DNA of 64,000 nucleotides from the IMG/VR virus record IMGVR_UViG_3300035034_000207, positions 1 to 64,000 of that record; one strand, written 5' to 3'. How positions within the stretch are numbered: the first letter of the stretch is position 1; every line of letters begins with the position of its first letter. Of this stretch, positions 1-64,000 are shown piece after piece. This stretch comes from a virus. The notes below the pieces were generated by a model that was not told the origin of the DNA, did not search any database, and was given only the letters and a program-made list of their open reading frames with translations. Made by a program: the position numbers and the translations under genes.

Positions 1-1035
1 CACGATAAAACAGCTGGTGAAACGCTTAGAGCTCTACTATATTTTGAAGATGACAAAATTGGACTAACTTCTATTAAATATGATGGGTCAACATCTATAG
101 TTTTTGGGTCATATCAAGATTCGTTTATATTTGGAACAAAATCGTTCTTTAATAAAAAACCAATATATTTAAAAGTTTCAGAAGATAGTCCTCCTAGCGA
201 AGAAGAAATAACAAAAGTATTAAAATACGATTCTATAATAAATTTCTATAAAAACAACATAGAACGGCTGAAGACAGCATCTTGCCCGTTCCGAGATATC
301 CCTATCTTGTTTCAGGGTGATATTATGTCTACAAGTTCTTTACGTGGCGAAGCTAACGATTATGCACCAAACGTTATAATGTATAAAAACGTACCTATTG
401 AGTCGCTGTGCGTTCACACAACATACGTTTCTAACATAGATGGTATTGTATCACGAAGCGATTATAATGATATATTGTTAGACACTACTAATATTAATGT
501 GTTCACGCCGCCAACAGCCTCAGTATTTCACGGCGCCACTGGCGACAGGAACAAAAGTTTTTTATATAAAGACACTATTGATTTTGTGCTTGATGTTCGT
601 TCTCAAATAGAGGAATTGTCTAGAATCGATGAAATATACTCTAAGGCTTTTGCAGTTGAAACCCAAATTTTTGTAAATTGGTGTATTAGAAATAAACGCG
701 CCATCGACGCGGAATCTTATAATTTTTATATGCGGGATGTCCGACCCGCTGGGTCTAGTGAAAGATATTTAAAACATGACACGCAAATTGTATGGGATAT
801 GTTTGAAGCTATTAATATATTGATAAAATTCAAATCGTATGTAATGGACAAAAACCGTGCCGTGTTTAGTAAACAAAGTCATCCGCGTCAACGAACATCC
901 ACGCGGCCATTAAAAGTTGTAAAGGGAGAATCACACGAAGGATATGTTACTAGCGTAAACGAGGGGTTGGTTAAGTTTATAGATCGTAGAGACTTTTCAC
1001 ATAGAAACTTTAGTAAATGGAGCAAAAACAAATGA
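1..1035 (+). CDS. DUF6267-like phage protein with ligase-type KxDG motif (5' end outside window)
   Basis: The reading frame is open from base 1, so the N-terminus is missing; 344 residues are visible. Residues 24-33 of the fragment hold IKYDGSTSIVFG-type sequence, like motif I (KxDG) of covalent nucleotidyltransferases (DNA/RNA ligases, capping enzymes). Near the C-terminus are HEGYV and VKFIDRRDFS, resembling motifs IV (EGxV) and V (VK). This arrangement recalls an uncharacterised family of T4-like aquatic phages that I know as DUF6267; no activity has been shown to my knowledge. The stop codon overlaps the next gene as ATGA, so the two are probably translationally coupled. Polynucleotide ligase activity is an inference from motifs only. 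Confidence 0.6.
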   Translation, partial: HDKTAGETLRALLYFEDDKIGLTSIKYDGSTSIVFGSYQDSFIFGTKSFFNKKPIYLKVSEDSPPSEEEITKVLKYDSIINFYKNNIERLKTASCPFRDIPILFQGDIMSTSSLRGEANDYAPNVIMYKNVPIESLCVHTTYVSNIDGIVSRSDYNDILLDTTNINVFTPPTASVFHGATGDRNKSFLYKDTIDFVLDVRSQIEELSRIDEIYSKAFAVETQIFVNWCIRNKRAIDAESYNFYMRDVRPAGSSERYLKHDTQIVWDMFEAINILIKFKSYVMDKNRAVFSKQSHPRQRTSTRPLKVVKGESHEGYVTSVNEGLVKFIDRRDFSHRNFSKWSKNK

Positions 1036-1565
1036 CAAGGGTTCTTAGAGCAACGTTCGGTAGGTTCCAACCATTTACTAAAGGTCATGAAACAATTGTT
1101 AGAAAAATGATTTGTGATCGGCAAGAAGACGATGATTTTCATGTTTGTTTGTCTTCAAGTTGCAGTAAAGACAACATTTTTAATCCTTTTAGTGTTGATG
1201 ATAGAAAAATGTTAATTAAATCTGTTATGCATTATACACTTGATTTTAAAGATGATTATGATGTAATCGAATATACAAACATGTATGATTTTCTAAAATA
1301 CTCTTGTTCACAATATGATAAACTTATAGTATACTGTGGGTCTGATAGGGCTAAAGAATATGTTAGAAAATCAAAAGAGTTTACCAATATTGAGATTGTT
1401 GTTTGCGGTAAAGAAAGAGGCGAAGATAACCACGTTTCTGGGACGGTTGCTAGAAATTCTATAACAAACAGAGATAAGGATACTTTTATGTCTTGCATGT
1501 CAGAGGGTTTACCATCACACTTTTATTCTTTCTTTTATTACTATTTTATGATTGACAACAAATGA
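1032..1565 (+). CDS. Cytidylyltransferase-like nucleotidyltransferase
   Basis: A 177-residue protein that opens with RATFGRFQPFTKGHE, the N-terminal signature of the HIGH-type nucleotidyltransferase superfamily (here TKGH), which includes NMN adenylyltransferases and cytidylyltransferases. A second signature block is less clear (GTVARNSI near residue 145). I prefer the ATG at 1032 over the upstream in-frame ATG at 1017 because it overlaps the preceding stop as ATGA and has GGAG nine bases upstream. The partner upstream gene is ligase-like, so both may transfer nucleotides to a shared substrate. A role in NAD synthesis together with the PRPP-synthetase-like gene at 5153 is possible; the substrate cannot be told from sequence. 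Confidence 0.65.
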   Translation: MTRVLRATFGRFQPFTKGHETIVRKMICDRQEDDDFHVCLSSSCSKDNIFNPFSVDDRKMLIKSVMHYTLDFKDDYDVIEYTNMYDFLKYSCSQYDKLIVYCGSDRAKEYVRKSKEFTNIEIVVCGKERGEDNHVSGTVARNSITNRDKDTFMSCMSEGLPSHFYSFFYYYFMIDNK

Positions 1566-1593
1566 AAAGTATTAATAATACAAACAACTTTAA

Positions 1594-1670
1594 AGACCCG
1601 TAGCTCAGTTGGTTAGAGCTATCCGCTCATAACGGATTGGTCGCTGGTTCAAGTCCAGTCGGGTCTACCA
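1594..1670 (+). tRNA. tRNA with CAT anticodon (Met, or Ile2 if modified)
   Basis: All four arms fold by eye. The acceptor stem AGACCCG/CGGGTCT has seven perfect pairs. The D arm is GCTC/GAGC, the anticodon arm ATCCG/CGGAT with loop CTCATAA (anticodon CAT at 1628-1630), and the T arm GCTGG/CCAGT with loop TTCAAGT. The 3' CCA is encoded at 1668-1670. The acceptor stem is fully paired at position 1-72, so it is not an initiator tRNA; elongator Met and lysidine-modified Ile2(CAU) cannot be separated here. Confidence 0.95.
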
Positions 1671-1698
1671 CTTTATAAACAACAATGAAATCTATATT

Positions 1699-1878
1699 AT
1701 GACAGACCTAATTGAACTAGAAAAGAAATACGTAGAGCTTGGTAAAGAGATTAAAGCTTTGAAAGATAAACCAGCACAGACGCCAAAGAAGAATATTGGG
1801 ATTCTTTGCCTGAAAACAAATGCGATACGTGTAATGGTAGAGGCAAAACAGATTGGACTGACGCTGGGTACGGGTTAG
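1699..1878 (+). CDS. 59-codon ORF, probable 5' part of a frame-split zinc-binding protein
   Basis: Starts at ATG 1699 and encodes a charged, helix-prone N-terminus (MTDLIELEKKYVELGKE) before running into out-of-frame-looking sequence and a stop at 1878. The downstream zinc-finger frame is open from 1770, and the two frames overlap at 1770-1878. Joining them by a -1 shift around 1783-1792 would give one natural-looking protein: helical N-terminus, then [10 protein letters not shown], then the CxxCxGxG finger. The alternatives are two separate overlapping genes or a sequencing indel. No convincing ribosome-binding site precedes 1699. Confidence 0.4.
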   Translation: MTDLIELEKKYVELGKEIKALKDKPAQTPKKNIGILCLKTNAIRVMVEAKQIGLTLGTG

Positions 1879-2003
1879 ACAGACATTATACTGAGCCTTG
1901 TACTGGGTGCGATGGTACAGGATACTCTCCTCGTACACTCGAATTAGTGGACAAATCCCCATGGTTAAAAATAGCCGATAAATTAGTTAAAGGAAAATAT
2001 TAA
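1806..2003 (+). CDS. Small protein with DnaJ-like CxxCxGxG zinc-finger repeats
   Basis: Encodes CDTCNGRG and, 20-odd residues later, CTGCDGTG: two CxxCxGxG units like those of the DnaJ zinc-finger domain, enough to bind one zinc ion. The frame is open from 1770, and 1806 is a TTG codon, so the true N-terminus may come from the ORF beginning at 1699 by frameshift. It lies between the tRNA and thymidylate synthase and ends four bases before the latter. Another protein of this window (6260-6793) carries a related two-CxxC cluster. Function unknown; protein or nucleic-acid binding is plausible. Confidence 0.5.
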
Positions 2004-2007
2004 ACAA

Positions 2008-2934
2008 ATGAAACAATATAACGACATCATGAATAAAATTATTACCGAAGGTGAATGGATTGAAAACACCCGCACAGGTAAAAAATGTAAAACAATTATT
2101 AACGCTGATATGGAATACGACTTCTGCCCATTGGTAACAACACGTAAATCATATTGGAAATCTGCTGTAGCCGAATTTGTTGGTTATATTCGCGGTTATG
2201 ATAACGCTGCTCAATTTAGCGCAATAGGAACAAAAACTTGGGATGCTAATGCCAACGAGAACCAAGCATGGCTGAATAATCCGTATCGTAAAGGTAAAGA
2301 TGATATGGGTAGAGTTTATGGGGTACAAGGCCGTGGATGGAGAATGTCAGAATGGTATAAGTTGAAAGACGAATATATTATACCTAGAGATGATGAAACA
2401 TATACAGATATAAATGCTCGACTAGTCGAGAGATATAAACCATATGAAATAGACCAACTCAAAAAAATCTACGATAACCTAAAACAAGGTATTGACGATC
2501 GTGGTGAGATTATGAGCTTCTACAATGTAGGTGAGTTTCATATGGGTTGCCTAAGACCGTGCGTTCATACACACACGTTTTCGCTAGTCAATGGTACTCT
2601 ACACCTCACAAGCTATTCTAGAAGTATGGACGTGCCCTTGGGCGGGAACTTTAATTTGGTACAATGCTATTTCTTTTTGAAACTGATGTGTCAAATTACG
2701 GGTCACAAACAAGGTAATAATTATCTAAAAGTAGTAAACGCTCACATATATGAAGACCAGTATGAAACTGCTTTGATTGAATCTGCTAGAACCCCGTTTG
2801 ATTGTGTTCCAGATTTGATAATCAACCCCAGAATTAAAACACTGGAAGACGTTGAAACGATATTTACTCTTGATGATGTTTCTGTAACTAATTATAAATG
2901 TCACCCGCCCTTATCATATCCCATGAGCGCTTAG
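2008..2934 (+). CDS. thyA: Thymidylate synthase
   Basis: Methylates dUMP to dTMP using methylene-tetrahydrofolate, supplying thymidylate for phage replication. The 308-residue protein has the ThyA layout: [18 protein letters not shown] near residue 46, [11 protein letters not shown] at 102-112, RPCVHTHTF with the likely catalytic Cys185, SRSMD at 204-208, and GGNFN at 212-216. The Asn in FN (216) is the residue that selects dUMP in thymidylate synthases; dCMP hydroxymethylases have Asp there, so this is not a second hydroxymethylase. The C-terminal [11 protein letters not shown] fits the family tail. An insertion relative to the short bacterial enzymes lies around residues 112-165. The start follows the zinc-finger gene by four bases. 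Confidence 0.9.
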
Positions 2935-3033
2935 TTAAAATTAAGTTCTTAAATAAGGGAAAGATAACCAAAGGGTCGCGAAGATTATTGAATTATGAAA
3001 TATCTTTAATATAAAAATAAATTAAATAACCAG

Positions 3034-3062
3034 TTGACACCATATAACATCTATTATATAAT
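3034..3062 (+). promoter_or_regulatory. Sigma70-type early promoter, perfect consensus
   Basis: TTGACA (3034-3039), a 17-nt spacer, TATAAT (3057-3062). It drives the gene at 3114 through a leader that ends in TTGAGGAATATA just before the ATG. Confidence 0.85.
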
Positions 3063-3113
3063 AATTATATTGAATGATTAAAAAAAAAAATACTTCATTG
3101 AGGAATATACATT

Positions 3114-3599
3114 ATGCAAAACCAAATCCAAGATAAATTAGATGCCGCTTTCAAAGTTTTAAACGAAAGATTAGTTTTAGAAGATCAGCAATGGGCCACG
3201 AAGAAACTTGAAGACGCTAGAGCGTTTGTTGAAGCTGCTAGAGAAAAGAATCACCCAAGACATCAAATAGCGGGGCGCTTTTACCAGCAATGGGCGCTTG
3301 ATGAGCATTTTGGCTCAAAGGGCATGACAGATTTATTGATGAACCGCTCACGTAAGGACGCTCTTTTGCGCATGCTTAAAAACACAATGGCGGGAATTGC
3401 AAAACGTGATGCAAATATAATTACAGCCCTTAATAAGTACCTAATTAATGAATTGCCAGATTTTGAACTCGTTGAAAATTCAGATGGTTATGAAGGGTGG
3501 TTTCTTGTTGGTGATTACCGTGTACACATTAAAACGATATTGGCTGGTGGATATAACATTCAACGTTTACACCACAGAACATTAGTAAAGGTAACATAA
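3114..3599 (+). CDS. Hypothetical early protein
   Basis: A 161-residue soluble protein that I do not recognise. The N-terminal half is rich in Glu, Lys, Arg and Ala and probably helical; the C-terminal part (residues 118-161) looks like beta strands (GWFLVGDYRVHIKTI). It is the first gene after a perfect sigma70 promoter and has the strong leader site TGAGGAATATACATT before ATG, so it should be expressed early and well. It heads a run of closely spaced genes to 5064. First-in-operon position behind a strong early promoter is typical of host-takeover proteins, but nothing in the sequence shows a target. Confidence 0.7.
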   Translation: MQNQIQDKLDAAFKVLNERLVLEDQQWATKKLEDARAFVEAAREKNHPRHQIAGRFYQQWALDEHFGSKGMTDLLMNRSRKDALLRMLKNTMAGIAKRDANIITALNKYLINELPDFELVENSDGYEGWFLVGDYRVHIKTILAGGYNIQRLHHRTLVKVT

Positions 3600-3602
3600 G
3601 AT

Positions 3603-4058
3603 ATGGAAGACGCACGTAAAATACTAAGCATGATCGAGGCGGTAGACCCTGATGACAAAGAAGCGTTGGACGAGATTGACCTTGCGGTGTTCAGATTTAT
3701 CACTAAATCAAACGCCACCAATTTTGTGGTTGATTATGATGGGAGCTTATACTGGACAGATGACGATAGTTTTGAGGTTGATGTAGGTGGGTGTTTTTAT
3801 CTTAAGGATATTCAATACACCCGTAGCCAAGACGCTTTAAAACCTATACGGCCAGATGGTTGGGAATACATGCAAACTTGGCACAAACCAGAAGGATATA
3901 GTGGAAAGTTAGTTAACAGAACTACTATGGTAACTATAGGGGAATTCGGGCAAGACGTTTGTGCAACCGAAGAACTTGCAGAACTCCACGCAATAATTCA
4001 AGCAATAGACTACGAAAGAACAACAACCAAGGAACATAATAATGGAAAAACTATTTAA
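3603..4058 (+). CDS. Hypothetical phage protein (YTRSxDALKPIRPxGW family)
   Basis: A 151-residue acidic protein. The central block YTRSQDALKPIRPDGWEY (about residues 77-94) and the C-terminal ATEELAELHAIIQAI are a pattern seen in small accessory proteins of many tailed phages; no function is known to me. It follows the previous gene by three bases and overlaps the next by 17 bases, so it is part of the early operon that starts at 3114. Confidence 0.7.
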   Translation: MEDARKILSMIEAVDPDDKEALDEIDLAVFRFITKSNATNFVVDYDGSLYWTDDDSFEVDVGGCFYLKDIQYTRSQDALKPIRPDGWEYMQTWHKPEGYSGKLVNRTTMVTIGEFGQDVCATEELAELHAIIQAIDYERTTTKEHNNGKTI

Positions 4059-4227
4059 ACAATTACTAGAAGAAAAACTAATTGAAGAATCAACAGACGG
4101 TTGTGTAACTTTCGCTGAGATTGCTTCAGGCGCTTCAGATCAGGGTTGGTTTGTAAGACCAGAAGCTAGACAACGTATTGAAGTGTTTCTATCTATCAAC
4201 GACGATAGTAAAGAGGATTCAAAATAA
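4042..4227 (+). CDS. Small hypothetical protein (61 aa)
   Basis: Starts inside the 3' end of the preceding gene, with GGAACATAAT before the ATG, and its stop codon abuts the next start (TAA ATG). This spacing indicates translational coupling within the early operon. The protein is acidic with an N-terminal amphipathic helix (MEKLFKQLLEEKLIEE). No known family recognised. Confidence 0.6.
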   Translation: MEKLFKQLLEEKLIEESTDGCVTFAEIASGASDQGWFVRPEARQRIEVFLSINDDSKEDSK

Positions 4228-4473
4228 ATGACTGAACTAATGTTTTTATGGATATTAACTGGATTTATATCATGGATGATTCTAGGGTATGTTTGGTGGT
4301 ATAAAGTTAGTAAGCGGTTCCCTGATCAATCACAGTCGACGTTCTATAAAGAAATGGAACATGAAAACGTTATGTTCACAGCGTTGTTCGTGTTGTGTGT
4401 TTTATCTGGCTTCGTAATGATCGGCGCTCTACCAATTGTTATATTTTCAATGTTCTTCTTTTTAAAGGATTAA
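4228..4473 (+). CDS. Small membrane protein with two transmembrane segments
   Basis: 81 residues with two clear hydrophobic helices, at about residues 4-25 (MFLWILTGFISWMILGYVWW) and 49-78, joined by a polar, basic-then-acidic loop of about 24 residues. The start directly follows the previous stop. Two-helix early membrane proteins of phages include inner-membrane exclusion factors, but no family signature is visible and a holin role is unlikely from the early-operon position. Confidence 0.65.
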   Translation: MTELMFLWILTGFISWMILGYVWWYKVSKRFPDQSQSTFYKEMEHENVMFTALFVLCVLSGFVMIGALPIVIFSMFFFLKD

Positions 4474-4480
4474 ACACAAA

Positions 4481-4837
4481 ATGATTACTACGCTATCGAT
4501 TGTTTTCATCTGGATAATATCACTTCTAATTACGTATGAGGTTGCTGTTATAAGAAATCTGCGACAAGCTCCTACATCAGTGGACACTGTACCACTATTT
4601 GACATATCACCGAACTTTATTAGATTAATTTACAAGTACAGGTGTAAAAACAAAACATACTTCCACAACCTCCAAAAGATCAATATTGTATGTAAGAATA
4701 AACATAGACGACTAGAGAACTTTAAATCAATTGTGTATAACTCGGATAGCCTAACTGATGATGACGTTTTCCTGTTGTTAAACATGCCAAAATGCTTTAA
4801 TGAGTATAACTATAAAATAGTAAAGAGTAGTAAATAA
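4481..4837 (+). CDS. Membrane-anchored hypothetical protein
   Basis: 118 residues with a single N-terminal hydrophobic helix (residues 2-23, ITTLSIVFIWIISLLITYEV) and no obvious signal-peptidase site, followed by a basic cytoplasmic or periplasmic domain rich in Asn, Lys and Tyr. It sits between another membrane protein and a small soluble protein in the same early operon, with spacings of seven and two bases. Function unknown. Confidence 0.6.
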   Translation: MITTLSIVFIWIISLLITYEVAVIRNLRQAPTSVDTVPLFDISPNFIRLIYKYRCKNKTYFHNLQKINIVCKNKHRRLENFKSIVYNSDSLTDDDVFLLLNMPKCFNEYNYKIVKSSK

Positions 4838-4839
4838 AA

Positions 4840-5064
4840 ATGACAACACAACAAGAACGATGGAATCAAATGTTAGAAGAGTTTGCTGAAAACAACAAAA
4901 CGCTTGAAGAGTGTGTCAAATCTTTTCTGGCGATTCTTGATATAGAGGAAGAGTCTGATAGCGGCAGAGTATTTAAACCAACATATATAAACACCGCGAG
5001 AGCACAACACTCGGCTAAATTAGAAGTGCTATTTAAAAGAATGAAAGAGTTGGTAAAAAAATAG
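4840..5064 (+). CDS. Small hypothetical phage protein (74 aa)
   Basis: A short, mostly helical, charged protein. The segment EESDSGRVFKPTYINTARA (residues 37-55) resembles a motif in small phage proteins of unknown role (ESDSGR-FxPxxIxxxR). It is the last gene of the operon beginning at 3114; the next promoter starts at its stop codon. Confidence 0.65.
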   Translation: MTTQQERWNQMLEEFAENNKTLEECVKSFLAILDIEEESDSGRVFKPTYINTARAQHSAKLEVLFKRMKELVKK

Positions 5065-5093
5065 TTTACAAACGTGTTATCCTATTATATAAT
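5065..5093 (+). promoter_or_regulatory. Sigma70-type promoter overlapping a palindrome
   Basis: TTTACA (5065-5070), a 17-nt spacer, TATAAT (5088-5093). The left arm of a perfect inverted repeat (5071-5085) fills the spacer, so a repressor or an RNA hairpin could act here. It serves the PRPP-synthetase-like gene at 5153. Confidence 0.8.
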
Positions 5094-5130
5094 ACTATTA
5101 ATCCTATTACAAATGATAGGATAACACGTT
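5071..5130 (+). repeat. Perfect 15-bp inverted repeat in promoter/leader
   Basis: AACGTGTTATCCTAT at 5071-5085 is exactly complementary to ATAGGATAACACGTT at 5116-5130, with a 30-nt loop containing the -10 box. The core GATAGGATAA occurs again at 5137-5146, just before the start codon, as a third half-site. Because the left arm lies upstream of the expected transcript start (about 5100), the full hairpin cannot form in the mRNA; a DNA operator is the better reading. Confidence 0.8.
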
Positions 5131-5152
5131 AAAATTGATAGGATAATATATT

Positions 5153-6010
5153 ATGAAGAAACCGCCAACAAGAAAAAACGTTTCAATAGTTGCTCTCGTC
5201 GACGATTGCGAAGAAACTTATAGTGTACCAATTTATTATAAGACAATTACATTTCCTTCGGGAGAGATTGGAATTGAATTTGACATAGCACACAACGAAC
5301 CATACGAAGGCGTTACAATAAAAATTAATAGTGTTACAACCGAAAGCATTATGGAATTGATGTTTATTGGAGATTACTTTAGAACACGAACAAAAAGACT
5401 TACACTGAACATGGCGTTTATTCCGTTCGCTAGACAAGATCGTGAAACCACCCCCAGACACCCCTTCACTCTAAAAACATTTGCAAAATTATTAAACACT
5501 ATCGGGTTTGATGAAGTAGAATGTGTAACCCCGCATTCTAATGTCCCCGAAAATCTTATTAATAATTTGGTAACAATAGAGCCCAACTTGTTCCCTATGT
5601 TTACTAGACTATACGGATTTAAATATAAAGGTAATGATGTTATACTGCTGGCGCCCGATGCTGGCGCCGAAAAGCGGGTGTACCAGCAAGCATCCAAACT
5701 ATCAAAATCTGGCATAAACATTAAAGATGTTGTTACGATGTCAAAACAACGCGACCCTGCTACTGGAAACATTATAGGGTATAGATCACCCGTTAATATT
5801 CCTGACAACATGCATCTACTGGTTCTTGATGATATTTGCGACGGTGGGAGAACTTTCATAGAGCTTGCTAAGGTTCTACCTACAAAAAGAAAGTCATTAA
5901 CATTATACGTAACTCATGGGATTTTCTCAAAGGGTACCGATATTCTAAAAGAAGCTGGGTATGATAACGTTTCATGTTATAATGATATGCGGAAGGATAA
6001 TATATTATGA
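5153..6010 (+). CDS. prs: Ribose-phosphate pyrophosphokinase-like enzyme
   Basis: A 285-residue member of the PRPP synthetase family. Visible motifs: PFARQDRETTPRHPFTLK (about residues 87-104, the flexible-loop and ATP-binding region), PHSN (about 129), the APDAGAEKR block (about 172) and the PRPP-binding loop VLDDICDGGRTF (about 224-235). PRPP feeds nucleotide and NAD synthesis. Phages often pair it with a nicotinamide phosphoribosyltransferase (NadV); none is visible in this window. A related phage family (Adps) instead makes ADP-ribose pyrophosphate in an NAD+ reconstitution pathway, which sequence reading cannot exclude. The gene has its own palindromic promoter and overlaps the next gene by four bases (ATGA). 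Confidence 0.85.
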   Translation: MKKPPTRKNVSIVALVDDCEETYSVPIYYKTITFPSGEIGIEFDIAHNEPYEGVTIKINSVTTESIMELMFIGDYFRTRTKRLTLNMAFIPFARQDRETTPRHPFTLKTFAKLLNTIGFDEVECVTPHSNVPENLINNLVTIEPNLFPMFTRLYGFKYKGNDVILLAPDAGAEKRVYQQASKLSKSGINIKDVVTMSKQRDPATGNIIGYRSPVNIPDNMHLLVLDDICDGGRTFIELAKVLPTKRKSLTLYVTHGIFSKGTDILKEAGYDNVSCYNDMRKDNIL

Positions 6011-6258
6011 AAACGCGTAAAGTCAGATACATCGAATGTTCAAATTTAGACACCGGTATTTTGGTTAAAGCATACTTTGATGTTGGTGATTTTGATGGCA
6101 CCGGCACGCTATACAAATCCTTACAGGGAGATAAGTGGCTAACAACAATTGAAACAGATCACGAACTGGGTATTTTTGAAACTAAGTTTAACGTTGATAA
6201 CCATTTAGCTAATATGAATAGCTGGATTGGCGATCACAAAGTTAATGGAGAAGACTAA
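6007..6258 (+). CDS. Small hypothetical protein (83 aa)
   Basis: Coupled to the PRPP-synthetase-like gene by an ATGA overlap. A mostly beta-strand, acidic protein (YFDVGDFDGTGTLYKSL) with no family recognised. Its stop is one base before the next start, so it belongs to the same transcript running to about 7828. Confidence 0.6.
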   Translation: MKTRKVRYIECSNLDTGILVKAYFDVGDFDGTGTLYKSLQGDKWLTTIETDHELGIFETKFNVDNHLANMNSWIGDHKVNGED

Positions 6259-6259
6259 C

Positions 6260-6793
6260 ATGGAACTAAAACCAAAATATAACATAGGTGATGTGGTGTT
6301 GTACCCTTCAGCTTCATACATACCCGTTCGTGATGGGTGTTCAGATTGTCTAGAATCTGGTAAAGCCATTTTAACATTAGGCACAAAAGAATCAATAGAA
6401 GTTAATTGCCCAACGTGTAAAGGCGTTGGGAACATACAAAGACACGACTGGAAATGTTGTATTAATACCATGGTCGTCGGTCTAATAAAATACGATTCTA
6501 GTGAAGGATTTTCTTATATGTGTAACGAAACTGGAATTGGTTCTGGAGCAGTCTATAAAGAGCACAAGTTGTTTAGTGATACGCATCTTGCTGAAACTGT
6601 TGGTAGTCAGGAAGCTTTAAACAGAATGAAGTCTATCGCTAAGCAAAACCTAACAAACAAGAAACCTTTTGATAGAATTAATGAAATGTTAGAGACTCTT
6701 GGTTATACTAGAAACCAATCTGCGAGACAGAAAGCTAAATTCATATCATGGGCAAATTCTGCCAATTTAGATGAGACACAAACCAATGTCTAG
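6260..6793 (+). CDS. Hypothetical protein with two-CxxC zinc-binding cluster
   Basis: 177 residues from ATG 6260. Residues 19-58 hold CSDC and CPTCKGVG separated by about 27 residues, followed by WKCC, the pattern of a treble-clef or DnaJ-like zinc site. The N-terminus (KYNIGDVVLYPS) resembles a small SH3-like barrel. The C-terminal part is basic and helical. It overlaps the phosphoesterase gene by eight bases. It may be distantly related in design to the finger protein at 1806-2003. Function unknown. Confidence 0.6.
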   Translation: MELKPKYNIGDVVLYPSASYIPVRDGCSDCLESGKAILTLGTKESIEVNCPTCKGVGNIQRHDWKCCINTMVVGLIKYDSSEGFSYMCNETGIGSGAVYKEHKLFSDTHLAETVGSQEALNRMKSIAKQNLTNKKPFDRINEMLETLGYTRNQSARQKAKFISWANSANLDETQTNV

Positions 6794-7373
6794 AACACCC
6801 ACAAACTATTACATATCAGACACGCACTTTGCTCATCGTAATATCGTTGTCTTTACTGATAATAATGGCAATAAAATCCGTGAGTTTGAAACATATGAAG
6901 AACACGACGAAGCTATTATTAAAAACGTAAATTCAATAGTAAAACCACAAGATAGACTATACATATGCGGTGATGTTGCAATTTCTAAAAGAGGCATAGA
7001 AAACGTTGGTAGATTAAACGGCCGCAAGGTTCTAATCAAAGGTAACCACGACATTTTCAAACTAAAAGATTATACGTCATATTTCGACGACATCAGGTCA
7101 TATAAGATGATCCCAAAACATGGCGTTATAGTTTCACACATTCCAATCAGATTGGAACCAAGAGACTATCATAGATGGGGTTGGAACGTGCATGGTCACA
7201 CTCACCACAATGTAATAGACGATCCAAGATATATTAATATATGTCTAGAACACACCAATATGTTTCCAGTGAGCTTTGATGAGATTTTGGAAACAATTAA
7301 AGAACGTGAAGAAATCATGTTTAATATGCAAGACAATAACGAAACACTAACACACTTAACAAATTGGAAATAA
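6786..7373 (+). CDS. Calcineurin-like metallophosphoesterase
   Basis: 195 residues with the ordered metal-binding motifs of the family: ISDTHFAHRNI (D-x-H, residues 9-19), CGDVA (GDxx, about 61), KGNHDI (GNHD, about 83), SHIPI (H, about 119) and WNVHGHTHHN (GHxH, about 138-147). Such enzymes hydrolyse phosphomonoesters or phosphodiesters with two metal ions. The start at 6786 gives MSRTPTNYYISDTHF; the in-frame ATG at 6771 would add five residues. Single-domain phage members of this family have unknown substrates; the size excludes an Mre11/gp47-type recombination nuclease. Confidence 0.85.
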   Translation: MSRTPTNYYISDTHFAHRNIVVFTDNNGNKIREFETYEEHDEAIIKNVNSIVKPQDRLYICGDVAISKRGIENVGRLNGRKVLIKGNHDIFKLKDYTSYFDDIRSYKMIPKHGVIVSHIPIRLEPRDYHRWGWNVHGHTHHNVIDDPRYINICLEHTNMFPVSFDEILETIKEREEIMFNMQDNNETLTHLTNWK

Positions 7374-7380
7374 CACAATC

Positions 7381-7596
7381 ATGGCCGCTAAATTACAATT
7401 TCTATGGTACGGGTACGTTGAACAACCTTCTGGAGATCTTAAAGTAAAAAGATTCTATTCGCATACTGACATTAGAGAATTACAACAGAAAACAGTTGAT
7501 GAAATTTCATATGTAACGCCAATGCCATATGAGGCAACTAATAAGGATGGAGCTATTCTTATACTTAAATCTAGAATAAGACAACTAGGAGATTGA
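7381..7596 (+). CDS. Hypothetical protein, first copy of a tandem pair
   Basis: 71 residues. It is clearly homologous to the next gene: both share LWYGYV/FLWYGYV, PSGDLxVKxF near residues 17-26, SYVTPxPxxA near 43-52, and a C-terminal AIxILxxRxxQL. This is a local gene duplication that has diverged. No domain recognised. It follows the phosphoesterase by seven bases in the same early transcript. Confidence 0.7.
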   Translation: MAAKLQFLWYGYVEQPSGDLKVKRFYSHTDIRELQQKTVDEISYVTPMPYEATNKDGAILILKSRIRQLGD

Positions 7597-7600
7597 TAAT

Positions 7601-7828
7601 ATGACAACATCAGAAAATAAAAACTTATGGTATGGGTACGTTTATAAACCATCTGGAGATTTACAAGTAAAACTATTTTTTGATATGTTAGACATCAAAG
7701 AAGCACAACAAATGTTAGGGTATACTGTCTCGTATGTTACACCAGCGCCATTTGGAGCCGATAGTCGTGAAGATGCTTTATCTATTCTTCGAGTAAGATT
7801 AGGGCAGCTAGTTAAAGAAAATACTTAA
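7601..7828 (+). CDS. Hypothetical protein, second copy of a tandem pair
   Basis: 75 residues, paralogous to the gene at 7381-7596 with the same order of motifs (LWYGYVYKPSGDLQVKLF, SYVTPAPFGA, LSILRVRLGQL). It has a five-residue longer N-terminus and begins four bases after the first copy ends. The pair closes the early operon; a repeated intergenic element and a new promoter follow. Confidence 0.7.
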   Translation: MTTSENKNLWYGYVYKPSGDLQVKLFFDMLDIKEAQQMLGYTVSYVTPAPFGADSREDALSILRVRLGQLVKENT

Positions 7829-7844
7829 AATAAGTAGTTGATTT

Positions 7845-7949
7845 TAAACATGAATTTGATGTAAAAACACATTAAATGTGCTTCTATTGGTAATCCATCA
7901 GTAAACACAAAATAAACGAATTTAAATGAAATAAACTGTTTACATCTAT
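7845..7949 (+). repeat. Two-copy intergenic element, copy A
   Basis: Shares a 14-mer (7845-7858), a 24-mer with one mismatch (7883-7906) and a 12-mer including the -35 box (7938-7949) with the minus-strand copy at 28186-28270. The 14-mer and 24-mer are separated by exactly 24 nt in both copies; the distance to the -35 region differs by 20 nt. In both cases it sits directly upstream of a sigma70-type promoter, suggesting an upstream regulatory element. Confidence 0.75.
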
Positions 7950-7967
7950 TATTGATTGTTGTAATAT
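7939..7967 (+). promoter_or_regulatory. Sigma70-type early promoter
   Basis: TTTACA (7939-7944), 17-nt spacer, TAATAT (7962-7967). It reads into the gene at 8009, whose leader ends in TTGAGGAATATATC before the ATG. Confidence 0.75.
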
Positions 7968-8008
7968 TATTCTATAAACAATAACTACAACAAATTGAGG
8001 AATATATC

Positions 8009-8386
8009 ATGTCTAATAACAAAATCACAGATTTCAATAAACAAAATCTTAAAATGCTTCGTGAAGAGTTAAACGCCGCTCTTAAAGCTGTCGCAGATAA
8101 ATATGAAATAAATATTCATGTAGGTAATATGACGTTTCGACCAGATGAAACTAGTGTTAAGATGGTAATGTCTACAAAGTGTCAATCTGAAGCGCAGCGT
8201 CAAGAGCTTAAAAAATACGCAAAGGTCTTTGGTTTAGAAAGTATTGAAAATACAAAATATAAATTGGTAAAAATTGATTCACGCAAACCAAAGTACCCGT
8301 TTATTATTGAAAGGTCTGATACGCCTGGTAAATTATTTAAAATAAGCAAAGATCATGCTCAAGCTATCTTTGGAATATCAAAATAA
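8009..8386 (+). CDS. Hypothetical conserved phage protein
   Basis: 125 residues. The pattern NKQNLKMLREELNAALKAV followed by INIHVGNMTFRP (residues 32-48) matches a type of small protein found in many unrelated tailed phages (NLxxLRxxxxxAL... ISIxxGNIxF); no function is known to me. The C-terminal half has KYPFIIER and a small beta domain. First gene behind an early promoter with the shared strong leader, so highly expressed early. Confidence 0.7.
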   Translation: MSNNKITDFNKQNLKMLREELNAALKAVADKYEINIHVGNMTFRPDETSVKMVMSTKCQSEAQRQELKKYAKVFGLESIENTKYKLVKIDSRKPKYPFIIERSDTPGKLFKISKDHAQAIFGISK

Positions 8387-8403
8387 AGAGATTAATAACA
8401 TAT

Positions 8404-8616
8404 ATGATCAAATTAACTCACTACAAAGGGAAGCTAGGATATGTTAGCTTCCCTGAATACCAAGAAGTTATTATTGACGAAGTGGAATTGCACGACGATA
8501 ATATTGATGATTATCATTTTATAGTTAAAGCACATTCTGGTGATACTATCTTAAATGCGACGTTTAAGTTTACTGTTTTAGAGTTTTACACTAAATTCCT
8601 ATTAGACAATAAATAA
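8404..8616 (+). CDS. Small hypothetical protein (70 aa)
   Basis: An acidic, probably all-beta protein (LGYVSFPEYQEVIIDEVEL) with no recognised family. It follows the 8009 gene by 17 bases, with weak ribosome-binding sequence (AGAGATTAATAACAT), and likely shares its promoter. Confidence 0.55.
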   Translation: MIKLTHYKGKLGYVSFPEYQEVIIDEVELHDDNIDDYHFIVKAHSGDTILNATFKFTVLEFYTKFLLDNK

Positions 8617-8656
8617 AAAGTCTTACTTTATATACACGAAAGGTCTACAAGCTTCA

Positions 8657-9031
8657 TTGACAACAAAACCAAACACCTCATTCTGGGGATTTCACATGAT
8701 GTTGGACGTTCTAAAATGCAAAGAACATTCTGGGTATACCAACCCATATATTCTAAAACAATGGGTTCAGACTCTAGTTAAAGAAATTGATATGGTTCCA
8801 CATGGTGATCCACAGATTGTTCATTTTGGTGATGGGGATTTGGCAGGCTGGACAGTAATTCAATTAATCACAACGTCTAATATCATGGCTCATTTTAATG
8901 ACGTAGACGGTTCAGCGTATATAGATGTATTTTCGTGTAAACCGTTTGATTCTAACGTCGTTCTAGACCATTTCAATAAGATTTTTGAGCCAGAGTCTAT
9001 CAGAACAACTTTCTTGACTAGACAAGCATAA
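8657..9031 (+). CDS. speD: S-adenosylmethionine decarboxylase-like protein
   Basis: Predicted pyruvoyl enzyme making decarboxylated AdoMet, the aminopropyl donor for spermidine. The 124-residue protein has the class 1B layout: GFHMMLDVLKC at the N-terminus (residues 11-21) and TTSNIMAHF...IDVFSC (72-94). Ser74, His79 and Cys94 reproduce the spacing of the bacterial catalytic triad (Ser63, His68, Cys83 in Thermotoga), where the Ser becomes the pyruvoyl group. The residue before the Ser is Thr rather than the usual Glu, which may affect self-processing. No ATG is suitably placed; the start is TTG at 8657. No spermidine synthase is visible nearby. Confidence 0.7.
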   Translation: MTTKPNTSFWGFHMMLDVLKCKEHSGYTNPYILKQWVQTLVKEIDMVPHGDPQIVHFGDGDLAGWTVIQLITTSNIMAHFNDVDGSAYIDVFSCKPFDSNVVLDHFNKIFEPESIRTTFLTRQA

Positions 9032-9036
9032 TTTTG

Positions 9037-9065
9037 TTGACATTAGTAATGAAATGTTGTATAAT
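9037..9065 (+). promoter_or_regulatory. Sigma70-type promoter of an RNA gene
   Basis: TTGACA (9037-9042), 17-nt spacer, TATAAT (9060-9065): perfect consensus. No plus-strand gene follows before the terminator at 9143, so it appears to serve only a short untranslated RNA. Confidence 0.85.
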
Positions 9066-9071
9066 AATAAC

Positions 9072-9180
9072 TATATAAACCTCAAGTTCGTCTTGGTATA
9101 AAACAATAAAAACCCGCCAGATTATCAAGACGAGCAAACTATAAAGAGAACTGGATTAAATTCTAGTTCTCTTTTCTTTT
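9072..9180 (+). ncRNA. Candidate small non-coding RNA (about 109 nt)
   Basis: Bounded by a perfect promoter (9037-9065) and a strong intrinsic terminator (9143-9180). It contains no ATG and no ribosome-binding site. The body folds into a 13-bp stem: 9086-9098 pairs with 9123-9135 (two G-U pairs), closing a 24-nt A-rich loop with AACCCGCCAG. A second stem is the terminator. It does not resemble a tRNA. The likely start is about 9072 from the -10 spacing. It lies between an AdoMet decarboxylase-like gene and the convergent gp13 gene. Regulation of phage or host mRNA, or protein sequestration, are inferences. Confidence 0.7.
9143..9180 (+). terminator. Intrinsic terminator
   Basis: AAAGAGAACT (9143-9152) pairs with AGTTCTCTTT (9165-9174) and the stem can extend inward by three more pairs; it is followed by TTTTCTTTT. 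It ends the small RNA and probably acts weakly on the convergent gp13 transcript too. Confidence 0.85.
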
Positions 9181-10006
9181 ACTGGAAAAAACCCATTGCT
9201 GGATATTCGTATTCTTTACGTAGCTGTTCTTCTAATCTAACGATCTCAGCCTCTGCACGTTCTAGAATATCATCGCCCCTCATTTGAACACCACCGATCA
9301 TAGTAACACCACGATACTTTGAAAGGTTCTTACCCCAATTGCGTTCTATTAGAGCAACAGTGTATTCTTGAAGCCATCTATTACCCCAGATGTTATCTAC
9401 AGATTCCATAGAGTCTTCTGTTGGATCTAACTTTCTAAAACATTTGACAACAACTCCGCCCCACGCGTTTCTGGTGTGTTTTAAACCGCCTGCGATATAC
9501 AATCTCTTTGTAATATGGTTAAAGTCGTACGTTAATTCTGGGTTAAAGAAATAGTTAAGAAGAGCAATATTGGACATTGTTATATAATAGTTTAACATGT
9601 CTGCAGCTGGATAACCGTGTTTAAATATACCTTGAATGTATGATGCAAATTCCATAGATCCGCCGGCTATACCAACAGCTGGTCTAAACACATCAACAAC
9701 ACCTTCTACATCATCAGGTAGCTGGATATAAGTTCTCTCAGTGTCTGTGTCAGATGTGTAAACTGGTTCTCCATTTGAATCAACTATGATCTCGCCATTA
9801 GAATCTAGCATCTGTTCTGGTGATGTAATGGTGTGTAAAAGAAATGTTAACTCTGTGGCATGGGCGTGGCGTTCGTAGAACCTATACAAAGCGTCGTCTA
9901 TTCTATCGTCTATTTGCGACGTGTGTACATCTACCTTTATAACTGGTGACCCTAGTTCACGCAGACAACGGTCTTTAAATTCTTCTCTATTTTTTGGTAT
10001 ACTCAT
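9179..10006 (-). CDS. gp13: Neck protein gp13
   Basis: 275 residues of the T4 gp13 family, a head-tail connector (neck) protein that with gp14 closes the filled head. Family-like blocks: EFKDRCLRELGSPVIKVDV at the N-terminus, DMLNYYITMSNIALLNYFF and RLYIAGG in the middle, WLQEYTVALIERNWGKNLSKY and the GGVQMRGDDILERAEAEI C-terminus. In T4 it is followed by genes 14 and 15; here those are 50 kb away on the other strand. The start ATG lies five bases after a T4-type late -10 box with no ribosome-binding site, so its mRNA may be leaderless. The stop codon lies in the T-tract of the small-RNA terminator. Confidence 0.85.
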   Translation of the reverse strand: MSIPKNREEFKDRCLRELGSPVIKVDVHTSQIDDRIDDALYRFYERHAHATELTFLLHTITSPEQMLDSNGEIIVDSNGEPVYTSDTDTERTYIQLPDDVEGVVDVFRPAVGIAGGSMEFASYIQGIFKHGYPAADMLNYYITMSNIALLNYFFNPELTYDFNHITKRLYIAGGLKHTRNAWGGVVVKCFRKLDPTEDSMESVDNIWGNRWLQEYTVALIERNWGKNLSKYRGVTMIGGVQMRGDDILERAEAEIVRLEEQLRKEYEYPAMGFFQ

Positions 10007-10011
10007 GTAAT

Positions 10012-10019
10012 TATTTATA
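10012..10019 (-). promoter_or_regulatory. T4-type late promoter of gp13
   Basis: TATAAATA on the minus strand, five nucleotides before the gp13 ATG (10006). In T4 the start point lies about six bases after this box, which here coincides with the A of the ATG. Confidence 0.7.
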
Positions 10020-10029
10020 CATTTTATTG

Positions 10030-10058
10030 TTTACATCTTTACTAAAATATTGTATTAT
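10030..10058 (+). promoter_or_regulatory. Sigma70-type early promoter
   Basis: TTTACA (10030-10035), 17-nt spacer, TATTAT (10053-10058), followed by a leader ending in TTGAGGGATATACA before ATG 10098. It is divergent from the late promoter of gp13 and heads the nucleotide/DNA-modification block. Confidence 0.75.
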
Positions 10059-10097
10059 AGTTATATTGAAATTAATAAAAATGTTGAGGGATATACA

Positions 10098-10310
10098 ATG
10101 ATAACAGAACAAATACACATCAACGAAATTAAAAACACTCGTAACATTAAAGTTGAACATAAACAATATTTTAATGACGCTTGGGAAACGTATAGAAGTT
10201 ATGTTATTTCACCGGATGATCATGATTACGATAAAGACATGAAAGCTGTAAGCAACGATTCAGAAAAGGATAATGTTCAGCTTTATTTCAACGGCCACCT
10301 TGCAAAGTAA
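10098..10310 (+). CDS. Small hypothetical early protein (70 aa)
   Basis: Start chosen at ATG 10098 because TGAGGG lies eight bases upstream, matching the leader of three other early genes. An acidic protein rich in Asp, Asn and Lys (SPDDHDYDKDMK) with no recognised domain. It is the first gene behind the promoter of the DNA-modification block. Confidence 0.6.
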   Translation: MITEQIHINEIKNTRNIKVEHKQYFNDAWETYRSYVISPDDHDYDKDMKAVSNDSEKDNVQLYFNGHLAK

Positions 10311-10316
10311 TAGAAT

Positions 10317-10586
10317 ATGATAACACTTCCACCACAATTTATAGAGCATAAATACCCAGGGTACTTCTTCAATGTTATAGATAATAGATTATATTCTATA
10401 AAGATAGATGGTATATTAAAACCTCTAAGATCTTATAGTTTGTTTTTTGTTAATAATAAACCAGTTAAAATAAAACACTATCAAATATCGCATAAGGGTA
10501 AACGAAAGCATGTTACTTTAGATTCCTTAATGCTATTGAAAATGAAACACCCATCACGCCACGAAATTCCTGTTAAGAAAGAATAA
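10317..10586 (+). CDS. Hypothetical basic protein with PGYFxNV...LYSIKxxG motif
   Basis: 89 residues, basic. YPGYFFNVIDNRLYSIKIDG and LKPL (residues 13-37) resemble NUMOD-like segments that accompany homing endonucleases, and similar stand-alone proteins occur in T4-like phages. No HNH or GIY-YIG catalytic site is present, so it is not a nuclease. DNA binding is a guess from charge and motif. Confidence 0.55.
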   Translation: MITLPPQFIEHKYPGYFFNVIDNRLYSIKIDGILKPLRSYSLFFVNNKPVKIKHYQISHKGKRKHVTLDSLMLLKMKHPSRHEIPVKKE

Positions 10587-10588
10587 TA

Positions 10589-11131
10589 ATGATCATATTA
10601 GTAGAGGGCTTGGACAGATGTTTCAAGTCTGGATCTGTTGAATACTTAAGAAGCAAAATTAAAAACCCTAAAATTCTAAATACGCATTGTGGTAAACCTC
10701 CTAAAGGTGTTAACGACTTTGGGTGGTCACTTGAATACTATAAGTTCTGGTTTAAAAACTTAGAACAAGTACATTCAAGTGGTGGCACAGTTATTTCAGA
10801 TAGATCGCATCTTGGCGAATCAGTATATGCAGACTTATATAGAAATTACTCTGGTTTATATGTATATGACTTAGAGAAATTATATGTTACAACAGATTGG
10901 TATTTACTATTGCTAACTGATGATGTTTGTGATATAATAGCTAGAGATGATGGGAAATCAATCGAAAACAATGCCAGTCAAATGCAAGCAACAAAAGAAA
11001 AATTCATATCGTCATTTAATAAATCACGTATACCAAATAAGTTACATATTGATTATGCTAGAGACGACATAACACTAGAAACACTACCAAGCGTTTTAGA
11101 TAGATTTTTTGAATTAGAAGAAAGAGATTAA
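10589..11131 (+). CDS. Thymidylate kinase-like dNMP kinase
   Basis: A 180-residue P-loop protein in the TMP-kinase style: ILVEGLDRCFKSGSVEYL at the N-terminus, DRSHLGESVYADLY (about residues 71-84, the DRx motif of TMP kinases) and a LLLTDD strand. The Walker A loop is GLDRCFKS, with Phe where the family usually has Gly before Lys, so activity is likely but not certain. It sits directly upstream of dCMP hydroxymethylase and would be well placed to phosphorylate hydroxymethyl-dCMP, the job of gp1 in T4; T4 gp1 itself is not obviously similar. Two-base spacing to the previous gene. Confidence 0.6.
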   Translation: MIILVEGLDRCFKSGSVEYLRSKIKNPKILNTHCGKPPKGVNDFGWSLEYYKFWFKNLEQVHSSGGTVISDRSHLGESVYADLYRNYSGLYVYDLEKLYVTTDWYLLLLTDDVCDIIARDDGKSIENNASQMQATKEKFISSFNKSRIPNKLHIDYARDDITLETLPSVLDRFFELEERD

Positions 11132-11136
11132 TAACG

Positions 11137-11790
11137 ATGTATAATACAGTAAAAGATATTCGCGAAGCCTTTAAACTAAAATTGAGTCGCGAAGAATTTG
11201 TAATTGATAAGACTGGTGTTAAAACAATTGAAATCGTTGGTAGTAGTTTTATCGCAGATGAACCGACTATTTTTGGTGAAGTAAACGAAGGCTACGTTAA
11301 GCGTGAATTGGAATGGTATGAAAGTCGTTCTCTTAAAGTTGCAGATATCCCTGGAAAAACTCCTAAAATCTGGGAAGATGTTTCTTCAAAACAACATGGC
11401 GAAATTAATTCCAATTATGGATATCTTATTTGGTCACCAGAGAATCATAATCAATATCTAGAAGTTCTTGGCGAATTGTCTAGAAATAAAGATTCACGAA
11501 GAGCTATCATGATTTACACTAGACCAACAATGCATCTTGATTATTGTCGTGATGGTATGTCTGACTTTATATGTACCAACACGGTTCAATATCTAATCCG
11601 TGATAATAAACTAAATTGTGTAGTAAATATGAGAAGCAATGATTGTATTTTTGGATTTGCTAATGATTACGCATGGCAAAAGCATGTTCTTGATAAGTTA
11701 GCAGATGATCTAGATATTGCAACTGGCGAAATTCTATGGCAGACCGGTTCTTTACATGTTTATGAAAGACACTTTAACTTAGTTAAGTAA
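11137..11790 (+). CDS. gp42: Deoxycytidylate 5-hydroxymethylase
   Basis: Converts dCMP to 5-hydroxymethyl-dCMP with methylene-tetrahydrofolate. It is close to T4 gp42 throughout: FVIDKTGVKTIEI (21-33), ADEPTIFGEVN, VKRELEWY, PGKTPKIWE, GEINSNYGYLIWS, RRAIMIYTRP, MSDFICTNTVQYLIR with the likely catalytic Cys146, NMRSND (164-169) and FGFANDYAWQ, whose Asp177 is the residue that favours dCMP over dUMP. At 217 residues it ends after LHVYERHFNLVK and lacks the last 25 or so residues of the T4 enzyme. With gp56 it implies that cytosine in this genome is replaced by a modified form. Confidence 0.93.
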   Translation: MYNTVKDIREAFKLKLSREEFVIDKTGVKTIEIVGSSFIADEPTIFGEVNEGYVKRELEWYESRSLKVADIPGKTPKIWEDVSSKQHGEINSNYGYLIWSPENHNQYLEVLGELSRNKDSRRAIMIYTRPTMHLDYCRDGMSDFICTNTVQYLIRDNKLNCVVNMRSNDCIFGFANDYAWQKHVLDKLADDLDIATGEILWQTGSLHVYERHFNLVK

Positions 11791-11797
11791 TACGCAT

Positions 11798-12148
11798 ATG
11801 AAATTAGACAATATAGATACGTTAGTAGTTGACGTTGATGGGACTCTTTGTTATATTGAGCCAGATGGAAACTATTCAACAGTAAAACCAATACAAAACG
11901 TTATAGATAAAGTTAATGAATGTTTTAACTCTGGTAAATATATCATATTATTTACTGCGAGGGGTATGAGAACCTTTAAGGGTAACGTTCATGAAATTGA
12001 TAAACATCATAGACCTATATTAACTAAATGGTTAATTGATAATGGTGTTAAATATCACGAATTGCACTTTGGTAAACCGTGGAATAGAAGAACGGCGTAT
12101 CTAGATGATAATGCCTTAACAATAGAAATGTTTTTAGAAAATGAATAA
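11798..12148 (+). CDS. HAD-superfamily phosphatase
   Basis: 116 residues with the HAD motifs in order: VVDVDGTLC (motif I, nucleophile Asp near residue 12), LFTARG (motif II, about 50), a Lys in HFGKPW (motif III region, about 90) and YLDDNA (motif IV, about 105). The GKPW block and small size resemble phosphatases found next to nucleotidyltransferase-kinase fusions in bacterial surface-sugar clusters. Its stop overlaps the next start by eight bases, so it is coupled to exactly such a fusion here. A role in preparing or clearing a phosphorylated precursor is inferred. Confidence 0.75.
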   Translation: MKLDNIDTLVVDVDGTLCYIEPDGNYSTVKPIQNVIDKVNECFNSGKYIILFTARGMRTFKGNVHEIDKHHRPILTKWLIDNGVKYHELHFGKPWNRRTAYLDDNALTIEMFLENE

Positions 12149-13664
12149 AACTTTATACATTATACCAGCAGCTGGTCAAGCAACCAGATTAAGACCGATT
12201 TCAAACAGATCATCCAAGTGTATGGTTCCTGTTAACGGTAAACCAATAATTTCATACATCATTGATAAAATAGATCTTGATACATCAGATGTTATTATTG
12301 TGCATGGCGATAATACAGACGTTGTTTCATATTGCGAAAAGAAATACGGATATTTAAAAATATCATTTGCTAGACAAACCAAGACACAAGGACCTCTACA
12401 CGCTGTTTATTGTGGTTTACAAAAAGTAAACGATCTTAATAATTACGATAAAGTTATTATTTGGCTAGGTGATACTATCGTAGATAGCGAAGATGATATT
12501 TCTGATGATCATTCTTTAGTTGTTTCAGTTAAGGATTGGCAGAGATGGTGTTTTATGGATTTCGATGGTAAACTTTATGATAAGCCTGAAAAACAACCAC
12601 CAACAGATTTAGCTCTTATAGGTGTATACTGTTTTTCAGATTACAAAAGATTTAAAGAAGTCACAGATGAAATATGTGAAAGATCTTTCATGTTAAATGG
12701 TGAATACCAAATTTCTCAGTTATTAGAACGAATGGGTAACAGACCACAAGTAATTCTATCCAGCGAATGGTATGACTGTGGTGATTTACCATCATTATAT
12801 GATTCATCCGCTAGAATTCTAAAGAAACGAGCGTGTAGACCAGGATCTTCTGTTTCAATTGATACGATTAGCGGAACGTTTACTAAAGCGGGGAAACGAT
12901 GTGAAAATGAAGTATATTGGTATAATAATGTTCCAGATAAAGTAAAACCGTTTATACCAAATGTATATAAAACAGATGATCTATCTTATACAATGGAATT
13001 ACTACCTTCTGTTACTGTTGCAGATATGTTAGTCTTTGAAGATATGCCTGAAGATTCAATAAGATACATTATCAATAGATGTTTAGATACATATAGATTA
13101 GCGTTCAACACTCATGATAAGTATAAGAATGATTCTGAAGGAATGTTCTTTACTAAAAACTTTGAACGTGTTACAAAGTATAAAAAGCTTGATATTCATC
13201 AGCAAGAGATCAATGAGTACCTTCGGTATACTCAGAAGATGCAACAAAAGTATTCTAGTAAATTAAATGGCGAAACTTCATGCGTGCATGGCGACTATCA
13301 TCTTGGTAATATAATGTTCTCTCCTGAAACTGGCAGAGTTAAGATGATTGATCCTCGTGGTAACTGGGGTCTATTCCCGACTATTCATGGAAATTATTAT
13401 TACGATTTCGTGAAGTTTATGCAATCTATCTATGGTGAATATATATGGCTGTACCCAACTATGGATACAAATATTAATGTTCGTGATATTTGTATGGATG
13501 AAGCTGGCAAATGGTTTGGTAAAAATAACTTTGATTTTGAAATGATTTGTGATCTTGTCCCAATTATTATGGGTTCATGTCTAGAATTTCACGACGATTC
13601 AAAAACCAGGCAAGATATGATATGGGATAAAACACTACAAATTATAAGAAACAAAAATGTATAA
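12141..13664 (+). CDS. Bifunctional sugar/polyol nucleotidyltransferase-kinase fusion
   Basis: 507 residues, two domains. Residues 1-230 form a nucleotidyltransferase of the sugar-1-phosphate type: PAAGQATRLRPISNRSSKCMVPVNGKPI (GxxTRLRP...K signature) and WLGDTIVDS (metal-binding Asp). Residues about 250-507 form an aminoglycoside/choline kinase-like domain with CVHGDYHLGNIMF (Brenner HGDxHxxN motif) and MIDPRG (metal-binding Asp). The fusion could phosphorylate a small molecule and then activate it as an NDP or CMP derivative. Similar fusions occur in capsule or lipooligosaccharide loci. It overlaps the HAD gene and the following glycosyltransferase-like gene by eight bases each. The substrate is unknown. 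Confidence 0.8.
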   Translation: MNKTLYIIPAAGQATRLRPISNRSSKCMVPVNGKPIISYIIDKIDLDTSDVIIVHGDNTDVVSYCEKKYGYLKISFARQTKTQGPLHAVYCGLQKVNDLNNYDKVIIWLGDTIVDSEDDISDDHSLVVSVKDWQRWCFMDFDGKLYDKPEKQPPTDLALIGVYCFSDYKRFKEVTDEICERSFMLNGEYQISQLLERMGNRPQVILSSEWYDCGDLPSLYDSSARILKKRACRPGSSVSIDTISGTFTKAGKRCENEVYWYNNVPDKVKPFIPNVYKTDDLSYTMELLPSVTVADMLVFEDMPEDSIRYIINRCLDTYRLAFNTHDKYKNDSEGMFFTKNFERVTKYKKLDIHQQEINEYLRYTQKMQQKYSSKLNGETSCVHGDYHLGNIMFSPETGRVKMIDPRGNWGLFPTIHGNYYYDFVKFMQSIYGEYIWLYPTMDTNINVRDICMDEAGKWFGKNNFDFEMICDLVPIIMGSCLEFHDDSKTRQDMIWDKTLQIIRNKNV

Positions 13665-14757
13665 GAATTCGTTAATATATTCTACAAGATCTTTAACTGG
13701 TAAATTCGTTCAAAGCTTACTTCAGTGTATGAAAGTTGTTGAAACATGTTCTAACAATATAGATATATGTATGACTACTAAAGAATTTTCTACAATAGAT
13801 AAAATCAGAATAGAATCATGTTTACCAGATCTAAATCCTATTCACTTATACTTTGATTATTATTTTAAAGAAGTTAATCCACATAAAGGATATTGGGAAG
13901 ATATCTATAATGAAATAGATATCGAATGTTTTAAGAAATATGACGCTATCTTTATCTACGGCGGTATTCTATCTAGCGCTTCTAATATATTTCGTGGAAC
14001 AAAAAGAACTATATTATTCCCAACAAACAATGATAGATTCCAGATCAACTTTGTGTCTGTTGGTATACATTTAACTCACCTCTTAGGTTGTATTAAAGCA
14101 TCTAAAGAATTGGGCATACCTTTATACGAAATTGTCTACGATACACAAGAAGCTTCTATTGGTGATTTTCATTCTGATTATGTTCCAGAAAAATATCAGA
14201 AGATTCATAACTATGATATTGAAGATTATAAGATGAAACGCGTTGATATGTTACAATATTTTTATGACACTGAAGATCATATGTTTTTTGAAGGCGAAAC
14301 AGATCTATCACAGAAGATATATGATTTTACGTTTGGATACACTATTATAACTAAAAACAGAGCAGAAGCTCAGGATTCATATGATAATATTTTTAGTAAA
14401 TTTAAGAAGACTAATATATTTGCTCATAATAAACTAGAAAAGACATCCAATTTTGTTGACAGAGATACGTATCTTAGATATATTAAACATTCGAAATACA
14501 CGTTAGTAATACCTCCGTATGATAAGAAATCTATTTCAGTGTTTAGAATCATAGAATCTATAAAGAATAATTGTATACCACTTATTCACCCAGATTGTAC
14601 TATTTCTGACATTGAAAAGTCATATGATGTAAGTTTCAATGATTTAATTATTGATGATAGTTGGGAAGTATTCTCAGATAGTAAATACGCTAAAGTATTG
14701 GAATACCTTAAAGATAAATTTTTACCATTTAGAATTGGATTTGATAAAATAACATGA
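13657..14757 (+). CDS. Glycosyltransferase-like protein 1
   Basis: 366 residues without a clear named family. The C-terminal third (YTLVIPPYDKKSISVFRIIESIKNNCIPLI, about residues 281-311 in two parts) has the look of the donor-binding half of GT-B glycosyltransferases, where a helix after a Pro-rich strand holds the nucleotide. It shares the overall plan, and the pattern KY-T-x-IP...I-x-x-G/N-x-IP-x-x-HPD, with the next gene (HPDCTISD here, HPDYASEV there), so the two are probably distant paralogs. It is coupled by overlap on both sides. A DNA-base or surface-glycan transferase role is inferred from context. Confidence 0.55.
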   Translation: MYKNSLIYSTRSLTGKFVQSLLQCMKVVETCSNNIDICMTTKEFSTIDKIRIESCLPDLNPIHLYFDYYFKEVNPHKGYWEDIYNEIDIECFKKYDAIFIYGGILSSASNIFRGTKRTILFPTNNDRFQINFVSVGIHLTHLLGCIKASKELGIPLYEIVYDTQEASIGDFHSDYVPEKYQKIHNYDIEDYKMKRVDMLQYFYDTEDHMFFEGETDLSQKIYDFTFGYTIITKNRAEAQDSYDNIFSKFKKTNIFAHNKLEKTSNFVDRDTYLRYIKHSKYTLVIPPYDKKSISVFRIIESIKNNCIPLIHPDCTISDIEKSYDVSFNDLIIDDSWEVFSDSKYAKVLEYLKDKFLPFRIGFDKIT

Positions 14758-15983
14758 AACATATAGCCTTCGCAAAAATTGGTAAATCTATTAAGTTTAA
14801 GACAGCGTTCTCTCCTATTGGCGGCGATAACGAGCCAGGATCTATGTTAAGAATTCTTGCTAACAATAATCCAGATAAAACTTTCTATTTAATTGGTAAG
14901 TCAGATTTTAGGAAACTATCATATGATGATCGCATTACGTTATTTCCATATGATAATGTAGTTGATGTTCTAACTGGGTATAAAAACGAAAACCGTGATT
15001 ATCTAAAGAATAAGCTTGCTTCTATGAATATAACTATTGACTATTCTATTTTCATGATTGGTCAGATCGGTACTGTTACTATTCCAAATAGAATTGAACA
15101 AATTAAGGACAGATCGCTAACTGCTTCAGTAATTGAGATGACCTTAGGATATTCTACACCAATTATTGAATGGATAAATTCTGAGAAGGTTCCATTCATT
15201 GAAATAGTTAACGATCCTAGATATACTTTAGCTCAAAGCCGGGATATAATTGAAAACCCAGTTAAGACTCTGTCTCAGTTTACAGGAACATATGAGAAGA
15301 AGACAATACGATCATACGAAGACCAGACACGAGAGAACCACACTATAAATACTAAGTACGCTGAAATGGAAAAGATCTTTCTTTATGATAGAAAATTCCC
15401 AATTAATATTGATAAAAATACTAATTTTGTAATGATTCTAAACGAAGGACACCCTTCAAGATTCCAACAAGTTAAAGAATGGATCCTAGATAATATTGAA
15501 CATGCCAATATCTATGGCAAATGGGAACATCCTTTATCTTTACCTTACAATAATTTTAAAGGTACAATACAAATTGAACATGCACAAAGACTATTGACAA
15601 GTGTGAAGTATACGTTTATAATACCAATATTAAAAGGTTGGGCTACATCAAAATATATTGAAATGATTCAAGCAGGCGTTATACCATTCTTTCATCCTGA
15701 CTACGCCAGCGAAGTTCCTGAAGTATTAAAAAGAATACCAGAGTTTCTAATATGTAAGAAGCCTGAAGATCTTGGTAAAAAAATTAAATTCTTAAATGAT
15801 AGTGATGAACTACGTGAAAAGATTTTGGCACTACTACAAAAAGAATTTCTAACAGATGATATGTATGATGGGACTAAACTAAATGATATTGTAATGTCTT
15901 CTATTAATAGCGATTATGTACAAGTTAATAAAGGTGATTATAAGAAACTAGAAACAAACTTATTAGATGGGTTATTTAAATAA
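14754..15983 (+). CDS. Glycosyltransferase-like protein 2
   Basis: 409 residues, starting in an ATGA overlap with glycosyltransferase-like protein 1. The N-terminus KIGKSIKFKTAFSPIGGDNEP and the C-terminal KYTFIIPILKGWATSKYIEMIQAGVIPFFHPDY suggest a two-Rossmann (GT-B) transferase; the latter block parallels VIPPY...CIPLIHPDC of its neighbour. It is not recognisably the T4 alpha- or beta-glucosyltransferase. Being flanked by an activated-sugar enzyme and a C5-methyltransferase-like protein, between gp42 and gp56, it is a candidate for modifying hydroxymethylcytosine in DNA. Confidence 0.55.
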   Translation: MKHIAFAKIGKSIKFKTAFSPIGGDNEPGSMLRILANNNPDKTFYLIGKSDFRKLSYDDRITLFPYDNVVDVLTGYKNENRDYLKNKLASMNITIDYSIFMIGQIGTVTIPNRIEQIKDRSLTASVIEMTLGYSTPIIEWINSEKVPFIEIVNDPRYTLAQSRDIIENPVKTLSQFTGTYEKKTIRSYEDQTRENHTINTKYAEMEKIFLYDRKFPINIDKNTNFVMILNEGHPSRFQQVKEWILDNIEHANIYGKWEHPLSLPYNNFKGTIQIEHAQRLLTSVKYTFIIPILKGWATSKYIEMIQAGVIPFFHPDYASEVPEVLKRIPEFLICKKPEDLGKKIKFLNDSDELREKILALLQKEFLTDDMYDGTKLNDIVMSSINSDYVQVNKGDYKKLETNLLDGLFK

Positions 15984-15984
15984 T

Positions 15985-17241
15985 ATGAAAAGTACTAAAG
16001 ATATAACATGGTCTGCATTGATTCCTCTTATTGGAGGATTTCCGTTAGGTGCTGAAGCTGAGCTAAATAAACCACCCGAGCAAATAATTGGTTACGGTTT
16101 TCCGCATGATAATCAATACATACACTATCAGGAAGAAGTTCTTGGAAGGAAAATGGATAAGGTTGTTCTAAATGAAGAAGGTGTTGTTATATCAGGTAAT
16201 GCTCTAAAACATGTTAATATTATTGTAGCAACACCTCCATGTTCGGCTTTGTCATCTTTAAATTGTGGTAAATGCAATTCTGTTAAAGGCGCGACCGCGG
16301 AATCTACAAAGTGGATGGATTATGCTCTACGCGAATCGTTGGGAACAATCAAATGTGATGTTTTCATGTTAGAAAATGCGCCAGCACTTGCTTCTAATAA
16401 AGGGGCTGAAATGGCGAAAAGATTATCTGAGACAGCTAATCAATATGGTTATTCGTCTGGTTATTATAAAACAAGTACAAAACACCATGGTATACCACAA
16501 AACAGACAACGAACGTTCTTTTTTGCGTGGAAATCTGATAGAGCTCCAGAACTGCCATGGGTTCGTAAACCTAGAGAAAACTTTAAGACGTTTCTAGAAA
16601 ATATACCTAGCGATCTAACACAACAAGATCTTATCATAAACACGAAAGTAACATCTGAACCATATTATATATACATGAAAGATAAACTTAATCTTGATGT
16701 TAGATCGGCAATGATAGAATCAGGATTAAAGACAACGTTACAATATGTTATGAAACGCGATGATATTGAAAAGGCGTTAGCTTATTTTAACGAAACAAAT
16801 AACGAACTTGGTATTAAACTAGCCAGTCATGTAATTAAAAAGAAAGCTATGGGTCTTGGTGTTTGGGATGGATCTGTTCATGTTTTTGACGATACTATGA
16901 ATGCGCTGATTGGTAGAAACATGAATGATACAATTCACCCAAGTCATGATAGATCGTTGAATGTTCGTGAAGCGCTTTGTCTGATGGGCTTTCCTGAAGA
17001 CTTTGAACTACAAGGTGGTCTGAAGAATACAAACATGATAGCTCAGAACGTTCCTGCTTGTACTGCAGCCGACATGGTCATGTTTGCTTGTATGTTTATT
17101 AACAGAGAACTTCAAACGTCAAATTCAAATGTTATTTTCCAGAATAATGAAAACAAAAAACATTTACCTGTTACGTTTAAAAGCGATATAATAGCGGTCG
17201 ATGAATTAGCTTCTCCCATGGAAGAATTATTTACAAAATAG
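15985..17241 (+). CDS. C5-cytosine methyltransferase-like protein
   Basis: 418 residues from ATG 15985 (an upstream in-frame ATG at 15967 lies inside the previous gene). C5-MTase motifs in order: ALIPLIGGFPLGAE (motif I), ATPPCSALS (motif IV, catalytic Cys), FMLENAPAL (motif VI, Glu), GIPQNRQRTFFFAW (motif VIII) and NVREALCLMGFPEDF plus a NVP-containing motif X near residues 360-366. Motif I is odd: the usual FxGxGG is IPLIGG, losing the first Gly and the Phe. In a genome where cytosine C5 is already substituted, an ordinary methyltransferase has no self substrate; action on host DNA or a changed chemistry is possible. Confidence 0.75.
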   Translation: MKSTKDITWSALIPLIGGFPLGAEAELNKPPEQIIGYGFPHDNQYIHYQEEVLGRKMDKVVLNEEGVVISGNALKHVNIIVATPPCSALSSLNCGKCNSVKGATAESTKWMDYALRESLGTIKCDVFMLENAPALASNKGAEMAKRLSETANQYGYSSGYYKTSTKHHGIPQNRQRTFFFAWKSDRAPELPWVRKPRENFKTFLENIPSDLTQQDLIINTKVTSEPYYIYMKDKLNLDVRSAMIESGLKTTLQYVMKRDDIEKALAYFNETNNELGIKLASHVIKKKAMGLGVWDGSVHVFDDTMNALIGRNMNDTIHPSHDRSLNVREALCLMGFPEDFELQGGLKNTNMIAQNVPACTAADMVMFACMFINRELQTSNSNVIFQNNENKKHLPVTFKSDIIAVDELASPMEELFTK

Positions 17242-17255
17242 AAAGAAATAAAAAT

Positions 17256-17783
17256 ATGTCAGAATTTAATGAATGTGCAGATCTTCTAAAAGAAGATGAT
17301 GTTTCTAAATTTAAAACTCTATATAAAACAATGTTAGATAAGGGTGTTAATCCACTTGACGAAATGTTTAAGATGCAAAACTCTCTACAAGAAGCTCTTG
17401 GTTCTAAGTTTCCTGAACGTTGTAAACCACCAAAAGCTATACAAACAAAAGGAGAACTAACAGATTTTCTAAAAGATCAAAAATCCGCTATTGATGATGA
17501 GTTTCGTGAATTGTTTGAAGCAGTTGTTGGTATGTCTAGAGATTCATCTATTCGATCTGCAAACTGGAAGAAATGGAAATCTAAATACGATGATATTAGA
17601 TCAGAGAAAACAAATGAAAACTTAACAAGTAACGACGTAGCCGAACGTTCATTTGAAGCTATTGACATTTTCCATTTTGTTATTAATTTATACCTTGGCT
17701 TAGACATTGACGCTGAGATGTTATTTGTCATGTATTGTATTAAAAATAAAGAGAATTTTGATAGACAAGACAGAGGATACTAA
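17256..17783 (+). CDS. gp56: dCTP pyrophosphatase (dCTPase-dUTPase)
   Basis: Hydrolyses dCTP and dUTP to monophosphates, keeping normal cytosine out of phage DNA and feeding dCMP to gp42. The 175-residue protein follows T4 gp56 closely: FNECADLLK at the start, DPLxxM-like DEMFKMQNSLQ, IDDEFRELFEAVVGMSR (metal-binding Glu residues, about 86-103), WKKWKSKY, and IDIFHFVINLYLGLDIDAEMLF...YCIKNKENFDRQDRGY at the C-terminus. The all-alpha NTP pyrophosphatase fold uses the ExxE and ExxD type residues seen here. It closes the modification block, 14 bases after the methyltransferase-like gene. Confidence 0.93.
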   Translation: MSEFNECADLLKEDDVSKFKTLYKTMLDKGVNPLDEMFKMQNSLQEALGSKFPERCKPPKAIQTKGELTDFLKDQKSAIDDEFRELFEAVVGMSRDSSIRSANWKKWKSKYDDIRSEKTNENLTSNDVAERSFEAIDIFHFVINLYLGLDIDAEMLFVMYCIKNKENFDRQDRGY

Positions 17784-17786
17784 TAT

Positions 17787-18404
17787 ATGTCATATTCAGT
17801 CGGTGAAGACAACCTACTACAGAGTTCGTGCAATTATGTTGAACAAATAGACCACGACCTTAAGAAATATTCTCAGGGTAGAAATATATGCGACTATGTT
17901 GTTATACATTACACAGCGGGTGGGTCCAAAACTTCAGCCTTAAATAGTTTCAAAAATCCCAACACACAAGCGTCGTGGCACCTAACAATTGATAGAGAAG
18001 GCGGCGTGTCCCAGCTATATGATTTTAGAAAAATTGCATGGCATGCTGGAAGATCAGAATATATTCGTAGAGATTTGATGAGAATAAATGGATTAAACAA
18101 ATGGGCAATTGGTATTGAATTAATTGCTTGGGGTCAACTAACAAAAAAGAACGAAGTTTACTATTCGTGGGCAGGCACAAAGGTTCCAGCTGAAGAAGTT
18201 TATATTGATTCGGCTGGCGTTCCGTTTCATACAATCACAGAAAAACAGATTAAAACATGCAGCGAAATAGTTCCAGCATTGTTTAAGAAGTATAATTGTG
18301 TAGATGTTGTTGGTCACTGTGAAATATCACCAGGTAGAAAGACAGACCCAGCTGAACAAGGGATGAAAAGAATTGTGTTTCCACTAAGAAAACAGTTGAC
18401 ATAG
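17787..18404 (+). CDS. N-acetylmuramoyl-L-alanine amidase (endolysin)
   Basis: 205 residues of the Amidase_2/PGRP fold, which cleaves the bond between muramic acid and the stem peptide. Zinc ligands appear as YVVIHYTAG (His, about residue 43), IAWHAGRS (His in the WHAG region, about 88) and the distal VVGHCEISPGRKTDPAEQ (His and the K-TDP site, about 171-188). WHLTIDREGGVSQLYD matches the substrate-groove strands. No signal peptide or cell-wall-binding repeat is visible, so a holin is needed. It lies at the end of the modification block rather than in a late lysis cassette. Confidence 0.88.
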   Translation: MSYSVGEDNLLQSSCNYVEQIDHDLKKYSQGRNICDYVVIHYTAGGSKTSALNSFKNPNTQASWHLTIDREGGVSQLYDFRKIAWHAGRSEYIRRDLMRINGLNKWAIGIELIAWGQLTKKNEVYYSWAGTKVPAEEVYIDSAGVPFHTITEKQIKTCSEIVPALFKKYNCVDVVGHCEISPGRKTDPAEQGMKRIVFPLRKQLT

Positions 18405-18424
18405 TCTTGTAGATGTTGTATTAT
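18396..18424 (+). promoter_or_regulatory. Sigma70-type early promoter
   Basis: TTGACA (18396-18401), 17-nt spacer, TATTAT (18419-18424), starting inside the last codons of the amidase gene. It feeds the microgene at 18467 through a leader ending in TTGAGGAATATATC. Confidence 0.8.
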
Positions 18425-18466
18425 ATCTAATTGAAATTAATAAACAATAAACTTGAGGAATATATC

Positions 18467-18556
18467 ATGGGTTATTATACAAATCACGAAGGCATTGCAA
18501 CAGGATTCAAAGACCAAACAGAAGCTGAGTTTTTCGAATTTAAAGAGATTGTGTAA
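18467..18556 (+). CDS. 29-residue early peptide
   Basis: ATG at 18467 is preceded by TTGAGGAATATATC, the same initiation leader as the 8009 and 3114 genes, and by a near-perfect promoter. The peptide MGYYTNHEGIATG...EFKEIV is acidic and soluble. The strong promoter and leader argue that this very short ORF is translated. No family recognised. Confidence 0.6.
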   Translation: MGYYTNHEGIATGFKDQTEAEFFEFKEIV

Positions 18557-18561
18557 TTTAA

Positions 18562-18690
18562 ATGAGTATAGTAAGATGTGAACATTGCGATAGATATATT
18601 GACTTGGATTATATTGATTCATGTGATGACGACGATAACACAACATGTGCTATAAGCATATATAATGGAAGCGTTAATGAGACAAAATAA
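18562..18690 (+). CDS. 42-residue peptide with CxxC motif
   Basis: Begins five bases after the previous microgene and overlaps the nuclease gene by 14 bases. The N-terminus is MSIVRCEHCDRYIDLDY, a CxxC knuckle like one half of a zinc ribbon, followed by an acidic run and two more Cys residues. Probably a small metal-binding protein; it could be a transcription-factor or nuclease modulator, but nothing shows a target. Confidence 0.5.
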   Translation: MSIVRCEHCDRYIDLDYIDSCDDDDNTTCAISIYNGSVNETK

Positions 18691-19396
18691 AATATTATTT
18701 CCAAGGATAGTTGATTATAGAATACTATTTGATGATAACACATTCCCAGATCTCCTTTGTGAAACTCTAGAAACTGGTAGAACATATCAGAATCCTAGTG
18801 GTAATAAATATCCATCTATAACAACTGTTCTCGGCCAATCTAAAACAGATGAAGACATGGCTGGTATTCAACGTTGGCGAGATTCTGTTGGTCATGAAGA
18901 AGCTGATAGAATCTTTAAAGAAGCTGGTAAACGCGGGACAGCTTTGCATGATCTGTGCGAGAATTTCATAAAGGATTACAACAATTTTAAAGAACCTAAA
19001 AAACTTACACGAGACTATTATTTGTTCAAACAAGTTTATCCTTATTTGGAGCATGTTAATGATGTTCTAGGTATTGAGGCTGCCATGTATTCTAATACTT
19101 TAAAGGTAGCAGGTAAGACAGACTTAATAGCATCATATAAATCAACAAGATCTATCATAGACTTTAAGACATCTAGAAAACGTAAAGACTACTGGATGAT
19201 ACAAGACTACTTTATTCAAATGTGCGCGTATGGTTTGATGTATGCTGATATGTTTAAAGTTCCAATTACACAAGGCGTTATTCTAATGGCCATGGATGAT
19301 AATAAACAAAGTCCTGGCGACGAATTCATAGTAGATTTACGTGATTATATTAAACCTCTTCTAGAAAGAGTTAGAGTGTTCTATGCCAAATACTGA
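18677..19396 (+). CDS. PD-(D/E)XK-family exonuclease
   Basis: 239 residues. The nuclease core reads GIEAAMYS (Glu), GKTDLIASYKS (Asp) and SIIDFKTSRK (D-x-K, about residues 160-170), the order of the RecB-like/PDDEXK_1 family. An N-terminal KYPSITTVLGQS and a GTALHDLCENF helix are also typical of this family. I chose ATG 18677, which has GGAAG five bases upstream, over ATG 18665. It probably degrades host DNA or processes ends for recombination. It is followed by a coiled-coil microgene and then a DexA-like exonuclease. Confidence 0.75.
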   Translation: MRQNKILFPRIVDYRILFDDNTFPDLLCETLETGRTYQNPSGNKYPSITTVLGQSKTDEDMAGIQRWRDSVGHEEADRIFKEAGKRGTALHDLCENFIKDYNNFKEPKKLTRDYYLFKQVYPYLEHVNDVLGIEAAMYSNTLKVAGKTDLIASYKSTRSIIDFKTSRKRKDYWMIQDYFIQMCAYGLMYADMFKVPITQGVILMAMDDNKQSPGDEFIVDLRDYIKPLLERVRVFYAKY

Positions 19397-19538
19397 ATAT
19401 ATTAAACAACTTAATGTTATTATACAGAATTATGAAAATAAAATTCGCGAATTAAAAACCACAATAGGATATAAAGAGTTTGAAATTGGTAAACTTAGAA
19501 AACAAGTTAGTGTGTTAAAACAAACATTAACTTGTTAA
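19383..19538 (+). CDS. Small coiled-coil protein (51 aa)
   Basis: Overlaps the end of the nuclease gene by 14 bases. The sequence IKQLNVIIQNYENKIRELKTTI...KLRKQVSVLKQTL has hydrophobic residues spaced every three to four positions throughout, so it is likely one coiled coil. Such small proteins often act as dimerising partners. No family recognised. Confidence 0.5.
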   Translation: MPNTEYIKQLNVIIQNYENKIRELKTTIGYKEFEIGKLRKQVSVLKQTLTC

Positions 19539-19581
19539 CCGGGTGTAGAAAAGATAAAAACCACAACAAAAAGAAAAACAA

Positions 19582-20112
19582 ATGACAGATATAATGGCAG
19601 ACATTGAGACACTTGGTAAGAAGCCGGGCTGTATAGTATTATCAATCGGCGCAAGCACGTTTGATCCTTATGATGAATATGAATCAAACGATTTCTACGT
19701 TAATATATGTCCATACGACAGTATGAAGCTTGGATTTACTACAGACCCAGATACAATAAAATGGTGGTCTAAACAATCAAAAGAATCCAAAGAACAACTA
19801 AAAGATAATAGAAAATCTGTATATGATTCTGTTAAAGAGTTTCATACGTGGTTTAAAGACGTTAAGGGTGAAAAGCTATGGTGTCAGGGTATAAATTTTG
19901 ATGAACCAATTATGAATGAGTTGTTTGTACGTATGGATATTCCTATTCCATGGAAATTTTGGAATGTTAGGGATACTAGGACTGTATATGATGTTTGTAA
20001 TTTTGATGCTAGATCTGAACCACGTGGTGGAACATATCACAATGCGTTGGATGATTCCAAACATCAGATTAAATGTTTACGTAAAGCTTTAAGTTTTGAA
20101 GGAGTAGAATAG
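19582..20112 (+). CDS. dexA: DexA-like 3'-5' exonuclease
   Basis: 176 residues of the DnaQ/RNase T superfamily, closest in layout to T4 DexA. ADIETLG (DxE, residues 6-12) is motif I, WCQGINFDEPIMNELF matches the DexA motif II region, FWNVRDTRTVYD is the characteristic DexA block, and YHNALDDSKHQIKCL (HxAxxD) is motif III. T4 DexA is 227 residues, so this version is shorter. It likely removes nucleotides from single-stranded 3' ends during replication or host DNA breakdown. Confidence 0.8.
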   Translation: MTDIMADIETLGKKPGCIVLSIGASTFDPYDEYESNDFYVNICPYDSMKLGFTTDPDTIKWWSKQSKESKEQLKDNRKSVYDSVKEFHTWFKDVKGEKLWCQGINFDEPIMNELFVRMDIPIPWKFWNVRDTRTVYDVCNFDARSEPRGGTYHNALDDSKHQIKCLRKALSFEGVE

Positions 20113-20114
20113 AA

Positions 20115-20267
20115 ATGATTGTTATAAATGTATTATGGTGTTTTACCATTGTGTTGCTTGGAGCTCTAGTAGTAAGCTTGTTTGTTCCTATTATGGTTGG
20201 TGAGCCCGATCGTGCTGTTTTGTGTCGTTTTAATGAGTCTGACTGCCGTGGCTGGCACAGCACTTGA
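20115..20267 (+). CDS. Small single-helix membrane protein (50 aa), possibly frame-split
   Basis: Starts two bases after the DexA-like gene. The first 28 residues form a strong hydrophobic helix (VLWCFTIVLLGALVVSLFV); the rest is short and polar. A second frame open from 20176 to 20307 encodes another hydrophobic helix with a basic end (VLFCVVLMSLTAVAGTALEAYF...GWRQKK). Either two overlapping membrane genes, as in some holin/spanin pairs, or one two-helix protein broken by an indel. Confidence 0.5.
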   Translation: MIVINVLWCFTIVLLGALVVSLFVPIMVGEPDRAVLCRFNESDCRGWHST

Positions 20268-20310
20268 AGCGTATTTTGTTGAAATGGGTTGGAGACAAAA
20301 GAAGTAATAC

Positions 20311-20364
20311 AAAAAAAAAATTGGTTGCACAATATATTACTAATCAATACCGTGCAACCAATTT
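20311..20364 (-). terminator. Intrinsic terminator for the minus-strand mini-operon
   Basis: A 13-bp perfect stem, 20318-20330 with 20352-20364, and on the minus strand a run of T (A10 at 20311-20320 on the plus strand). On the plus strand no T-run follows, so it mainly ends the minus transcript of 20666-20370. Confidence 0.8.
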
Positions 20365-20369
20365 ATATA

Positions 20370-20504
20370 TTAGTCTTCTAACATTTTACGTAACTTATTC
20401 AAATCAGCAGATAGTTTACGCATATGTCTTTTAGTTCTTTCATGTGATTTTTTTACATCTTCAGACATAGTTAATATAGCCGACGCTTGTGTTTTATTTT
20501 TCAT
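20370..20504 (-). CDS. 44-residue helical basic peptide
   Basis: Minus-strand microgene ending just before a strong terminator and starting behind AGAAAGATAAAATT. The peptide (MKNKTQASAILTMSEDV... RHMRKLSADLNKLRKML) is basic and predicted helical. It is the second gene of a two-gene early-type operon facing against its plus-strand neighbours. No family recognised. Confidence 0.55.
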   Translation of the reverse strand: MKNKTQASAILTMSEDVKKSHERTKRHMRKLSADLNKLRKMLED

Positions 20505-20519
20505 AATTTTATCTTTCTA

Positions 20520-20666
20520 TTAGAAGTTTAAGTTGTTGTAGTCGTTTAACATAGAAATAGCAATCATTTTCGAATTTGTTATATCTACGATCTGTTGTGA
20601 GATTGTATCTATAATACAAATACTTCCTGATGCTAGTTCCCTTTCTAATCTATACCTTTTACACAT
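20520..20666 (-). CDS. 48-residue hypothetical peptide
   Basis: Has one of the best ribosome-binding sites in the window (AAAGGAGTTGATAA before ATG 20666). The peptide begins MCKRYRLERELASGS and ends NDYNNLNF. It heads the minus-strand mini-operon whose upstream region contains a palindrome around a -10 box. Strong initiation and a dedicated terminator argue that it is a real gene. Function unknown. Confidence 0.6.
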   Translation of the reverse strand: MCKRYRLERELASGSICIIDTISQQIVDITNSKMIAISMLNDYNNLNF

Positions 20667-20680
20667 TTATCAACTCCTTT

Positions 20681-20710
20681 CAATTGTTGTTGTTATAATA
20701 CAAACAATTG
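20681..20710 (-). promoter_or_regulatory. Promoter -10 flanked by palindrome (candidate operator)
   Basis: CAATTGTT (20681-20688) and AACAATTG (20703-20710) form a perfect 8-bp inverted repeat. Between them, on the minus strand, lies TATTATAAC, a likely -10 box for the 20666 gene; no good -35 is seen, so an activator or a host factor may be needed. Confidence 0.5.
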
Positions 20711-20822
20711 AAAAAGAAAAATGTTCTAAAAATAATTTAAAAAATATGCATTTTTATGATTTATTTTACTATAATAACTTAAAACCTAATCTAGACATCA
20801 AATTACATGTTTATTAAATAAG

Positions 20823-20830
20823 AATAAATA
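20823..20830 (+). promoter_or_regulatory. Late promoter of the 20835 gene
   Basis: AATAAATA four nucleotides before ATG 20835, with no ribosome-binding site between. A T4-like late start would fall at or within this ATG; a second in-frame ATG follows at 20841. Confidence 0.6.
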
Positions 20831-20834
20831 TAGA

Positions 20835-21446
20835 ATGGTTATGAACAAAGACGAATCGATACTACAACAGCTTGAACAAGCGGCAACTGCTCAAGGCATT
20901 CTTGATCATTCAAGGGAGTCTATTGACTGGTTTAGAAAGAAAGCTCTAAACGTTTCTAGATCAGCCGCAAGAGAATCGGTTCTAAAAGATCAACACAAAC
21001 GTACACCGTCCAAAGCAAGAGATATGATAGGTCACATGTTTGTGTACGCCTATGATGCTAAACACAAAGACACGCTGCCATATTTTGACGCGCTCCCATT
21101 AATATTCATGATAGGCCCTACTACTAAAGGTGATTGGTGTGGAATAAATCTGCACTATATCCCGCCTCGTCTAAGAGCCGTTCTAATGGACAAACTAATG
21201 GATATAACAAACAATAAGCGATATAACAACACTACACGTATACAACTATCGTACGATCTACTTAATGCTTCTAAAGATTTGAAATTTCTTAAGGCGGGTT
21301 ATAAAGCATATCTAAGTTCGCAACTTCGTTCACGCATGTCACATATACCAGCAGGAGAATGGCGGTCAGCGTGTATGTTACCAATTGCAGACTTCCAAGG
21401 TTCCACCAACTCTAAGGTATGGAAAGACTCTTTGTCTAAGTTTTAA
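20835..21446 (+). CDS. Virion protein, candidate DNA-end protector gp2
   Basis: 203 residues. SIDWFRKKALNVSR near residue 29, FVYAYDAKHKDTLPYFDALPLIF (about 68-90) and WCGINLHYIPPRLRAVLMDKL (about 100-120) match a structural family of aquatic T4-like phages often labelled DNA end protector (gp2). The T4 gene 2 neighbours gene 4, and here the next, convergent gene is gp4, which supports the label. I cannot verify similarity to T4 gp2 itself. Its 3' end overlaps gp4 by 11 bases. Transcribed from a late promoter motif that abuts the start. Confidence 0.5.
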   Translation: MVMNKDESILQQLEQAATAQGILDHSRESIDWFRKKALNVSRSAARESVLKDQHKRTPSKARDMIGHMFVYAYDAKHKDTLPYFDALPLIFMIGPTTKGDWCGINLHYIPPRLRAVLMDKLMDITNNKRYNNTTRIQLSYDLLNASKDLKFLKAGYKAYLSSQLRSRMSHIPAGEWRSACMLPIADFQGSTNSKVWKDSLSKF

Positions 21447-21936
21447 TAATAACAGCATCATCATCATCAACAATGGTTTTAAATACAATCATATCTTTGA
21501 TGTCGTGTTCGCTAATGACAATGAATTTTTTACCAAGCTTTTCAGCATACAAAGTTGCGGCATCCCATTTGTTTTGGTTTTTAACATAAGTTAGAGACTC
21601 ATTAAGATATCGCTTCTTTGCTTTCCAGTTATTGGTCTTAGATGGTTTTGGTGGTATACACTGTGAAGCTGGCTTATATTCTATGATATGTTCAACTATC
21701 TTGCCAGACTTAGTTTTAAACTTAGTGTCAAAGTCAACAAAATATCTGTGTGGTTTCTGATCTACGTCATATAGATATTGTACTACAGTAACCTCTGAAC
21801 CCCATTCTAAACAATCTTTACACTGATCTAAGAAGGCCATTACTTGTCGCTCTTTAAGTGATCTATATATTATTTTTGTGTAGTCGCCACGATATTTAGA
21901 TGGGTTTTTTGGTTTGAATTTTCCGCTGTACGCCAT
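21436..21936 (-). CDS. gp4: Head completion protein gp4
   Basis: 166 residues from ATG 21936. MAYSGKFKPKNPSKYRGDYTKIIYRSLKERQVMAFLD is the conserved gp4 N-terminus (T4: MSYSGKFVPKNPSKYRG-like). The central block HRYFVDFDTKFKTKSGK (D...) and EHIIEYKPASQ (ExK) form a TnsA-like PD-(D/E)XK nuclease core. In T4, gp4 is needed to finish filled heads before tail joining. An upstream ATG at 22008 is open in frame but lies beyond the late promoter TATAAATA (21942-21949), which sits five bases before 21936, so the short form is right. Confidence 0.88.
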   Translation of the reverse strand: MAYSGKFKPKNPSKYRGDYTKIIYRSLKERQVMAFLDQCKDCLEWGSEVTVVQYLYDVDQKPHRYFVDFDTKFKTKSGKIVEHIIEYKPASQCIPPKPSKTNNWKAKKRYLNESLTYVKNQNKWDAATLYAEKLGKKFIVISEHDIKDMIVFKTIVDDDDAVIIKT

Positions 21937-21941
21937 GTTAA

Positions 21942-21956
21942 TATTTATAATAAATA
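21942..21956. promoter_or_regulatory. Back-to-back late promoters of gp4 and gp48-like gene
   Basis: Minus-strand TATAAATA (21942-21949) and plus-strand AATAAATA (21949-21956) share one base. Each lies exactly five nucleotides before a start codon (21936 minus, 21962 plus), so the whole 25-bp intergenic region is promoter with no room for leaders or ribosome-binding sites. Confidence 0.75.
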
Positions 21957-21961
21957 CATAT

Positions 21962-22795
21962 ATGACAACATTAATGTTCCCATCAGATTTAGGCGATGTA
22001 AACGCCAATTATCCATACACAGAGTTCCAAATCATAGAATTTAGAGAGCGAAACTTTGTAGTAGACGAAAATAGACAACTAACCAACATATCACCAAAAA
22101 GAGATATTCTTGATGTAATAGCACTTCCAATGCCAGAAGGCGTTGAAAACAACTACAACCTTGATTGGGAAATGGCTGATACACGTATGATTAAAGCCAT
22201 TGAAGAAGCTATGCAAAATGATAGTATTCTAGATGCGTTTAAGAGTTCTAAAACACAAGGTAATATTGGCGCAATACTACTTGGTAGTGTATCTAAGGTG
22301 TTTGCACAGAAGACGCCAAACCCCAAAAAACAAGCGTTGTTTAATGGTCTATCACCCAGAACGTTTAGATTCGATTACTCGTTTGCTCCACAATCCCTTA
22401 AAGAAGCACAAGATCTTGAAAAAATTATAAAAACTTTTATTAAAGCATCTCTGCCTAAAACATATGGTGCCACGTTTAAAGAATCTGAAAAAAGATCAGA
22501 TAATTCTGAAACTCTTCAAGAAATCCAAGGCCCTGGCGCACCAGAGATTGAAGGGTTTTACGAGACGGTAGACGATGCGCTTTCTTCGTTTTTTGGTTTT
22601 CCATCAGAATTCATGATAACATTTAAGGGAACAAAGGGATTTCCTGTTATGTCTGGTTGTGTTTGCACAGCTATCAACACAAACTATACGCCACAGTCAA
22701 TACAACTGTTTGAATCCGGGCATTCTATACAAATAAACTTATCTCTTCAGTTTATGGAAACAGAACTTCTTCGTAGAACAAAACCAGGGATCTAA
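21962..22795 (+). CDS. gp48: Baseplate tail-tube cap protein, gp48-like
   Basis: 277 residues from ATG 21962. The block KKQALFNGLSPRTFRFDYSFAPQSLKEAQDLEKIIKTF (in pieces, about residues 107-143) matches the gp48/gp54 group, which builds the base from which the tail tube polymerises (T4: lfkgpsfR-fsf-w-f-P). FPVMSGCVCTAINTNYTP and HSIQINLSLQFMETELL near the end are also typical. The N-terminal acidic YPYTEFQIIEFRERN is membrane-free. It starts a rightward baseplate operon (53, hub, 26, 51). gp54 is the alternative call. Confidence 0.7.
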   Translation: MTTLMFPSDLGDVNANYPYTEFQIIEFRERNFVVDENRQLTNISPKRDILDVIALPMPEGVENNYNLDWEMADTRMIKAIEEAMQNDSILDAFKSSKTQGNIGAILLGSVSKVFAQKTPNPKKQALFNGLSPRTFRFDYSFAPQSLKEAQDLEKIIKTFIKASLPKTYGATFKESEKRSDNSETLQEIQGPGAPEIEGFYETVDDALSSFFGFPSEFMITFKGTKGFPVMSGCVCTAINTNYTPQSIQLFESGHSIQINLSLQFMETELLRRTKPGI

Positions 22796-22804
22796 TATAA
22801 AAAC

Positions 22805-23311
22805 ATGACGGCCTACTTTTCACAGTTTCCAAAAATTAAATACAATGGTGTTGATATAACAGACATCACAATTAGACTTAGCGTGTTTAAGAACATTAAA
22901 GAGTCTCTTGTGGCGTTTCAACATATAAACATCAAAGGCGGCGAGAGACCGGAAGATATTGCAAACAAATATTATGGCAACCCAGAGTTGTTTTGGGTAA
23001 TTATGATTGTTAATGATATAGTAGACCCATACGCTGACTGGCCGATGGAAGATAATTATCTATATTCGTTGGTGTCAGAAAAGTATGGTGAACACAACGA
23101 ACATGCCGTTCATCATTACGAAACAACCGAAGACTCTGATTATGGTGAAGGAGTTGTTGTAAATGCTGGAGAACCATTTTCAGTTGCAGTTTCTAATCTA
23201 TCTCACGAAGCTAAGTTAAACGAAGATAAGCGCAAAATAAAGATACTACGATATAATTATCTAGATCAACTTCTAAGCGAATATAAAACCGAATTAAAAA
23301 CAAAGAATTAA
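22805..23311 (+). CDS. gp53: Baseplate wedge protein gp53
   Basis: 168 residues. FSQFPKIKYNGVDITDITIR at the start and GGERPEDIANKYYGNPELFWVIMIVNDIVDPYADWPM (in parts, residues 39-75) are the signature of the gp53 family, which contains a LysM-like segment and joins neighbouring baseplate wedges. T4 gp53 is 196 residues. It follows gp48-like by nine bases and precedes the hub protein by six, as part of one late operon. The C-terminal 60 residues are variable and charged. Confidence 0.9.
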   Translation: MTAYFSQFPKIKYNGVDITDITIRLSVFKNIKESLVAFQHINIKGGERPEDIANKYYGNPELFWVIMIVNDIVDPYADWPMEDNYLYSLVSEKYGEHNEHAVHHYETTEDSDYGEGVVVNAGEPFSVAVSNLSHEAKLNEDKRKIKILRYNYLDQLLSEYKTELKTKN

Positions 23312-23317
23312 ATATAA

Positions 23318-24835
23318 ATGGCATTAGACACTAGTTCAGTTCTTGGAGCAACTACACCAGTTTTTGATGATGTAACTCTTTGGCTGCCAAACCACGATCT
23401 TAAAATAGATCTTGCACAGTATATTACATACATAAAAATATATGAAGATATATTTTCACCCGTTCTTACTGGTCAAATACGTATATATGATTCTGTTAAC
23501 CTTCTAAACAGAATGCCGATTGTCGGGAACGAACAAATAACCATAAAAGTATACTCAAGTAATTATAATGAAACTGAAAACGATGATCTAAACTTTCTAC
23601 ATAGAACGTTTGACATCAACAAAATAACAAACATAGTTGATGTCAATGACTATACAAAAGAATACACGCTACACTTTGCTTCCCCAGAGCTTAGACGATC
23701 AGAATCTTTAAAACTATCTAAAGGGTTTAAAAACAAGCGTTTGTCTGAAGTTGTAGATTCTGTATTGACATCAGAATACTTTATTGGTCAAGAGCAAAAC
23801 GGAACACCACAAGGTCTAGGTTTCCCATATGATACGGAGTTTGCTTTTGAATATAAACCAGTAACACCAACATATCTCCCAGACGTTGAAAAACGATATA
23901 AAAAAATAGACAAACAAGATTCTATTGAATTGTTCATAGAAAAAACTTTGTTTGATGAACCAGTAGTGTCGTTTCCATATCTCCGACCCCTTGAGGTTAT
24001 TTCTTGGATATGCGATAGGTCTATTAGATCGTCAAGAGGCAGATCGTCGGGCATACACTCAGAAGCCGCAAATTTTCTGTTCTTTGAAAACAAAAGAGGT
24101 TTCCAGTTCTGTTCGATTGATACTCTTTTGGAAAATAAAGACTCAACAAACATGGCCAGATTTAAATACGGTAACGCCGTACAGAACATAACAAAAAATA
24201 GAGAAATTACTACACAAAGAATTGAAGAACTACAAGTCCAAAACTGTTATGACATCTTACAAAACATTAGGCGTGGTGTTTATGCTTCTAAATTGGTTTC
24301 GTATGATATTGCAACTGGGAACATGCGCGAATTAGATTATAACTATTTGGACTCTTTTCAATCAACAGAATCAACAGAGCGTAACGATCAAACCGAAGAT
24401 TTCCCAATGATAGCTCATGATGATATAACATTATCAGAATCTTATTTGGCGTCTAGACATTTTATTGTTAATTCTCCATACCCAACAGTCGATCCGTTTA
24501 CGTGTTCCCCAACAGATAGAAGAAACGATTCAAAAGCTTTAAGCGGTCAAGAGGAGTATCTTCAAAATAGGCTTTCACAAATTGGCAGACTTTCAAACTA
24601 TAGGGCTGTATTTAATATACCAGCAAACTCTAAACACAAGGTTGGTGATTTAATAGAGATTGATATTAAGGATTTAATACCAAGCGAAAATGCAATGCAT
24701 GCTGTAGAAGAGCCCAATAAATATTATTCAGGATACTACCTTATATCTTGTATTGAGCATTCAATTACAAAGACAGAATATAAAATGAACATAGAAGCTA
24801 TTAAAGACGCTTCAAGAAATAGGTTAACAAGTTAA
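23318..24835 (+). CDS. gp27: Baseplate hub protein (gp27-like)
   Basis: 505 residues. VFDDVTLWLPNHDLKIDLAQYITYIKIYEDIFSPVLTGQIRIYDS (start, in parts) and KITNIVDVNDYTKEYTLHFASPE resemble the first hub domain of gp27-type proteins of T4-like aquatic phages, and KHKVGDLIEIDIKDLIP near the C-terminus suits the second barrel domain. The large middle insert exceeds T4 gp27 (391 residues). Position between gp53 and gp26/gp51 supports the hub call. No lysozyme domain (gp5) is seen here or elsewhere in the window. Confidence 0.65.
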   Translation: MALDTSSVLGATTPVFDDVTLWLPNHDLKIDLAQYITYIKIYEDIFSPVLTGQIRIYDSVNLLNRMPIVGNEQITIKVYSSNYNETENDDLNFLHRTFDINKITNIVDVNDYTKEYTLHFASPELRRSESLKLSKGFKNKRLSEVVDSVLTSEYFIGQEQNGTPQGLGFPYDTEFAFEYKPVTPTYLPDVEKRYKKIDKQDSIELFIEKTLFDEPVVSFPYLRPLEVISWICDRSIRSSRGRSSGIHSEAANFLFFENKRGFQFCSIDTLLENKDSTNMARFKYGNAVQNITKNREITTQRIEELQVQNCYDILQNIRRGVYASKLVSYDIATGNMRELDYNYLDSFQSTESTERNDQTEDFPMIAHDDITLSESYLASRHFIVNSPYPTVDPFTCSPTDRRNDSKALSGQEEYLQNRLSQIGRLSNYRAVFNIPANSKHKVGDLIEIDIKDLIPSENAMHAVEEPNKYYSGYYLISCIEHSITKTEYKMNIEAIKDASRNRLTS

Positions 24836-24837
24836 AC

Positions 24838-25569
24838 ATGAGCAATTTACCACTTCTCAACGCCCCAACATACTTCTTAGAAATACCAAGCACAAAGAAA
24901 AAGATCAAATACAGGCCGTTTTTGGTTAGAGAAGAAAAGATTCTTTTGATTGCTTTACAAGAAGATGATTTTGAAGTCATCCTAAATTCTATTAAGGATA
25001 TTATTAAAGGGTGCACGTTTGGCGAAGTTAACGTTGAAAAACTAGCGATGGCTGATATTGAATTCATCTTCTTGAACATTAGAAAAATATCAAAAGGACC
25101 CGAAGTTGACCTAGAGTTTAAATGTTTGGCTGATGTTGGGGAAGACAAACACGAATGTGGAAACGTTGTTAGTATAACATATAATCTAGACAACATTAAA
25201 ATATCAGAAGGTCATGACCCCAAAATTATAATTGAAGACACAACAAACACTGGTATAGTATTAAAGATCCCGTCAATTGATGTATCAGAAGCGTTACAAG
25301 AAGCTGTGCAAGAAGGCAACATCGATAAGTTATTTTCAACCACTTACGATTATGTAGACTACATGTTTCAAGGCGAACAGATCTTTGATAATTTCACAAA
25401 AGAAGAATTTTCAGAATGGTTAGATTTGTTATCACCAGAACAATACTTCAAGATATCAGATTTTTTCAGAAACGTGCCGAAGTTGTATGACGACATCGAC
25501 GTAGAATGTTCTGCTTGTAAATCTAAACATACAATCCGGCTGGAGGGATTGCGAAGTTTTTTAGCATAA
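24838..25569 (+). CDS. gp26: Baseplate hub assembly protein gp26
   Basis: 243 residues. PTYFLEIPSTKKKIKYRPFLVREEKILLIALQ (residues 8-39 in pieces) and MADIEFIFLNIRKISKGPEVDLEFKC are the conserved gp26 blocks. Two Cys pairs, C...C around residues 93-103 and CSACKSKH near 229, could bind metal. In T4, gp26 acts in hub assembly. It starts two bases after the hub stop and is followed directly by gp51. Confidence 0.75.
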   Translation: MSNLPLLNAPTYFLEIPSTKKKIKYRPFLVREEKILLIALQEDDFEVILNSIKDIIKGCTFGEVNVEKLAMADIEFIFLNIRKISKGPEVDLEFKCLADVGEDKHECGNVVSITYNLDNIKISEGHDPKIIIEDTTNTGIVLKIPSIDVSEALQEAVQEGNIDKLFSTTYDYVDYMFQGEQIFDNFTKEEFSEWLDLLSPEQYFKISDFFRNVPKLYDDIDVECSACKSKHTIRLEGLRSFLA

Positions 25570-25571
25570 GC

Positions 25572-25739
25572 ATGGATGGCGAAAGCTTAACGTCATACTA
25601 TGCGGTAAACTCAATACTAACACTAAATTATGGTTACTCTATAAGAGATCTCGAGGATATGATACCGTGGGAACGCGACGCTTATATAACATATCTTAAT
25701 AAATATATAGAAAGTAAGAACAAACAACAACAAGAGTAG
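25572..25739 (+). CDS. gp51: Baseplate hub assembly catalyst gp51
   Basis: 55 residues, beginning two bases after gp26. YAVNSILTLNYGYSIRDLEDMIPWERDAYITYL contains the (S)xxDLExMxPWERxxYxxxL pattern typical of gp51-like proteins of T4-like phages, and the T4 order 26-51 is kept. In T4, gp51 promotes hub assembly without being part of the final virion. The N-terminus and the Gln/Lys-rich end are unconserved. Confidence 0.7.
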   Translation: MDGESLTSYYAVNSILTLNYGYSIRDLEDMIPWERDAYITYLNKYIESKNKQQQE

Positions 25740-25750
25740 GCGATAATATT

Positions 25751-26041
25751 ATGGCTAGAGAAGATGACCAAGGAAGACCTAGCTGGTATATTCGTAGAAG
25801 AATTATCATAACTACTTTATTATTCTGCGCTTCTTGTGTTATATATATTCTATTGTTTTATCCTAAAACAGACTCTAGAGTTTTAGAAACTGTAATAGTA
25901 TCGGCCTTTGCTCTCGGTGGTGGTACGATTGGATCATATGTGTTTGGTGCCGCGTGGACAGACATCAAAATAGATTCAAACAATAAAACCAATAGAAGAG
26001 AAACTGTTGTAATAAACGAACAGAATATTGACGAAAGATAA
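25751..26041 (+). CDS. Two-helix membrane protein
   Basis: 96 residues. A basic N-terminus (SWYIRRR) leads into a first transmembrane helix (IIITTLLFCASCVIYILLF, about 18-36) and, after a short loop, a second (VIVSAFALGGGTIGSYVFGAAW, about 48-69), ending in a polar tail. This is the plan of a small two-helix holin, and it sits in a late operon between gp51 and the tape-measure-like gene, but holin identity is only an inference. Its stop overlaps the upstream TTG alternative start of the next gene. Confidence 0.6.
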   Translation: MAREDDQGRPSWYIRRRIIITTLLFCASCVIYILLFYPKTDSRVLETVIVSAFALGGGTIGSYVFGAAWTDIKIDSNNKTNRRETVVINEQNIDER

Positions 26042-26042
26042 C

Positions 26043-27698
26043 ATGTTACCAAAAATATCACCAAGTTCTATAGGAAGTTCGTTATCGTCTAAAATAAAAG
26101 ATGGTGGTCTTGCTATTGCACAAACTATCAACCCTGTTGGTATTGCTTCTAAAGGTTTTGATTTAGTTAAGAACGAGTTGAGTAAAGAATTAGACGATGT
26201 TGATAGTTTACTTGGTGGTTTCAAATCTATCATGAACGATCTTAAAGGCAATTTTGTTAAAGCGATATCACAACTTAAAGCTAAACAAGAACAAGGCAAC
26301 GATAAGCTAGAAAAAATTAGTTCCAGTTCTGAAAAATCCGAAGATAGTATTAAAGGTGTTGGTAGTGATATAAGCAGGATGGCTGAAGACTTGGCTGTGT
26401 TGGTTAAAATAACATCAGACGTGTGGGGTGTTAATAAAGAACAACTAGATGAACAAAGAAAAATAGTTCAAATAGAAGAAGAAACGCTAAAGACTGATAG
26501 ATTACGTCTCCAGAAAGAGCGTGCTAAATTGCGCGGCGAAAAGATCATTAAGAATCCTTTAGCCCCTGATATTACAAAGAAGACAGGATTTTTTGCCAAC
26601 CTTCTAAGAACGCTTGGACCGATGATGATGTTGTTACGTCCATTACTTATTGCCATTACAGCACTAGGCGCATTGCTTACTGCTGGTGTGGTTGGCGGCG
26701 GCCTTGCAAGCGTGGGCGCTCTTGCAACCGGCGGAATACTGGCTGGTAAAAAACTTTTTGCAAAAAGAGCAGCCAAGAAAGCTGGTACAGAGGTTATCAA
26801 AAAAACCGCAGGTAGAAAAGCTGGGGCAATGGCGGCAAGGGCTGCTGCAAGAGTGGCTGGAGGTGCCTTGTTATATATGGGTGTAGAGGGAGCGTTTAAA
26901 GCTGCAAAAAATGTCCAAGAAGCTATTAAATCTGATAAGAAAATAGAACAAATTATAGCAAAGGGTGTAGAGGGTTTTATTGTTGGGTCGTTAAACGGCG
27001 CCATTAACATTGTTAGTCTCGTGACTGGAAAGCAGTTTAAGAAGCTAGAAGATTCGGCCGACGTTGCAAAGCTGAATTCGGCCATGGCAGAACCCCTGAA
27101 AAAATTGATGAAAGCTACTTCTCCGTTGGCTGGTGGTGAAGCGTTTAAAACATTTGAAAAAATAACATCGTCTATAAGTGAATTCAATACAAGACAAGCC
27201 GATAAGTTGTCTTCGTGGTCCAAACGTCAAATGGAAATTATAGATCAAAGAACCGGAACATATCAGGAAAATATCGGCCTAGTAGCTGATGCTTTTACAT
27301 CTCCGTTTGCAGACATTTCTAAATCAGTATCAAATACCATGTCGTCCGTTAAAAATACAATAGACGAATCTTTACTATTGATGATGACAGACACTGCTAA
27401 CACGTTTGCATTAAATTCCAATAGACCTGATTCTGTAGTGTTCACAAAGAAACAAGAGTCTGGGGAAATATCACCAAGTATTAATACTACATCCAACAAA
27501 CTAGCTAGCTCTGTAGTGTTTAATCAGACAAAGAATAACGAATTAGAAAGCGTTGGTGGTAAAAACAATGGTTCTGGCGCTAACAGTATTATCAACCAAC
27601 CAATATCAAACACCACAAACAACACCAACGTTATATCTGGTAACCTTATAACAAGAAACCCAGAATACCCAGGGCAACCGTTTGGTATAAAGTTCTAG
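26043..27698 (+). CDS. Tail tape-measure-like protein (gp29 position)
   Basis: 551 residues from ATG 26043. The first 170 residues are polar and coiled-coil-like (LKAKQEQGNDKLEKISSSSE; RLRLQKERAKLRGEK), followed by hydrophobic and Ala/Gly-rich stretches (residues about 188-290, e.g. MMLLRPLLIAITALGALLTA and RKAGAMAARAAARVAGGALL), a plan usual in tape-measure proteins that set tail length and may enter the host membrane. T4 gp29 has 590 residues and also follows hub genes. No direct gp29 motif is recognised, so another hub-associated role is possible. It is convergent with the next gene and shares CTAG with its stop. Confidence 0.5.
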   Translation: MLPKISPSSIGSSLSSKIKDGGLAIAQTINPVGIASKGFDLVKNELSKELDDVDSLLGGFKSIMNDLKGNFVKAISQLKAKQEQGNDKLEKISSSSEKSEDSIKGVGSDISRMAEDLAVLVKITSDVWGVNKEQLDEQRKIVQIEEETLKTDRLRLQKERAKLRGEKIIKNPLAPDITKKTGFFANLLRTLGPMMMLLRPLLIAITALGALLTAGVVGGGLASVGALATGGILAGKKLFAKRAAKKAGTEVIKKTAGRKAGAMAARAAARVAGGALLYMGVEGAFKAAKNVQEAIKSDKKIEQIIAKGVEGFIVGSLNGAINIVSLVTGKQFKKLEDSADVAKLNSAMAEPLKKLMKATSPLAGGEAFKTFEKITSSISEFNTRQADKLSSWSKRQMEIIDQRTGTYQENIGLVADAFTSPFADISKSVSNTMSSVKNTIDESLLLMMTDTANTFALNSNRPDSVVFTKKQESGEISPSINTTSNKLASSVVFNQTKNNELESVGGKNNGSGANSIINQPISNTTNNTNVISGNLITRNPEYPGQPFGIKF

Positions 27699-28129
27699 TC
27701 ATTATCATACGTTGATATTACTTCGGTGTTATATCCTAACGCATTTAAAACTTCTTCTAGTGCGCCATCAATTGTATCATAGACACTACCAAAACATCCA
27801 CCAGATTGATGACTGTATATTTGTTTATCATCTTTGCACATCTTTACGTTATACGTATCACCACCACAGCCAAGATCGCAATTATTATAGCCGGTGACGA
27901 TTTCTATTTTAATCTTTGGTTTTCTATTATCGCCATTGAGCTTTAAAACTTTTTCTGGAGAAGTTAATCTGTTACGTGTAGAATCTTTGTTAGGTGAAAT
28001 TCTAACCATCTTTGGTGTAAAGCCAACAACCACGCCGTTTTGTAAAGAAGCTCCAGCATTACGACCGTGTGGCTCTGCACATATAACAACATCTCCAATT
28101 GCCAGTTCTTGATTGTTAAAATCTTTCAT
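27695..28129 (-). CDS. Hypothetical early protein with KOW-like N-terminus
   Basis: 144 residues. The first 55 residues (ELAIGDVVICAEP...NGVVVGFTPKMVRISP) look like a small beta barrel of the KOW/SH3 kind. The middle has four Cys (NNCDLGCGGDTYNVKMC) that could bind metal. It is the leftmost gene of the minus-strand early region, transcribed from its own promoter that carries the two-copy upstream element shared with the 8009 gene. Function unknown. Confidence 0.65.
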   Translation of the reverse strand: MKDFNNQELAIGDVVICAEPHGRNAGASLQNGVVVGFTPKMVRISPNKDSTRNRLTSPEKVLKLNGDNRKPKIKIEIVTGYNNCDLGCGGDTYNVKMCKDDKQIYSHQSGGCFGSVYDTIDGALEEVLNALGYNTEVISTYDND

Positions 28130-28167
28130 TGTTTTTCAATTCCTTCTTTGATAATTTCTATAATCTT

Positions 28168-28196
28168 AATTTATATCATTTAAACATAGATGTAAA
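28168..28196 (-). promoter_or_regulatory. Early promoter of the 28129 gene
   Basis: TTTACA (28191-28196 on minus strand), then TAAATT at 17 nt or TATAAA at 15 nt. The -35 sequence GTTTACATCTAT is identical to that of the 8009 promoter. Confidence 0.55.
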
Positions 28197-28270
28197 CGGT
28201 TATTTTAAGTTTACTGATGGATTATCAATAGATGCGATTTTAAATGATTTTTAAGCCAAATTCATGTTTA
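28186..28270 (-). repeat. Two-copy intergenic element, copy B
   Basis: Minus-strand counterpart of 7845-7949: the 14-mer is at 28257-28270, the 24-mer at 28209-28232 and the promoter 12-mer at 28186-28197. It lies between the gp32 terminator and the promoter of the 28129 gene. Confidence 0.75.
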
Positions 28271-28303
28271 ATATCAATGGCTTATTTTGGCATATTTACG
28301 TCA

Positions 28304-28340
28304 AAGTAAAAGAAAAGGACCGAATTTCTTCGATCCCCTT
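28304..28340 (-). terminator. Intrinsic terminator after gp32
   Basis: On the minus strand, AAGGGGATCGAA pairs with TTCGGTCCTTTT across a GAAA loop (plus coordinates 28313-28340, with three G-T pairs), followed by CTTTTACTTT. It ends the 59-32 transcript. Confidence 0.75.
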
Positions 28341-28367
28341 CGCATATTTTAATTTTATGTATATTAT

Positions 28368-29342
28368 CTATCCAAGTAGTTTTTTCAACGCTTCAAGCTC
28401 GTCGTCTTCATCGTCGCCATCAGTAGAAGGCATATCAATATCAGACGTTTGATCATCATCTTCTGCGTCTATGCTACCAATAATGTCGTCAATAGATTCT
28501 TCTTCATTTTCATCAGACGAGTTGTCCTGGTGTTTATGATTTTCAACTTTATCTTTAACACGAGTTTCTTCGATTGTGTTACCAGAATGTTCATATGTTT
28601 TATCACCAGCTGCTTCGCCAATTACAGATAGAAACTTCTTTTCAAGATCTTCATATGATTTGAATTGATCTTCTGCCAAGAATTGCATGAGAGAATATTC
28701 TTGACCCCAAATTTCTTCCATTTCTGCGTCAGTTTTTGCCACGGCTGATTTATCATCAAACGATGATGCTTCATAGCTAGCACCATATTCGCCACGAGAG
28801 ATACGTAGTTTGAAATTTGCGCCTTCGTCGAAACAGAATGGATTAATAGCACCATCGCCGAACTTGTCTTCAATTACTTGCTGAATCTTATCATAGATTT
28901 TAACGCCATATTCAAACAAGAACACTTTACCTTCGTTGCCTGGATTTGCTGGATCAGACACAACAAGAACGTTTGAAATATATTTAACTTTACGTTTACG
29001 CATACGTGCAAGTTCAATGTTTGCTTCGTCTTTGGTTGCCCATAAAGCGTTGTTGTGCTCAAGAACTGGACATGGTTTATTAATAGTAGACGGGCAATTC
29101 TCGATGAACCATCTATTTGTGACTTTATCTTTAAAGCCAATCTTGTATACAGTTACAAACTCTAGGTCTTCGCCTTTGGGTGGTGGAAGAAATCTAATAA
29201 CAGCTTTTGCGTTACCAGCTTTATCTTGCTCTGCTCGCCAGAAGCGATCGTCTGAATAGTCTTTTTTATTAAGTTTGCCTTTTAGAGCATCTAGGTTCTT
29301 TGATTGTTTTCTCAGTTCTGAGAATGATTTTGGAATAGTCAT
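28368..29342 (-). CDS. gp32: Single-stranded DNA-binding protein gp32
   Basis: Coats single-stranded DNA in replication, recombination and repair. 324 residues from ATG 29342 (MTIPKSFSELRKQSK); a further upstream frame is open but lacks a site. The core matches T4 gp32: FWRAEQDKAGNAKAVIRFLPPPKGED, WFIENCPST...CPVLEH (zinc region, with Cys-x-Cys spacing altered), VKYISNVLVVSDPANPGNEGKVFLFEYGVKIYDKI. The C-terminal 70 residues are strongly acidic (DDIIGSIDAEDDDQ; DDEDDELEALKK), the protein-interaction tail. The A-rich leader with AAAAAGGG resembles the autoregulated T4 leader, but no pseudoknot was modelled. Confidence 0.92.
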   Translation of the reverse strand: MTIPKSFSELRKQSKNLDALKGKLNKKDYSDDRFWRAEQDKAGNAKAVIRFLPPPKGEDLEFVTVYKIGFKDKVTNRWFIENCPSTINKPCPVLEHNNALWATKDEANIELARMRKRKVKYISNVLVVSDPANPGNEGKVFLFEYGVKIYDKIQQVIEDKFGDGAINPFCFDEGANFKLRISRGEYGASYEASSFDDKSAVAKTDAEMEEIWGQEYSLMQFLAEDQFKSYEDLEKKFLSVIGEAAGDKTYEHSGNTIEETRVKDKVENHKHQDNSSDENEEESIDDIIGSIDAEDDDQTSDIDMPSTDGDDEDDELEALKKLLG

Positions 29343-29409
29343 GTTTCTTTTTACCCTTTTTAATTTTTTATCTTTTGTGCTTATCCAATTAATTGCATAG
29401 TGTATAGTT

Positions 29410-29970
29410 TTATTGCTGATTAATTTCTTTGATAATATCAACCAGCAATGTTTTATTTATAGAAAAATAACAGCGAATAAATGGTTTAATCTTTTCTATT
29501 TTCTGTATTGCTTCTTCCCATATCGGGTTATCCTGTAAAGTCTGCCCTAAGATCTTTAGCGTAGAACCGTTTGTTACAATATCTAAAACAGTTAACCATA
29601 TTAAATGGTCGCGATTGACTTTTGCTATTTCTATAATATGCGAACAGTCTTTATACTTTATACACTGTTCACGAAACAGATAGTTAAGGGATTCTTTATA
29701 CCCTATGTACTTTTTAAAGTTATCTTGATTTATATCTTTAATCCATTTCACGTTTCCGAAGATATACGACGCAGAGACGTATTCAATTGCTTTGTCTTCA
29801 GAGTGGAGATTTCTTGACATGCTATCAATGGCATACCTGCCTTTAAATTTCAACAGAGTGTTTTCGTTTACACGAGTTTTTCCAGAGTATTTAAAGAAGT
29901 CGTAGTTCCCTGGTTTAAAGTGTAAATTAATGGCTGAATATATTTCAAACAGTCTTAAAGGAGATATCAT
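29410..29970 (-). CDS. gp59: Helicase loader gp59
   Basis: 186 residues (T4: 217). LFEIYSAINLHFKPGNYDFFKYSGKTRV (first 35 residues) is the conserved gp59 N-terminus (Y...HfxxxYDxxKYxxkxr), and YAIDSMSRNLHSEDKAIEYVSASYI matches the following helix. gp59 loads the gp41 helicase on gp32-coated forks. The order 33-59-32 is that of T4, which strengthens both neighbouring calls. A TATAAATA on this strand inside the gene (29454-29461) could give late expression of gp32. Confidence 0.8.
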   Translation of the reverse strand: MISPLRLFEIYSAINLHFKPGNYDFFKYSGKTRVNENTLLKFKGRYAIDSMSRNLHSEDKAIEYVSASYIFGNVKWIKDINQDNFKKYIGYKESLNYLFREQCIKYKDCSHIIEIAKVNRDHLIWLTVLDIVTNGSTLKILGQTLQDNPIWEEAIQKIEKIKPFIRCYFSINKTLLVDIIKEINQQ

Positions 29971-29972
29971 TT

Positions 29973-30221
29973 TTAAAATTCAATTCTATTTTCATCGCGT
30001 TCTGTTAGTAAGGAAAGTTTTTCAGCTTCGTTGCGAAGTTTACTTTTAAGCGATTCATCTACTAACGGCGCAGCATCTTCAGGTTCGATACCAGCGTTCT
30101 CCATAATTTTAATCATTGCGTCTAGATATTCACAACCACTTTCAGTAACGAGAGTTTGTACTTCTATGTGAAACTGTTCTGGTGTGTATACTAACACAAT
30201 TTCTTGTAGTTCTTCTATCAT
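29973..30221 (-). CDS. gp33: Late-transcription co-activator gp33
   Basis: 82 residues (T4: 112). The block CEYLDAMIKIMENAGIEPEDAAPLVDESLKSKLRNEAEKLSLL (given here in parts: residues 30-72) parallels T4 gp33 (YLEAxxxFLEENxIxExxxAKFI). gp33 links RNA polymerase to the sliding clamp gp45 at late promoters read by gp55. Its presence supports reading the TATAAATA boxes of this window as late promoters; gp55 must lie outside. It overlaps the phosphoesterase gene by four bases and precedes gp59 by two. Confidence 0.75.
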   Translation of the reverse strand: MIEELQEIVLVYTPEQFHIEVQTLVTESGCEYLDAMIKIMENAGIEPEDAAPLVDESLKSKLRNEAEKLSLLTERDENRIEF

Positions 30222-31030
30222 ATAGTTACCATTAATTCCTTATTAAATTCTTTATCGTTTTCGTTACCATATCCATGAGGATTGCAAACAACTCTTATAC
30301 TGTTTTTTTCGTAGTCAAACGAAGAATGAGTGTGGCCGTGAGCCCAAAGAGATATGTTATTATTATCATCTGGAAATGTTTTTTCTAGATCGTTTACAAA
30401 CGCGCCGTTTAGTTTGTTGTGTTTCCATTGTTCGTGAACACTTTCTTGGAACGGCGCATTATGAGTTATTATAATCTTTTTCTTATCAGATGTCAATAGA
30501 AAAAAGCTCTGTAATGCTTCTAGAGATGTTTTATATGTTTCTATGATCGTTGACATCAAAAGAGGGGAACAATAGTTGTATGGATAGTTAGGATCGTTAT
30601 CGTGTCTTATATATTTGTAATCTGCCATATAAGCCAAGGCCATGTTTTTACACAGAGGATCATCTTGATAATCTGTCCATAGTGTGGACCCGAAGAACAC
30701 AACATCTTCTATTTCAAGTGTTTCGTTTTCAAGAATATGAATGTTATCGTATTTAGAAAGAAACTGTTTTATAACGCTATATGTTGAAGCCATGTTAGAA
30801 TGGTAGTGTTCGTGATTACCCATAATTGTTATTACATGTTTAAATCTTTTTGACAGTTCGTCAAACCAACCACGATAACGCTCGACTCTATGAGCTTGTA
30901 GAATATCACCAGCCAATATAAGTGTTGTGTCAGTATAGTCTTCATCTGGTTTGATGAATCTTCCTATTCCCCATTTTTCAGAATAAGTAAACTGTTCTAA
31001 GTGCCAGTCTGATGATATTAGTAATTTCAT
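30218..31030 (-). CDS. Metallophosphoesterase
   Basis: 270 residues of the calcineurin-like family: SSDWHLE (DxH, residues 6-12), LAGDIL (GDxx, about 40), MGNHEHYH (GNHE, about 70), ITHNAPF (H, about 189) and WAHGHTHSSFD (GHxH, about 228). FFGSTLWTDY is typical of bacterial YmdB/Mre11-unrelated single-domain enzymes. It lies between gp41 and gp33, overlapping both by four bases, so it is expressed with the replication genes. It is a different subfamily from the enzyme at 6786. Too short for gp47; substrate unknown. Confidence 0.85.
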   Translation of the reverse strand: MKLLISSDWHLEQFTYSEKWGIGRFIKPDEDYTDTTLILAGDILQAHRVERYRGWFDELSKRFKHVITIMGNHEHYHSNMASTYSVIKQFLSKYDNIHILENETLEIEDVVFFGSTLWTDYQDDPLCKNMALAYMADYKYIRHDNDPNYPYNYCSPLLMSTIIETYKTSLEALQSFFLLTSDKKKIIITHNAPFQESVHEQWKHNKLNGAFVNDLEKTFPDDNNNISLWAHGHTHSSFDYEKNSIRVVCNPHGYGNENDKEFNKELMVTI

Positions 31031-32442
31031 GTCTTTATTCCTGAAAAATTATTTGTGTTAGAAGACGACGAGCTTGTTTTATTGGTTTTAGGTGTTTGAA
31101 TTGCAGAATGAACGCGTTGTGCTGGTCTACTATTGTTGGACAACGCCTGGTTAAGATCATAGAACTTCATTTTAGATCTATTAACACCAATTGAAAACAC
31201 AGTGTCTTGGTATAGATCCGAATATCTATTTTTAAATTGTTTAATGACTGCTTGATTCATCTGTGATAGGTCATCAGACATAATAATAGCAAACAACATA
31301 TCTGAAGTCATTGGTCCGCCCATAGAATCTGCTATCATATTAATGTCTGGGTCTGAATTGGAGTTTCCAGAACGATTTAGCTGAACGGCTGACCACCCGA
31401 TGGCATTAGACTCTTGTAAGAATCCGCGGACTTCTTCAAACACGCTTTTAATATAACCATACGAATTTGATTTATCTTTAAACTTAGCAGATGCGCAAAT
31501 ACCAATATAGTCAATCATGATAATAGATGGCACGAAGTTTTGTTTTTGTTTCAATTCTTTAAGAAGATATCTAAAATGTCCTACGTGTGCAGAGCCTGTT
31601 GGATATTCCTTTACAATTATATTGCCAGTATATCTTTTCTTTAATTCTGATATCTTGTTGTCCCATTTGTCCTTTGGAATCTTTGGAACATCTTTCATTT
31701 CAATGTCCATGATATTAGCATCAATACGTTTAGATATGCCAGTCTTCTCGTTCATCTCCAAAGTTATATATAATACGTTGTGTCCTTGTTTGTAATAATC
31801 GGCGGCAAGATTGATTAGGAACATCGATTTACCACCGCCCGTGCCAGCTGAGACGACGTTCAGTGTTCCTGGTTCTATACCACCTTCTGTGATCTTATTA
31901 AAATATTCAAGAGTGAAAGGAGTTTTCTTTACTGGGTTGTTGTAGTCTCCCCAACGCTCATCAGCATCATCAATGTAGTTGTGGCCGATTCTGCTATCAA
32001 ATTCAATAGCAAGGGCTTTCTGTAACAATTCTGGAATACCTGTCTTAGATATTCCAGTTGCATCGCTATCATCTTGAGAAATTTCAATTGCTTGCGATAG
32101 CGCATTTAACAAAGCATTATCTTTACAGAATGTCTCGGTAGAATCAACCATCCAATCGCTGTTATCAATAACCAACCAATCAGATTTTAATTCTTTTAAA
32201 GTCTCACCAACAGAATCAATTAACGCAAGAGGTAACCGCTTATTAGATATTTCTATTTCAAGCGACGAATACTCTGGAAATCTATTATACTTTTCAAAGT
32301 ACTCAGATATCGTTACAAATAGTATCTTATCGTGTTGTTCTTGAAAATATTCTTCTTTAAGGTGAGGATAAACTTTACGTGAATACTCTTCATTAATCAG
32401 TAGATTCTTTAATATCAGATTTTCTATTTTTTGATTTTGCAT
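31027..32442 (-). CDS. gp41: Replicative DNA helicase gp41
   Basis: 471 residues of the DnaB/RecA fold. Walker A is SAGTGGGKSMFLINLA (about residue 205), the B strand is SIIMIDYIGIC, and WSAVQLNRSG is the H3 glutamine motif; SMGGPMTSDML also fits gp41. The N-terminal 170 residues form the helical DnaB-type domain. The ATG at 32442 is preferred over an upstream in-frame TTG at 32457. The Ser/Asn-rich C-terminal tail (KTSSSSSNTNNF) is probably the gp59 or primase contact. It unwinds the fork 5' to 3' with the gp61 primase, which is not in this window. Confidence 0.9.
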   Translation of the reverse strand: MQNQKIENLILKNLLINEEYSRKVYPHLKEEYFQEQHDKILFVTISEYFEKYNRFPEYSSLEIEISNKRLPLALIDSVGETLKELKSDWLVIDNSDWMVDSTETFCKDNALLNALSQAIEISQDDSDATGISKTGIPELLQKALAIEFDSRIGHNYIDDADERWGDYNNPVKKTPFTLEYFNKITEGGIEPGTLNVVSAGTGGGKSMFLINLAADYYKQGHNVLYITLEMNEKTGISKRIDANIMDIEMKDVPKIPKDKWDNKISELKKRYTGNIIVKEYPTGSAHVGHFRYLLKELKQKQNFVPSIIMIDYIGICASAKFKDKSNSYGYIKSVFEEVRGFLQESNAIGWSAVQLNRSGNSNSDPDINMIADSMGGPMTSDMLFAIIMSDDLSQMNQAVIKQFKNRYSDLYQDTVFSIGVNRSKMKFYDLNQALSNNSRPAQRVHSAIQTPKTNKTSSSSSNTNNFSGIKT

Positions 32443-32821
32443 CTTGTTCTTTTTCAACTTGTTCGTCTATCACGTTGTTTATAATTATTGGAACTAATTC
32501 CTTTAAATATTCGGCGTGTTTGTTTATATATTCGTCTGTAGTATCAGAAGGACACGACTCAACAACAAATTTACCAGAGATATACGACTTGTTCTTTTTC
32601 ATTGTCTCTATTTCAAAACCAAACAAAGATAGAATGAACTTATCGCACGGCCCAGCCTCTAAAATTATATAGATACTATCTTTGACTGGCGGGAACCCTG
32701 TTGTAAACAGAACCTCGTTTGCCGATAGTGTTCTATATTGTATTGGTGTTGTGTCTATGGAATTAGTATTATTATTCTTCGCTGGTGATCTCACCAAACT
32801 TTTCAATAGTCGCTTTATCAT
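32393..32821 (-). CDS. Hypothetical protein between uvsX and gp41 (gene 40 position)
   Basis: 142 residues if started at ATG 32821, which keeps the overlap with uvsX to 50 bases; an ATG at 32842 would add seven residues. It also overlaps gp41 by 50 bases. It has a basic N-terminus (MIKRLLKSLVRSPAKNN), a central KDSIYIILEAGPCDKFILSLFGFEI and a charged C-terminal helix. T4 gene 40 lies at this position, but I see no sequence resemblance to it. Confidence 0.6.
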   Translation of the reverse strand: MIKRLLKSLVRSPAKNNNTNSIDTTPIQYRTLSANEVLFTTGFPPVKDSIYIILEAGPCDKFILSLFGFEIETMKKNKSYISGKFVVESCPSDTTDEYINKHAEYLKELVPIIINNVIDEQVEKEQDAKSKNRKSDIKESTD

Positions 32822-33836
32822 GTTCTGTGCTTCTTCCGCCAATTTTGTATAATTCTTTTACTGCAAGTTTAAAATCATCGCATTGTTTTAAATCTTCAAT
32901 AATAGGTCCAAGATCTTTTCTTCTGTGCAGTTTTTCAGTATTCTTTAGAACATACCAACCAGACTTCGGCATTTCAATATATCCAAGGGCTTTAGCAATT
33001 TCAAACAGTCCGTGCTCGGGATCAATACCGCCTTTGAATGTTACTCGTAGTGGTATTCTAGCTTTCTCCCACACATACCTAGACTTTTCAATATTCATAG
33101 TAAACACGAAACCGTCTAGTTCTGTTCCGGTTTTGGATTGCGCTTTTGAAATTAAAATAATAGTAGAAGCAGCATAATACGCGCCTTCACCACCAGCTAG
33201 AATCGTACGAGGATACATAGACCCGATTTCTTTATAGACATGTCCAATTGCAACCATTGGTACATCTCTTCTAGTTAGATCTGGAACAATCATACGGAAC
33301 AACGCTTTTAAGGCTTTTGCTCGTGTACCCATGTCTGCCGCGGTCTTACCAATTTGAGCGTCGTCCATTTCTTTTATAGACGCAAGGTTACCATATGAAT
33401 CTAATAAAATAATTACTTTATCGTCGCGCGATATTTCTTTAAGTTTTTGCATTACATCAATTTTAAATTCTTCTAGATTAGAAATTGGTATATGCAGAAC
33501 CCTTTCAGTATCAACGCCCATCTCTTCTAGATATTCATTGGTTGTTCCAAATTCACAATCGTAGAACAGGCAAATAGCGTCTTTATATTTTTTCTGATAT
33601 GACGCAACCATTTGTAGAGACATGTTTGTTTTAAATGTTGCCTTTGGACCTGCAAGAATCGTTAAACCCGAAGTTAGTCCGCCATCAAGTTCTCCAGATA
33701 ACGCAATGTTTAATTCTGGTATACTTGTGGTAATCATGTCTTTGTTGTTTAGAAGGGAGGAAGATGAAAGAATTTCTGAATCTTTAATTGTTCCTGATTT
33801 TTTTAATTTGTTTAGAAGATCGCTTTTACTAGCCAT
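32772..33836 (-). CDS. uvsX: Recombinase UvsX
   Basis: 354-residue RecA/Rad51-type strand-exchange protein. LTILAGPKATFKTNMSLQM holds the variant Walker A (GPxxxFKTN, as in T4 GPSKSFKSN), VIILLDSYGNL is the Walker B strand, and MGTRAKALKALFRMI and VAIGHVYKEIGSMYPRTILAGG are the conserved UvsX loop regions. It drives recombination-dependent replication with gp32 and UvsY. A promoter lies 36-64 bases upstream; uvsX, the gene-40-position ORF, gp41, phosphoesterase, gp33 and gp59 form one overlapping operon. Confidence 0.93.
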   Translation of the reverse strand: MASKSDLLNKLKKSGTIKDSEILSSSSLLNNKDMITTSIPELNIALSGELDGGLTSGLTILAGPKATFKTNMSLQMVASYQKKYKDAICLFYDCEFGTTNEYLEEMGVDTERVLHIPISNLEEFKIDVMQKLKEISRDDKVIILLDSYGNLASIKEMDDAQIGKTAADMGTRAKALKALFRMIVPDLTRRDVPMVAIGHVYKEIGSMYPRTILAGGEGAYYAASTIILISKAQSKTGTELDGFVFTMNIEKSRYVWEKARIPLRVTFKGGIDPEHGLFEIAKALGYIEMPKSGWYVLKNTEKLHRRKDLGPIIEDLKQCDDFKLAVKELYKIGGRSTEHDKATIEKFGEITSEE

Positions 33837-33871
33837 TCTTATTGTTATCCTTTTATATATTGTATTTGGTT

Positions 33872-33900
33872 ATTATATATCATTTGTGAGCGTAAGTCAA
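33872..33900 (-). promoter_or_regulatory. Promoter of the uvsX operon
   Basis: On the minus strand: TTGACT (33895-33900), 17-nt spacer, TATAAT (33872-33877). Confidence 0.8.
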
Positions 33901-33906
33901 TGGTTA

Positions 33907-34662
33907 TTATTGGTTATAGAAGTCTAGAATGGTTTCCGAGTATGTTTTGGCATCTAGACATGTTGGAACAATACCAAAATCCTTAAAGCGGCTAGAGGTG
34001 CTTAACATGTCATTTATTTTTCCTTTTCTTTTTTCAAGGCGTTCCGGTGTTTGTTTAAAGTTTGATCCTTTTGGCTTTTCGTGTTTATACATTCCGGTGA
34101 TAAGAGTAAAAACAAAATTAGGGCCAACAGATATTTTATTGTTTGATATATCGTAATACCAGTCATTAAAAGAAACATCAAAACTTCTATCAATATAATC
34201 TATAACATATTTTCTAGTTAATTTCTCTGAAAGCCTCTGATAACTTAGCGATGGAGATAATACGAGGTCAGCAACAATAGATGTTTTAGTAAACAAAGGT
34301 CTGTTAATGTGTTCTATGGTTCTATCATAGACAGATATACCATACCCGCAATTAACAGTTTTGTGAGTGCTATCAAGATATAAAAGAAGATCTTTGTTTA
34401 CTTTATGTCCTAAGAATATATCTATGTCTGTATTTAATGGTTCAAGTTCTTGGTTTGTAGATACTCTTCTAGGATTATCAGACAAACACCATCTCATCAA
34501 CGATGACCCAATAACAAACCCTCTATTATGATTAGACTTTAGGTTCTGTCTGATCTGCGATGATATAGACGTAGACAAGTGAGCTTTAAACTCGCGTATA
34601 TTAAAATCAGTTAAATAATTCTCCAAGATCGTTTGAGTATTCGGCTTTCCATCCAACTGCAT
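33907..34662 (-). CDS. Putative nucleotidyltransferase (pol-beta-like GS...DxD)
   Basis: 251 residues. RGFVIGSSLMRWCLSD followed by LNTDIDIFLG gives the GS(x)R...DxDxF arrangement of minimal polymerase-beta-type nucleotidyltransferases, with a possible third Asp in DVSFNDW or VIDYIDRS. The rest is unlike any family I know. It overlaps the end of gp43 by 56 bases. In T4, the segment between gene 43 and uvsX carries beta-gt and 42; here 42 is elsewhere and this gene occupies the site. Substrate unknown; RNA, DNA or protein could be nucleotidylated. Confidence 0.5.
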   Translation of the reverse strand: MQLDGKPNTQTILENYLTDFNIREFKAHLSTSISSQIRQNLKSNHNRGFVIGSSLMRWCLSDNPRRVSTNQELEPLNTDIDIFLGHKVNKDLLLYLDSTHKTVNCGYGISVYDRTIEHINRPLFTKTSIVADLVLSPSLSYQRLSEKLTRKYVIDYIDRSFDVSFNDWYYDISNNKISVGPNFVFTLITGMYKHEKPKGSNFKQTPERLEKRKGKINDMLSTSSRFKDFGIVPTCLDAKTYSETILDFYNQ

Positions 34663-37177
34663 TGCAAATTCCTTTTACTGGGTCTAAAAATGTTTTATCA
34701 AATTGTACATCGTAATCCACATATTTTTCAATCTCAAACTCTTTTGGTAGTTTATCTCTATACGAAAGTACATGAGAAAACATAGGGTTTTGTGGTTTTA
34801 AATATGTAAACAAAATCTTATCAGAGTTCTTAATAGTATCATATGTATTATCTAAATTCATATCTTTTAGTTTATTGTTATATGTTATAGAACCATTAAC
34901 ATGGATTGGTGTTCCAGACTTAGAAGTTCTACCATCTGTGTCAAGCCACTTATCAACATCAGACACAGACCTTGGTGTACTAATTTCTTCAACTTCTAGC
35001 TTCATAAACTTGGTCTTAAACTCTGAAACAAAATCTTGAAGACCTTGTTCGTTTTTTGCTAGAACGATACTTATAATATTCTCCAGGGCAGGTTTAACCG
35101 AGTCGGGCGTTGACGACCTAACAGTTTCCAAACCAGTGACTTTAAGCTCATCTGTTCTAAACCCTTCTTTATCAAGAACGCGCATTGCGTATCGTTTCTT
35201 TCCAGTCCAGAACGCAGTTGATGCTATGTTTTCACGGTTCATCTTAAGAACGTTTTGTTTATGGTTTAGATTTTCGTAAATTCCATCAAGGCATTCTGCT
35301 ATAGCTGGTTTTAGTTTCTCTTCGCCAAAACGGTCAACAAAATTCAATTTCGTTTCGTCAGACGCATTTTCTCCACACACCTTATTCACAAGATCATTGA
35401 GTTCAATATAATTAGAATCTGTATCAACTGCAATAATATAATCTTTGCTAGTTGTTTTTAATATTCCGTTTAGATATTCGTTGATGTGGTTGGCTATAGA
35501 TCTAATGACAAATTGGCCTGTTAGCGTAATAGCTTCGGCATTATAGACATCATAAAACTGGAAGTTTTTGTTTGCAAGAGCACCATATAAACTATTCAGC
35601 ACAATCTTAATAGCCCACTGGATTGTGTCTAGTCTTCTAATAGTATTACACAATTCTTCACAACTTTCTTTTTCGTTTTTAACTTTAGCAATTTTAAGTT
35701 GTGCTCTATAGTCTAATCGCATGTTAAATAGCTGTTCGGTTAATTTTGATATGAACGACTGGTTGTCTCTCGTATAACAAACACCATTAACACCAAGTGA
35801 ATAGTCAAGAGCTTTCATCTGTTCTTTAAATTTTGTTTTATCTTCTAATAAAGTAGAAACGTTGCAATTTTCTATTTTATCAATATCTACTTTTGTTTCT
35901 ATTCCTACATTCATCTGCCTAATTAAACTAGGATATAGTGATTGCAAGTCAAACGATATTACCCAGTCGGAAAACCCATTCTTAGTATCTTTAACATAAC
36001 CGCCTTCATATTCAACGTCGTCTGTTCTACCCATTCGTTTCATAGGAGCATGAATGTTATTTGATGATAGATAATGATAGATCAGAGTTTCCCAATACTT
36101 AACAGTTCCAAGAGCTTCTTCGAATTGTGGTGCTTTCGCAAAATATGCAACAGTTAATAGAAGGTCTAAGAAGTTCAATTCCTCGTCTAGCTCTAACACT
36201 CTTAAAGTATCAATAATATTATACTCTACATACGTTTGGAAATCGTTTCTAAGAAGATCGGATAATGTACCTTCATATTCTAGTTTACCTTTACCAAGAT
36301 GAACCTTTGAAATATAATCTAAGGCATAAGTTGGTCTTTTTGTCATCGAATACTTTTGGTATAAATCTTTATAATCAATACATGATATACCATAGATATC
36401 ATATGTGGTTTCTTCTTTTAAGCCACTCCATGTTTTAACCTTCTTCTTTCTCTCTTGAACAATTTTCCATGGGCTTAACATTTTAGCAAACGAATCACCA
36501 AACAATAGCTTTAATCTAGCGTATAGATACGGCACGTCAAAAAAGTTTGAATACCAACCTGTAAGAATGTCGCATGTATTACAAGAGAAATATGTAACAA
36601 ATGACCTCAGCATATCGCGTTCATTTTTATATACGTGATAGAATACTTCGTAATTCTTTAGATCTTCTGGTTTAATGTGTTTTAACTTTTCAGAGGAGAA
36701 TGCTCCATATTCTTTATTAACCCACACGTCTATTCTATTAGACCATTTTTGAATATATGTTAAACATGTAAACTCTTCTGTTGGGTTCTCTGGTTTTGGG
36801 AACATATTTAACGAGGATACTTCAATATCAATGGCTGCTATTCTAATAATACTAATATCATGAATTACATCGCGTTTATCATATAAAGATTTTATTAGCT
36901 GATTACAATATCTATCAGATCCATGCATATTTGAGTTTGATGAAGCTCCCATTGATTTCATGAAATCTTTTGCATCTCTAACAGAATCTTTGTTTACTTT
37001 TCTTAGATTTGTGCCGTGTATTGTTTTGTGTTTAGAATCTTCTTCGCACGGAACGAAAAATTCTGGTTTGAAATCTGTCTTTTCTACTATTCTTTTACCT
37101 TCGTTGTCGTAACCAACGTAAAGGATGTTGTTGCCCCATTGCCGTACGTTCGTGTAAAACGATTTATTATTTTTCAT
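34607..37177 (-). CDS. gp43: DNA polymerase gp43 (family B)
   Basis: 856 residues (T4: 898). Proofreading domain: AAIDIEVSS (ExoI), ILTGWYSNFFDVPYLY (ExoII) and VEYNIIDTLRV (ExoIII). Polymerase domain: SFDLQSLYPSLIRQ (motif A), IVLNSLYGALAN (motif B) and IIAVDTDSNYIEL (motif C, DTDS). A motif C Ser-Asn rather than the more common Asp-Ser pattern is noted. C-terminal WLDTD and HVNGSITYNN match the thumb. Replicates the genome with 44/62, 45, 41 and 32. A promoter lies 70-97 bases upstream. Confidence 0.95.
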   Translation of the reverse strand: MKNNKSFYTNVRQWGNNILYVGYDNEGKRIVEKTDFKPEFFVPCEEDSKHKTIHGTNLRKVNKDSVRDAKDFMKSMGASSNSNMHGSDRYCNQLIKSLYDKRDVIHDISIIRIAAIDIEVSSLNMFPKPENPTEEFTCLTYIQKWSNRIDVWVNKEYGAFSSEKLKHIKPEDLKNYEVFYHVYKNERDMLRSFVTYFSCNTCDILTGWYSNFFDVPYLYARLKLLFGDSFAKMLSPWKIVQERKKKVKTWSGLKEETTYDIYGISCIDYKDLYQKYSMTKRPTYALDYISKVHLGKGKLEYEGTLSDLLRNDFQTYVEYNIIDTLRVLELDEELNFLDLLLTVAYFAKAPQFEEALGTVKYWETLIYHYLSSNNIHAPMKRMGRTDDVEYEGGYVKDTKNGFSDWVISFDLQSLYPSLIRQMNVGIETKVDIDKIENCNVSTLLEDKTKFKEQMKALDYSLGVNGVCYTRDNQSFISKLTEQLFNMRLDYRAQLKIAKVKNEKESCEELCNTIRRLDTIQWAIKIVLNSLYGALANKNFQFYDVYNAEAITLTGQFVIRSIANHINEYLNGILKTTSKDYIIAVDTDSNYIELNDLVNKVCGENASDETKLNFVDRFGEEKLKPAIAECLDGIYENLNHKQNVLKMNRENIASTAFWTGKKRYAMRVLDKEGFRTDELKVTGLETVRSSTPDSVKPALENIISIVLAKNEQGLQDFVSEFKTKFMKLEVEEISTPRSVSDVDKWLDTDGRTSKSGTPIHVNGSITYNNKLKDMNLDNTYDTIKNSDKILFTYLKPQNPMFSHVLSYRDKLPKEFEIEKYVDYDVQFDKTFLDPVKGICNAVGWKAEYSNDLGELFN

Positions 37178-37245
37178 ATAGATTAATATCCTGCTTGTTG
37201 AATTTGTTTATTTAGGAAGAGTTCCGCGCATATAAACAGTTTATT

Positions 37246-37274
37246 AGTATAACAACTTCTAAGTGTGTTGTCAA
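37246..37274 (-). promoter_or_regulatory. Promoter of gp43
   Basis: On the minus strand: TTGACA (37269-37274), 17-nt spacer, TATACT (37246-37251). Confidence 0.75.
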
Positions 37275-37300
37275 CTATTATTTTATAATACTTTCTTCTT

Positions 37301-37591
37301 CTAGTGTAGAGACTGATCGCCCTTTAAGAAGTCTGTTTGTTCTGATAAAATTTCTAGTTGTTCAAGCCACTGGTTTGATAGCGATACTATGTCAGAATCA
37401 AGTTGATATCTTGTGAGAGTTTCTGAAAGAATATACTCGGCGATGTCTATCAAGTCGTTATATAGATCACATGTTTTAACCACCCTTGCTAGATCGTTTG
37501 CAGAAAACATATGTAGTTTATCTGTAATGGTTTTTAGTTCAAATTCGTGTTCTTCAACCGTCTTAAACGACGGCGCTCTGTTATTAGACAT
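37301..37591 (-). CDS. Hypothetical acidic protein
   Basis: 96 residues, all-helical and acidic (EEHEFELKTITDKLHMFSAND; DLYNDLIDIAEYILSETL). It lies between regA and gp43, separated from regA by 20 bases. Not recognised. Expressed with the clamp-loader genes, so it may touch the replisome; no further evidence. Confidence 0.6.
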   Translation of the reverse strand: MSNNRAPSFKTVEEHEFELKTITDKLHMFSANDLARVVKTCDLYNDLIDIAEYILSETLTRYQLDSDIVSLSNQWLEQLEILSEQTDFLKGDQSLH

Positions 37592-37611
37592 GTGTATAGT
37601 GTATCTTTCAA

Positions 37612-38070
37612 TTAATTATTATTAGGGCCCATAGAATATTTCTGAACGAGGTTCCATTTTAATTTGTCTTTAAATGGAATAACTCTAGTGTTAGATAAAC
37701 AATAACCCTGTTCTTTGACTGTGTCAACATTAATTATCTTTAACATTCCCCAATCTTCTAATAATTTAGCAACTGCATTGCGTCTTTGAACGTCTTCAAT
37801 TGTTATGGAATCTGGTCTTCCATCTAATTTAAACATTTCTTTAAAGTGCATAATAGAATACAGACTTTCATCTTCTGAAGATCTCTTGTGTAATATATGA
37901 CATGATTGATATAGAGCACCCTTTGCGTTAGACGATACACCAATTCTAGTTAATGTCTCTTTTATCTTTAAGAAATTGTCTTCTCCTATTAACTCAATAT
38001 TAACGCCAAGATTCATAAAAGTATGATACTTATCGTTATAGTTAATGTCTGGTTCGTCATCGTTATTCAT
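37612..38070 (-). CDS. regA: Translational repressor RegA
   Basis: 152 residues (T4: 122). From residue 25 on it tracks T4 RegA: NFLKIKETLTRIGVSS (T4 DFLKVKETLTRMGIAN), LYQSCHILHKR, YSIMHFKEMFKLDGRP, RRNAVAKLLEDWGMLKII, TRVIPFKDKLKWNLVQKYSMG. It binds start-codon regions of early mRNAs and lowers their translation. There is a 25-residue acidic N-terminal extension. The order 45-44-62-regA is that of T4, with one unknown gene before 43. Confidence 0.92.
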   Translation of the reverse strand: MNNDDEPDINYNDKYHTFMNLGVNIELIGEDNFLKIKETLTRIGVSSNAKGALYQSCHILHKRSSEDESLYSIMHFKEMFKLDGRPDSITIEDVQRRNAVAKLLEDWGMLKIINVDTVKEQGYCLSNTRVIPFKDKLKWNLVQKYSMGPNNN

Positions 38071-38086
38071 AATATATATTACCTTT

Positions 38087-38467
38087 TCATGTTTCTTTAT
38101 ATATGTTGTTTATTTCTTTAATCTCGTCTTCTTGTAATAGTTTATAATATTGTTTAGCTATTCTTGATGAGCATTTATAGTATTTACATATATTTTCTAT
38201 TGTTTTTTTATCAAAACTATCTTTCTCAAATTTACCAGAGAACCTTCTTGCTTTTGGTAGACCATGATAATAAAATAAGTATTGCCATTGGTTCGGCATG
38301 TCTGGTCTACGATTTAGCATATCCGCAAAAAATATGGAATCTTGACACTTTCCAAAGAACGAATTTACTACATACGGACTATAATATTTTTCGTTATTAA
38401 TATCGGTGTCCATGATATTCTCAGACTTATCGTTTAAAGTTCTTATAACGTCTTTGAATAAATCCAT
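38087..38467 (-). CDS. gp62: Clamp loader small subunit gp62
   Basis: 126 residues, shorter than the T4 protein (187) but like those of aquatic T4-like phages. YYSPYVVNSFFGKCQDSIFFADMLNRRPDMPNQWQYLFYYHGLPKARRFSGKF (in pieces, residues 28-80) follows the family pattern YxPyivN...mN...Q..fl......krf.kw. It works with four gp44 subunits to load the clamp. It lies between gp44 (eight-base gap) and regA (16-base gap). Confidence 0.85.
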   Translation of the reverse strand: MDLFKDVIRTLNDKSENIMDTDINNEKYYSPYVVNSFFGKCQDSIFFADMLNRRPDMPNQWQYLFYYHGLPKARRFSGKFEKDSFDKKTIENICKYYKCSSRIAKQYYKLLQEDEIKEINNIYKET

Positions 38468-38475
38468 AATATTTA

Positions 38476-39435
38476 CTATCCTTTAAACATACATTGGCCG
38501 ATAATACGAACAATCATTGCAAGATCATTAAGCGCTCTATCGGCTGCAATAGCAACACCACGCTGAGCATCATCGAGTATTAGTATTGCTTCACAAATAG
38601 ATTCTGTTGTTAATTTTACTTCAAGCTCATTAAACAACTCTCTATAAAATTGCGCTGGATCTGTTGATTCATTATCAGCAACCCATTGTTTAATCTTGCC
38701 AAGATCTTTATCTTTAATATAATTAACAAGTTCCGACACCGAAAACTTGTCCATTGCTGTGAGCATTCCAGCATCAATTTTTCCAGTTCTTGAATATGAT
38801 TGTAGTTCGTTAAGCAACCTACGGAAATCTGGGAAATATTTTTTAATAACTTCAGCTACAACCGCAATATCATAATCAACATTTTCTTCTTTTAGAATGT
38901 ACAAGACGCGTTTAGTTGTAGCAACCATCAGATCTTGCTTTTCATTCTTATTGAATCCAAAGTCCAGAGTAACACACCTTGAATGGATTGGCTTGATAAG
39001 ATTGGCTTTGAAGTTAGCAGTAAGAAAGAATTTTACAAAGTGGAACTCTTCCATTGCAGCACGTAATGCTGGTTGGGCTGTTGACCCAAGACCGTCAGCT
39101 TCGTCCAGAATGATTGCTTTTTCCTTACCAGATAGAGATCCAGTAGATGCAAATTCTTTAACCTTTGTTCTAATAGTATCAATGTTTCTTTCATCTGACG
39201 CATTGATAAAAATATAGTCAAGATCTAATTCGTTGCATAGAGCACGAGCAAGAGTAGTTTTACCATTGCCGGCAGACCCAACAATTAGAAGATGTTCGCA
39301 GTTTCCTGAAGATACAATGGCATCGACCGTTTTCTTAATGTGCTTTGGAAACACACAGTCCTTAACTAATTTTGGTCTATATTTTTCCACCCAAAGAGAT
39401 GGTATAATTTTTGACTGTTGTGAATTACTATTCAT
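38476..39435 (-). CDS. gp44: Clamp loader ATPase gp44
   Basis: 319 residues, the same length as in T4. WVEKYRPKLVKDCVFP is the conserved clamp-loader start; Walker A is VGSAGNGKTTLARAL (about residues 52-66), Walker B is IILDEADGLG, sensor I is FFLTANFKANLI and the trans-acting arginine motif is IHSRC. It uses ATP to open gp45 around DNA, together with gp62. It follows gp45 by 28 bases. Confidence 0.95.
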   Translation of the reverse strand: MNSNSQQSKIIPSLWVEKYRPKLVKDCVFPKHIKKTVDAIVSSGNCEHLLIVGSAGNGKTTLARALCNELDLDYIFINASDERNIDTIRTKVKEFASTGSLSGKEKAIILDEADGLGSTAQPALRAAMEEFHFVKFFLTANFKANLIKPIHSRCVTLDFGFNKNEKQDLMVATTKRVLYILKEENVDYDIAVVAEVIKKYFPDFRRLLNELQSYSRTGKIDAGMLTAMDKFSVSELVNYIKDKDLGKIKQWVADNESTDPAQFYRELFNELEVKLTTESICEAILILDDAQRGVAIAADRALNDLAMIVRIIGQCMFKG

Positions 39436-39463
39436 GGTAAAAACTACTCTTTCTCGTTACTTC

Positions 39464-40141
39464 TTAGGATAGTGTGGCCGCAATGATATATGTTAGGCTT
39501 GTGTCAACGGCGTGGTCCAAAACCAAGAACTTACGGTTCTGAGCAATTGAAACAACATAATCACCACTTACCATTTTCAGTGTGTCTGTAGCAATAGCAA
39601 TATCAAGTTCTGTTGGAGATGTCAACTCTTCAAGAACATATTCATACGTGTTGGAGTCTGGGTTTCCAGCATTGTGTGTTACCATCACAACTTCGTTTTT
39701 AGAATTTGTTTTAAACTTAAGATCTTTAAGTTCCATTGCACGAGCCATTGATAGAACATTTTCTACAGCTGCTTGTGGTAGAGCAAACGTTACTTCAGTT
39801 TCTGGTCGTTTCAATATAGATGGTGGATGAAACACTGTGATGGGATTAGCATACACAATTTTAACTTTGTTCTTACCATCAGAAACAATCATGTAAGTTT
39901 CTTTAAAGACAATGTCATAATTATCGCCCATAGACTTGATGACAGATAGTAACGTTGCAATTTTACCAAGAGCAACAGGGTATTCAAAAACATCGTCTAC
40001 TTTAACTTCGCTGTAGATTTTGTTTGTCTGTGCAATGGTTTTTAGTTGTGTAAACCCTTGATCACTTTTTGTAATAACAATTCCAGGGTTAATGTCTGTG
40101 AAATTGTCTAGCATCTTTAATGTATATTCTGATAGTTTCAT
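39464..40141 (-). CDS. gp45: Sliding clamp gp45
   Basis: 225 residues (T4: 228), three of which form the ring. MKLSEYTLKMLDNFTDINPGIVI, KTIAQTNKIYSEVKVDDVFEYPVALGKIATLLSVI (in parts) and the C-terminal Tyr-Ile-Ile beta strand match the clamp. It gives gp43 processivity and activates late transcription through gp33/gp55. Just before the start codon the leader has a GAAA repeat (40147-40166) and no ordinary ribosome-binding site apart from it. Confidence 0.9.
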   Translation of the reverse strand: MKLSEYTLKMLDNFTDINPGIVITKSDQGFTQLKTIAQTNKIYSEVKVDDVFEYPVALGKIATLLSVIKSMGDNYDIVFKETYMIVSDGKNKVKIVYANPITVFHPPSILKRPETEVTFALPQAAVENVLSMARAMELKDLKFKTNSKNEVVMVTHNAGNPDSNTYEYVLEELTSPTELDIAIATDTLKMVSGDYVVSIAQNRKFLVLDHAVDTSLTYIIAATLS

Positions 40142-40146
40142 TTTAG

Positions 40147-40168
40147 TTTCTTTCTTTCTTTCTTTCTT
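40147..40168 (-). repeat. GAAA tetranucleotide tract before gp45
   Basis: On the plus strand TTTC is repeated five times (40147-40166) plus TT; in the mRNA this is (GAAA)5 ending six bases before the gp45 ATG. It occupies the ribosome-binding position, and copy-number change by slippage could alter gp45 synthesis. Confidence 0.8.
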
Positions 40169-40192
40169 ATTATAATAGTGGCAGTAGTAATT

Positions 40193-41137
40193 TTAGACAA
40201 TTGCCGAAGTATACGCAAATTCGTCGTCAGATCTATACGTTTTTGCTTGTCTAACTTCAACCTTTGCTCCGTTTAGTGCTTCGTATATATCATACAACGA
40301 TTCACCAATTGGAGATCTGTTGCAAGCAAGTTGAATTGGTTCCAATTCGTTACCAAGAATAGCAAACCCTTGTATGATATTGATTAGTGTTCTTGTGGAA
40401 ATGGTAGCCCCATGTTCTGAAAAATTATCATCATCACGAACGTGGCCTGCCCATTTTAACAATTTAATAATGTACATTTGGCCAGCTTTAATCTTTTCGT
40501 CTTTGTTTTTATCGTTTGCAATGTTTTTAAAATCATCACAATAGTTAATGTAATAATTTGAAAGGATGAACTTTTCAACTTCTTCGCTTGGGTATGTCTG
40601 TTCTATCATTGCTGCAAATCTATCAAGAAAAGCACCATTCATAATTGAAACACCAATGTATTGACCATCATCAGAACCAAGACCTTTTGTATTATCAGTA
40701 GCAAAAATTTGAAATCCTTGAGCCGGTTTAACCCATTCGGCCGTGTCTTTAATAAGAACGCCGTTGCCTTCTAGAATAGACTGCAAACAAAGAATTCTAT
40801 TTGTGTGGGCCGCGGAGACCTCGTCTAGTAGAACTACAGCGCCTTCACGTAGGGCTCTAACAAGAATGCCCTCTTCATAAAAGGTATCGCCGCCCCTTAA
40901 GCCCTTACCGCCAATTAACTGTGTTTCATCGGTTTCAGAAGTAAAGTTAACACGAACAAACTTTCTCTTAAGCTCAGCACAAGCTTGTTCTATCATTGCG
41001 GTTTTACCACAACCCTTTTCGCCAACAACCCAAGTTGGATAGAATTTCTCAGATTTGATAATTCTGGAAACTAAATCATAGTTACCCCAGGGATAATACA
41101 TTTTGTCTTTGATTGGAATAGTAATTACGTTTGTCAT
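40193..41137 (-). CDS. AAA+ ATPase of the CobS/MoxR type
   Basis: 314 residues. Walker A is VVGEKGCGKTAMIEQA (about residue 37), followed by TSETDETQLIGGKGLRGGDTFYEEGILVRALREGAVVLLDEVSAAHTN, which has the Walker B (VLLDEVS) and the MoxR-type insert, and FATDNTKGLGSDDG (sensor 1). Similar genes in T4-like marine phages are called cobS after the cobaltochelatase subunit. Here the upstream gene encodes a CobT-like VWA protein, so the two form an AAA+/VWA chaperone pair, as MoxR systems do. A B12 role is doubtful because no other cobalamin gene is seen. It has a perfect consensus promoter. Confidence 0.8.
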   Translation of the reverse strand: MTNVITIPIKDKMYYPWGNYDLVSRIIKSEKFYPTWVVGEKGCGKTAMIEQACAELKRKFVRVNFTSETDETQLIGGKGLRGGDTFYEEGILVRALREGAVVLLDEVSAAHTNRILCLQSILEGNGVLIKDTAEWVKPAQGFQIFATDNTKGLGSDDGQYIGVSIMNGAFLDRFAAMIEQTYPSEEVEKFILSNYYINYCDDFKNIANDKNKDEKIKAGQMYIIKLLKWAGHVRDDDNFSEHGATISTRTLINIIQGFAILGNELEPIQLACNRSPIGESLYDIYEALNGAKVEVRQAKTYRSDDEFAYTSAIV

Positions 41138-41173
41138 TTTATATATCTCACTTAGTTTTGTTTATATGATTAT

Positions 41174-41202
41174 ATTATACCACAGTTATGAAACAATGTC
41201 AA
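41174..41202 (-). promoter_or_regulatory. Promoter of the AAA+ ATPase gene
   Basis: On the minus strand: TTGACA (41197-41202), 17-nt spacer, TATAAT (41174-41179), perfect consensus. It overlaps the last codons of the VWA gene. Confidence 0.85.
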
Positions 41203-43207
41203 TAAAAACATTAAGAAATTTTAAAGATTTTGTATTAATGTTTTTAATGGCTTGTTCAATTTTCTTATTTTGTAACGCATTCGCTGATGATGGTGTTAGA
41301 TACTCAGGCGAACTTGGCACGTTGCTTAAGCCTTCTTTAATCTTTGATATTTCATTCATTCGTCTAGGATCCACTATTATATAATCGTCAAAGTGTTTAT
41401 CCTTACCAATATTAACAGCACCATCATTAAAAAATTCGTGTTTTAGTTTGTTTTCATCATCGTTTAGTTTATTGGTTCTCATATACCGGTTTATATAATC
41501 AGCATTAAACGTTCCTGTAATATAAAACCCTATTAAAGAATTTAGATTATACTTTTGTTTAAAGTAACCAAACACGTCTAGGTATTGTGTTCGGTTATTT
41601 CCAAATTCAATATTTTTAAGAGTTTCTCTATCTTGTAAAATTATCCGACCACCATTGTTCTTTATGTAGTCAGACGATCCGCCATCTGTAATAACAACCA
41701 CATTATTCTTTTGTCTTCCGTGCCTCATTATAAAAGATTTGATATGATGTTCAAACGCCAACGACGCTGTTACTAAAGGAGTGCCACCGGGTGTATGAAT
41801 TTGCTCCATGTCTTTGCTAAGAAGGGCAGATAGTGTTATATTAATTTTATTTCTTGTCATAGTAGAAGATACAATCTCAAATATAACAGCGCTATCACAT
41901 CCACTAGTAACTAGAGCGTTTTGATGTTTTCTTTCTAAACTGCTTTTACTTGTAAAACCATAAACGCTAAACGGCATGTTTAGTCTATTGCAAAATTCTA
42001 TTATTATGGTTAGTTGTTTGACTGTCTGTTTAATACAAGAAGTCATTGACCCAGACCAATCAACCAATATCATGAAGCCATGATTTTCAGCATCTGGGAA
42101 CGTTTCGCTTGATAGGAACAGATCATCTCGTATTTGATATAGAGGAAGTTTTTTAGGGTTTAACTTTCCAGATATTGATGTCTTTTTCTTTTGAAACTCG
42201 TCTGCTGATTTTTTTGAATTAAATCTAGACACCATAGAATTTAGAATGTTTTTTGTTTTCTTTCTAAATTCAAAATACTCTTCCTGTCCGAAGAAATTTG
42301 AATTAATCTTAACTTTACTAATGACATCAGAAAACGTTGTGTTATCTATTGAGTGCATAGAAGTTTTGGATGCTGATTTTTGATCTTGTTGCATTGTTTC
42401 TTTACCAGACTCAAAGCTTTCTTGTGTAACACCAACATCATATTTAGAATCACCATCTTCAGCAGAAGTTTTATCATCGTCACCACAATCATCGCTGTTA
42501 GCAACACCATCACCATTTTGTGGTGAATCTTCTTCTCCAGCTTCTCCACTATTACCAGAAATAGAAATACCAACTTGTTTTATTTCTTGAATTTGACCAT
42601 TCTTTTCCATGTGGTCCCATATTTCCTGTGCGGCGTTTACAGCATCATCAAATGTAATTTCATTCTCTACTAAATTAACAAAGTATTCTTCTTCTTTAGA
42701 GAACGGAATATCAACACTGCCACCTATTTTAAATTCTAGATTAATACGATCAATTAATGATAGTTTACTAATATCCAAATTGTCCTTGTGAATACCAAAG
42801 AAGTCGTATTCTTTATTGTGTATGGTTGTATAGAACTCTTTGTACTGTCTTGTTAATCCTGGAAATTTCTTCTGGATTAGTTTTTCAATTCTTGCGTCTT
42901 CTGTGATATTAACAAATGTAAAGAAATTCTTATCGAACTCTTTACATTCTTCTAGCGGTGTATGAAGAGCATGCGATATTTCATGAGACAAAAACACGTC
43001 ATACATATAACCAGTCATATCTTTTAAAACTGGAAGAGTGATAACGCGATCTGTTCCAATGTAAGCAGTTTTTGCTGAAGGATCATGAACAATCGTCATG
43101 TTTTCTTTTGCGAGTAAATTTGCAAAAACGTGTTTGTTATAAATGTTAACTTTATGTTCTTTGTTAACTTTGTTGGTGTTTATGGAAGTATTTGTATTAA
43201 AAAGCAT
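41186..43207 (-). CDS. CobT-like VWA protein with N-terminal HExxH motif
   Basis: 673 residues in three parts. The N-terminal part has LSHEISHALHTP (HExxH, residues about 73-84) and NITEDARIEKLIQKKFPG, which parallels the ARIE segment of CobT and could supply a third metal ligand. A low-complexity acidic middle (about residues 215-290) follows. The C-terminal VWA domain has MILVDWSGSMTS (MIDAS DxSxS), a Thr-containing loop (HTPGGTPL) and VVITDGGSS (MIDAS Asp). Next to the MoxR-like ATPase this is a two-part chaperone-like machine; the intact HExxH raises the question of protease activity. Confidence 0.75.
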   Translation of the reverse strand: MLFNTNTSINTNKVNKEHKVNIYNKHVFANLLAKENMTIVHDPSAKTAYIGTDRVITLPVLKDMTGYMYDVFLSHEISHALHTPLEECKEFDKNFFTFVNITEDARIEKLIQKKFPGLTRQYKEFYTTIHNKEYDFFGIHKDNLDISKLSLIDRINLEFKIGGSVDIPFSKEEEYFVNLVENEITFDDAVNAAQEIWDHMEKNGQIQEIKQVGISISGNSGEAGEEDSPQNGDGVANSDDCGDDDKTSAEDGDSKYDVGVTQESFESGKETMQQDQKSASKTSMHSIDNTTFSDVISKVKINSNFFGQEEYFEFRKKTKNILNSMVSRFNSKKSADEFQKKKTSISGKLNPKKLPLYQIRDDLFLSSETFPDAENHGFMILVDWSGSMTSCIKQTVKQLTIIIEFCNRLNMPFSVYGFTSKSSLERKHQNALVTSGCDSAVIFEIVSSTMTRNKINITLSALLSKDMEQIHTPGGTPLVTASLAFEHHIKSFIMRHGRQKNNVVVITDGGSSDYIKNNGGRIILQDRETLKNIEFGNNRTQYLDVFGYFKQKYNLNSLIGFYITGTFNADYINRYMRTNKLNDDENKLKHEFFNDGAVNIGKDKHFDDYIIVDPRRMNEISKIKEGLSNVPSSPEYLTPSSANALQNKKIEQAIKNINTKSLKFLNVFIDIVS

Positions 43208-43244
43208 TATATAATCCTCACAACGTATTATTTATTATATAGTA

Positions 43245-43273
43245 ATTGTATATAACATTTAGCGTCATGTAAA
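43245..43273 (-). promoter_or_regulatory. Promoter of the VWA gene
   Basis: On the minus strand: TTTACA (43268-43273), 17-nt spacer, TACAAT (43245-43250). The leader ends in TTGTGAGGATTATATA before ATG 43207. Confidence 0.65.
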
Positions 43274-43630
43274 CAAGTATTTAAACAATTTTTCTGGATT
43301 TTTTCTAACGTCGTCTGGTATATCGGTTTTAAATTCTGGTTTTAACATGTTTTCTTTAATGGTCTCCCAAGATGAAACGTTATCTGGGTTACATATAAAA
43401 TATTTTCCGCGTTTTCCAGTTTTGTGATTATCAGAATTACAAACACCATACCACATAGCATGCGGCATTATTTTGGTTTTTACTAAAAGCCGATCAATAT
43501 GTTCTTTTAGTTCTTTCCGCGATATAATAATACCGCTTAGTGATTTGTCTTCTTGTTTGTTAAATACGTATCTACAGAAAAACTCATAGTCTTTTCTTAT
43601 TCTGTCTGTCATTTTTAATTCTGAAATCAT
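43265..43630 (-). CDS. Hypothetical basic protein
   Basis: 121 residues, basic. It contains SGIIISRKELKEHIDRLL and a GKRGKYFICNPDNVSSWE segment in a CNSDNH...C context that could bind metal or nucleic acid. Not recognised. It is the first gene of the leftward early region, with its own promoter; an in-frame ATG at 43612 is an alternative start. Confidence 0.6.
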   Translation of the reverse strand: MISELKMTDRIRKDYEFFCRYVFNKQEDKSLSGIIISRKELKEHIDRLLVKTKIMPHAMWYGVCNSDNHKTGKRGKYFICNPDNVSSWETIKENMLKPEFKTDIPDDVRKNPEKLFKYLFT

Positions 43631-43662
43631 AATGTATCTTTCACTTTGTAACGTATATCTAT

Positions 43663-43692
43663 ATTATATAACACCATTTTAATGAATGTCAA
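43663..43692 (-). promoter_or_regulatory. Early promoter of the 43630 gene
   Basis: On the minus strand: TTGACA (43687-43692), 18-nt spacer, TATAAT (43663-43668). It is divergent from the late promoter at 43701. Confidence 0.75.
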
Positions 43693-43700
43693 CAACTTTT

Positions 43701-43708
43701 AATAAATA
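43701..43708 (+). promoter_or_regulatory. Late promoter motif
   Basis: AATAAATA, 36 nucleotides before ATG 43745, in the divergent early/late junction. Unlike the abutting late boxes, this one leaves room for a leader. Confidence 0.55.
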
Positions 43709-43744
43709 TTGTTAAATAATAATAAAAAAGAGCGGGCTTCATCA

Positions 43745-44269
43745 ATGACAACAGATCATCGCAGCGATCACCACAACAATAACAAAATCACCACCGATGA
43801 TCTTTTAACATTAATGTTAAAAAATCAACAGAATACAAATCAACTTACCGCAAAAGGTAATGGCTTAGACCCTAAAACGATGATCACCATCGGTATCTTT
43901 CTAGTTCAGGTGTTTATTGGTCTCATAACGTGGACAATTCAAGAAAACATGAAACGATACGAAGCATACGAGCCACGTATCAGAACACTAGAATCAAATT
44001 ACATGGAGTTTAAAGGCGTTAAGGACGAGCTCAATACTCTGGCCAGAGAACTAAGAGAATTCTCATCTCGACCCAGGTTTACACTAGAAGACTTTAATTA
44101 TAAGTCAAAAATATTAGAGGACTCTCTAGCCGACATTAAAGATTCTATTAAACAAAATAAAGGGCTTTACCAGAAGTCAACCGAAGACTCGCAAGTTTTG
44201 GATAGACGCATAGATACAATAGAACGCGAGCTTAAGTATCTGTCTAACAGAATAGAATCCACCAAATAG
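43745..44269 (+). CDS. Membrane-anchored coiled-coil protein
   Basis: 174 residues from ATG 43745. A polar His/Asn/Asp-rich N-terminus is followed by one transmembrane helix (MITIGIFLVQVFIGLITWTI, about residues 46-65) and a long coiled coil to the end (RIRTLESNYMEFKGVKDELNTLARELREF and on). This topology suits a late protein of the envelope, such as a spanin-like or adsorption-related factor, but no family is recognised. It is the first gene of the rightward structural block, behind a late promoter. Confidence 0.55.
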   Translation: MTTDHRSDHHNNNKITTDDLLTLMLKNQQNTNQLTAKGNGLDPKTMITIGIFLVQVFIGLITWTIQENMKRYEAYEPRIRTLESNYMEFKGVKDELNTLARELREFSSRPRFTLEDFNYKSKILEDSLADIKDSIKQNKGLYQKSTEDSQVLDRRIDTIERELKYLSNRIESTK

Positions 44270-44276
44270 ACACGAT

Positions 44277-44284
44277 AATAAATA
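44277..44284 (+). promoter_or_regulatory. Late promoter motif
   Basis: AATAAATA 40 nucleotides before ATG 44325; the leader contains a ribosome-binding sequence (AGAGGTATAGATAC). Confidence 0.55.
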
Positions 44285-44324
44285 TCTCTACAATTTGAAA
44301 TATTAATAATAGAGGTATAGATAC

Positions 44325-45203
44325 ATGTCGTCTCTCAACCCAAAAGCGCTATTCAAATACGATTGGCGGCTTGAGAAATTTCTACACAATTATAAAAATT
44401 CCAAACCATTTACAACCGTAGACGGTAATATCGCACTGCTAGAATATAGCAATGTTACTTATAATAACCTTAGCAATAGAATACCACAAAAGCTATTAGA
44501 TGTAAATGGTAATCTTATATCTCTATCATCGCTTCTCAAAACTGAAGAGTTTGGCGGCAGGGGTTCTAATAATGGTTGTTATATTGAAAAGCAAACCATA
44601 TTATCAATTAAGAAAAAGATAAAAGATAAAAACATCAAACGTATAAAGGTTGGTGATAATTTTTATAATATATCTGATATAGAAAATACCTTTGGAACTC
44701 CCAAGTCAGATTTTCATTTTACATGCGCTTCTACAAATAAACCCGTTTGTTTTATATCTCACAAAGCTGGTGATACTGTAAGGCATTTCCAACAATGGTC
44801 AGGGATGATAGATTTCCAGGAACACGAAGAGATAAGATCGTTTGTAGAAACTATTAGAGATAATGTTAATATTGTCAGGGATGATAGAATTAGACTATGG
44901 CGAAACATAGAGTGTAAAGATCTACAACAATTAGCTGTGTTTGGGAAAGATAGTGTTAAAAGTAATGAGTTTGGTATTAACAATGTAAATTGTGTTGTTC
45001 AGGGTTCTATTGATTTTAATAAGCATAAAGACGGATATCATGAGTTGACAGGATCAAATATTTTTTATAATATAGACGATCTACCAGAAGATTATAAACC
45101 AAAGCTGTTTGTAAGATATACACGAGACAGATCTTCTTTTGGTATAGACAATGTTAGATTTATGATTCAGGGTGATAACAATGGCAATGCAGAGCAAATA
45201 TAG
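44325..45203 (+). CDS. Hypothetical phage protein (EFGGRG ... GTPKSDFHF family)
   Basis: 292 residues. LLKTEEFGGRGSNNG (about 70-84), FGTPKSDFHFTCASTNKPVCFISHKAG (about 124-150) and RHFQQWSGM are a set of motifs I have seen together in unannotated proteins of T4-like aquatic phages. The PKSDFHF...FISHK arrangement faintly resembles a PD-(D/E)XK nuclease core (D, then x-x-K), but the acidic residue before the Lys is missing. It overlaps the nucleotidase gene by 23 bases and comes from a late promoter, so it may be a virion or packaging protein. Confidence 0.55.
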   Translation: MSSLNPKALFKYDWRLEKFLHNYKNSKPFTTVDGNIALLEYSNVTYNNLSNRIPQKLLDVNGNLISLSSLLKTEEFGGRGSNNGCYIEKQTILSIKKKIKDKNIKRIKVGDNFYNISDIENTFGTPKSDFHFTCASTNKPVCFISHKAGDTVRHFQQWSGMIDFQEHEEIRSFVETIRDNVNIVRDDRIRLWRNIECKDLQQLAVFGKDSVKSNEFGINNVNCVVQGSIDFNKHKDGYHELTGSNIFYNIDDLPEDYKPKLFVRYTRDRSSFGIDNVRFMIQGDNNGNAEQI

Positions 45204-45756
45204 TTTTTTAAGTTGGAAAAAACCAGTTCATATATTTTTAGACATGGATGGTGTTGTTACTGATTTTTGTTCTTGTGCTCAAAGGATATACCCAAGATTT
45301 AACGAGATTAAAGGTTTATATCAAGATGGGTGTAATACGAAACTTCTAAAAGATTTAAGAAAAGAATTTATTGATACACTAAAAGATGAAGATTTGTTTT
45401 GGTATAATTTAAAACCACTTCACAACACAAAGCGACTAATAAGTTTTCTATATGATAATTTTTATGGAAACATTAGTATTATTACTGCTCCAATAGATGA
45501 AGACTATGAAAGATGTTATACACAGAAGTTTTCATGGAGTAATAAACACCTTAGTCAATTAAATATAAATTATGATAGGTTTCATGTTGAACACAATAAA
45601 TATAGATTAATTGACTCCGTCAAAGCTAAAGCTCAAATACTTATTGATGACAGACCTTTAAATGTTGATGAGTGGAACAGATATGGTGGTATTGGTATTC
45701 TACATGATGAGAACAATGTACAAAATACTATTGATCAGTTGATTGAATATATTTAA
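45181..45756 (+). CDS. 5'-deoxyribonucleotidase-like HAD protein
   Basis: 191 residues from ATG 45181 (AGGGTG eight bases upstream). HIFLDMDGVVTDF is HAD motif I (two Asp), IITAP (about residue 98) motif II, KAKAQILIDDRPLNVDEW holds motifs III-IV (Lys and DD). The DMDGVxxDF start and RLID...LIDDRPxNV end are typical of NT5C-type deoxyribonucleotidases, which dephosphorylate dNMPs. It could adjust dNMP pools for hydroxymethylcytosine synthesis. Its location in the late structural block is unusual. Confidence 0.75.
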   Translation: MAMQSKYSFLSWKKPVHIFLDMDGVVTDFCSCAQRIYPRFNEIKGLYQDGCNTKLLKDLRKEFIDTLKDEDLFWYNLKPLHNTKRLISFLYDNFYGNISIITAPIDEDYERCYTQKFSWSNKHLSQLNINYDRFHVEHNKYRLIDSVKAKAQILIDDRPLNVDEWNRYGGIGILHDENNVQNTIDQLIEYI

Positions 45757-45834
45757 CTAGTATAACAATATATAACTAATATGTCATTGTGATACAATGA
45801 TTATATACAGTTTTACCAGAATGTCAATAGAAAA

Positions 45835-46254
45835 ATGAATAATAATTTAAAATACTCTGCATTTAACCCTGGAACCGTTACATACGTTGACTTTGATCTA
45901 TCTTTCAGACAAAATCCACTAACTGACGATCTTGCTATAAGGTCAGACGAAGAAGCCATAAAACAAAGTTTAAAGAACATACTGTTAACACAAAGAGGCG
46001 AAAAGCCATTCCAGCCAGACTTTGGGGCTGGATTAGATTCTTTATTGTTTGAACAACTTAATAGAATAACAAAGAGTGTTGCTGAAAATAAAATATTAGC
46101 TGCGATAGAAAACGAAGAACCTCGTGTAAGAATTACTAATATAAATATAGATAGTAATTATGACAGGGGCGAATTGTCTGTAAAGATATTTTATAATATT
46201 TTAAATGTCATTTCTCCGCAAATGTTTGAAGTAATGCTTAAACGAACAAGGTAA
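45835..46254 (+). CDS. gp25: Baseplate wedge protein gp25
   Basis: 139 residues. The gp25/lysozyme-like wedge family is shown by NPLTDDLAIRSDEEAIKQSLKNILLTQRGEKPFQPDFGAGL (in parts, about residues 27-69), where RGE.PF.P.FG is the hallmark. gp25 is the wedge inner component that starts sheath assembly, conserved in contractile injection systems. It begins the order 25-6-7-8 of aquatic T4-like phages. The 78-base upstream gap has no clear promoter motif. Confidence 0.93.
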   Translation: MNNNLKYSAFNPGTVTYVDFDLSFRQNPLTDDLAIRSDEEAIKQSLKNILLTQRGEKPFQPDFGAGLDSLLFEQLNRITKSVAENKILAAIENEEPRVRITNINIDSNYDRGELSVKIFYNILNVISPQMFEVMLKRTR

Positions 46255-46263
46255 CACACTACA

Positions 46264-48096
46264 ATGACAGACCTAAAAGTATCAGAAGCAGACTTTTTTA
46301 AAGTTAGAGATAATTTTATAACATTTGCTAAAAGCAACCCGGCGTTTACTGACTATGACTTTTCGGGTTCCGCGCTATCTGTATTGAACGATGCTTTAGC
46401 ATATGTGACACACTATAATGCCGTCCACACAAATTTCGCTTTAGGCGAATCGTTTCTAGATTCTGCTGAAAAACGTTCATCAATAACATCAAGAGCAAAA
46501 GAACTTGGTTATACGCCAAGATCAACATCAGCAGCACACGCCAGGATTCAACTTTCGTTTAATGTTTCTGGAAACCCCAGTCAGTATACAGTTCCAAAGG
46601 GAACAAGATTTACTAGTAATACAGCCGGAGAAACGTATTATTTTACTACGATAAAAGACACTTTGGTAAACAGACAAACCGGAAACACATATATAATTGA
46701 CCTTGATGTGTATGAAGGCCAATTTGTTTCGTATAGTTATACTGTTAATCTCAACAACCCCAAAACCAGATATGTTATACCAGCTAAGAACGTTGACACA
46801 AGGTTTTTAACCGTCAATATCAAAGATACAGCAGCATCGGAAGTTACCAACGAATATACATATATTAAAGAATTAAACATTGGCAGCCTAACAGGTGACA
46901 CGCTTGTTTATTTTTTACAAGAATCTTACGATGAATTTTATGAAGTTTATTTTGGTGATGGTGTTGTTGGCAACTCTGTTAAAAACAATAACGTAATAAA
47001 TTTAAATTATATAATATCTTCTGGCGATAAGGCCAATGGTATTAAGAAATTCAACCTAGTATCAACGTTGATAGACACCTCTAATATTACAATTGCAACC
47101 GTCTCTGGCTCGTCTGGTGGAGCTGATAGAGAAACTAAAGAGTCTATTAAATATCTTGCACCATTCTACTACCAATCACAAGATCGGGCTGTAACTTCGG
47201 TTGACTATAAAGCTATTATGCTTAATAACTATCCAAATATTGAAGATATACACGTTTGGGGCGGAGAAACAAATGATCCGCCTTATTATGGTAAAGTGTT
47301 CGCCGCAATAAAACCAAGGGGGTCAGACGTATTATCAAATACGACAAAAGAGATCATAAAGAACGACTTAACTAATAGATTTTCGGTATTAACAATTCGT
47401 CCAGAGATAGTTGATCCTGATTATATAGATGTAACAGTTGATACTGTAGTGACTTATAACGCAAGACTTTTTAACAACACAACGTCGACCGATCTTGGTA
47501 ATTCTATAAAAGATGCCATCGCTTTGTTTTTCTCAACTAACGCGTTAAAATTTACGAAGTCTGTTTATTACTCAAAATTAGTAAAAACCATTGACAATTC
47601 GTCACAACTGGTGTTAAATAGTGTTACTAATCTATCGTTGAAAAAATCACGGACAATATACACGGGCGTATCATCTACATACACGTACGAGTTTAATAAT
47701 GCTATACACCCTGGCTCTTTGGTGTCTAATGAGTTTATCGTGGATGGTGTTACTTATAAACTCCGTGATATTCCTGGCGGCCCGGGACCACATAACTTAG
47801 GAACCGTTGCCATATATAAAAAATCAAATACTGGATCTATAACATATTTAACTAAAAACGCTGGTTCTGTTGATTATAATTCTGGAAAAGTTATTGTTTC
47901 TAATACTAAGATTGATTCTATTGTCGGCGATTCTATTAGAAAACTTCTTAAAATTACTATAAGCCCTGGCGCTTTTGCAAACATGGAAAACCCACAATCT
48001 GTATACACCGATTATAATGTCTATACAAACGATAGAGACCAATTAATACGTTTAGAAGAATCAAATGTTATATTAATACCAGATGAGAGCGTGTAG
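46264..48096 (+). CDS. gp6: Baseplate wedge protein gp6
   Basis: 610 residues (T4: 660), baseplate J-like. DFSGSALSVLNDALAYVTHYNAVHTNFALGESFLDSA and KRSSITSRAKELGYTPRSTSAAHA (in parts, residues 26-100) are the conserved N-terminal wedge segment; GGADRETKESIKYLAPFYYQSQDRAVTSVDYKAIM (about 282-316) is the second conserved block. Two gp6 chains clamp gp7 in each wedge and form the ring around the hub. It follows gp25 by nine bases and precedes the gp7-like gene by six. Confidence 0.92.
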   Translation: MTDLKVSEADFFKVRDNFITFAKSNPAFTDYDFSGSALSVLNDALAYVTHYNAVHTNFALGESFLDSAEKRSSITSRAKELGYTPRSTSAAHARIQLSFNVSGNPSQYTVPKGTRFTSNTAGETYYFTTIKDTLVNRQTGNTYIIDLDVYEGQFVSYSYTVNLNNPKTRYVIPAKNVDTRFLTVNIKDTAASEVTNEYTYIKELNIGSLTGDTLVYFLQESYDEFYEVYFGDGVVGNSVKNNNVINLNYIISSGDKANGIKKFNLVSTLIDTSNITIATVSGSSGGADRETKESIKYLAPFYYQSQDRAVTSVDYKAIMLNNYPNIEDIHVWGGETNDPPYYGKVFAAIKPRGSDVLSNTTKEIIKNDLTNRFSVLTIRPEIVDPDYIDVTVDTVVTYNARLFNNTTSTDLGNSIKDAIALFFSTNALKFTKSVYYSKLVKTIDNSSQLVLNSVTNLSLKKSRTIYTGVSSTYTYEFNNAIHPGSLVSNEFIVDGVTYKLRDIPGGPGPHNLGTVAIYKKSNTGSITYLTKNAGSVDYNSGKVIVSNTKIDSIVGDSIRKLLKITISPGAFANMENPQSVYTDYNVYTNDRDQLIRLEESNVILIPDESV

Positions 48097-48102
48097 AGTA
48101 AA

Positions 48103-49680
48103 TTGTTTATAGGATCTAAAACAGAGCAAATAATTAATAGAACAATTCCTTCGTATATCAAAAGGGATCACCCTATATTTGTGGAATTTGTTAGAACGTA
48201 TTTAAATTGGTTAGAATCTGAAGAAAATACTCTTAATGTTTCAGCTAATTTTTTAAACTATCACGACGTAGACAACACTATAGAGTCTCTTGTTAGATAT
48301 TTTGAATATGAACTTATTCCAACTCTTCCGGCTGATATGCCTGTTGATAAAGCACTTTTAATAAAAAATATTAAATCATTTTATACTATTAAAGGCACTG
48401 AGTCTTCTTACCGATTTTTGTTTAGGTTTCTATTCCAAGAAGACATTGATTTTTATTATCCAAAAGTAGACATTCTTAGGGCGTCTGACGGCAAATGGTT
48501 TGAACCAAAATCAATTAAGATATCCAAGACCCAAATAACAGACATATATTCTATTATTAATAAAGAGGTGGTCGGACTAACATCTGGTGCTGTTGCGTTA
48601 ATAGAAGACGCCATTGAATATTTCGACAGAGACGAAACTATAATAGAACTGACATTATCTAATATTATTTCTTCCTTTCAATATGAAGAAAATGTACAAA
48701 TAATAATAGACGATACTTTAACTGCTGTAGAAACAATATTGCCAGTAATAGGCGCTGTAACAATTATCAATGGCGGCACTGGATATTCGGTCGGCGATTC
48801 GTTTTCTGTTAAAGATGCTACTGGTACAATAATATCATACGGTGAAGTGGCGCTTGCTGGTTCTGGCGGGATTTCAGCTTTAACAATTGACAATGGTGGG
48901 TTTCTTTATAATGGAAATCAGACTTCAGTTGAAAATTTTTTATATTTGCCAGTTGATTATACGTGGAATAATATGGATCTTCTAAACACTCAGCTATATC
49001 CAGCCGATTCTAATTCATATGATTTTCTAAATCTGCAAATTAACGCGTTGATAGCAGAAGAGTTAATATCTAATACAGGTGACATAATACAAATAAGTCC
49101 AACCGGTGGCTCTTCTGGATCTGGGGCAGGCGGCGTGGTGTCCAAAGTTGATCAATACGGGACTATATTAGAAGTTATACTAACATCATTCGGTCAGAAT
49201 TATCAGTCAGCGTCGGCCGCTGTTATATCTAATACGGGTCATGACGCTGATATATCCATAACAGCAGTTGGCGGGTCGATCATTAAAGCAAAACTGGACT
49301 CCTTTCCAATAATAAAATACACTGATTATGATTCTAATAACGATTTAACTATATACCCAGACTTTAATTCGTCTGGCGACGCTAACGCATCAGGTATAAT
49401 ATCAGTCGGCACTCTCATTGAATATAAAGGCCGTTATATTAATGACGATGGACATCTATCATCAACAAAAAAACTTCAAGATAACTTTTTCTATCAAGAT
49501 TTCTCATACGTAATAAAATCTGGTTTATCAATAAACTCATGGGGCGATATTGTTTCTAGAATAGCGCATCCTGCAGGTCTAAAATTATTCGGTGAAGTTC
49601 AGTTTGTATCACTTATAGAAACGCAGACAGAGATATCAGATATAATAGTACAACAAACAGACATAGATTCAAACGGATAA
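48103..49680 (+). CDS. Baseplate wedge protein, gp7-like
   Basis: 525 residues. IPSYIKRDHPIFVEFVRTYLNWLESEEN, DVDNTIESLVRYFEYELIPTLP, DKALLIKNIKSFYTIKGTESSYRFLFRFLF and DILRASDGKWFEPKSI (all within residues 14-140) are the signature of the large baseplate protein that follows gp6 in aquatic T4-like phages; its place suggests the gp7 role, though T4 gp7 is twice as long. VINGGTGYSVGDSFSVKDATG repeats are typical. The start is TTG 48103, six bases after the gp6 stop, with only a weak ribosome-binding site. Confidence 0.7.
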   Translation: MFIGSKTEQIINRTIPSYIKRDHPIFVEFVRTYLNWLESEENTLNVSANFLNYHDVDNTIESLVRYFEYELIPTLPADMPVDKALLIKNIKSFYTIKGTESSYRFLFRFLFQEDIDFYYPKVDILRASDGKWFEPKSIKISKTQITDIYSIINKEVVGLTSGAVALIEDAIEYFDRDETIIELTLSNIISSFQYEENVQIIIDDTLTAVETILPVIGAVTIINGGTGYSVGDSFSVKDATGTIISYGEVALAGSGGISALTIDNGGFLYNGNQTSVENFLYLPVDYTWNNMDLLNTQLYPADSNSYDFLNLQINALIAEELISNTGDIIQISPTGGSSGSGAGGVVSKVDQYGTILEVILTSFGQNYQSASAAVISNTGHDADISITAVGGSIIKAKLDSFPIIKYTDYDSNNDLTIYPDFNSSGDANASGIISVGTLIEYKGRYINDDGHLSSTKKLQDNFFYQDFSYVIKSGLSINSWGDIVSRIAHPAGLKLFGEVQFVSLIETQTEISDIIVQQTDIDSNG

Positions 49681-49685
49681 ACATA

Positions 49686-50564
49686 ATGACAATTATAACA
49701 AGACCACAGTTTAAAACGCAACGTGCTATAGATTTCTGGGATTCGTTGTCTAGAGAAAACAGTCCAGAACACTTATATAGTTTTCTTGGTAAACAAACGG
49801 CATGGGACAACGAATCTTCACCACCCCCTAGTTCTATAAACGACGAACAAGAAATTGAGACAAGAACAAACATATTCGCGCTTAAAAGAATCATACCATC
49901 TGGTATAACTTTTGTTGTTCCAAGAATAAACTGGACGACTGGTGTAACATATGCTAAGTATTTGGCGACAGACAATGACCTCAACGAAAAAGAATTTTAC
50001 GTTATAACTTCAAGTTATAGTGTATATAAATGTATTGGAAATAATAACAATTCCCCGTCTACTATACAGCCATCTGGGACTAGCGTAATACCCATCAACA
50101 CTGCCGATGGATATGTTTGGAAGTTTATGTATAATCTATCTTCTGCTGTAATTTTAAATTTTTTAACAACTTCATGGTTGCCGGTTCCATTTCTTGGTCA
50201 GAAAACAGCGTTCCAAAATGCTGTAGAGAACGCTGCAATTTATCAAAATGGTTCCCCTATTCGCGGCCATGGATATTCTGCCATTAATGAATTATTTTGC
50301 AATTCTATTATGGTAACGTCCGCGTTCTCTGGCTCTGAGAGTGCTGTGATTCCAACCGATACGTCGTACAGACAGGTTGGTTTGATTAATAATCCAACCT
50401 TACAATCATCGGGCTTACAAGCAGAGGGTACTGTTTACTCTGTCGGCGATACAAACTCTGATATAAATATAATGTCAGGTCAATTACTAGGATTTGAAAA
50501 CAGCCCTCCAGTTTCAAGATCTGTTGGGCAAAACGACACAATAAAAATAGTACTATCTTTTTAG
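49686..50564 (+). CDS. gp8: Baseplate wedge protein gp8
   Basis: 292 residues (T4: 334). YSFLGKQTAWDNESSPPPS, RTNIFALKRIIPSGITFVVPRINWTTGVTYAKY, FYVITSSYSVYKCIGNNNNSPS and TADGYVWKFMYNLSSA are the conserved gp8 blocks (residues 31-160). gp8 dimers bind the gp6-gp7 core of each wedge. It follows the gp7-like gene by five bases and precedes the giant baseplate protein by nine. Confidence 0.88.
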   Translation: MTIITRPQFKTQRAIDFWDSLSRENSPEHLYSFLGKQTAWDNESSPPPSSINDEQEIETRTNIFALKRIIPSGITFVVPRINWTTGVTYAKYLATDNDLNEKEFYVITSSYSVYKCIGNNNNSPSTIQPSGTSVIPINTADGYVWKFMYNLSSAVILNFLTTSWLPVPFLGQKTAFQNAVENAAIYQNGSPIRGHGYSAINELFCNSIMVTSAFSGSESAVIPTDTSYRQVGLINNPTLQSSGLQAEGTVYSVGDTNSDINIMSGQLLGFENSPPVSRSVGQNDTIKIVLSF

Positions 50565-50573
50565 GAAATAAAA

Positions 50574-53500
50574 ATGGTTTTAGATAAAAACACCACCCCA
50601 TACTTCAACGACTACGATGAAAATAAGAAATTCTATGAAATTCTTTTTAACCCTGGGCGTGCAGTACAGGCTAGAGAGTTATCACAAATCCAATCTATTA
50701 TTCAAAAACAAGTTGAGCGATTCGGCCTTAATATATTTAAAGAAGGTTCAATGGTTGTGCCAGGAGAAGCGTCCATAAACTTTAACGCCGAATACGTTTT
50801 ATTGGAACAACAATTTAATTCGCTTGACATTAATACATCAGATTTCAACGATAAACTTATATGTGGAACATCGTCTGGCGCCATCGCTAATGTTATAGAA
50901 CACATTCCAATTGATGGCGCGGATCCAAATACGTTGTATGTGTCATATCTATCTGGCGATTCTACTAGAACAATAGAGGGTAATATTACATCGTCTTCTA
51001 ACATCATAACAAATCTATCAATTGCAGCTACACAGTTTATACGTGTTGGAACCAAGATAGAAGCTGCTGGAATTCCAGTTGGCTCGTACGTCTCAGAAAT
51101 TATAGATAATGATTCTATAAAAATGTCACAAACCGCGACTGCTACAACATCGTCTCTTTCCATTGAGCTTGTCACTTCTAGTAAATTTGACCAGGGTGAG
51201 GATATATATGTAGTTGGAACGTCTGTTGGTTCAACTACTATAACCGATTCAAATGGGTGTACTGGTCAGGGAACAAGATTTCAAATTCAGCGAGGCGTTT
51301 ATTTCGCAAAGGGGTATTTCTTACTAGTTGACCAACAGTCCATGATAGTTAATAAGTATTCGTCATCCCCATCTGCTAAAATTGGCTTATCAATTACAGA
51401 TAGTTTCGTGAGTGAAGAAGAAGAATTAAGCCTCGTCGATCCTGCACAAGGATCTCCAAACTTCAACGCTCCAGGAGCCCACAGATATAAAATAGATATG
51501 GTTGCAACTGCATATTCGTTATTAGCCGAAATACCAGACAACTTTGTTGAACTTATACGGGTGGAAAACGGTAACATACTTAAATTTGTAGTCAACCCAG
51601 AATATGCTGAACTTGAAAAAACCTTGGCCCGCCGAACAAAAGATGAGTCTGGGTCGTATACAGTTAACGGGTTGAGCGTTCAAGTACGTGAGCATTTAAA
51701 CTCTTCTACTAATTTTGGTGTTTATCCTTCGCCTAAAGGCGACCCAACAAAGTTGGTTTTTGCTGTGGACCCCGGCAAGGCGTACGTTGAAGGGTTTGAA
51801 ATATCTTCGGTTGGCACAAAGTTTTTTGAGACACCAAAAACCAGAACGCTTGGCACAGTAAACAACGCAACGTTTCCGTCACTTATTGGTAATTACATAA
51901 CAGTGTCTAACATGACTGGTCTATTCAACTTTACTACTTACGAGCAAGTTGACTTAGTTTCGGTTGCTGTTGGTGGTGGTGGTTATCCCGGAGACGTGTT
52001 AGGAACTGCTAGAGTTCGTGGTATTGAATTTGTTTCTGGGACACCAGGCGATTCAGGCGCAGTATACAAAATATATTTATTCAATATTAATATGAATTCT
52101 GATACTAATGGGGTATTTGCATTTTCAGATATTAAAGGAATTAAAAATTCCGGTGATTCTAAAAACGCCAGTGTTATTTTAAGTTCTGGTTTGGCTATAC
52201 TAAGCGACGTACAAAATAACAACGCATTATTAGAAATACCACAATACGCAATTAAATCGCTTAAAGATGACGATGACCTATCAGATACTACATATACAAT
52301 TCGCAGACACGTATCAGGTAGTATGTCTGGAACAACATATACACTAAATGCTGGTACTGGGGAAACATTCGCGCCAAACTCTATAACAAATTATCAGGTT
52401 TCTGTTGTTACAGCTTCTGGGACCGCAACAGGGAATGGGTACGCTAACGGTGATATCATTAACATGACAGCCGCAGGTAACACCATTGTCTTAGGAGGGT
52501 CTCCAGTAGGAAAACAAGTTGTTATCACCGCCCCTGATATAGAGGGCTCTACAATAACAGTAATGGCCACAATTATAAAAGAAACTTCTGTAGAGAAAAC
52601 AAAAACATTAACGTCAAGATCACAGACCCTATCACATTCAAGTTTAATACAATTGGACAGGGCTGATATATTTGACATAGTTTCTATAATTGACACAAGT
52701 TCTTCAAACGATATTACTGATAGATATATTCTAGACAATGGTCAAAGAGATAACTTTTATGACAGGGGTTCTATATCTCCTAGGCCCGGATATGTGTTAC
52801 CGGCTACAACAATTCAGATTAATTATAGATATTTTGAACACGGTTCTGGGGATTATTTTTCTGTTGACTCATACGATGCTATTATTGATTATGAAGATAT
52901 ATATACATACGACTCTGTCACAACTGGTAAATCGTATGACATGCGTAATTGTATAGATTTCCGCCCAAGAATTTCTAATACAGGAAGCACCTTTTCTGTT
53001 CTATCTGAAATTCTGGCGCCTGGGAATACATTTCGGTGTGACTATTCATTTTACTTAGGAAGGGTTGATAAATTAGTATTAGACTCCACGGGGGAATTTT
53101 CTATCATAAAAGGAACACCTGCATTAAATCCTAAAACGCCAACATCCCCTTCTGGTACTATAACGTTGTACGAATTTAATATTCCACCTTATACTTTTAG
53201 TGTATCTGATATATATGTTAATAAAGTAGACAACAAAAGATATACTATGAGGGATATTGGTTCTTTAGAAAAAAGAATTGAATCGCTGGAATATTATTCG
53301 AGTTTGTCCTTACTTGAGAAATCAACAGAATCTCTGTTTATTGATGATGGAACTGGTTTAAATCGGTTTAAATCTGGTTTTCTTGTAGACAACTTCACAT
53401 CACACTTTGTTGGAAATTCAAGTTTGTCTGAATACCGTTGTTCTATTGATAACTCTTTAGGTATTCTTAGACCATCTTTTTATTCAGATTCTGTTAAAAT

Positions 53501-55886
53501 GTTAATAGACGAAGGTGGTTCTAGTAATTTTCAAAAAACTGGTGATCTAATAACACTACCATATACTGTCACGCCGTTTATTACTCAACCAGTAGCGTCT
53601 GAAAAGATAAACGTTAATCCATATGATGTGTTCAATTGGGAAGGGACTACTAAATTAATACCTTCATCGGACGAATGGTATGAAACTCAACGCGTTGCTG
53701 ATTACATTATATATGAAGACGATGGGCTTGCTGATCAACTGGCCGCATATAATGGAAAAACTATTTGGAACGATTGGCAAACAACATGGACCGGGTCTAC
53801 AAGAACATTGGTAGATCGCCAACAGTTATTCTCTGACTTAGATGGTACTAACATATCTCAGCGGGGTAAAACAGCTGGTCGTATTAAAACCGGTACAATA
53901 GAAGAAATATATTCTAATACAACTACTTCTGGGCAAACAAAATCTGGTGTGTCATATTCGGTCGTAGAGTCTAGATATACTGAATCGCAGGGTGATAAAG
54001 TTATTACTACAACTGTAATTCCGTTTATGCGTGAAAACGATGTTAATTTTGAAGTTAAAAATCTAAAACCATTTACACGTGTATATCCATTTTTTGATAA
54101 TATACCAGTTACTGATTATTGTAAACCGTCTTCTGGCGCCTTAGGAGATCCTCTAATAACAGACGTTCACGGATATATAGATGGGACATTTTCAATTAAA
54201 AACAATGATGAAATACGTTTCAGAACTGGCGAAAAAACATTTACGTTAACCGATAATGTTAATAATGATTTTGAATTGCAAAGAACTAATTCAGATGGGA
54301 CATATATAGCAAAAGGGCTTTTGGAGACAGTACAAGACACGATCATATCAACTAGAACAGCCACACTTGTTACTCAAAACGTAACAGATTCCCGTAGTAT
54401 TGTTATAGGAAGTTCCAAAGAGTCGGTTATTATTAAGTACTCTGATCCTGTTGCTCAGTCGTTCTTGGTTGATAAAACTGGTGGCGTATTTCTATCAAAA
54501 GTGGACATATTCTTTGCGACTAAAGATAGAACTGGAGTTCCAATAACGCTTCAAATTAGAAATATGGTTAACGGGTATCCAGGGCAAGTAATAGCACCGT
54601 TTTCAGAGGTTACTATAAACCCAGAAGATATTACTATATCTGGCGATGCTACTATTGCAACGGAGTTTGTGTTTGAAAGTCCCGTGTTTTTACAAGAAGG
54701 CCAGGAGTATTGTTTTATGCTTAGGGCCAATTCGTCAGAGTATGAAATATGGGTTTCACGCATTGGATCCTTTGACGTTATATCAGGAGAGAGAATATCA
54801 CAACAGCCATACGCTGGCTCGTTATTTAAATCTCAAAATACTAGCACCTGGACCCCCGACCAAGAGCTTGACGCTAAATTTACGCTTCATAGATGCGATT
54901 TTGACACTGCAGTGTCTAGCAACATTATATTTAAAAACGGCGAAGTGTCAACTAGATTGATGCTAGAAGACACATTTACAACGTCAGTTAGTTCAGCTGT
55001 TATCAACGTATATTTTCCAGATCATGGAATGTTAGACACGAATGAAATTACACTATCTGGATTCTCTGAGGATTTAAATGGCATACCATTTTCTGAATTG
55101 AACGCCACACACGCTATAACATATATCGACATGGATAATTTCACAATAGCAGTAACTTCTACAGCCACGTTATCTGGCCGAGGTGGTGGTACTGCTATTT
55201 ACGGAACGCCAAATCTTAGAGCCGATGTTATTTGTCCTTTGTTTGAAACAATTCTACTACCCAATACGGAAATGTCGTGGGGCTTACGTTTAAGAGATGA
55301 ATCGAACGTTCTTGATGGAGATTATATTCCGTTTAATCTTAAAGAGAACCTAGAATTACCAGATGAACGGTTTGTTTATTCTGTAGATAATGAAAATGCT
55401 GCGAAATCTGTGCATATAAGATCTATCTTGTCCACTGATAATTCTAATGTATCACCCGTTATTGATCTAGAACGGGCGTCTCTGATTGTTGTGTCAAACA
55501 GAATAAACAATCTAACAACAGGCGAAGATGAACCAAACTCTGGAAACGCTATTGCTAGATATATTACAAAGAAAATTGCATTAGAAATACCCGCAAAAGC
55601 AGCCAGAGTATATCTTGCTTGTAGAAGATTGTTTGGATCTGAAATCAGCGTTTACATTAAACATATGCCAGATGCTTCATCTGATGTTAGTTTTAAAGAT
55701 TTACCATACGTTGAATTGACAAAAATCAACTATCCAGATTTTTCTAAACAGCTTAAGGATTATGTCTTTGAAATAGATGGCCTAGACGCGTTTTCGAATT
55801 ATTCAATAAAAATTGTCATGACGTCTAATAAAACATCTGCTGTTCCGTTAATAGTCGATTTTAGAACAATAGCGCTTGGCACATAA
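50574..55886 (+). CDS. Giant baseplate/fibre-attachment protein (DUF4815-type)
   Basis: 1770 residues, the largest protein here. The N-terminus TPYFNDYDENKKFYEILFNPGRAVQARELSQIQSIIQKQVERFG (in parts, residues 8-52) is the hallmark of DUF4815 virion proteins of aquatic T4-like phages, found after gp8 where T4 has gp9-gp11. SYDMRNCIDFRPRI, PYTFSVSDIYVNKVDNKRYTMRDIGSLEKRIESLEYYSSL and PYTVTPFITQPVASEKINVNPYDVFNWEG (in parts) are further conserved blocks. The C-terminal third is beta-rich, probably the peripheral platform that carries fibres. A single uninterrupted frame. Confidence 0.85.
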   Translation: MVLDKNTTPYFNDYDENKKFYEILFNPGRAVQARELSQIQSIIQKQVERFGLNIFKEGSMVVPGEASINFNAEYVLLEQQFNSLDINTSDFNDKLICGTSSGAIANVIEHIPIDGADPNTLYVSYLSGDSTRTIEGNITSSSNIITNLSIAATQFIRVGTKIEAAGIPVGSYVSEIIDNDSIKMSQTATATTSSLSIELVTSSKFDQGEDIYVVGTSVGSTTITDSNGCTGQGTRFQIQRGVYFAKGYFLLVDQQSMIVNKYSSSPSAKIGLSITDSFVSEEEELSLVDPAQGSPNFNAPGAHRYKIDMVATAYSLLAEIPDNFVELIRVENGNILKFVVNPEYAELEKTLARRTKDESGSYTVNGLSVQVREHLNSSTNFGVYPSPKGDPTKLVFAVDPGKAYVEGFEISSVGTKFFETPKTRTLGTVNNATFPSLIGNYITVSNMTGLFNFTTYEQVDLVSVAVGGGGYPGDVLGTARVRGIEFVSGTPGDSGAVYKIYLFNINMNSDTNGVFAFSDIKGIKNSGDSKNASVILSSGLAILSDVQNNNALLEIPQYAIKSLKDDDDLSDTTYTIRRHVSGSMSGTTYTLNAGTGETFAPNSITNYQVSVVTASGTATGNGYANGDIINMTAAGNTIVLGGSPVGKQVVITAPDIEGSTITVMATIIKETSVEKTKTLTSRSQTLSHSSLIQLDRADIFDIVSIIDTSSSNDITDRYILDNGQRDNFYDRGSISPRPGYVLPATTIQINYRYFEHGSGDYFSVDSYDAIIDYEDIYTYDSVTTGKSYDMRNCIDFRPRISNTGSTFSVLSEILAPGNTFRCDYSFYLGRVDKLVLDSTGEFSIIKGTPALNPKTPTSPSGTITLYEFNIPPYTFSVSDIYVNKVDNKRYTMRDIGSLEKRIESLEYYSSLSLLEKSTESLFIDDGTGLNRFKSGFLVDNFTSHFVGNSSLSEYRCSIDNSLGILRPSFYSDSVKMLIDEGGSSNFQKTGDLITLPYTVTPFITQPVASEKINVNPYDVFNWEGTTKLIPSSDEWYETQRVADYIIYEDDGLADQLAAYNGKTIWNDWQTTWTGSTRTLVDRQQLFSDLDGTNISQRGKTAGRIKTGTIEEIYSNTTTSGQTKSGVSYSVVESRYTESQGDKVITTTVIPFMRENDVNFEVKNLKPFTRVYPFFDNIPVTDYCKPSSGALGDPLITDVHGYIDGTFSIKNNDEIRFRTGEKTFTLTDNVNNDFELQRTNSDGTYIAKGLLETVQDTIISTRTATLVTQNVTDSRSIVIGSSKESVIIKYSDPVAQSFLVDKTGGVFLSKVDIFFATKDRTGVPITLQIRNMVNGYPGQVIAPFSEVTINPEDITISGDATIATEFVFESPVFLQEGQEYCFMLRANSSEYEIWVSRIGSFDVISGERISQQPYAGSLFKSQNTSTWTPDQELDAKFTLHRCDFDTAVSSNIIFKNGEVSTRLMLEDTFTTSVSSAVINVYFPDHGMLDTNEITLSGFSEDLNGIPFSELNATHAITYIDMDNFTIAVTSTATLSGRGGGTAIYGTPNLRADVICPLFETILLPNTEMSWGLRLRDESNVLDGDYIPFNLKENLELPDERFVYSVDNENAAKSVHIRSILSTDNSNVSPVIDLERASLIVVSNRINNLTTGEDEPNSGNAIARYITKKIALEIPAKAARVYLACRRLFGSEISVYIKHMPDASSDVSFKDLPYVELTKINYPDFSKQLKDYVFEIDGLDAFSNYSIKIVMTSNKTSAVPLIVDFRTIALGT

Positions 55887-55887
55887 T

Positions 55888-56076
55888 ATGAAAGAACAAA
55901 TAAAAGATAGAGAACACCTATTAAGAGATTCGTCTTCAAGAGCCATTATAAATACTAATACATCTGCTCTTATAGATGCAAAGTTGGCCAAAGAAAGACG
56001 CGTTTCTCAAATAGATAGACTTGATAGACTTGAAGAAAAAATGGACACACTATTAGAGATGTTGTCTAACAAATAA
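55888..56076 (+). CDS. Small coiled-coil virion protein
   Basis: 62 residues, starting one base after the giant gene stop (ATAATATG). RDSSSRAIINTNTSALIDAKLAKERRVSQIDRLDRLEEKMDTLLEML (in parts) is basic, then a clear heptad coiled coil ending in LLEMLSNK. Small genes with this N-terminal pattern (RDpkSGAvxNtd...AL...KxxK) lie at this place in other T4-like aquatic phages. Probably a fibre hinge or chaperone. Confidence 0.6.
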   Translation: MKEQIKDREHLLRDSSSRAIINTNTSALIDAKLAKERRVSQIDRLDRLEEKMDTLLEMLSNK

Positions 56077-56095
56077 ACGGAAGAATATAGATTAG

Positions 56096-57109
56096 ATGGC
56101 AATTATACAAATAGATAAAAACACTGCAATTTTTGATGATGTTATAAACACCATTAACGACTTGGTTACTGGTATTAATGATCTTACTAGTTTTGATTCT
56201 ATAACTATAACCAACTCATCAATATCAACAACATCAATTGAGAATTCAATAATAGGTGCAGTTACGCCAGCAGCTGCCACGTTTAGTAATACAACGGTAA
56301 ATTCTACTTTAACGACAGACACCCTCGTATTCACGAACGTTGTTGCTAATGACGTACCAGGCGCACAGGCGGCCTTTGGCCTAACTATTGGATCTGATGT
56401 TCAGGCGTATTCTACTAAATTGTCTAATTTATCAACACTATCTGATTCTTCTGGCACTATAGAAAAAACCGGTGCAAGCACCTATGACGTTTACACAGTT
56501 ACAACTTTTGCAAAAAGTATGCTAGACGATACTACAGCCGTTGCCACAAGAGCAACGCTTGGTCTTGGGTCTATATCAACGCTATCTACTATTGCAGCAA
56601 CAAACATATCATCAAACGCTGTAACCGAAGCAAAGATTGCTGATGGCGCTGTTACAGAGTCTAAACTTGCATCAAACGCTGTAACTGAAGGAAAAATAGC
56701 ATCGGGCGCAGTTACTGTTACTAAAATTCCAGATAACACTATAACACCTGTAAAGATAACAATAGATGGCGTTCAAGAAATAAGAGCAGTGCCCCAATTA
56801 TCAAAAAGTTCTGCATATACTACAGTGGCAAGCGATGCTGGTAAACATATTCTTCATCCGTCGGGCGACACCACAGCTAGAACATGGACCATTCCATCTA
56901 ATGCATCTGTTGCGTATCCAATCGGCACTGCTATTACTTTTATTAATCAAAATGCCGCCGGCGTCATAACAATTTCTATAACGTCTGACACTATGCGCTT
57001 GGCCGATAAAGGCACAACAGGAAACAGATCGCTAAAAGCCAATGGTATTGCCACAGCCATTAAGATTGCTTCAACTGAGTGGATTATATCAGGGGCCGGG
57101 CTTTCGTAA
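56096..57109 (+). CDS. Tail fibre protein with AVTExKIASG repeats
   Basis: 337 residues, Ser/Thr/Ala-rich. GLTIGSDVQAYSTKLSNLSTLSD (about 93-115) is a common fibre-shaft pattern, followed by pseudo-repeats AVTEAKIADG, AVTESKLASN, AVTEGKIASG, AVTVTKIPDN (about 179-218), typical of trimeric beta-helical fibre shafts. The C-terminal barrel-like end (GTAITFINQNAAGVITI, WIISGAGLS) may bind a receptor or the next subunit. One base before the Gly-rich adhesin gene, so the two are made together. Confidence 0.75.
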   Translation: MAIIQIDKNTAIFDDVINTINDLVTGINDLTSFDSITITNSSISTTSIENSIIGAVTPAAATFSNTTVNSTLTTDTLVFTNVVANDVPGAQAAFGLTIGSDVQAYSTKLSNLSTLSDSSGTIEKTGASTYDVYTVTTFAKSMLDDTTAVATRATLGLGSISTLSTIAATNISSNAVTEAKIADGAVTESKLASNAVTEGKIASGAVTVTKIPDNTITPVKITIDGVQEIRAVPQLSKSSAYTTVASDAGKHILHPSGDTTARTWTIPSNASVAYPIGTAITFINQNAAGVITISITSDTMRLADKGTTGNRSLKANGIATAIKIASTEWIISGAGLS

Positions 57110-57110
57110 T

Positions 57111-57914
57111 ATGAGCATTCAACAACTTTTATTAGCTGGAGCCACCCCGTTTGAAGCGACAGGTGGTTCAATATCAACTATAACAGACGGTGGCTTTACA
57201 TATAAAGTTCATACTTTTACGTCTAGTGGAACTTTAAATGTTATATCCGGCACAACAGATGTCGAATACCTCGTGTGTGCCGGGGGCGGCGGCGGCGGGT
57301 CTAAGAATGGCGGCGGAGGTGGTGGCGGCCGTGTTAAAGTTGGTAATGTAGAATTAAGTGCGAGTTCGTATAGTATTTCTGTTGGGGCAGGTGGAGCAGG
57401 TGGTGTTGTTACGCGCGGGTCTAACGGTGGGGCTTCCAGTGCTTTAGGTATAACGGCTCAAGGTGGTGGTGGTGGTGGTAACGAGTATGGAGCAGACGCG
57501 TCTGCTGGCGGTAACGGCGGTGGTGGTGGTAGATTTACAGCAGCGGCTGGATCAAATGACGGTGGTACGTCGGGGGGCGCTGGAAAGGGATCGAACCCTA
57601 AAGCCGGTGGCGGCGGGGGTGGTGGTAACAGTAGTTCAGGGAACGCATCTGCCAGTGGCGGTAACGGCGGCGCCGGGTTGTACAGTACAATAACAGGATC
57701 AAATTTAGATTATGGCTCTGGTGGTGGTGGTGCTCAATATGAAGCGGGTGGAGCACAAAAAGGCGGCCCTGGCGCTGGTAACGGTGGTTATTTAAATGTC
57801 GGACAGGCCGCAAATGCGCGTGGCGGAGGCGGCGGAGGTAACAAAGAGGGGTACGGAAGTTTTAACGGGCACGCTGGGGCGTCTGGACAAGTGATAATAA
57901 GATATAAAATTTAA
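57111..57914 (+). CDS. Glycine-rich tail fibre adhesin
   Basis: 267 residues, more than a third Gly. The N-terminal YKVHTFTSSGTLNV...VEYLVCAGGGGGG and the terminal GASGQVIIRYKI bracket long glycine tracts (57280-57850) interrupted by short polar loops, the design of the Gly_rich_2 domain and of gp38-type adhesins, where polyglycine II helices pack as a sandwich and loops bind the receptor. Base composition differs sharply from the surroundings because of GGN codons. It is the likely host-range determinant. Start ATG 57111; the in-frame upstream ATG at 57042 lies in the fibre gene. Confidence 0.75.
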   Translation: MSIQQLLLAGATPFEATGGSISTITDGGFTYKVHTFTSSGTLNVISGTTDVEYLVCAGGGGGGSKNGGGGGGGRVKVGNVELSASSYSISVGAGGAGGVVTRGSNGGASSALGITAQGGGGGGNEYGADASAGGNGGGGGRFTAAAGSNDGGTSGGAGKGSNPKAGGGGGGGNSSSGNASASGGNGGAGLYSTITGSNLDYGSGGGGAQYEAGGAQKGGPGAGNGGYLNVGQAANARGGGGGGNKEGYGSFNGHAGASGQVIIRYKI

Positions 57915-57928
57915 AGGAAATTAGAAAC

Positions 57929-58492
57929 ATGATATACACAATATTAATACCACTTATGATGGGAATACTAGCTGGATATGCTGGTGGTTCTTTACCGTTT
58001 TCAAGCATGTTAGATAAGAAGGGCGATTTAGATAAAAATGGCCGAGATATAGGCGGGGTCATGCCTATTAATTTGTCAAACTTGCCTGAGTTGCTAATGG
58101 GCCTTATTGTTATTTTAGCACTTGTTCCAGTATTTGGTTGGTATTCTATTCTCGCCGGCTGTTGGTTCTATGCGTGGTTTCAGTCTGGGACATGGCTTAT
58201 GCTTCCGTGGTGGAAGGAGGGCGTACGCGATCCAGAAAGAGGTGGTAAGATTAGACCAGTGTCTGAATGGGTTGCAAAGAAATTTGGTTACGAATTCGAC
58301 TCTGAAGGGCATGCTTGGATATTCGCTGCTATCAGAGGTTTCTTGATTACTATGCCGTTTGGTTGTCTTGGTCTAATCACTTCCCCACTATCAAGAGAAG
58401 TTGGATCTCATTTTCAGAACCATGCAATAGCAGAATGTCTAGAGGGTTTTACTTTTGGATTGTGTCTAGTATTGTTTCTTATTCTTATCTGA
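57929..58492 (+). CDS. Multi-pass membrane protein
   Basis: 187 residues with hydrophobic segments at about 3-20, 53-85 (LLMGLIVILALVPVFGWYSILAGCWFYAWF; one or two helices), 131-152 (FAAIRGFLITMPFGCLGLI) and 170-187. Between them lies a polar WWKEGVRDPERGGKIRPVSEWVAKKFG loop. It follows the adhesin by 14 bases with AAAGGAAATTAGAAAC before the start. It could be a holin, an immunity or a chaperone protein; no family recognised. Its last 27 bases overlap the opposite gene. Confidence 0.6.
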   Translation: MIYTILIPLMMGILAGYAGGSLPFSSMLDKKGDLDKNGRDIGGVMPINLSNLPELLMGLIVILALVPVFGWYSILAGCWFYAWFQSGTWLMLPWWKEGVRDPERGGKIRPVSEWVAKKFGYEFDSEGHAWIFAAIRGFLITMPFGCLGLITSPLSREVGSHFQNHAIAECLEGFTFGLCLVLFLILI

Positions 58493-58744
58493 TATACCAG
58501 CAAACACGTGTTCTAATAATCGCAAGGCTTGCAACGTTTCAATCTCACGCGGCGTTGCGGGCCTAATTTCACGTTCTTCAATATTGTTTATTGTAAACTC
58601 TACACACCACACACCAGATTTGTTAATATAATAATCAGAAGAAAATCCAAGAGATAATTTAAACTCGTTCTTTAGATTTCTAATTATATCTTTTGGTTTT
58701 ACATTAACACTGATTGTTCTTGATTCTGTTACGTTTATTTTCAT
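58466..58744 (-). CDS. Hypothetical protein (early cassette, third gene)
   Basis: 92 residues, an alpha/beta protein (KINVTESRTISVNVKPKDIIRNLKNEF) with no family recognised. Overlaps the preceding gene of its operon by four bases and the convergent membrane protein gene by 27. One of three leftward genes lying alone within rightward late genes. Confidence 0.55.
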   Translation of the reverse strand: MKINVTESRTISVNVKPKDIIRNLKNEFKLSLGFSSDYYINKSGVWCVEFTINNIEEREIRPATPREIETLQALRLLEHVFAGISDKNKKQY

Positions 58745-59001
58745 TTTTGTTTTTTACCCCATCTTCTGTTTTCCAACAATTCTATCAATGACAATTCAAC
58801 GGCCAATGAAGGTGTGTCTATATCGTATTGTTCTCTAACACCACACCAGTCTATTTGCGTATCGTTAACAAGAGAACAAACATTAAAATTGTCTATCTTG
58901 ACCACTTTATAACACAAACGCCAAGAGTCTTCAGCAAACAAAACGATGTGCTTATCTGTATCATCTCTTGGCCACAATACCGTTATTATTTTTATTGCCA
59001 T
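58741..59001 (-). CDS. Hypothetical protein (early cassette, second gene)
   Basis: 86 residues with Trp residues near both ends (VLWPRDDTDKH, RRWGKKQK) and several Cys. Not recognised. It lies 16 bases after the first gene of the cassette, with AAAGGATACAAACAA upstream of the ATG. Confidence 0.55.
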   Translation of the reverse strand: MAIKIITVLWPRDDTDKHIVLFAEDSWRLCYKVVKIDNFNVCSLVNDTQIDWCGVREQYDIDTPSLAVELSLIELLENRRWGKKQK

Positions 59002-59017
59002 TTGTTTGTATCCTTTT

Positions 59018-59497
59018 TTAAAATGGGTAAAGTCCTTTAGTTTTGTTATCTTCTTGTTTTGATCTGTTGATAGCTTCTAGAAAAGCTTCGTCAACTCCAG
59101 ATGTGTCAAAATCTGAATGTTCTTGTATTAGGGGGTCTTTAACATATATACCAATTGCAGACAGGGCGCTAGATAAAGATGGAAAGAATCTGTCAAGTGC
59201 TTCAAGTTTACTTGTTTTACCGTCTCTAAACGAAAAACTTGTTATATATTCATCAACGTCGTCTACTATTACACGTTGAGTGAATATAGAATTAATTATC
59301 AACCGCTCTATTGTAATTTTAGTTGGGTCATATGATGGAGATGTTACACTATATAAAGGAGTTAAGCAAATCAGTTCCAATATATCTTCGTTGGTCATAC
59401 CAGAGGCTAAACGCTTCTTAATATAAACACCTGCAGAGGTGTTCATTGATTTTATAAAATTATTAAATTTCTCTGCTTCTTTATAATTATTACTCAT
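59018..59497 (-). CDS. Hypothetical helical protein (early cassette, first gene)
   Basis: 159 residues, acidic, mainly helical (YKEAEKFNNFIKSMNTSAGVYIKKRLASGMTNEDILELI at the start). Not recognised. It is the first gene behind a clean sigma70 promoter at 59535-59563, although everything around is late and rightward, so it is probably expressed early. Candidates are host-interference functions, without direct evidence. Confidence 0.6.
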   Translation of the reverse strand: MSNNYKEAEKFNNFIKSMNTSAGVYIKKRLASGMTNEDILELICLTPLYSVTSPSYDPTKITIERLIINSIFTQRVIVDDVDEYITSFSFRDGKTSKLEALDRFFPSLSSALSAIGIYVKDPLIQEHSDFDTSGVDEAFLEAINRSKQEDNKTKGLYPF

Positions 59498-59524
59498 ATG
59501 AGATTGTTCCCTAATATTTAATTC

Positions 59525-59532
59525 AATAAATA
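59525..59532 (+). promoter_or_regulatory. Late promoter of the gp14-15-16-17 operon
   Basis: AATAAATA 39 nucleotides before ATG 59572. It lies downstream of, and within 30 bp of, the opposite-strand early promoter (59535-59563), so the two could interfere. Confidence 0.6.
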
Positions 59533-59534
59533 CT

Positions 59535-59563
59535 ATTATAACACAACACTATCGGGATGTAAA
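59535..59563 (-). promoter_or_regulatory. Sigma70-type promoter of the leftward cassette
   Basis: On the minus strand: TTTACA (59558-59563), 17-nt spacer, TATAAT (59535-59540). Confidence 0.8.
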
Positions 59564-59571
59564 CACAAATA

Positions 59572-60231
59572 ATGGCTGTTAATGATTTTTTTAATAATGG
59601 GCAAGGTCCTGGCGCTGGTGTTGAACAAGACTTGCTAGAATCTTTAATAGTAGAGCTAATTCAATTATCTGGCAACGACGTTATGTATATTAAGAGAAAT
59701 ATGTTTAACCCAGACTATTTCTTCTCAGAGTCTAATCAAGATAAATTTGATAATGCCACAGAAATAGAAGTGTATGTTGAATCTGTTTTAGACTTCTCTG
59801 GGCAGGGTTCTATATTCTCAAAATTTGGTTTAGAGCTAAACGATAATATAGACTTCGTTGTATCGAGAACTAGATTTATGGAAGAACTTCAGATGTCTCG
59901 TCCAAAAGCAGGTGATCTGATATATTTTCCACTAACAAAACATTTACTTGAGATTGAAATAGTAGAAGACGAACCAGGTGCTATTGGTAACTTCTATCCT
60001 TTGGCCAAATTATATACTTACATGATGAAGTGTAAAACTTATACGTATTCACACGAAGATTTCTCTACTGGAATATCAGACATAGACGATCAGATGATTA
60101 CAGATTCAAACGGTGAAAGATACGATACTGGCGATAAGTATTCTGACAACACACAAATAAACGATGAAGCTGATGAATCTCTTGATTGGTCTGAGACTTC
60201 GCCGTTCGGCCCAACAACTACAAGCGATTAA
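59572..60231 (+). CDS. gp14: Neck protein gp14
   Basis: 219 residues (T4: 256). EQDLLESLIVELIQLSGNDVMYIKR, DYFFSESNQDKFDNATEIEVYVESVLDFSGQGSIFSKFGLELND (in parts) are the conserved gp14 features (YxxR/K, FxES, GqG..SKFG). With gp13 it forms the collar that seals the head. It starts the operon 14-15-16-17. The C-terminal 50 residues are acidic and polar. gp13, its T4 neighbour, is at 9179. Confidence 0.88.
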   Translation: MAVNDFFNNGQGPGAGVEQDLLESLIVELIQLSGNDVMYIKRNMFNPDYFFSESNQDKFDNATEIEVYVESVLDFSGQGSIFSKFGLELNDNIDFVVSRTRFMEELQMSRPKAGDLIYFPLTKHLLEIEIVEDEPGAIGNFYPLAKLYTYMMKCKTYTYSHEDFSTGISDIDDQMITDSNGERYDTGDKYSDNTQINDEADESLDWSETSPFGPTTTSD

Positions 60232-60237
60232 TTATAT

Positions 60238-61020
60238 ATGGCAATTCCATCACAACCTTTTTACTTTGAGACTTTACGTAAAACTACTATTGCATTTGGT
60301 TCTCTATTCAATAATGTTTATATTAGGCGGTTTGATTCTAATAAGAACGTTGTAAACACTGTTAAAGTTCCATTGTCATATTCGTCTGGTCAAAAATGGT
60401 TTGTGTTTGAAAAAGAAAACATACCAGCGCAAACTGCTGTAAAGACAAGAATGTCGTTCCCAAGGCTTGCGTTTAAATTGGAAGGAATATCATACGATCC
60501 TTCTAGAAAACTTCCAACAACGTCCGGGTTTCTTTCAACCCACGACACAACAGACCCAGGTAAGTTTTTGCAAACGCTTTCACCAGTTCCATACAACCTG
60601 TCGTTTTCTTTGTTTGTAGGCGCCAAGAACATTGATGATGCACTTCAGATAGTAGAACAAATTATACCACTATTTCAACCATCGTTTAATTTACCTATTA
60701 AAGATATTCCAGAACTAAACCTTATAAGAGACGTTCCAGTTATTTTAGAAAACGTTGATTTTACTGATGATTATCTAGGTTCGTTTGAAGAGGAAAAGAT
60801 AACAGAGTTTACACTTAGATTTTCTGTTAAGGGATATCTATACCCACCAATTTACGATCAGGCTATTATTAAGAAAATATTCTTAAACTTCTACAAAGAC
60901 GCTGAAATGGCAGAGAAGCAATCTAAGATGTTAATAAAAGTCGAGCCAATATTAGCGGCATTTGATTCCAACTGGGACACAATAACAGAACATGTAGAAT
61001 TAGACTCCAATGGAGAGTAA
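60238..61020 (+). CDS. gp15: Tail sheath stabiliser gp15
   Basis: 260 residues (T4: 272). PFYFETLRKTTIAFGSLFNNVYIRR at the start and KVPLSYSSGQKW, MSFPRLAFKLEGISYDPSRKL, PVPYNLSFSLFVGAKNIDDALQIVEQIIPLFQPSF (in parts) are the gp15 hallmarks. It caps the tail tube and sheath and joins tail to head. It follows gp14 by six bases. Confidence 0.92.
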   Translation: MAIPSQPFYFETLRKTTIAFGSLFNNVYIRRFDSNKNVVNTVKVPLSYSSGQKWFVFEKENIPAQTAVKTRMSFPRLAFKLEGISYDPSRKLPTTSGFLSTHDTTDPGKFLQTLSPVPYNLSFSLFVGAKNIDDALQIVEQIIPLFQPSFNLPIKDIPELNLIRDVPVILENVDFTDDYLGSFEEEKITEFTLRFSVKGYLYPPIYDQAIIKKIFLNFYKDAEMAEKQSKMLIKVEPILAAFDSNWDTITEHVELDSNGE

Positions 61021-61029
61021 ATATATAAT

Positions 61030-61524
61030 ATGAACAATAACGATGAAGACGATAACAACACACCACAGATTAGTTTGTTTAGCCACGATAGCACAGATTT
61101 AACGGTACAACAACAGCAATCGACTGACGTTCTTTCGGTTGAAGATATAGAAGTAGCCGATTCAGACTTTAAATACGCCCGCGACAAATTAATACAACTG
61201 TTGGAAGATTCTGCTGATGTTCTAGAACATGCTAGGTCTATTGCCGACGAAACAGGAGAACCAAAAGCTGTTGATACGTACGCTGGGATGTTAAGAAGCG
61301 TTGCGAAAATAACAAAAGATTTGGTCGAACTTTCACGAACACGTAAAGCAATCAAAACATCACCAAACAGTTCTTCTTCTGGTAATAGACAAGAACCACA
61401 CGCTTTAAATCAAATAAATAACAGTATATACTTAGGATCAACATCAGAGCTTTCAAAATTCCTTGAAGAAATACAATCTGGTTCTGACGTTATAGAAGTT
61501 AAAAATGATAAAGACGCCGAATAA
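61030..61524 (+). CDS. gp16: Terminase small subunit gp16
   Basis: 164 residues, the length of T4 gp16. The middle (KYARDKLIQLLEDSADVLEHARSIADETGEPKAVDTYAGMLRSVAKITKDLVEL, in parts, about residues 49-102) is the central helical oligomerisation domain (arxxlxxlixxgxxaLexaxxiAxexexPRAyEvxaxmixxxxda-like). N- and C-termini are polar and disordered. It recognises DNA and stimulates gp17. Its end overlaps gp17 by 20 bases. Confidence 0.85.
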   Translation: MNNNDEDDNNTPQISLFSHDSTDLTVQQQQSTDVLSVEDIEVADSDFKYARDKLIQLLEDSADVLEHARSIADETGEPKAVDTYAGMLRSVAKITKDLVELSRTRKAIKTSPNSSSSGNRQEPHALNQINNSIYLGSTSELSKFLEEIQSGSDVIEVKNDKDAE

Positions 61525-63127
61525 TCCCCACGGACTAGAATACTTCTCAAGAAATCCAAAGCTTAAAGCTCCAGGCGTTGACTATCCATGGACAAAAGAA
61601 GAAGTTGAAGAATTCATTAAATGTAAAAAAGATCCAATTTATTTCATTGAAAATTATGTTAAGATTATAGACGTAACCGGTAAAGTAATAATACCAGAGC
61701 TATACGAATATCAAAAAAAGATTATAAAAAGTTATCTAAACAACAAATTGTCTATCACAAAGCAACCACGCCAATCTGGTAAAACTTTAACAGTTGTGAT
61801 GTTATTCAATTGGTTCTTGATATTTGAACCAAACCGTGTTTCTTATATTCTAGCAAACAAGGCCGATGTCGCTAAAAAGATTCTTGCGCAGGTTAAATTC
61901 TCATACGAACAATTACCATTCTTTTTACAGCAAGGCGTTGTTTCGTGGAATAAAACATTCATCGAATTTGAAAACAATTCCAAACTGTTTACGGCTGCAA
62001 CCGCTGCTTCTGGTATTCGTGGCGAAACTGTTACAGGAATATTGTTGTGGGATGAAGCGGCCCACGTTGCAGATACAATTGCACCAGAATTCTTTACATC
62101 AGTATACCCAACAGTTTCCCAGCCAGGATCCAAAGCCAAGTTTATTATTACATCAACCCCTAAAGGGTTTAATTTCTTTTATAAAATATGGAACGATTCT
62201 GAACAGGGTAAGATGAACTTTAAAACGTTTACTATACACTGGGCTGAGGTTCCTGGTCGCGATCAGGCATGGGCTGACAACGAACTGAAGATCCTTGGAG
62301 ATCAACTGTTTGCGCAAGAGGTTTTGGTGGATTTTTTAGGCTCAAGCAATGCCTTAATATCTGCAGATTCTATACGAAGATTGTCCGCATCGCAACCAGT
62401 TAAGTTCAACGATTCACTTTCAGTTTACGAAACCCCAGTAAAAGACAATAAGTATATGATTGTTTGTGATCCTTCAAGGGGAACTGGCAACGACGATTCT
62501 GCCTTTGTTGTGTTTAACATTACAAATTATCCAATAACAATTGCTGCCAGATTTAAAGATAATAAAATATCACCAACTGCGCTACCAATGGTTTTATATA
62601 ATGTAGCAACGTCTTATAACATGGCAGACGTTCTAATAGAAATAAACGATAACGGTGAACAAGTTTCTACAATTCTTTGGCAAGATCTAGAATATGAAAA
62701 CATAATACTGTTTGACATGTTTAGTAAACAGCCAAAATCTGGTATTAGAACAACTAAATCTGTTAAAGCCAAAGGCTGTGCCACGCTGAAAGAACTCGTT
62801 GAAAACCAGAAATTATTAATTAACGACGTTGATATTATTTTACAGATAACTAACTTCGTCCAGAAGAAATCTAGTTTTGAGGCAGATAAAGGGTATCATG
62901 ACGACTTGGTTATGTGTCTTGTTCTGTTTGCTTGGTATTCAACAACGCTAGACTTTAAGAATTTGTTTGACGTTGACTTACGATCTCAGCTAATGAAAGC
63001 AAAAGAACAATGGGTTGAGGATTATATGACGCCGGTTGGCTTCTATGTTGACGGTGCAAGAGACGAAGAGATTGATCATAGTGAATTAATAGTACAAGGC
63101 AACCCAGATGAAGTACATCTTTTGTAA
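61505..63127 (+). CDS. gp17: Terminase large subunit gp17
   Basis: 540 residues (T4: 610). The packaging ATPase: KQPRQSGKTLTVVML (Walker A, about residue 86), GILLWDEAAHV (Walker B and catalytic Glu), ITSTPKGFNFF (coupling motif). The RNase H-like headful nuclease: IVCDPSRGTGNDDSAFVVF (first Asp), LIEINDNGEQ (second acidic residue) and YHDDLVMCLVLF (third). It packages the concatemer and cuts it. The start ATG 61505 lies inside gp16, which is common in this family. Confidence 0.96.
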   Translation: MIKTPNNPHGLEYFSRNPKLKAPGVDYPWTKEEVEEFIKCKKDPIYFIENYVKIIDVTGKVIIPELYEYQKKIIKSYLNNKLSITKQPRQSGKTLTVVMLFNWFLIFEPNRVSYILANKADVAKKILAQVKFSYEQLPFFLQQGVVSWNKTFIEFENNSKLFTAATAASGIRGETVTGILLWDEAAHVADTIAPEFFTSVYPTVSQPGSKAKFIITSTPKGFNFFYKIWNDSEQGKMNFKTFTIHWAEVPGRDQAWADNELKILGDQLFAQEVLVDFLGSSNALISADSIRRLSASQPVKFNDSLSVYETPVKDNKYMIVCDPSRGTGNDDSAFVVFNITNYPITIAARFKDNKISPTALPMVLYNVATSYNMADVLIEINDNGEQVSTILWQDLEYENIILFDMFSKQPKSGIRTTKSVKAKGCATLKELVENQKLLINDVDIILQITNFVQKKSSFEADKGYHDDLVMCLVLFAWYSTTLDFKNLFDVDLRSQLMKAKEQWVEDYMTPVGFYVDGARDEEIDHSELIVQGNPDEVHLL

Positions 63128-63131
63128 TTTT

Positions 63132-63139
63132 AATAAATA
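63132..63139 (+). promoter_or_regulatory. Late promoter of gp18
   Basis: AATAAATA, 38 nucleotides before ATG 63178; the leader has a good ribosome-binding site (TTAAGGAGCATATA). Confidence 0.65.
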
Positions 63140-63177
63140 TTAAATAGAATTATTCATATACATTTAAGGAGCATATA

Positions 63178-64000
63178 ATGACATTCAGCCTTTCACCTGC
63201 GGTAATTGTGCAGGAAATTGATTTAACAAATGTTATTCCTGCCGTATCTACATCAACTGCCTCTACTGTCGGTCAGTTCAAATGGGGTCCAGTTGAGGAA
63301 ATTACTATTGTTAGTAACGAAGAAATATTGGTAGAACTATTCGGTAGACCATCTAGAACAGTCTATAAAGACTTTCTAACAGCATCGTCTTTCCTATCAT
63401 ACGCAAGAGATTTAAGACTTATTAGAGTTGTAGACGACGCAACCGCTTTAAACGCGGCATACCCGTCAGACTCAAACAATACGTCCGAACTGATTAAAAA
63501 TCTACAAGAATATTCAGCAATGTCTTTCGGGTCTGATATTAATTTGTTTTATGCTAAATACCCTGGTGTGCTTGGTAACTCTATTGGTGTTGCGTGGGTA
63601 AACGCGACTGGTTGGGCAGACGTTGATTCAAACGGTGTACAAAACTGGCCATGGAGTGACTTGTTTGAATCTGCTCCACTTACAGACGAAATGCACATTG
63701 TAGTTTATGATGCTGATGGTGTTATAACTGGTAATGCTGGTACTGTTCTAGAAAGATGGGCATTTGTTTCAACTGTTGCTGGTACAAAATCGTTTGATGG
63801 TACTACAGCTTACTTTAAAGATAAGATTTCAAATGGTTCAAAATATCTGTATGTTGCAAACGAAACGCTGATGTCTGGTTCAAACGATGGCGTTGCTCTA
63901 ATTGCTGGTAATGATGGTAGCGTTATATCTGAAGGTGATAGAACAAGAGGTTTTGCTCTTTTACAAAATTCCGAAGTAACTGACGTTTCTCTTGTGTTTG
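63178..64000 (+). CDS. gp18: Tail sheath protein gp18 (3' end outside window)
   Basis: 274 codons are visible. MTFSLSPAVIVQEIDLTNVIPAVSTSTASTVGQFKWGPVEE (in parts) is the conserved sheath N-terminus, with the linker strand that laces neighbouring subunits, then VELFGRPSRTVYKDFLTASSFLSYARDLRLIRVVD. The sheath contracts to drive the tube through the envelope. Own late promoter and strong Shine-Dalgarno, as befits the most abundant tail protein. T4 gp18 is 659 residues; more than half is missing here. Confidence 0.93.
   Translation, partial: MTFSLSPAVIVQEIDLTNVIPAVSTSTASTVGQFKWGPVEEITIVSNEEILVELFGRPSRTVYKDFLTASSFLSYARDLRLIRVVDDATALNAAYPSDSNNTSELIKNLQEYSAMSFGSDINLFYAKYPGVLGNSIGVAWVNATGWADVDSNGVQNWPWSDLFESAPLTDEMHIVVYDADGVITGNAGTVLERWAFVSTVAGTKSFDGTTAYFKDKISNGSKYLYVANETLMSGSNDGVALIAGNDGSVISEGDRTRGFALLQNSEVTDVSLVF

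Follow-up and report, generated by a model that had tools for sequence, protein, structure and literature searches.

A compact viral gene cassette probably dedicated to the glycosylation of 5-hydroxymethylcytosine in phage DNA

The window, a stretch of 64,000 nucleotides from the analysed viral record IMGVR_UViG_3300035034_000207 (IMG/VR; a 69.9-kb, or ~70 kb, fragment), carries eight co-oriented genes on the + strand between positions 10589 and 17783, exactly where they had originally been placed. They encode, in order, a dNMP-kinase-like protein, a gp42-type dCMP hydroxymethylase, a HAD phosphatase, a nucleotidyltransferase-kinase fusion, two glycosyltransferases (GT1 and GT2), a C5-cytosine-methyltransferase-like (MTase-like) protein and a gp56-type dCTPase/dUTPase. 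The gp42 and gp56 genes enclose five genes rather than the six first counted, and each of the HAD/fusion/GT1/GT2/MTase junctions overlaps by 4-17 bases. In T4, genes 42 and 56 are indeed dispersed, lying ~9 kb apart. Family matches in PHROG, Pfam or NCBIfam confirmed the assignments of gp42, gp56, the fusion, the MTase-like protein and the HAD phosphatase. A megablast search of the cluster region against phages returned no match.

The hydroxymethylase (217 aa, 11137..11790; PHROG E 9e-59) was 64% identical to T4 gp42 versus 24% to the RB69 5-hydroxy-dCMP synthase, fell in the T4 hydroxymethylase clade of a tree in which RB69-type synthases stand apart, and retained the catalytic C148 and the dCMP-specific D179 (T4 numbering). 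An aspartate at the position corresponding to residue 177 of TS is a mark of dCMP use (PMC8670742). Residue E60, considered as a discriminator between the T4 and RB69 types, was dropped when an improved alignment placed a glutamate in both. As read from the sequence, the first step is of the T4 type and not of the 5-hydroxycytosine type, and gp42 would convert dCMP to 5-hydroxymethyl-dCMP. The gene just upstream (180 aa, 10589..11131) matched thymidylate kinases (PHROG E 3e-6; Pfam Thymidylate_kin E 0.003), in agreement with its predicted dNMP-kinase-like nature. Its product, a probable hmdCMP kinase, would begin the conversion of hmdCMP to hmdCTP, to be incorporated by the phage polymerase; in RB69, Acj61, Denvervirus and some IMG/VR cassettes, too, a kinase neighbours the enzyme that modifies dCMP. 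At the other end of the cluster, the gp56-type protein (175 aa, 17256..17783; PHROG 173, E 4e-27), with 42% identity to T4 gp56 over 175 aa and 52% to its homologue in Pseudoalteromonas phage XG4, is predicted to clear dCTP.

The HAD phosphatase (EcbF/BcbF-like, 116 aa, 11798..12148) matched the capsule phosphatase model TIGR01689 with an E value of 2e-22, below the curated cut-off of that model, and had 32-35% identity to RB69 ORF051c and Acj61 p081 and 50% to the XG4 protein. The following gene (507 aa, 12141..13664) fuses a sugar-1-phosphate nucleotidyltransferase (NTP_transferase, E 2e-15), with RmlA/GlmU-type matches in the family search, to an APH/choline-kinase-like kinase (APH, E 2e-4), with conserved HGDxHxxN and DPRG motifs. 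A single-sequence scan gave no relatives of the fusion, but an alignment query did, and the protein was found to be a distant homologue of Thanatos TH1_060 (25%) and RB69 ORF53_52c (~22-25% to RB69-type genes), with identical domain order. Because LicC was its top PDB match, LicC/LicA-type phosphocholine activation was considered; it was rejected, the LicC match spanning 71 residues and the family matches being sugar nucleotidyltransferases. Kinase, HAD phosphatase and nucleotidyltransferase co-occurred even where domain fusions and the nucleotidyltransferase family changed, and elsewhere the fusion and HAD genes were swapped for a HAD-kinase fusion and a CTP_transf-like protein. The same trio of phosphatase, sugar kinase and nucleotidyltransferase constitutes MupP-AmgK-MurU and GmhB/HddA/HddC-type activation, in which unfused genes serve bacterial cell-wall or LPS sugars. 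Together, the HAD phosphatase and both domains of the fusion would convert a sugar phosphate of the host to a nucleotide sugar not available from it; the activated moiety is most likely a sugar, and that this is a pentose is a guess.

GT1 (366 aa, 13657..14757), an accessory enzyme, and GT2 (409 aa, 14754..15983), the core transferase, had no BGT family match in Pfam, PHROG or NCBIfam. GT1 showed a weak exostosin match, and its relatives were recovered with an alignment query and not with a single-sequence scan. The earlier statement that neither T4 glucosyltransferase is recognisable stands for sequence families but not for fold. In the structural comparison with T4 AGT and BGT that had been proposed, T4 BGT was the top VIA match of both AF2 models, with Z 20.3 over 309 residues for GT2 (pLDDT 88) and Z 16.8 over 287 residues for GT1 (pLDDT 80), the next non-T4 entries scoring 16.8 and 14.1 (3.5 and 2.7 lower, respectively), although a BGT-like fold is common to many GT-B enzymes and does not prove the acceptor. 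The hhalign comparison with T4 BGT was weak, though it aligned R236, K300 and E303 with BGT R195, R269 and E272. GT2, as a diverged T4-BGT-like enzyme, would move the cassette-made sugar onto hmC in DNA, and GT1 would probably contribute a further sugar or another pattern. A sequence comparison with the RB69-type arabinosyltransferase was negative, since ORF003c had no BLAST match to GT1 or GT2 and GT2 reached 0.2% in hhalign.

In RB69, Thanatos and Acj61, the homologues of the HAD and fusion genes adjoin 5-hydroxy-dCMP synthases. RB69-type DNA bears arabinosyl cytosine (PMC6024577, PMC13390438). When TH1_060 was inactivated, Thanatos almost ceased to propagate (PMC12838424). The cluster could be an RB69-type pathway outright, with 5-hydroxycytosine as the base and arabinose as the sugar, as the homologous HAD and fusion and a kinase adjoining a TS-like gene would suggest. 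We consider this improbable in view of the identities and the tree that separate its gp42 from RB69-type synthases, of the missing arabinosyltransferase match of GT2, and of the absence of the SIS arabinose-5-phosphate isomerase from the 69.9-kb record, itself a fragment. SIS, the RB69-type transferase and the 5-hydroxy-dCMP synthase were likewise found in none of 177 contigs. The cassette has the HAD, the fusion and the adjoining dNMP kinase and TS-like enzyme in common with the arabinosyl-5-hydroxycytosine pathway of RB69/Mosigvirus, Thanatos and Acj61, but differs from it in its T4-clade hydroxymethylase, unrelated transferase sequences and MTase-like protein, with no SIS isomerase found.

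Examination of gene order in other viruses, a check put forward with the original prediction, revealed nearly the same set and order in XG4 (vB_Psh_XG4, PP712099, where the cluster is unannotated) and, with some genes substituted, in numerous environmental contigs, a recurrence arguing that the arrangement is not due to chance. The XG4 cluster reads gp42-HAD-fusion-GT2-GT1-MTase-gp56, with 30-52% identity gene by gene, but with GT1 and GT2 in reversed order and the kinase absent from the stretch read. Enterococcus Denvervirus (9183, Planchet) has the similar order kinase-TS-like-dUTPase-HAD-fusion-GT2, but is an unrelated siphophage genus with a TS of another clade and no MTase-like gene seen. 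A transferase was present in all 87 environmental contigs containing gp42 and the MTase-like gene, and the sugar-activation set in 86 of them, bearing in mind that these contigs are interrelated and their counts do not represent independent events. The exceptional contig lacked activation genes and encoded a true T4 AGT homologue (E 3e-63), as expected if host UDP-glucose is used; in variant cassettes the transferase slot was held by a true T4-type AGT or by TAGT. These substitutions, the BGT-like structures and the linkage of the module to gp42, dCMP deaminase and the MTase-like gene in many contigs and several phage lineages make it highly improbable that the nucleotide-sugar and transferase genes serve a cell-surface or capsid glycan with gp42 as a mere neighbour, even though capsule pathways typically employ HAD and nucleotidyltransferase enzymes of these families and the exostosin match of GT1 points in that direction.

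The MTase-like protein (424 aa, 15967..17241; PF00145 DNA_methylase, E 5e-21) was the most constant partner of the module, present in 118 of 122 GT2 loci, and also adjoined gp42 where GT2 was replaced by AGT or by 5-hmdU-kinase-like genes. Among its 11 relatives in a bacterial genome collection, eight lay next to gp42 and dCMP deaminase, on phage-like MAG contigs, and three were alone; being mostly phage-like, they provided no bacterial context for the protein. S-TIM5-type cyanophages also carry the gene, with no sugar genes nearby. The catalytic PC, ENxx and QxRxR motifs aligned with those of DNMT1 and M.HaeIII, and C92, E136-N137, R180 and R182 did not vary among 106 non-redundant sequences. 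Almost throughout the family, [IV]PL[IV]GG replaced the SAM-binding FxGxGG of motif I and AQNV replaced GN[AS]V in motif X. The protein would act on the same DNA, a first guess being that it modifies residual cytosines. It may well be, although we place this somewhat short of even chances, an ordinary SAM-dependent C5-methyltransferase marking unmodified cytosines and unlinked to the sugar steps, compatible with its Pfam/NCBIfam C5-MTase match and the intact catalytic Cys, ENxP and QxRxR, but at odds with the altered motifs I and X and with an almost invariable association with gp42 and the sugar module. The intact nucleophile together with the rewritten SAM-site motifs led us to a more speculative and rather unlikely proposal, that the protein does not methylate and, via a C6-thiol adduct of hmC, performs other C5 chemistry, either eliminating or replacing the oxygen of the hydroxymethyl group or making hmC ready to be decorated. 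Laboratory C5-methyltransferases perform such chemistry promiscuously without SAM. If true, the association with gp42 also in AGT or 5-hmdU-kinase-like loci would give the MTase-like protein a general role in hmC processing among environmental viruses.

Taken together, the cluster is most probably a cassette by which the phage equips its DNA with glycosylated 5-hydroxymethylcytosine. From the computed gene set, homologies, GT-B/BGT fold, module conservation and modular swapping we infer the enzymatic steps, the sugar and a protection against nucleases. The prediction that hmC is incorporated and then decorated with a moiety that the fusion activates is favored by the T4-clade gp42, the co-travelling activation genes, AGT or TAGT in the transferase slot and the BGT-like folds. 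Rather than the wholly different chemistry suggested, the probable outcome is again a glycosylated base, its donor made by the phage. Also belonging to the core of the cassette is the MTase-like protein, which the hmC-decoration reading leaves outside its account. Orthologous gp42 and gp56, a BGT-like transferase fold and AGT in the same slot of variant cassettes connect the system to T4 hmC glucosylation, from which it differs in encoding sugar activation and an MTase-like protein, in its compact genes and in transferases unrecognisable by sequence. The findings point to a widespread, uncharacterised viral route in which hmC would be sugar-modified with the virus's own donor, all genes lying on ~7 kb, and for which phage XG4 is a cultured carrier in public records. 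The cassette offers enzymologists new BGT-like transferases and a strictly conserved MTase-like protein with altered cofactor motifs.

The eight genes at 10589-17783 are co-oriented in the order kinase, dCMP hydroxymethylase (gp42), HAD phosphatase, nucleotidyltransferase-kinase fusion, two glycosyltransferase-like proteins (GT1 and GT2), C5-methyltransferase (MTase)-like protein and dCTPase (gp56), as the original prediction had it, except that gp42 and gp56 are separated by five genes rather than six. The HAD/fusion/GT1/GT2/MTase junctions overlap by 4 to 17 bases. The virus record to which the window belongs (69,878 bases) carries a T4-like core of polymerase, clamp loader, UvsX, gp41-type helicase and baseplate genes. 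The kinase (10589-11131) has a degenerate P-loop (GLDRCFKSG, in which Phe precedes Lys), and a 556-aa ORF amid baseplate and replication genes (26028-27698) had no PHROG match. Cytidylyltransferase-like and ribose-phosphate pyrophosphokinase genes were found at 1017-1565 and 5153-6010, suggesting an NAD-salvage set.

T4-type synthesis of 5-hydroxymethylcytosine (hmC) is predicted as the first step because of the identity and clade of gp42, its Asp179 and the homology of gp56. The window gp42 shared 64% identity with the T4 enzyme and about 24% with those of RB69, Thanatos and Acj61, which have 5-hydroxy chemistry (PMC13390438), and in a tree the two types formed clades apart from each other. 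Cys148 and Asp179 (T4 numbering) are kept in the window gp42, the latter also throughout the cassette gp42s compared (74/74); dCMP versus dUMP use is set by an Asp/Asn position (PMC8670742). The cassette gp56 was 42% identical to T4 gp56. A second thymidylate synthase (TS) gene (2008-2934), with Asn at the specificity position, is by its sequence a true TS, producing dTMP.

The fusion joins an RmlA/GlmU-type sugar-1-phosphate nucleotidyltransferase (N-terminal) to an APH/choline-kinase-like domain (C-terminal; motifs HGDxHxxN and DPRG). Together with HAD, it is distantly homologous to the RB69 ORF53_52c/ORF051c, Thanatos TH1_060/TH1_061 and Acj61 p083/p081 pairs; cytosine is arabinosylated in RB69-type phages (PMC6024577, PMC13390438) and pentosylated in Thanatos (PMC12838424). 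Some contigs, among them L070, L141, L125 and L023, instead encode HAD fused to the kinase, together with a CTP_transf-like nucleotidyltransferase. This persistence of the same three activities across contigs, despite changed domain fusions and one changed enzyme family, argues most strongly for the kinase, phosphatase and nucleotidyltransferase belonging to one pathway, to which we take MupP-AmgK-MurU and heptose activation to be analogous.

Neither transferase matched the T4 glucosyltransferases BGT or AGT in Pfam, PHROGs or NCBIfam, as originally predicted; structurally, however, T4 BGT was the best match of both AlphaFold models, GT2 (pLDDT 88.4; Z 20.3, rmsd 3.9 A over 309 residues; next non-T4 entry 16.8) and GT1 (pLDDT 80.4; Z 16.8, rmsd 4.2-4.4 A; next entry 14.1). 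GT2 residues R236, K300 and E303, invariant among 32 relatives, fell on BGT R195, R269 and E272 in a weak hhalign alignment. The models thus support BGT-like transferases. In variant cassettes this slot holds the recognised DNA glycosyltransferase families AGT and TAGT (AGT E-values of 3e-63 in contig L052 and 2e-12 in L153). L052 has AGT and lacks the activation genes, as expected if host UDP-glucose were used; a tandem pair of MTase-like genes lies between its AGT and gp56 (5927-8318).

The survey pooled scans seeded separately by GT2, fusion, MTase and GT1, and in this non-random sample of 177 related environmental contigs (one entry each) GT2 was found in 122, with the MTase-like gene in 118 and HAD in 108 of these, and the fusion in 101, with HAD in 99 and the MTase-like gene in 89. 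Where gp42 and the MTase-like gene occurred together (87 contigs), fusion and HAD accompanied GT2 (40), AGT and TAGT (9), AGT (8) or GT1 and GT2 (3); HAD-kinase and CTP_transf accompanied GT2 (25) or both GT1 and GT2 (1), and one had AGT alone. RB69-type synthase, isomerase and transferase were detected in 0/177. Gene order was conserved in part: Pseudoalteromonas phage XG4 has the same gene set with GT1 and GT2 exchanged, and Enterococcus Denvervirus and an Agathobaculum phage carry partial cassettes.

The MTase-like protein is clearly related to C5-MTases (E 5e-21). The catalytic Cys, motif VI Glu-Asn and both motif VIII Arg are invariant in 106 non-redundant relatives. Nearly all have [IV]PL[IV]GG, not FxGxGG, as motif I and AQNV, not GN[AS]V, as motif X, whereas a canonical phage C5-MTase (L157) has the standard motif I. 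As its role we tentatively favor methylation of residual cytosines over non-methylating C5 chemistry on hmC, which seems improbable. In a bacterial genome collection, 8 of 11 relatives lay on phage-like contigs adjoining gp42 and dCMP deaminase, some lacking a recognised glycosyltransferase and having 5-hmdU-kinase-like and inositol-phosphate-synthase-like genes; the protein is thus tied to hmC more than to any single decoration. In two contigs (L224:5931-9989, L229:1578-5355), gp42/dCMP deaminase on one side and the MTase-like gene on the other flank inositol-1-phosphate-synthase-like and 5-hmdU-kinase-helical-domain genes, which probably serve another kind of hmC hypermodification. Aurunvirus cyanophages (S-TIM5, L014) have the MTase-like family, no sugar genes within 10 kb, and a TS-like protein with Asp at the dCMP position.

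Computation thus supports the proposal that hmC is made and then decorated, most likely with a sugar. As predicted from its genes, the cassette would be an apparently undescribed form of phage hmC glycosylation, in which a T4-type base is combined with donor genes of the RB69 type, the transferases are diverged BGT-like enzymes and the MTase-like protein is a constant partner.
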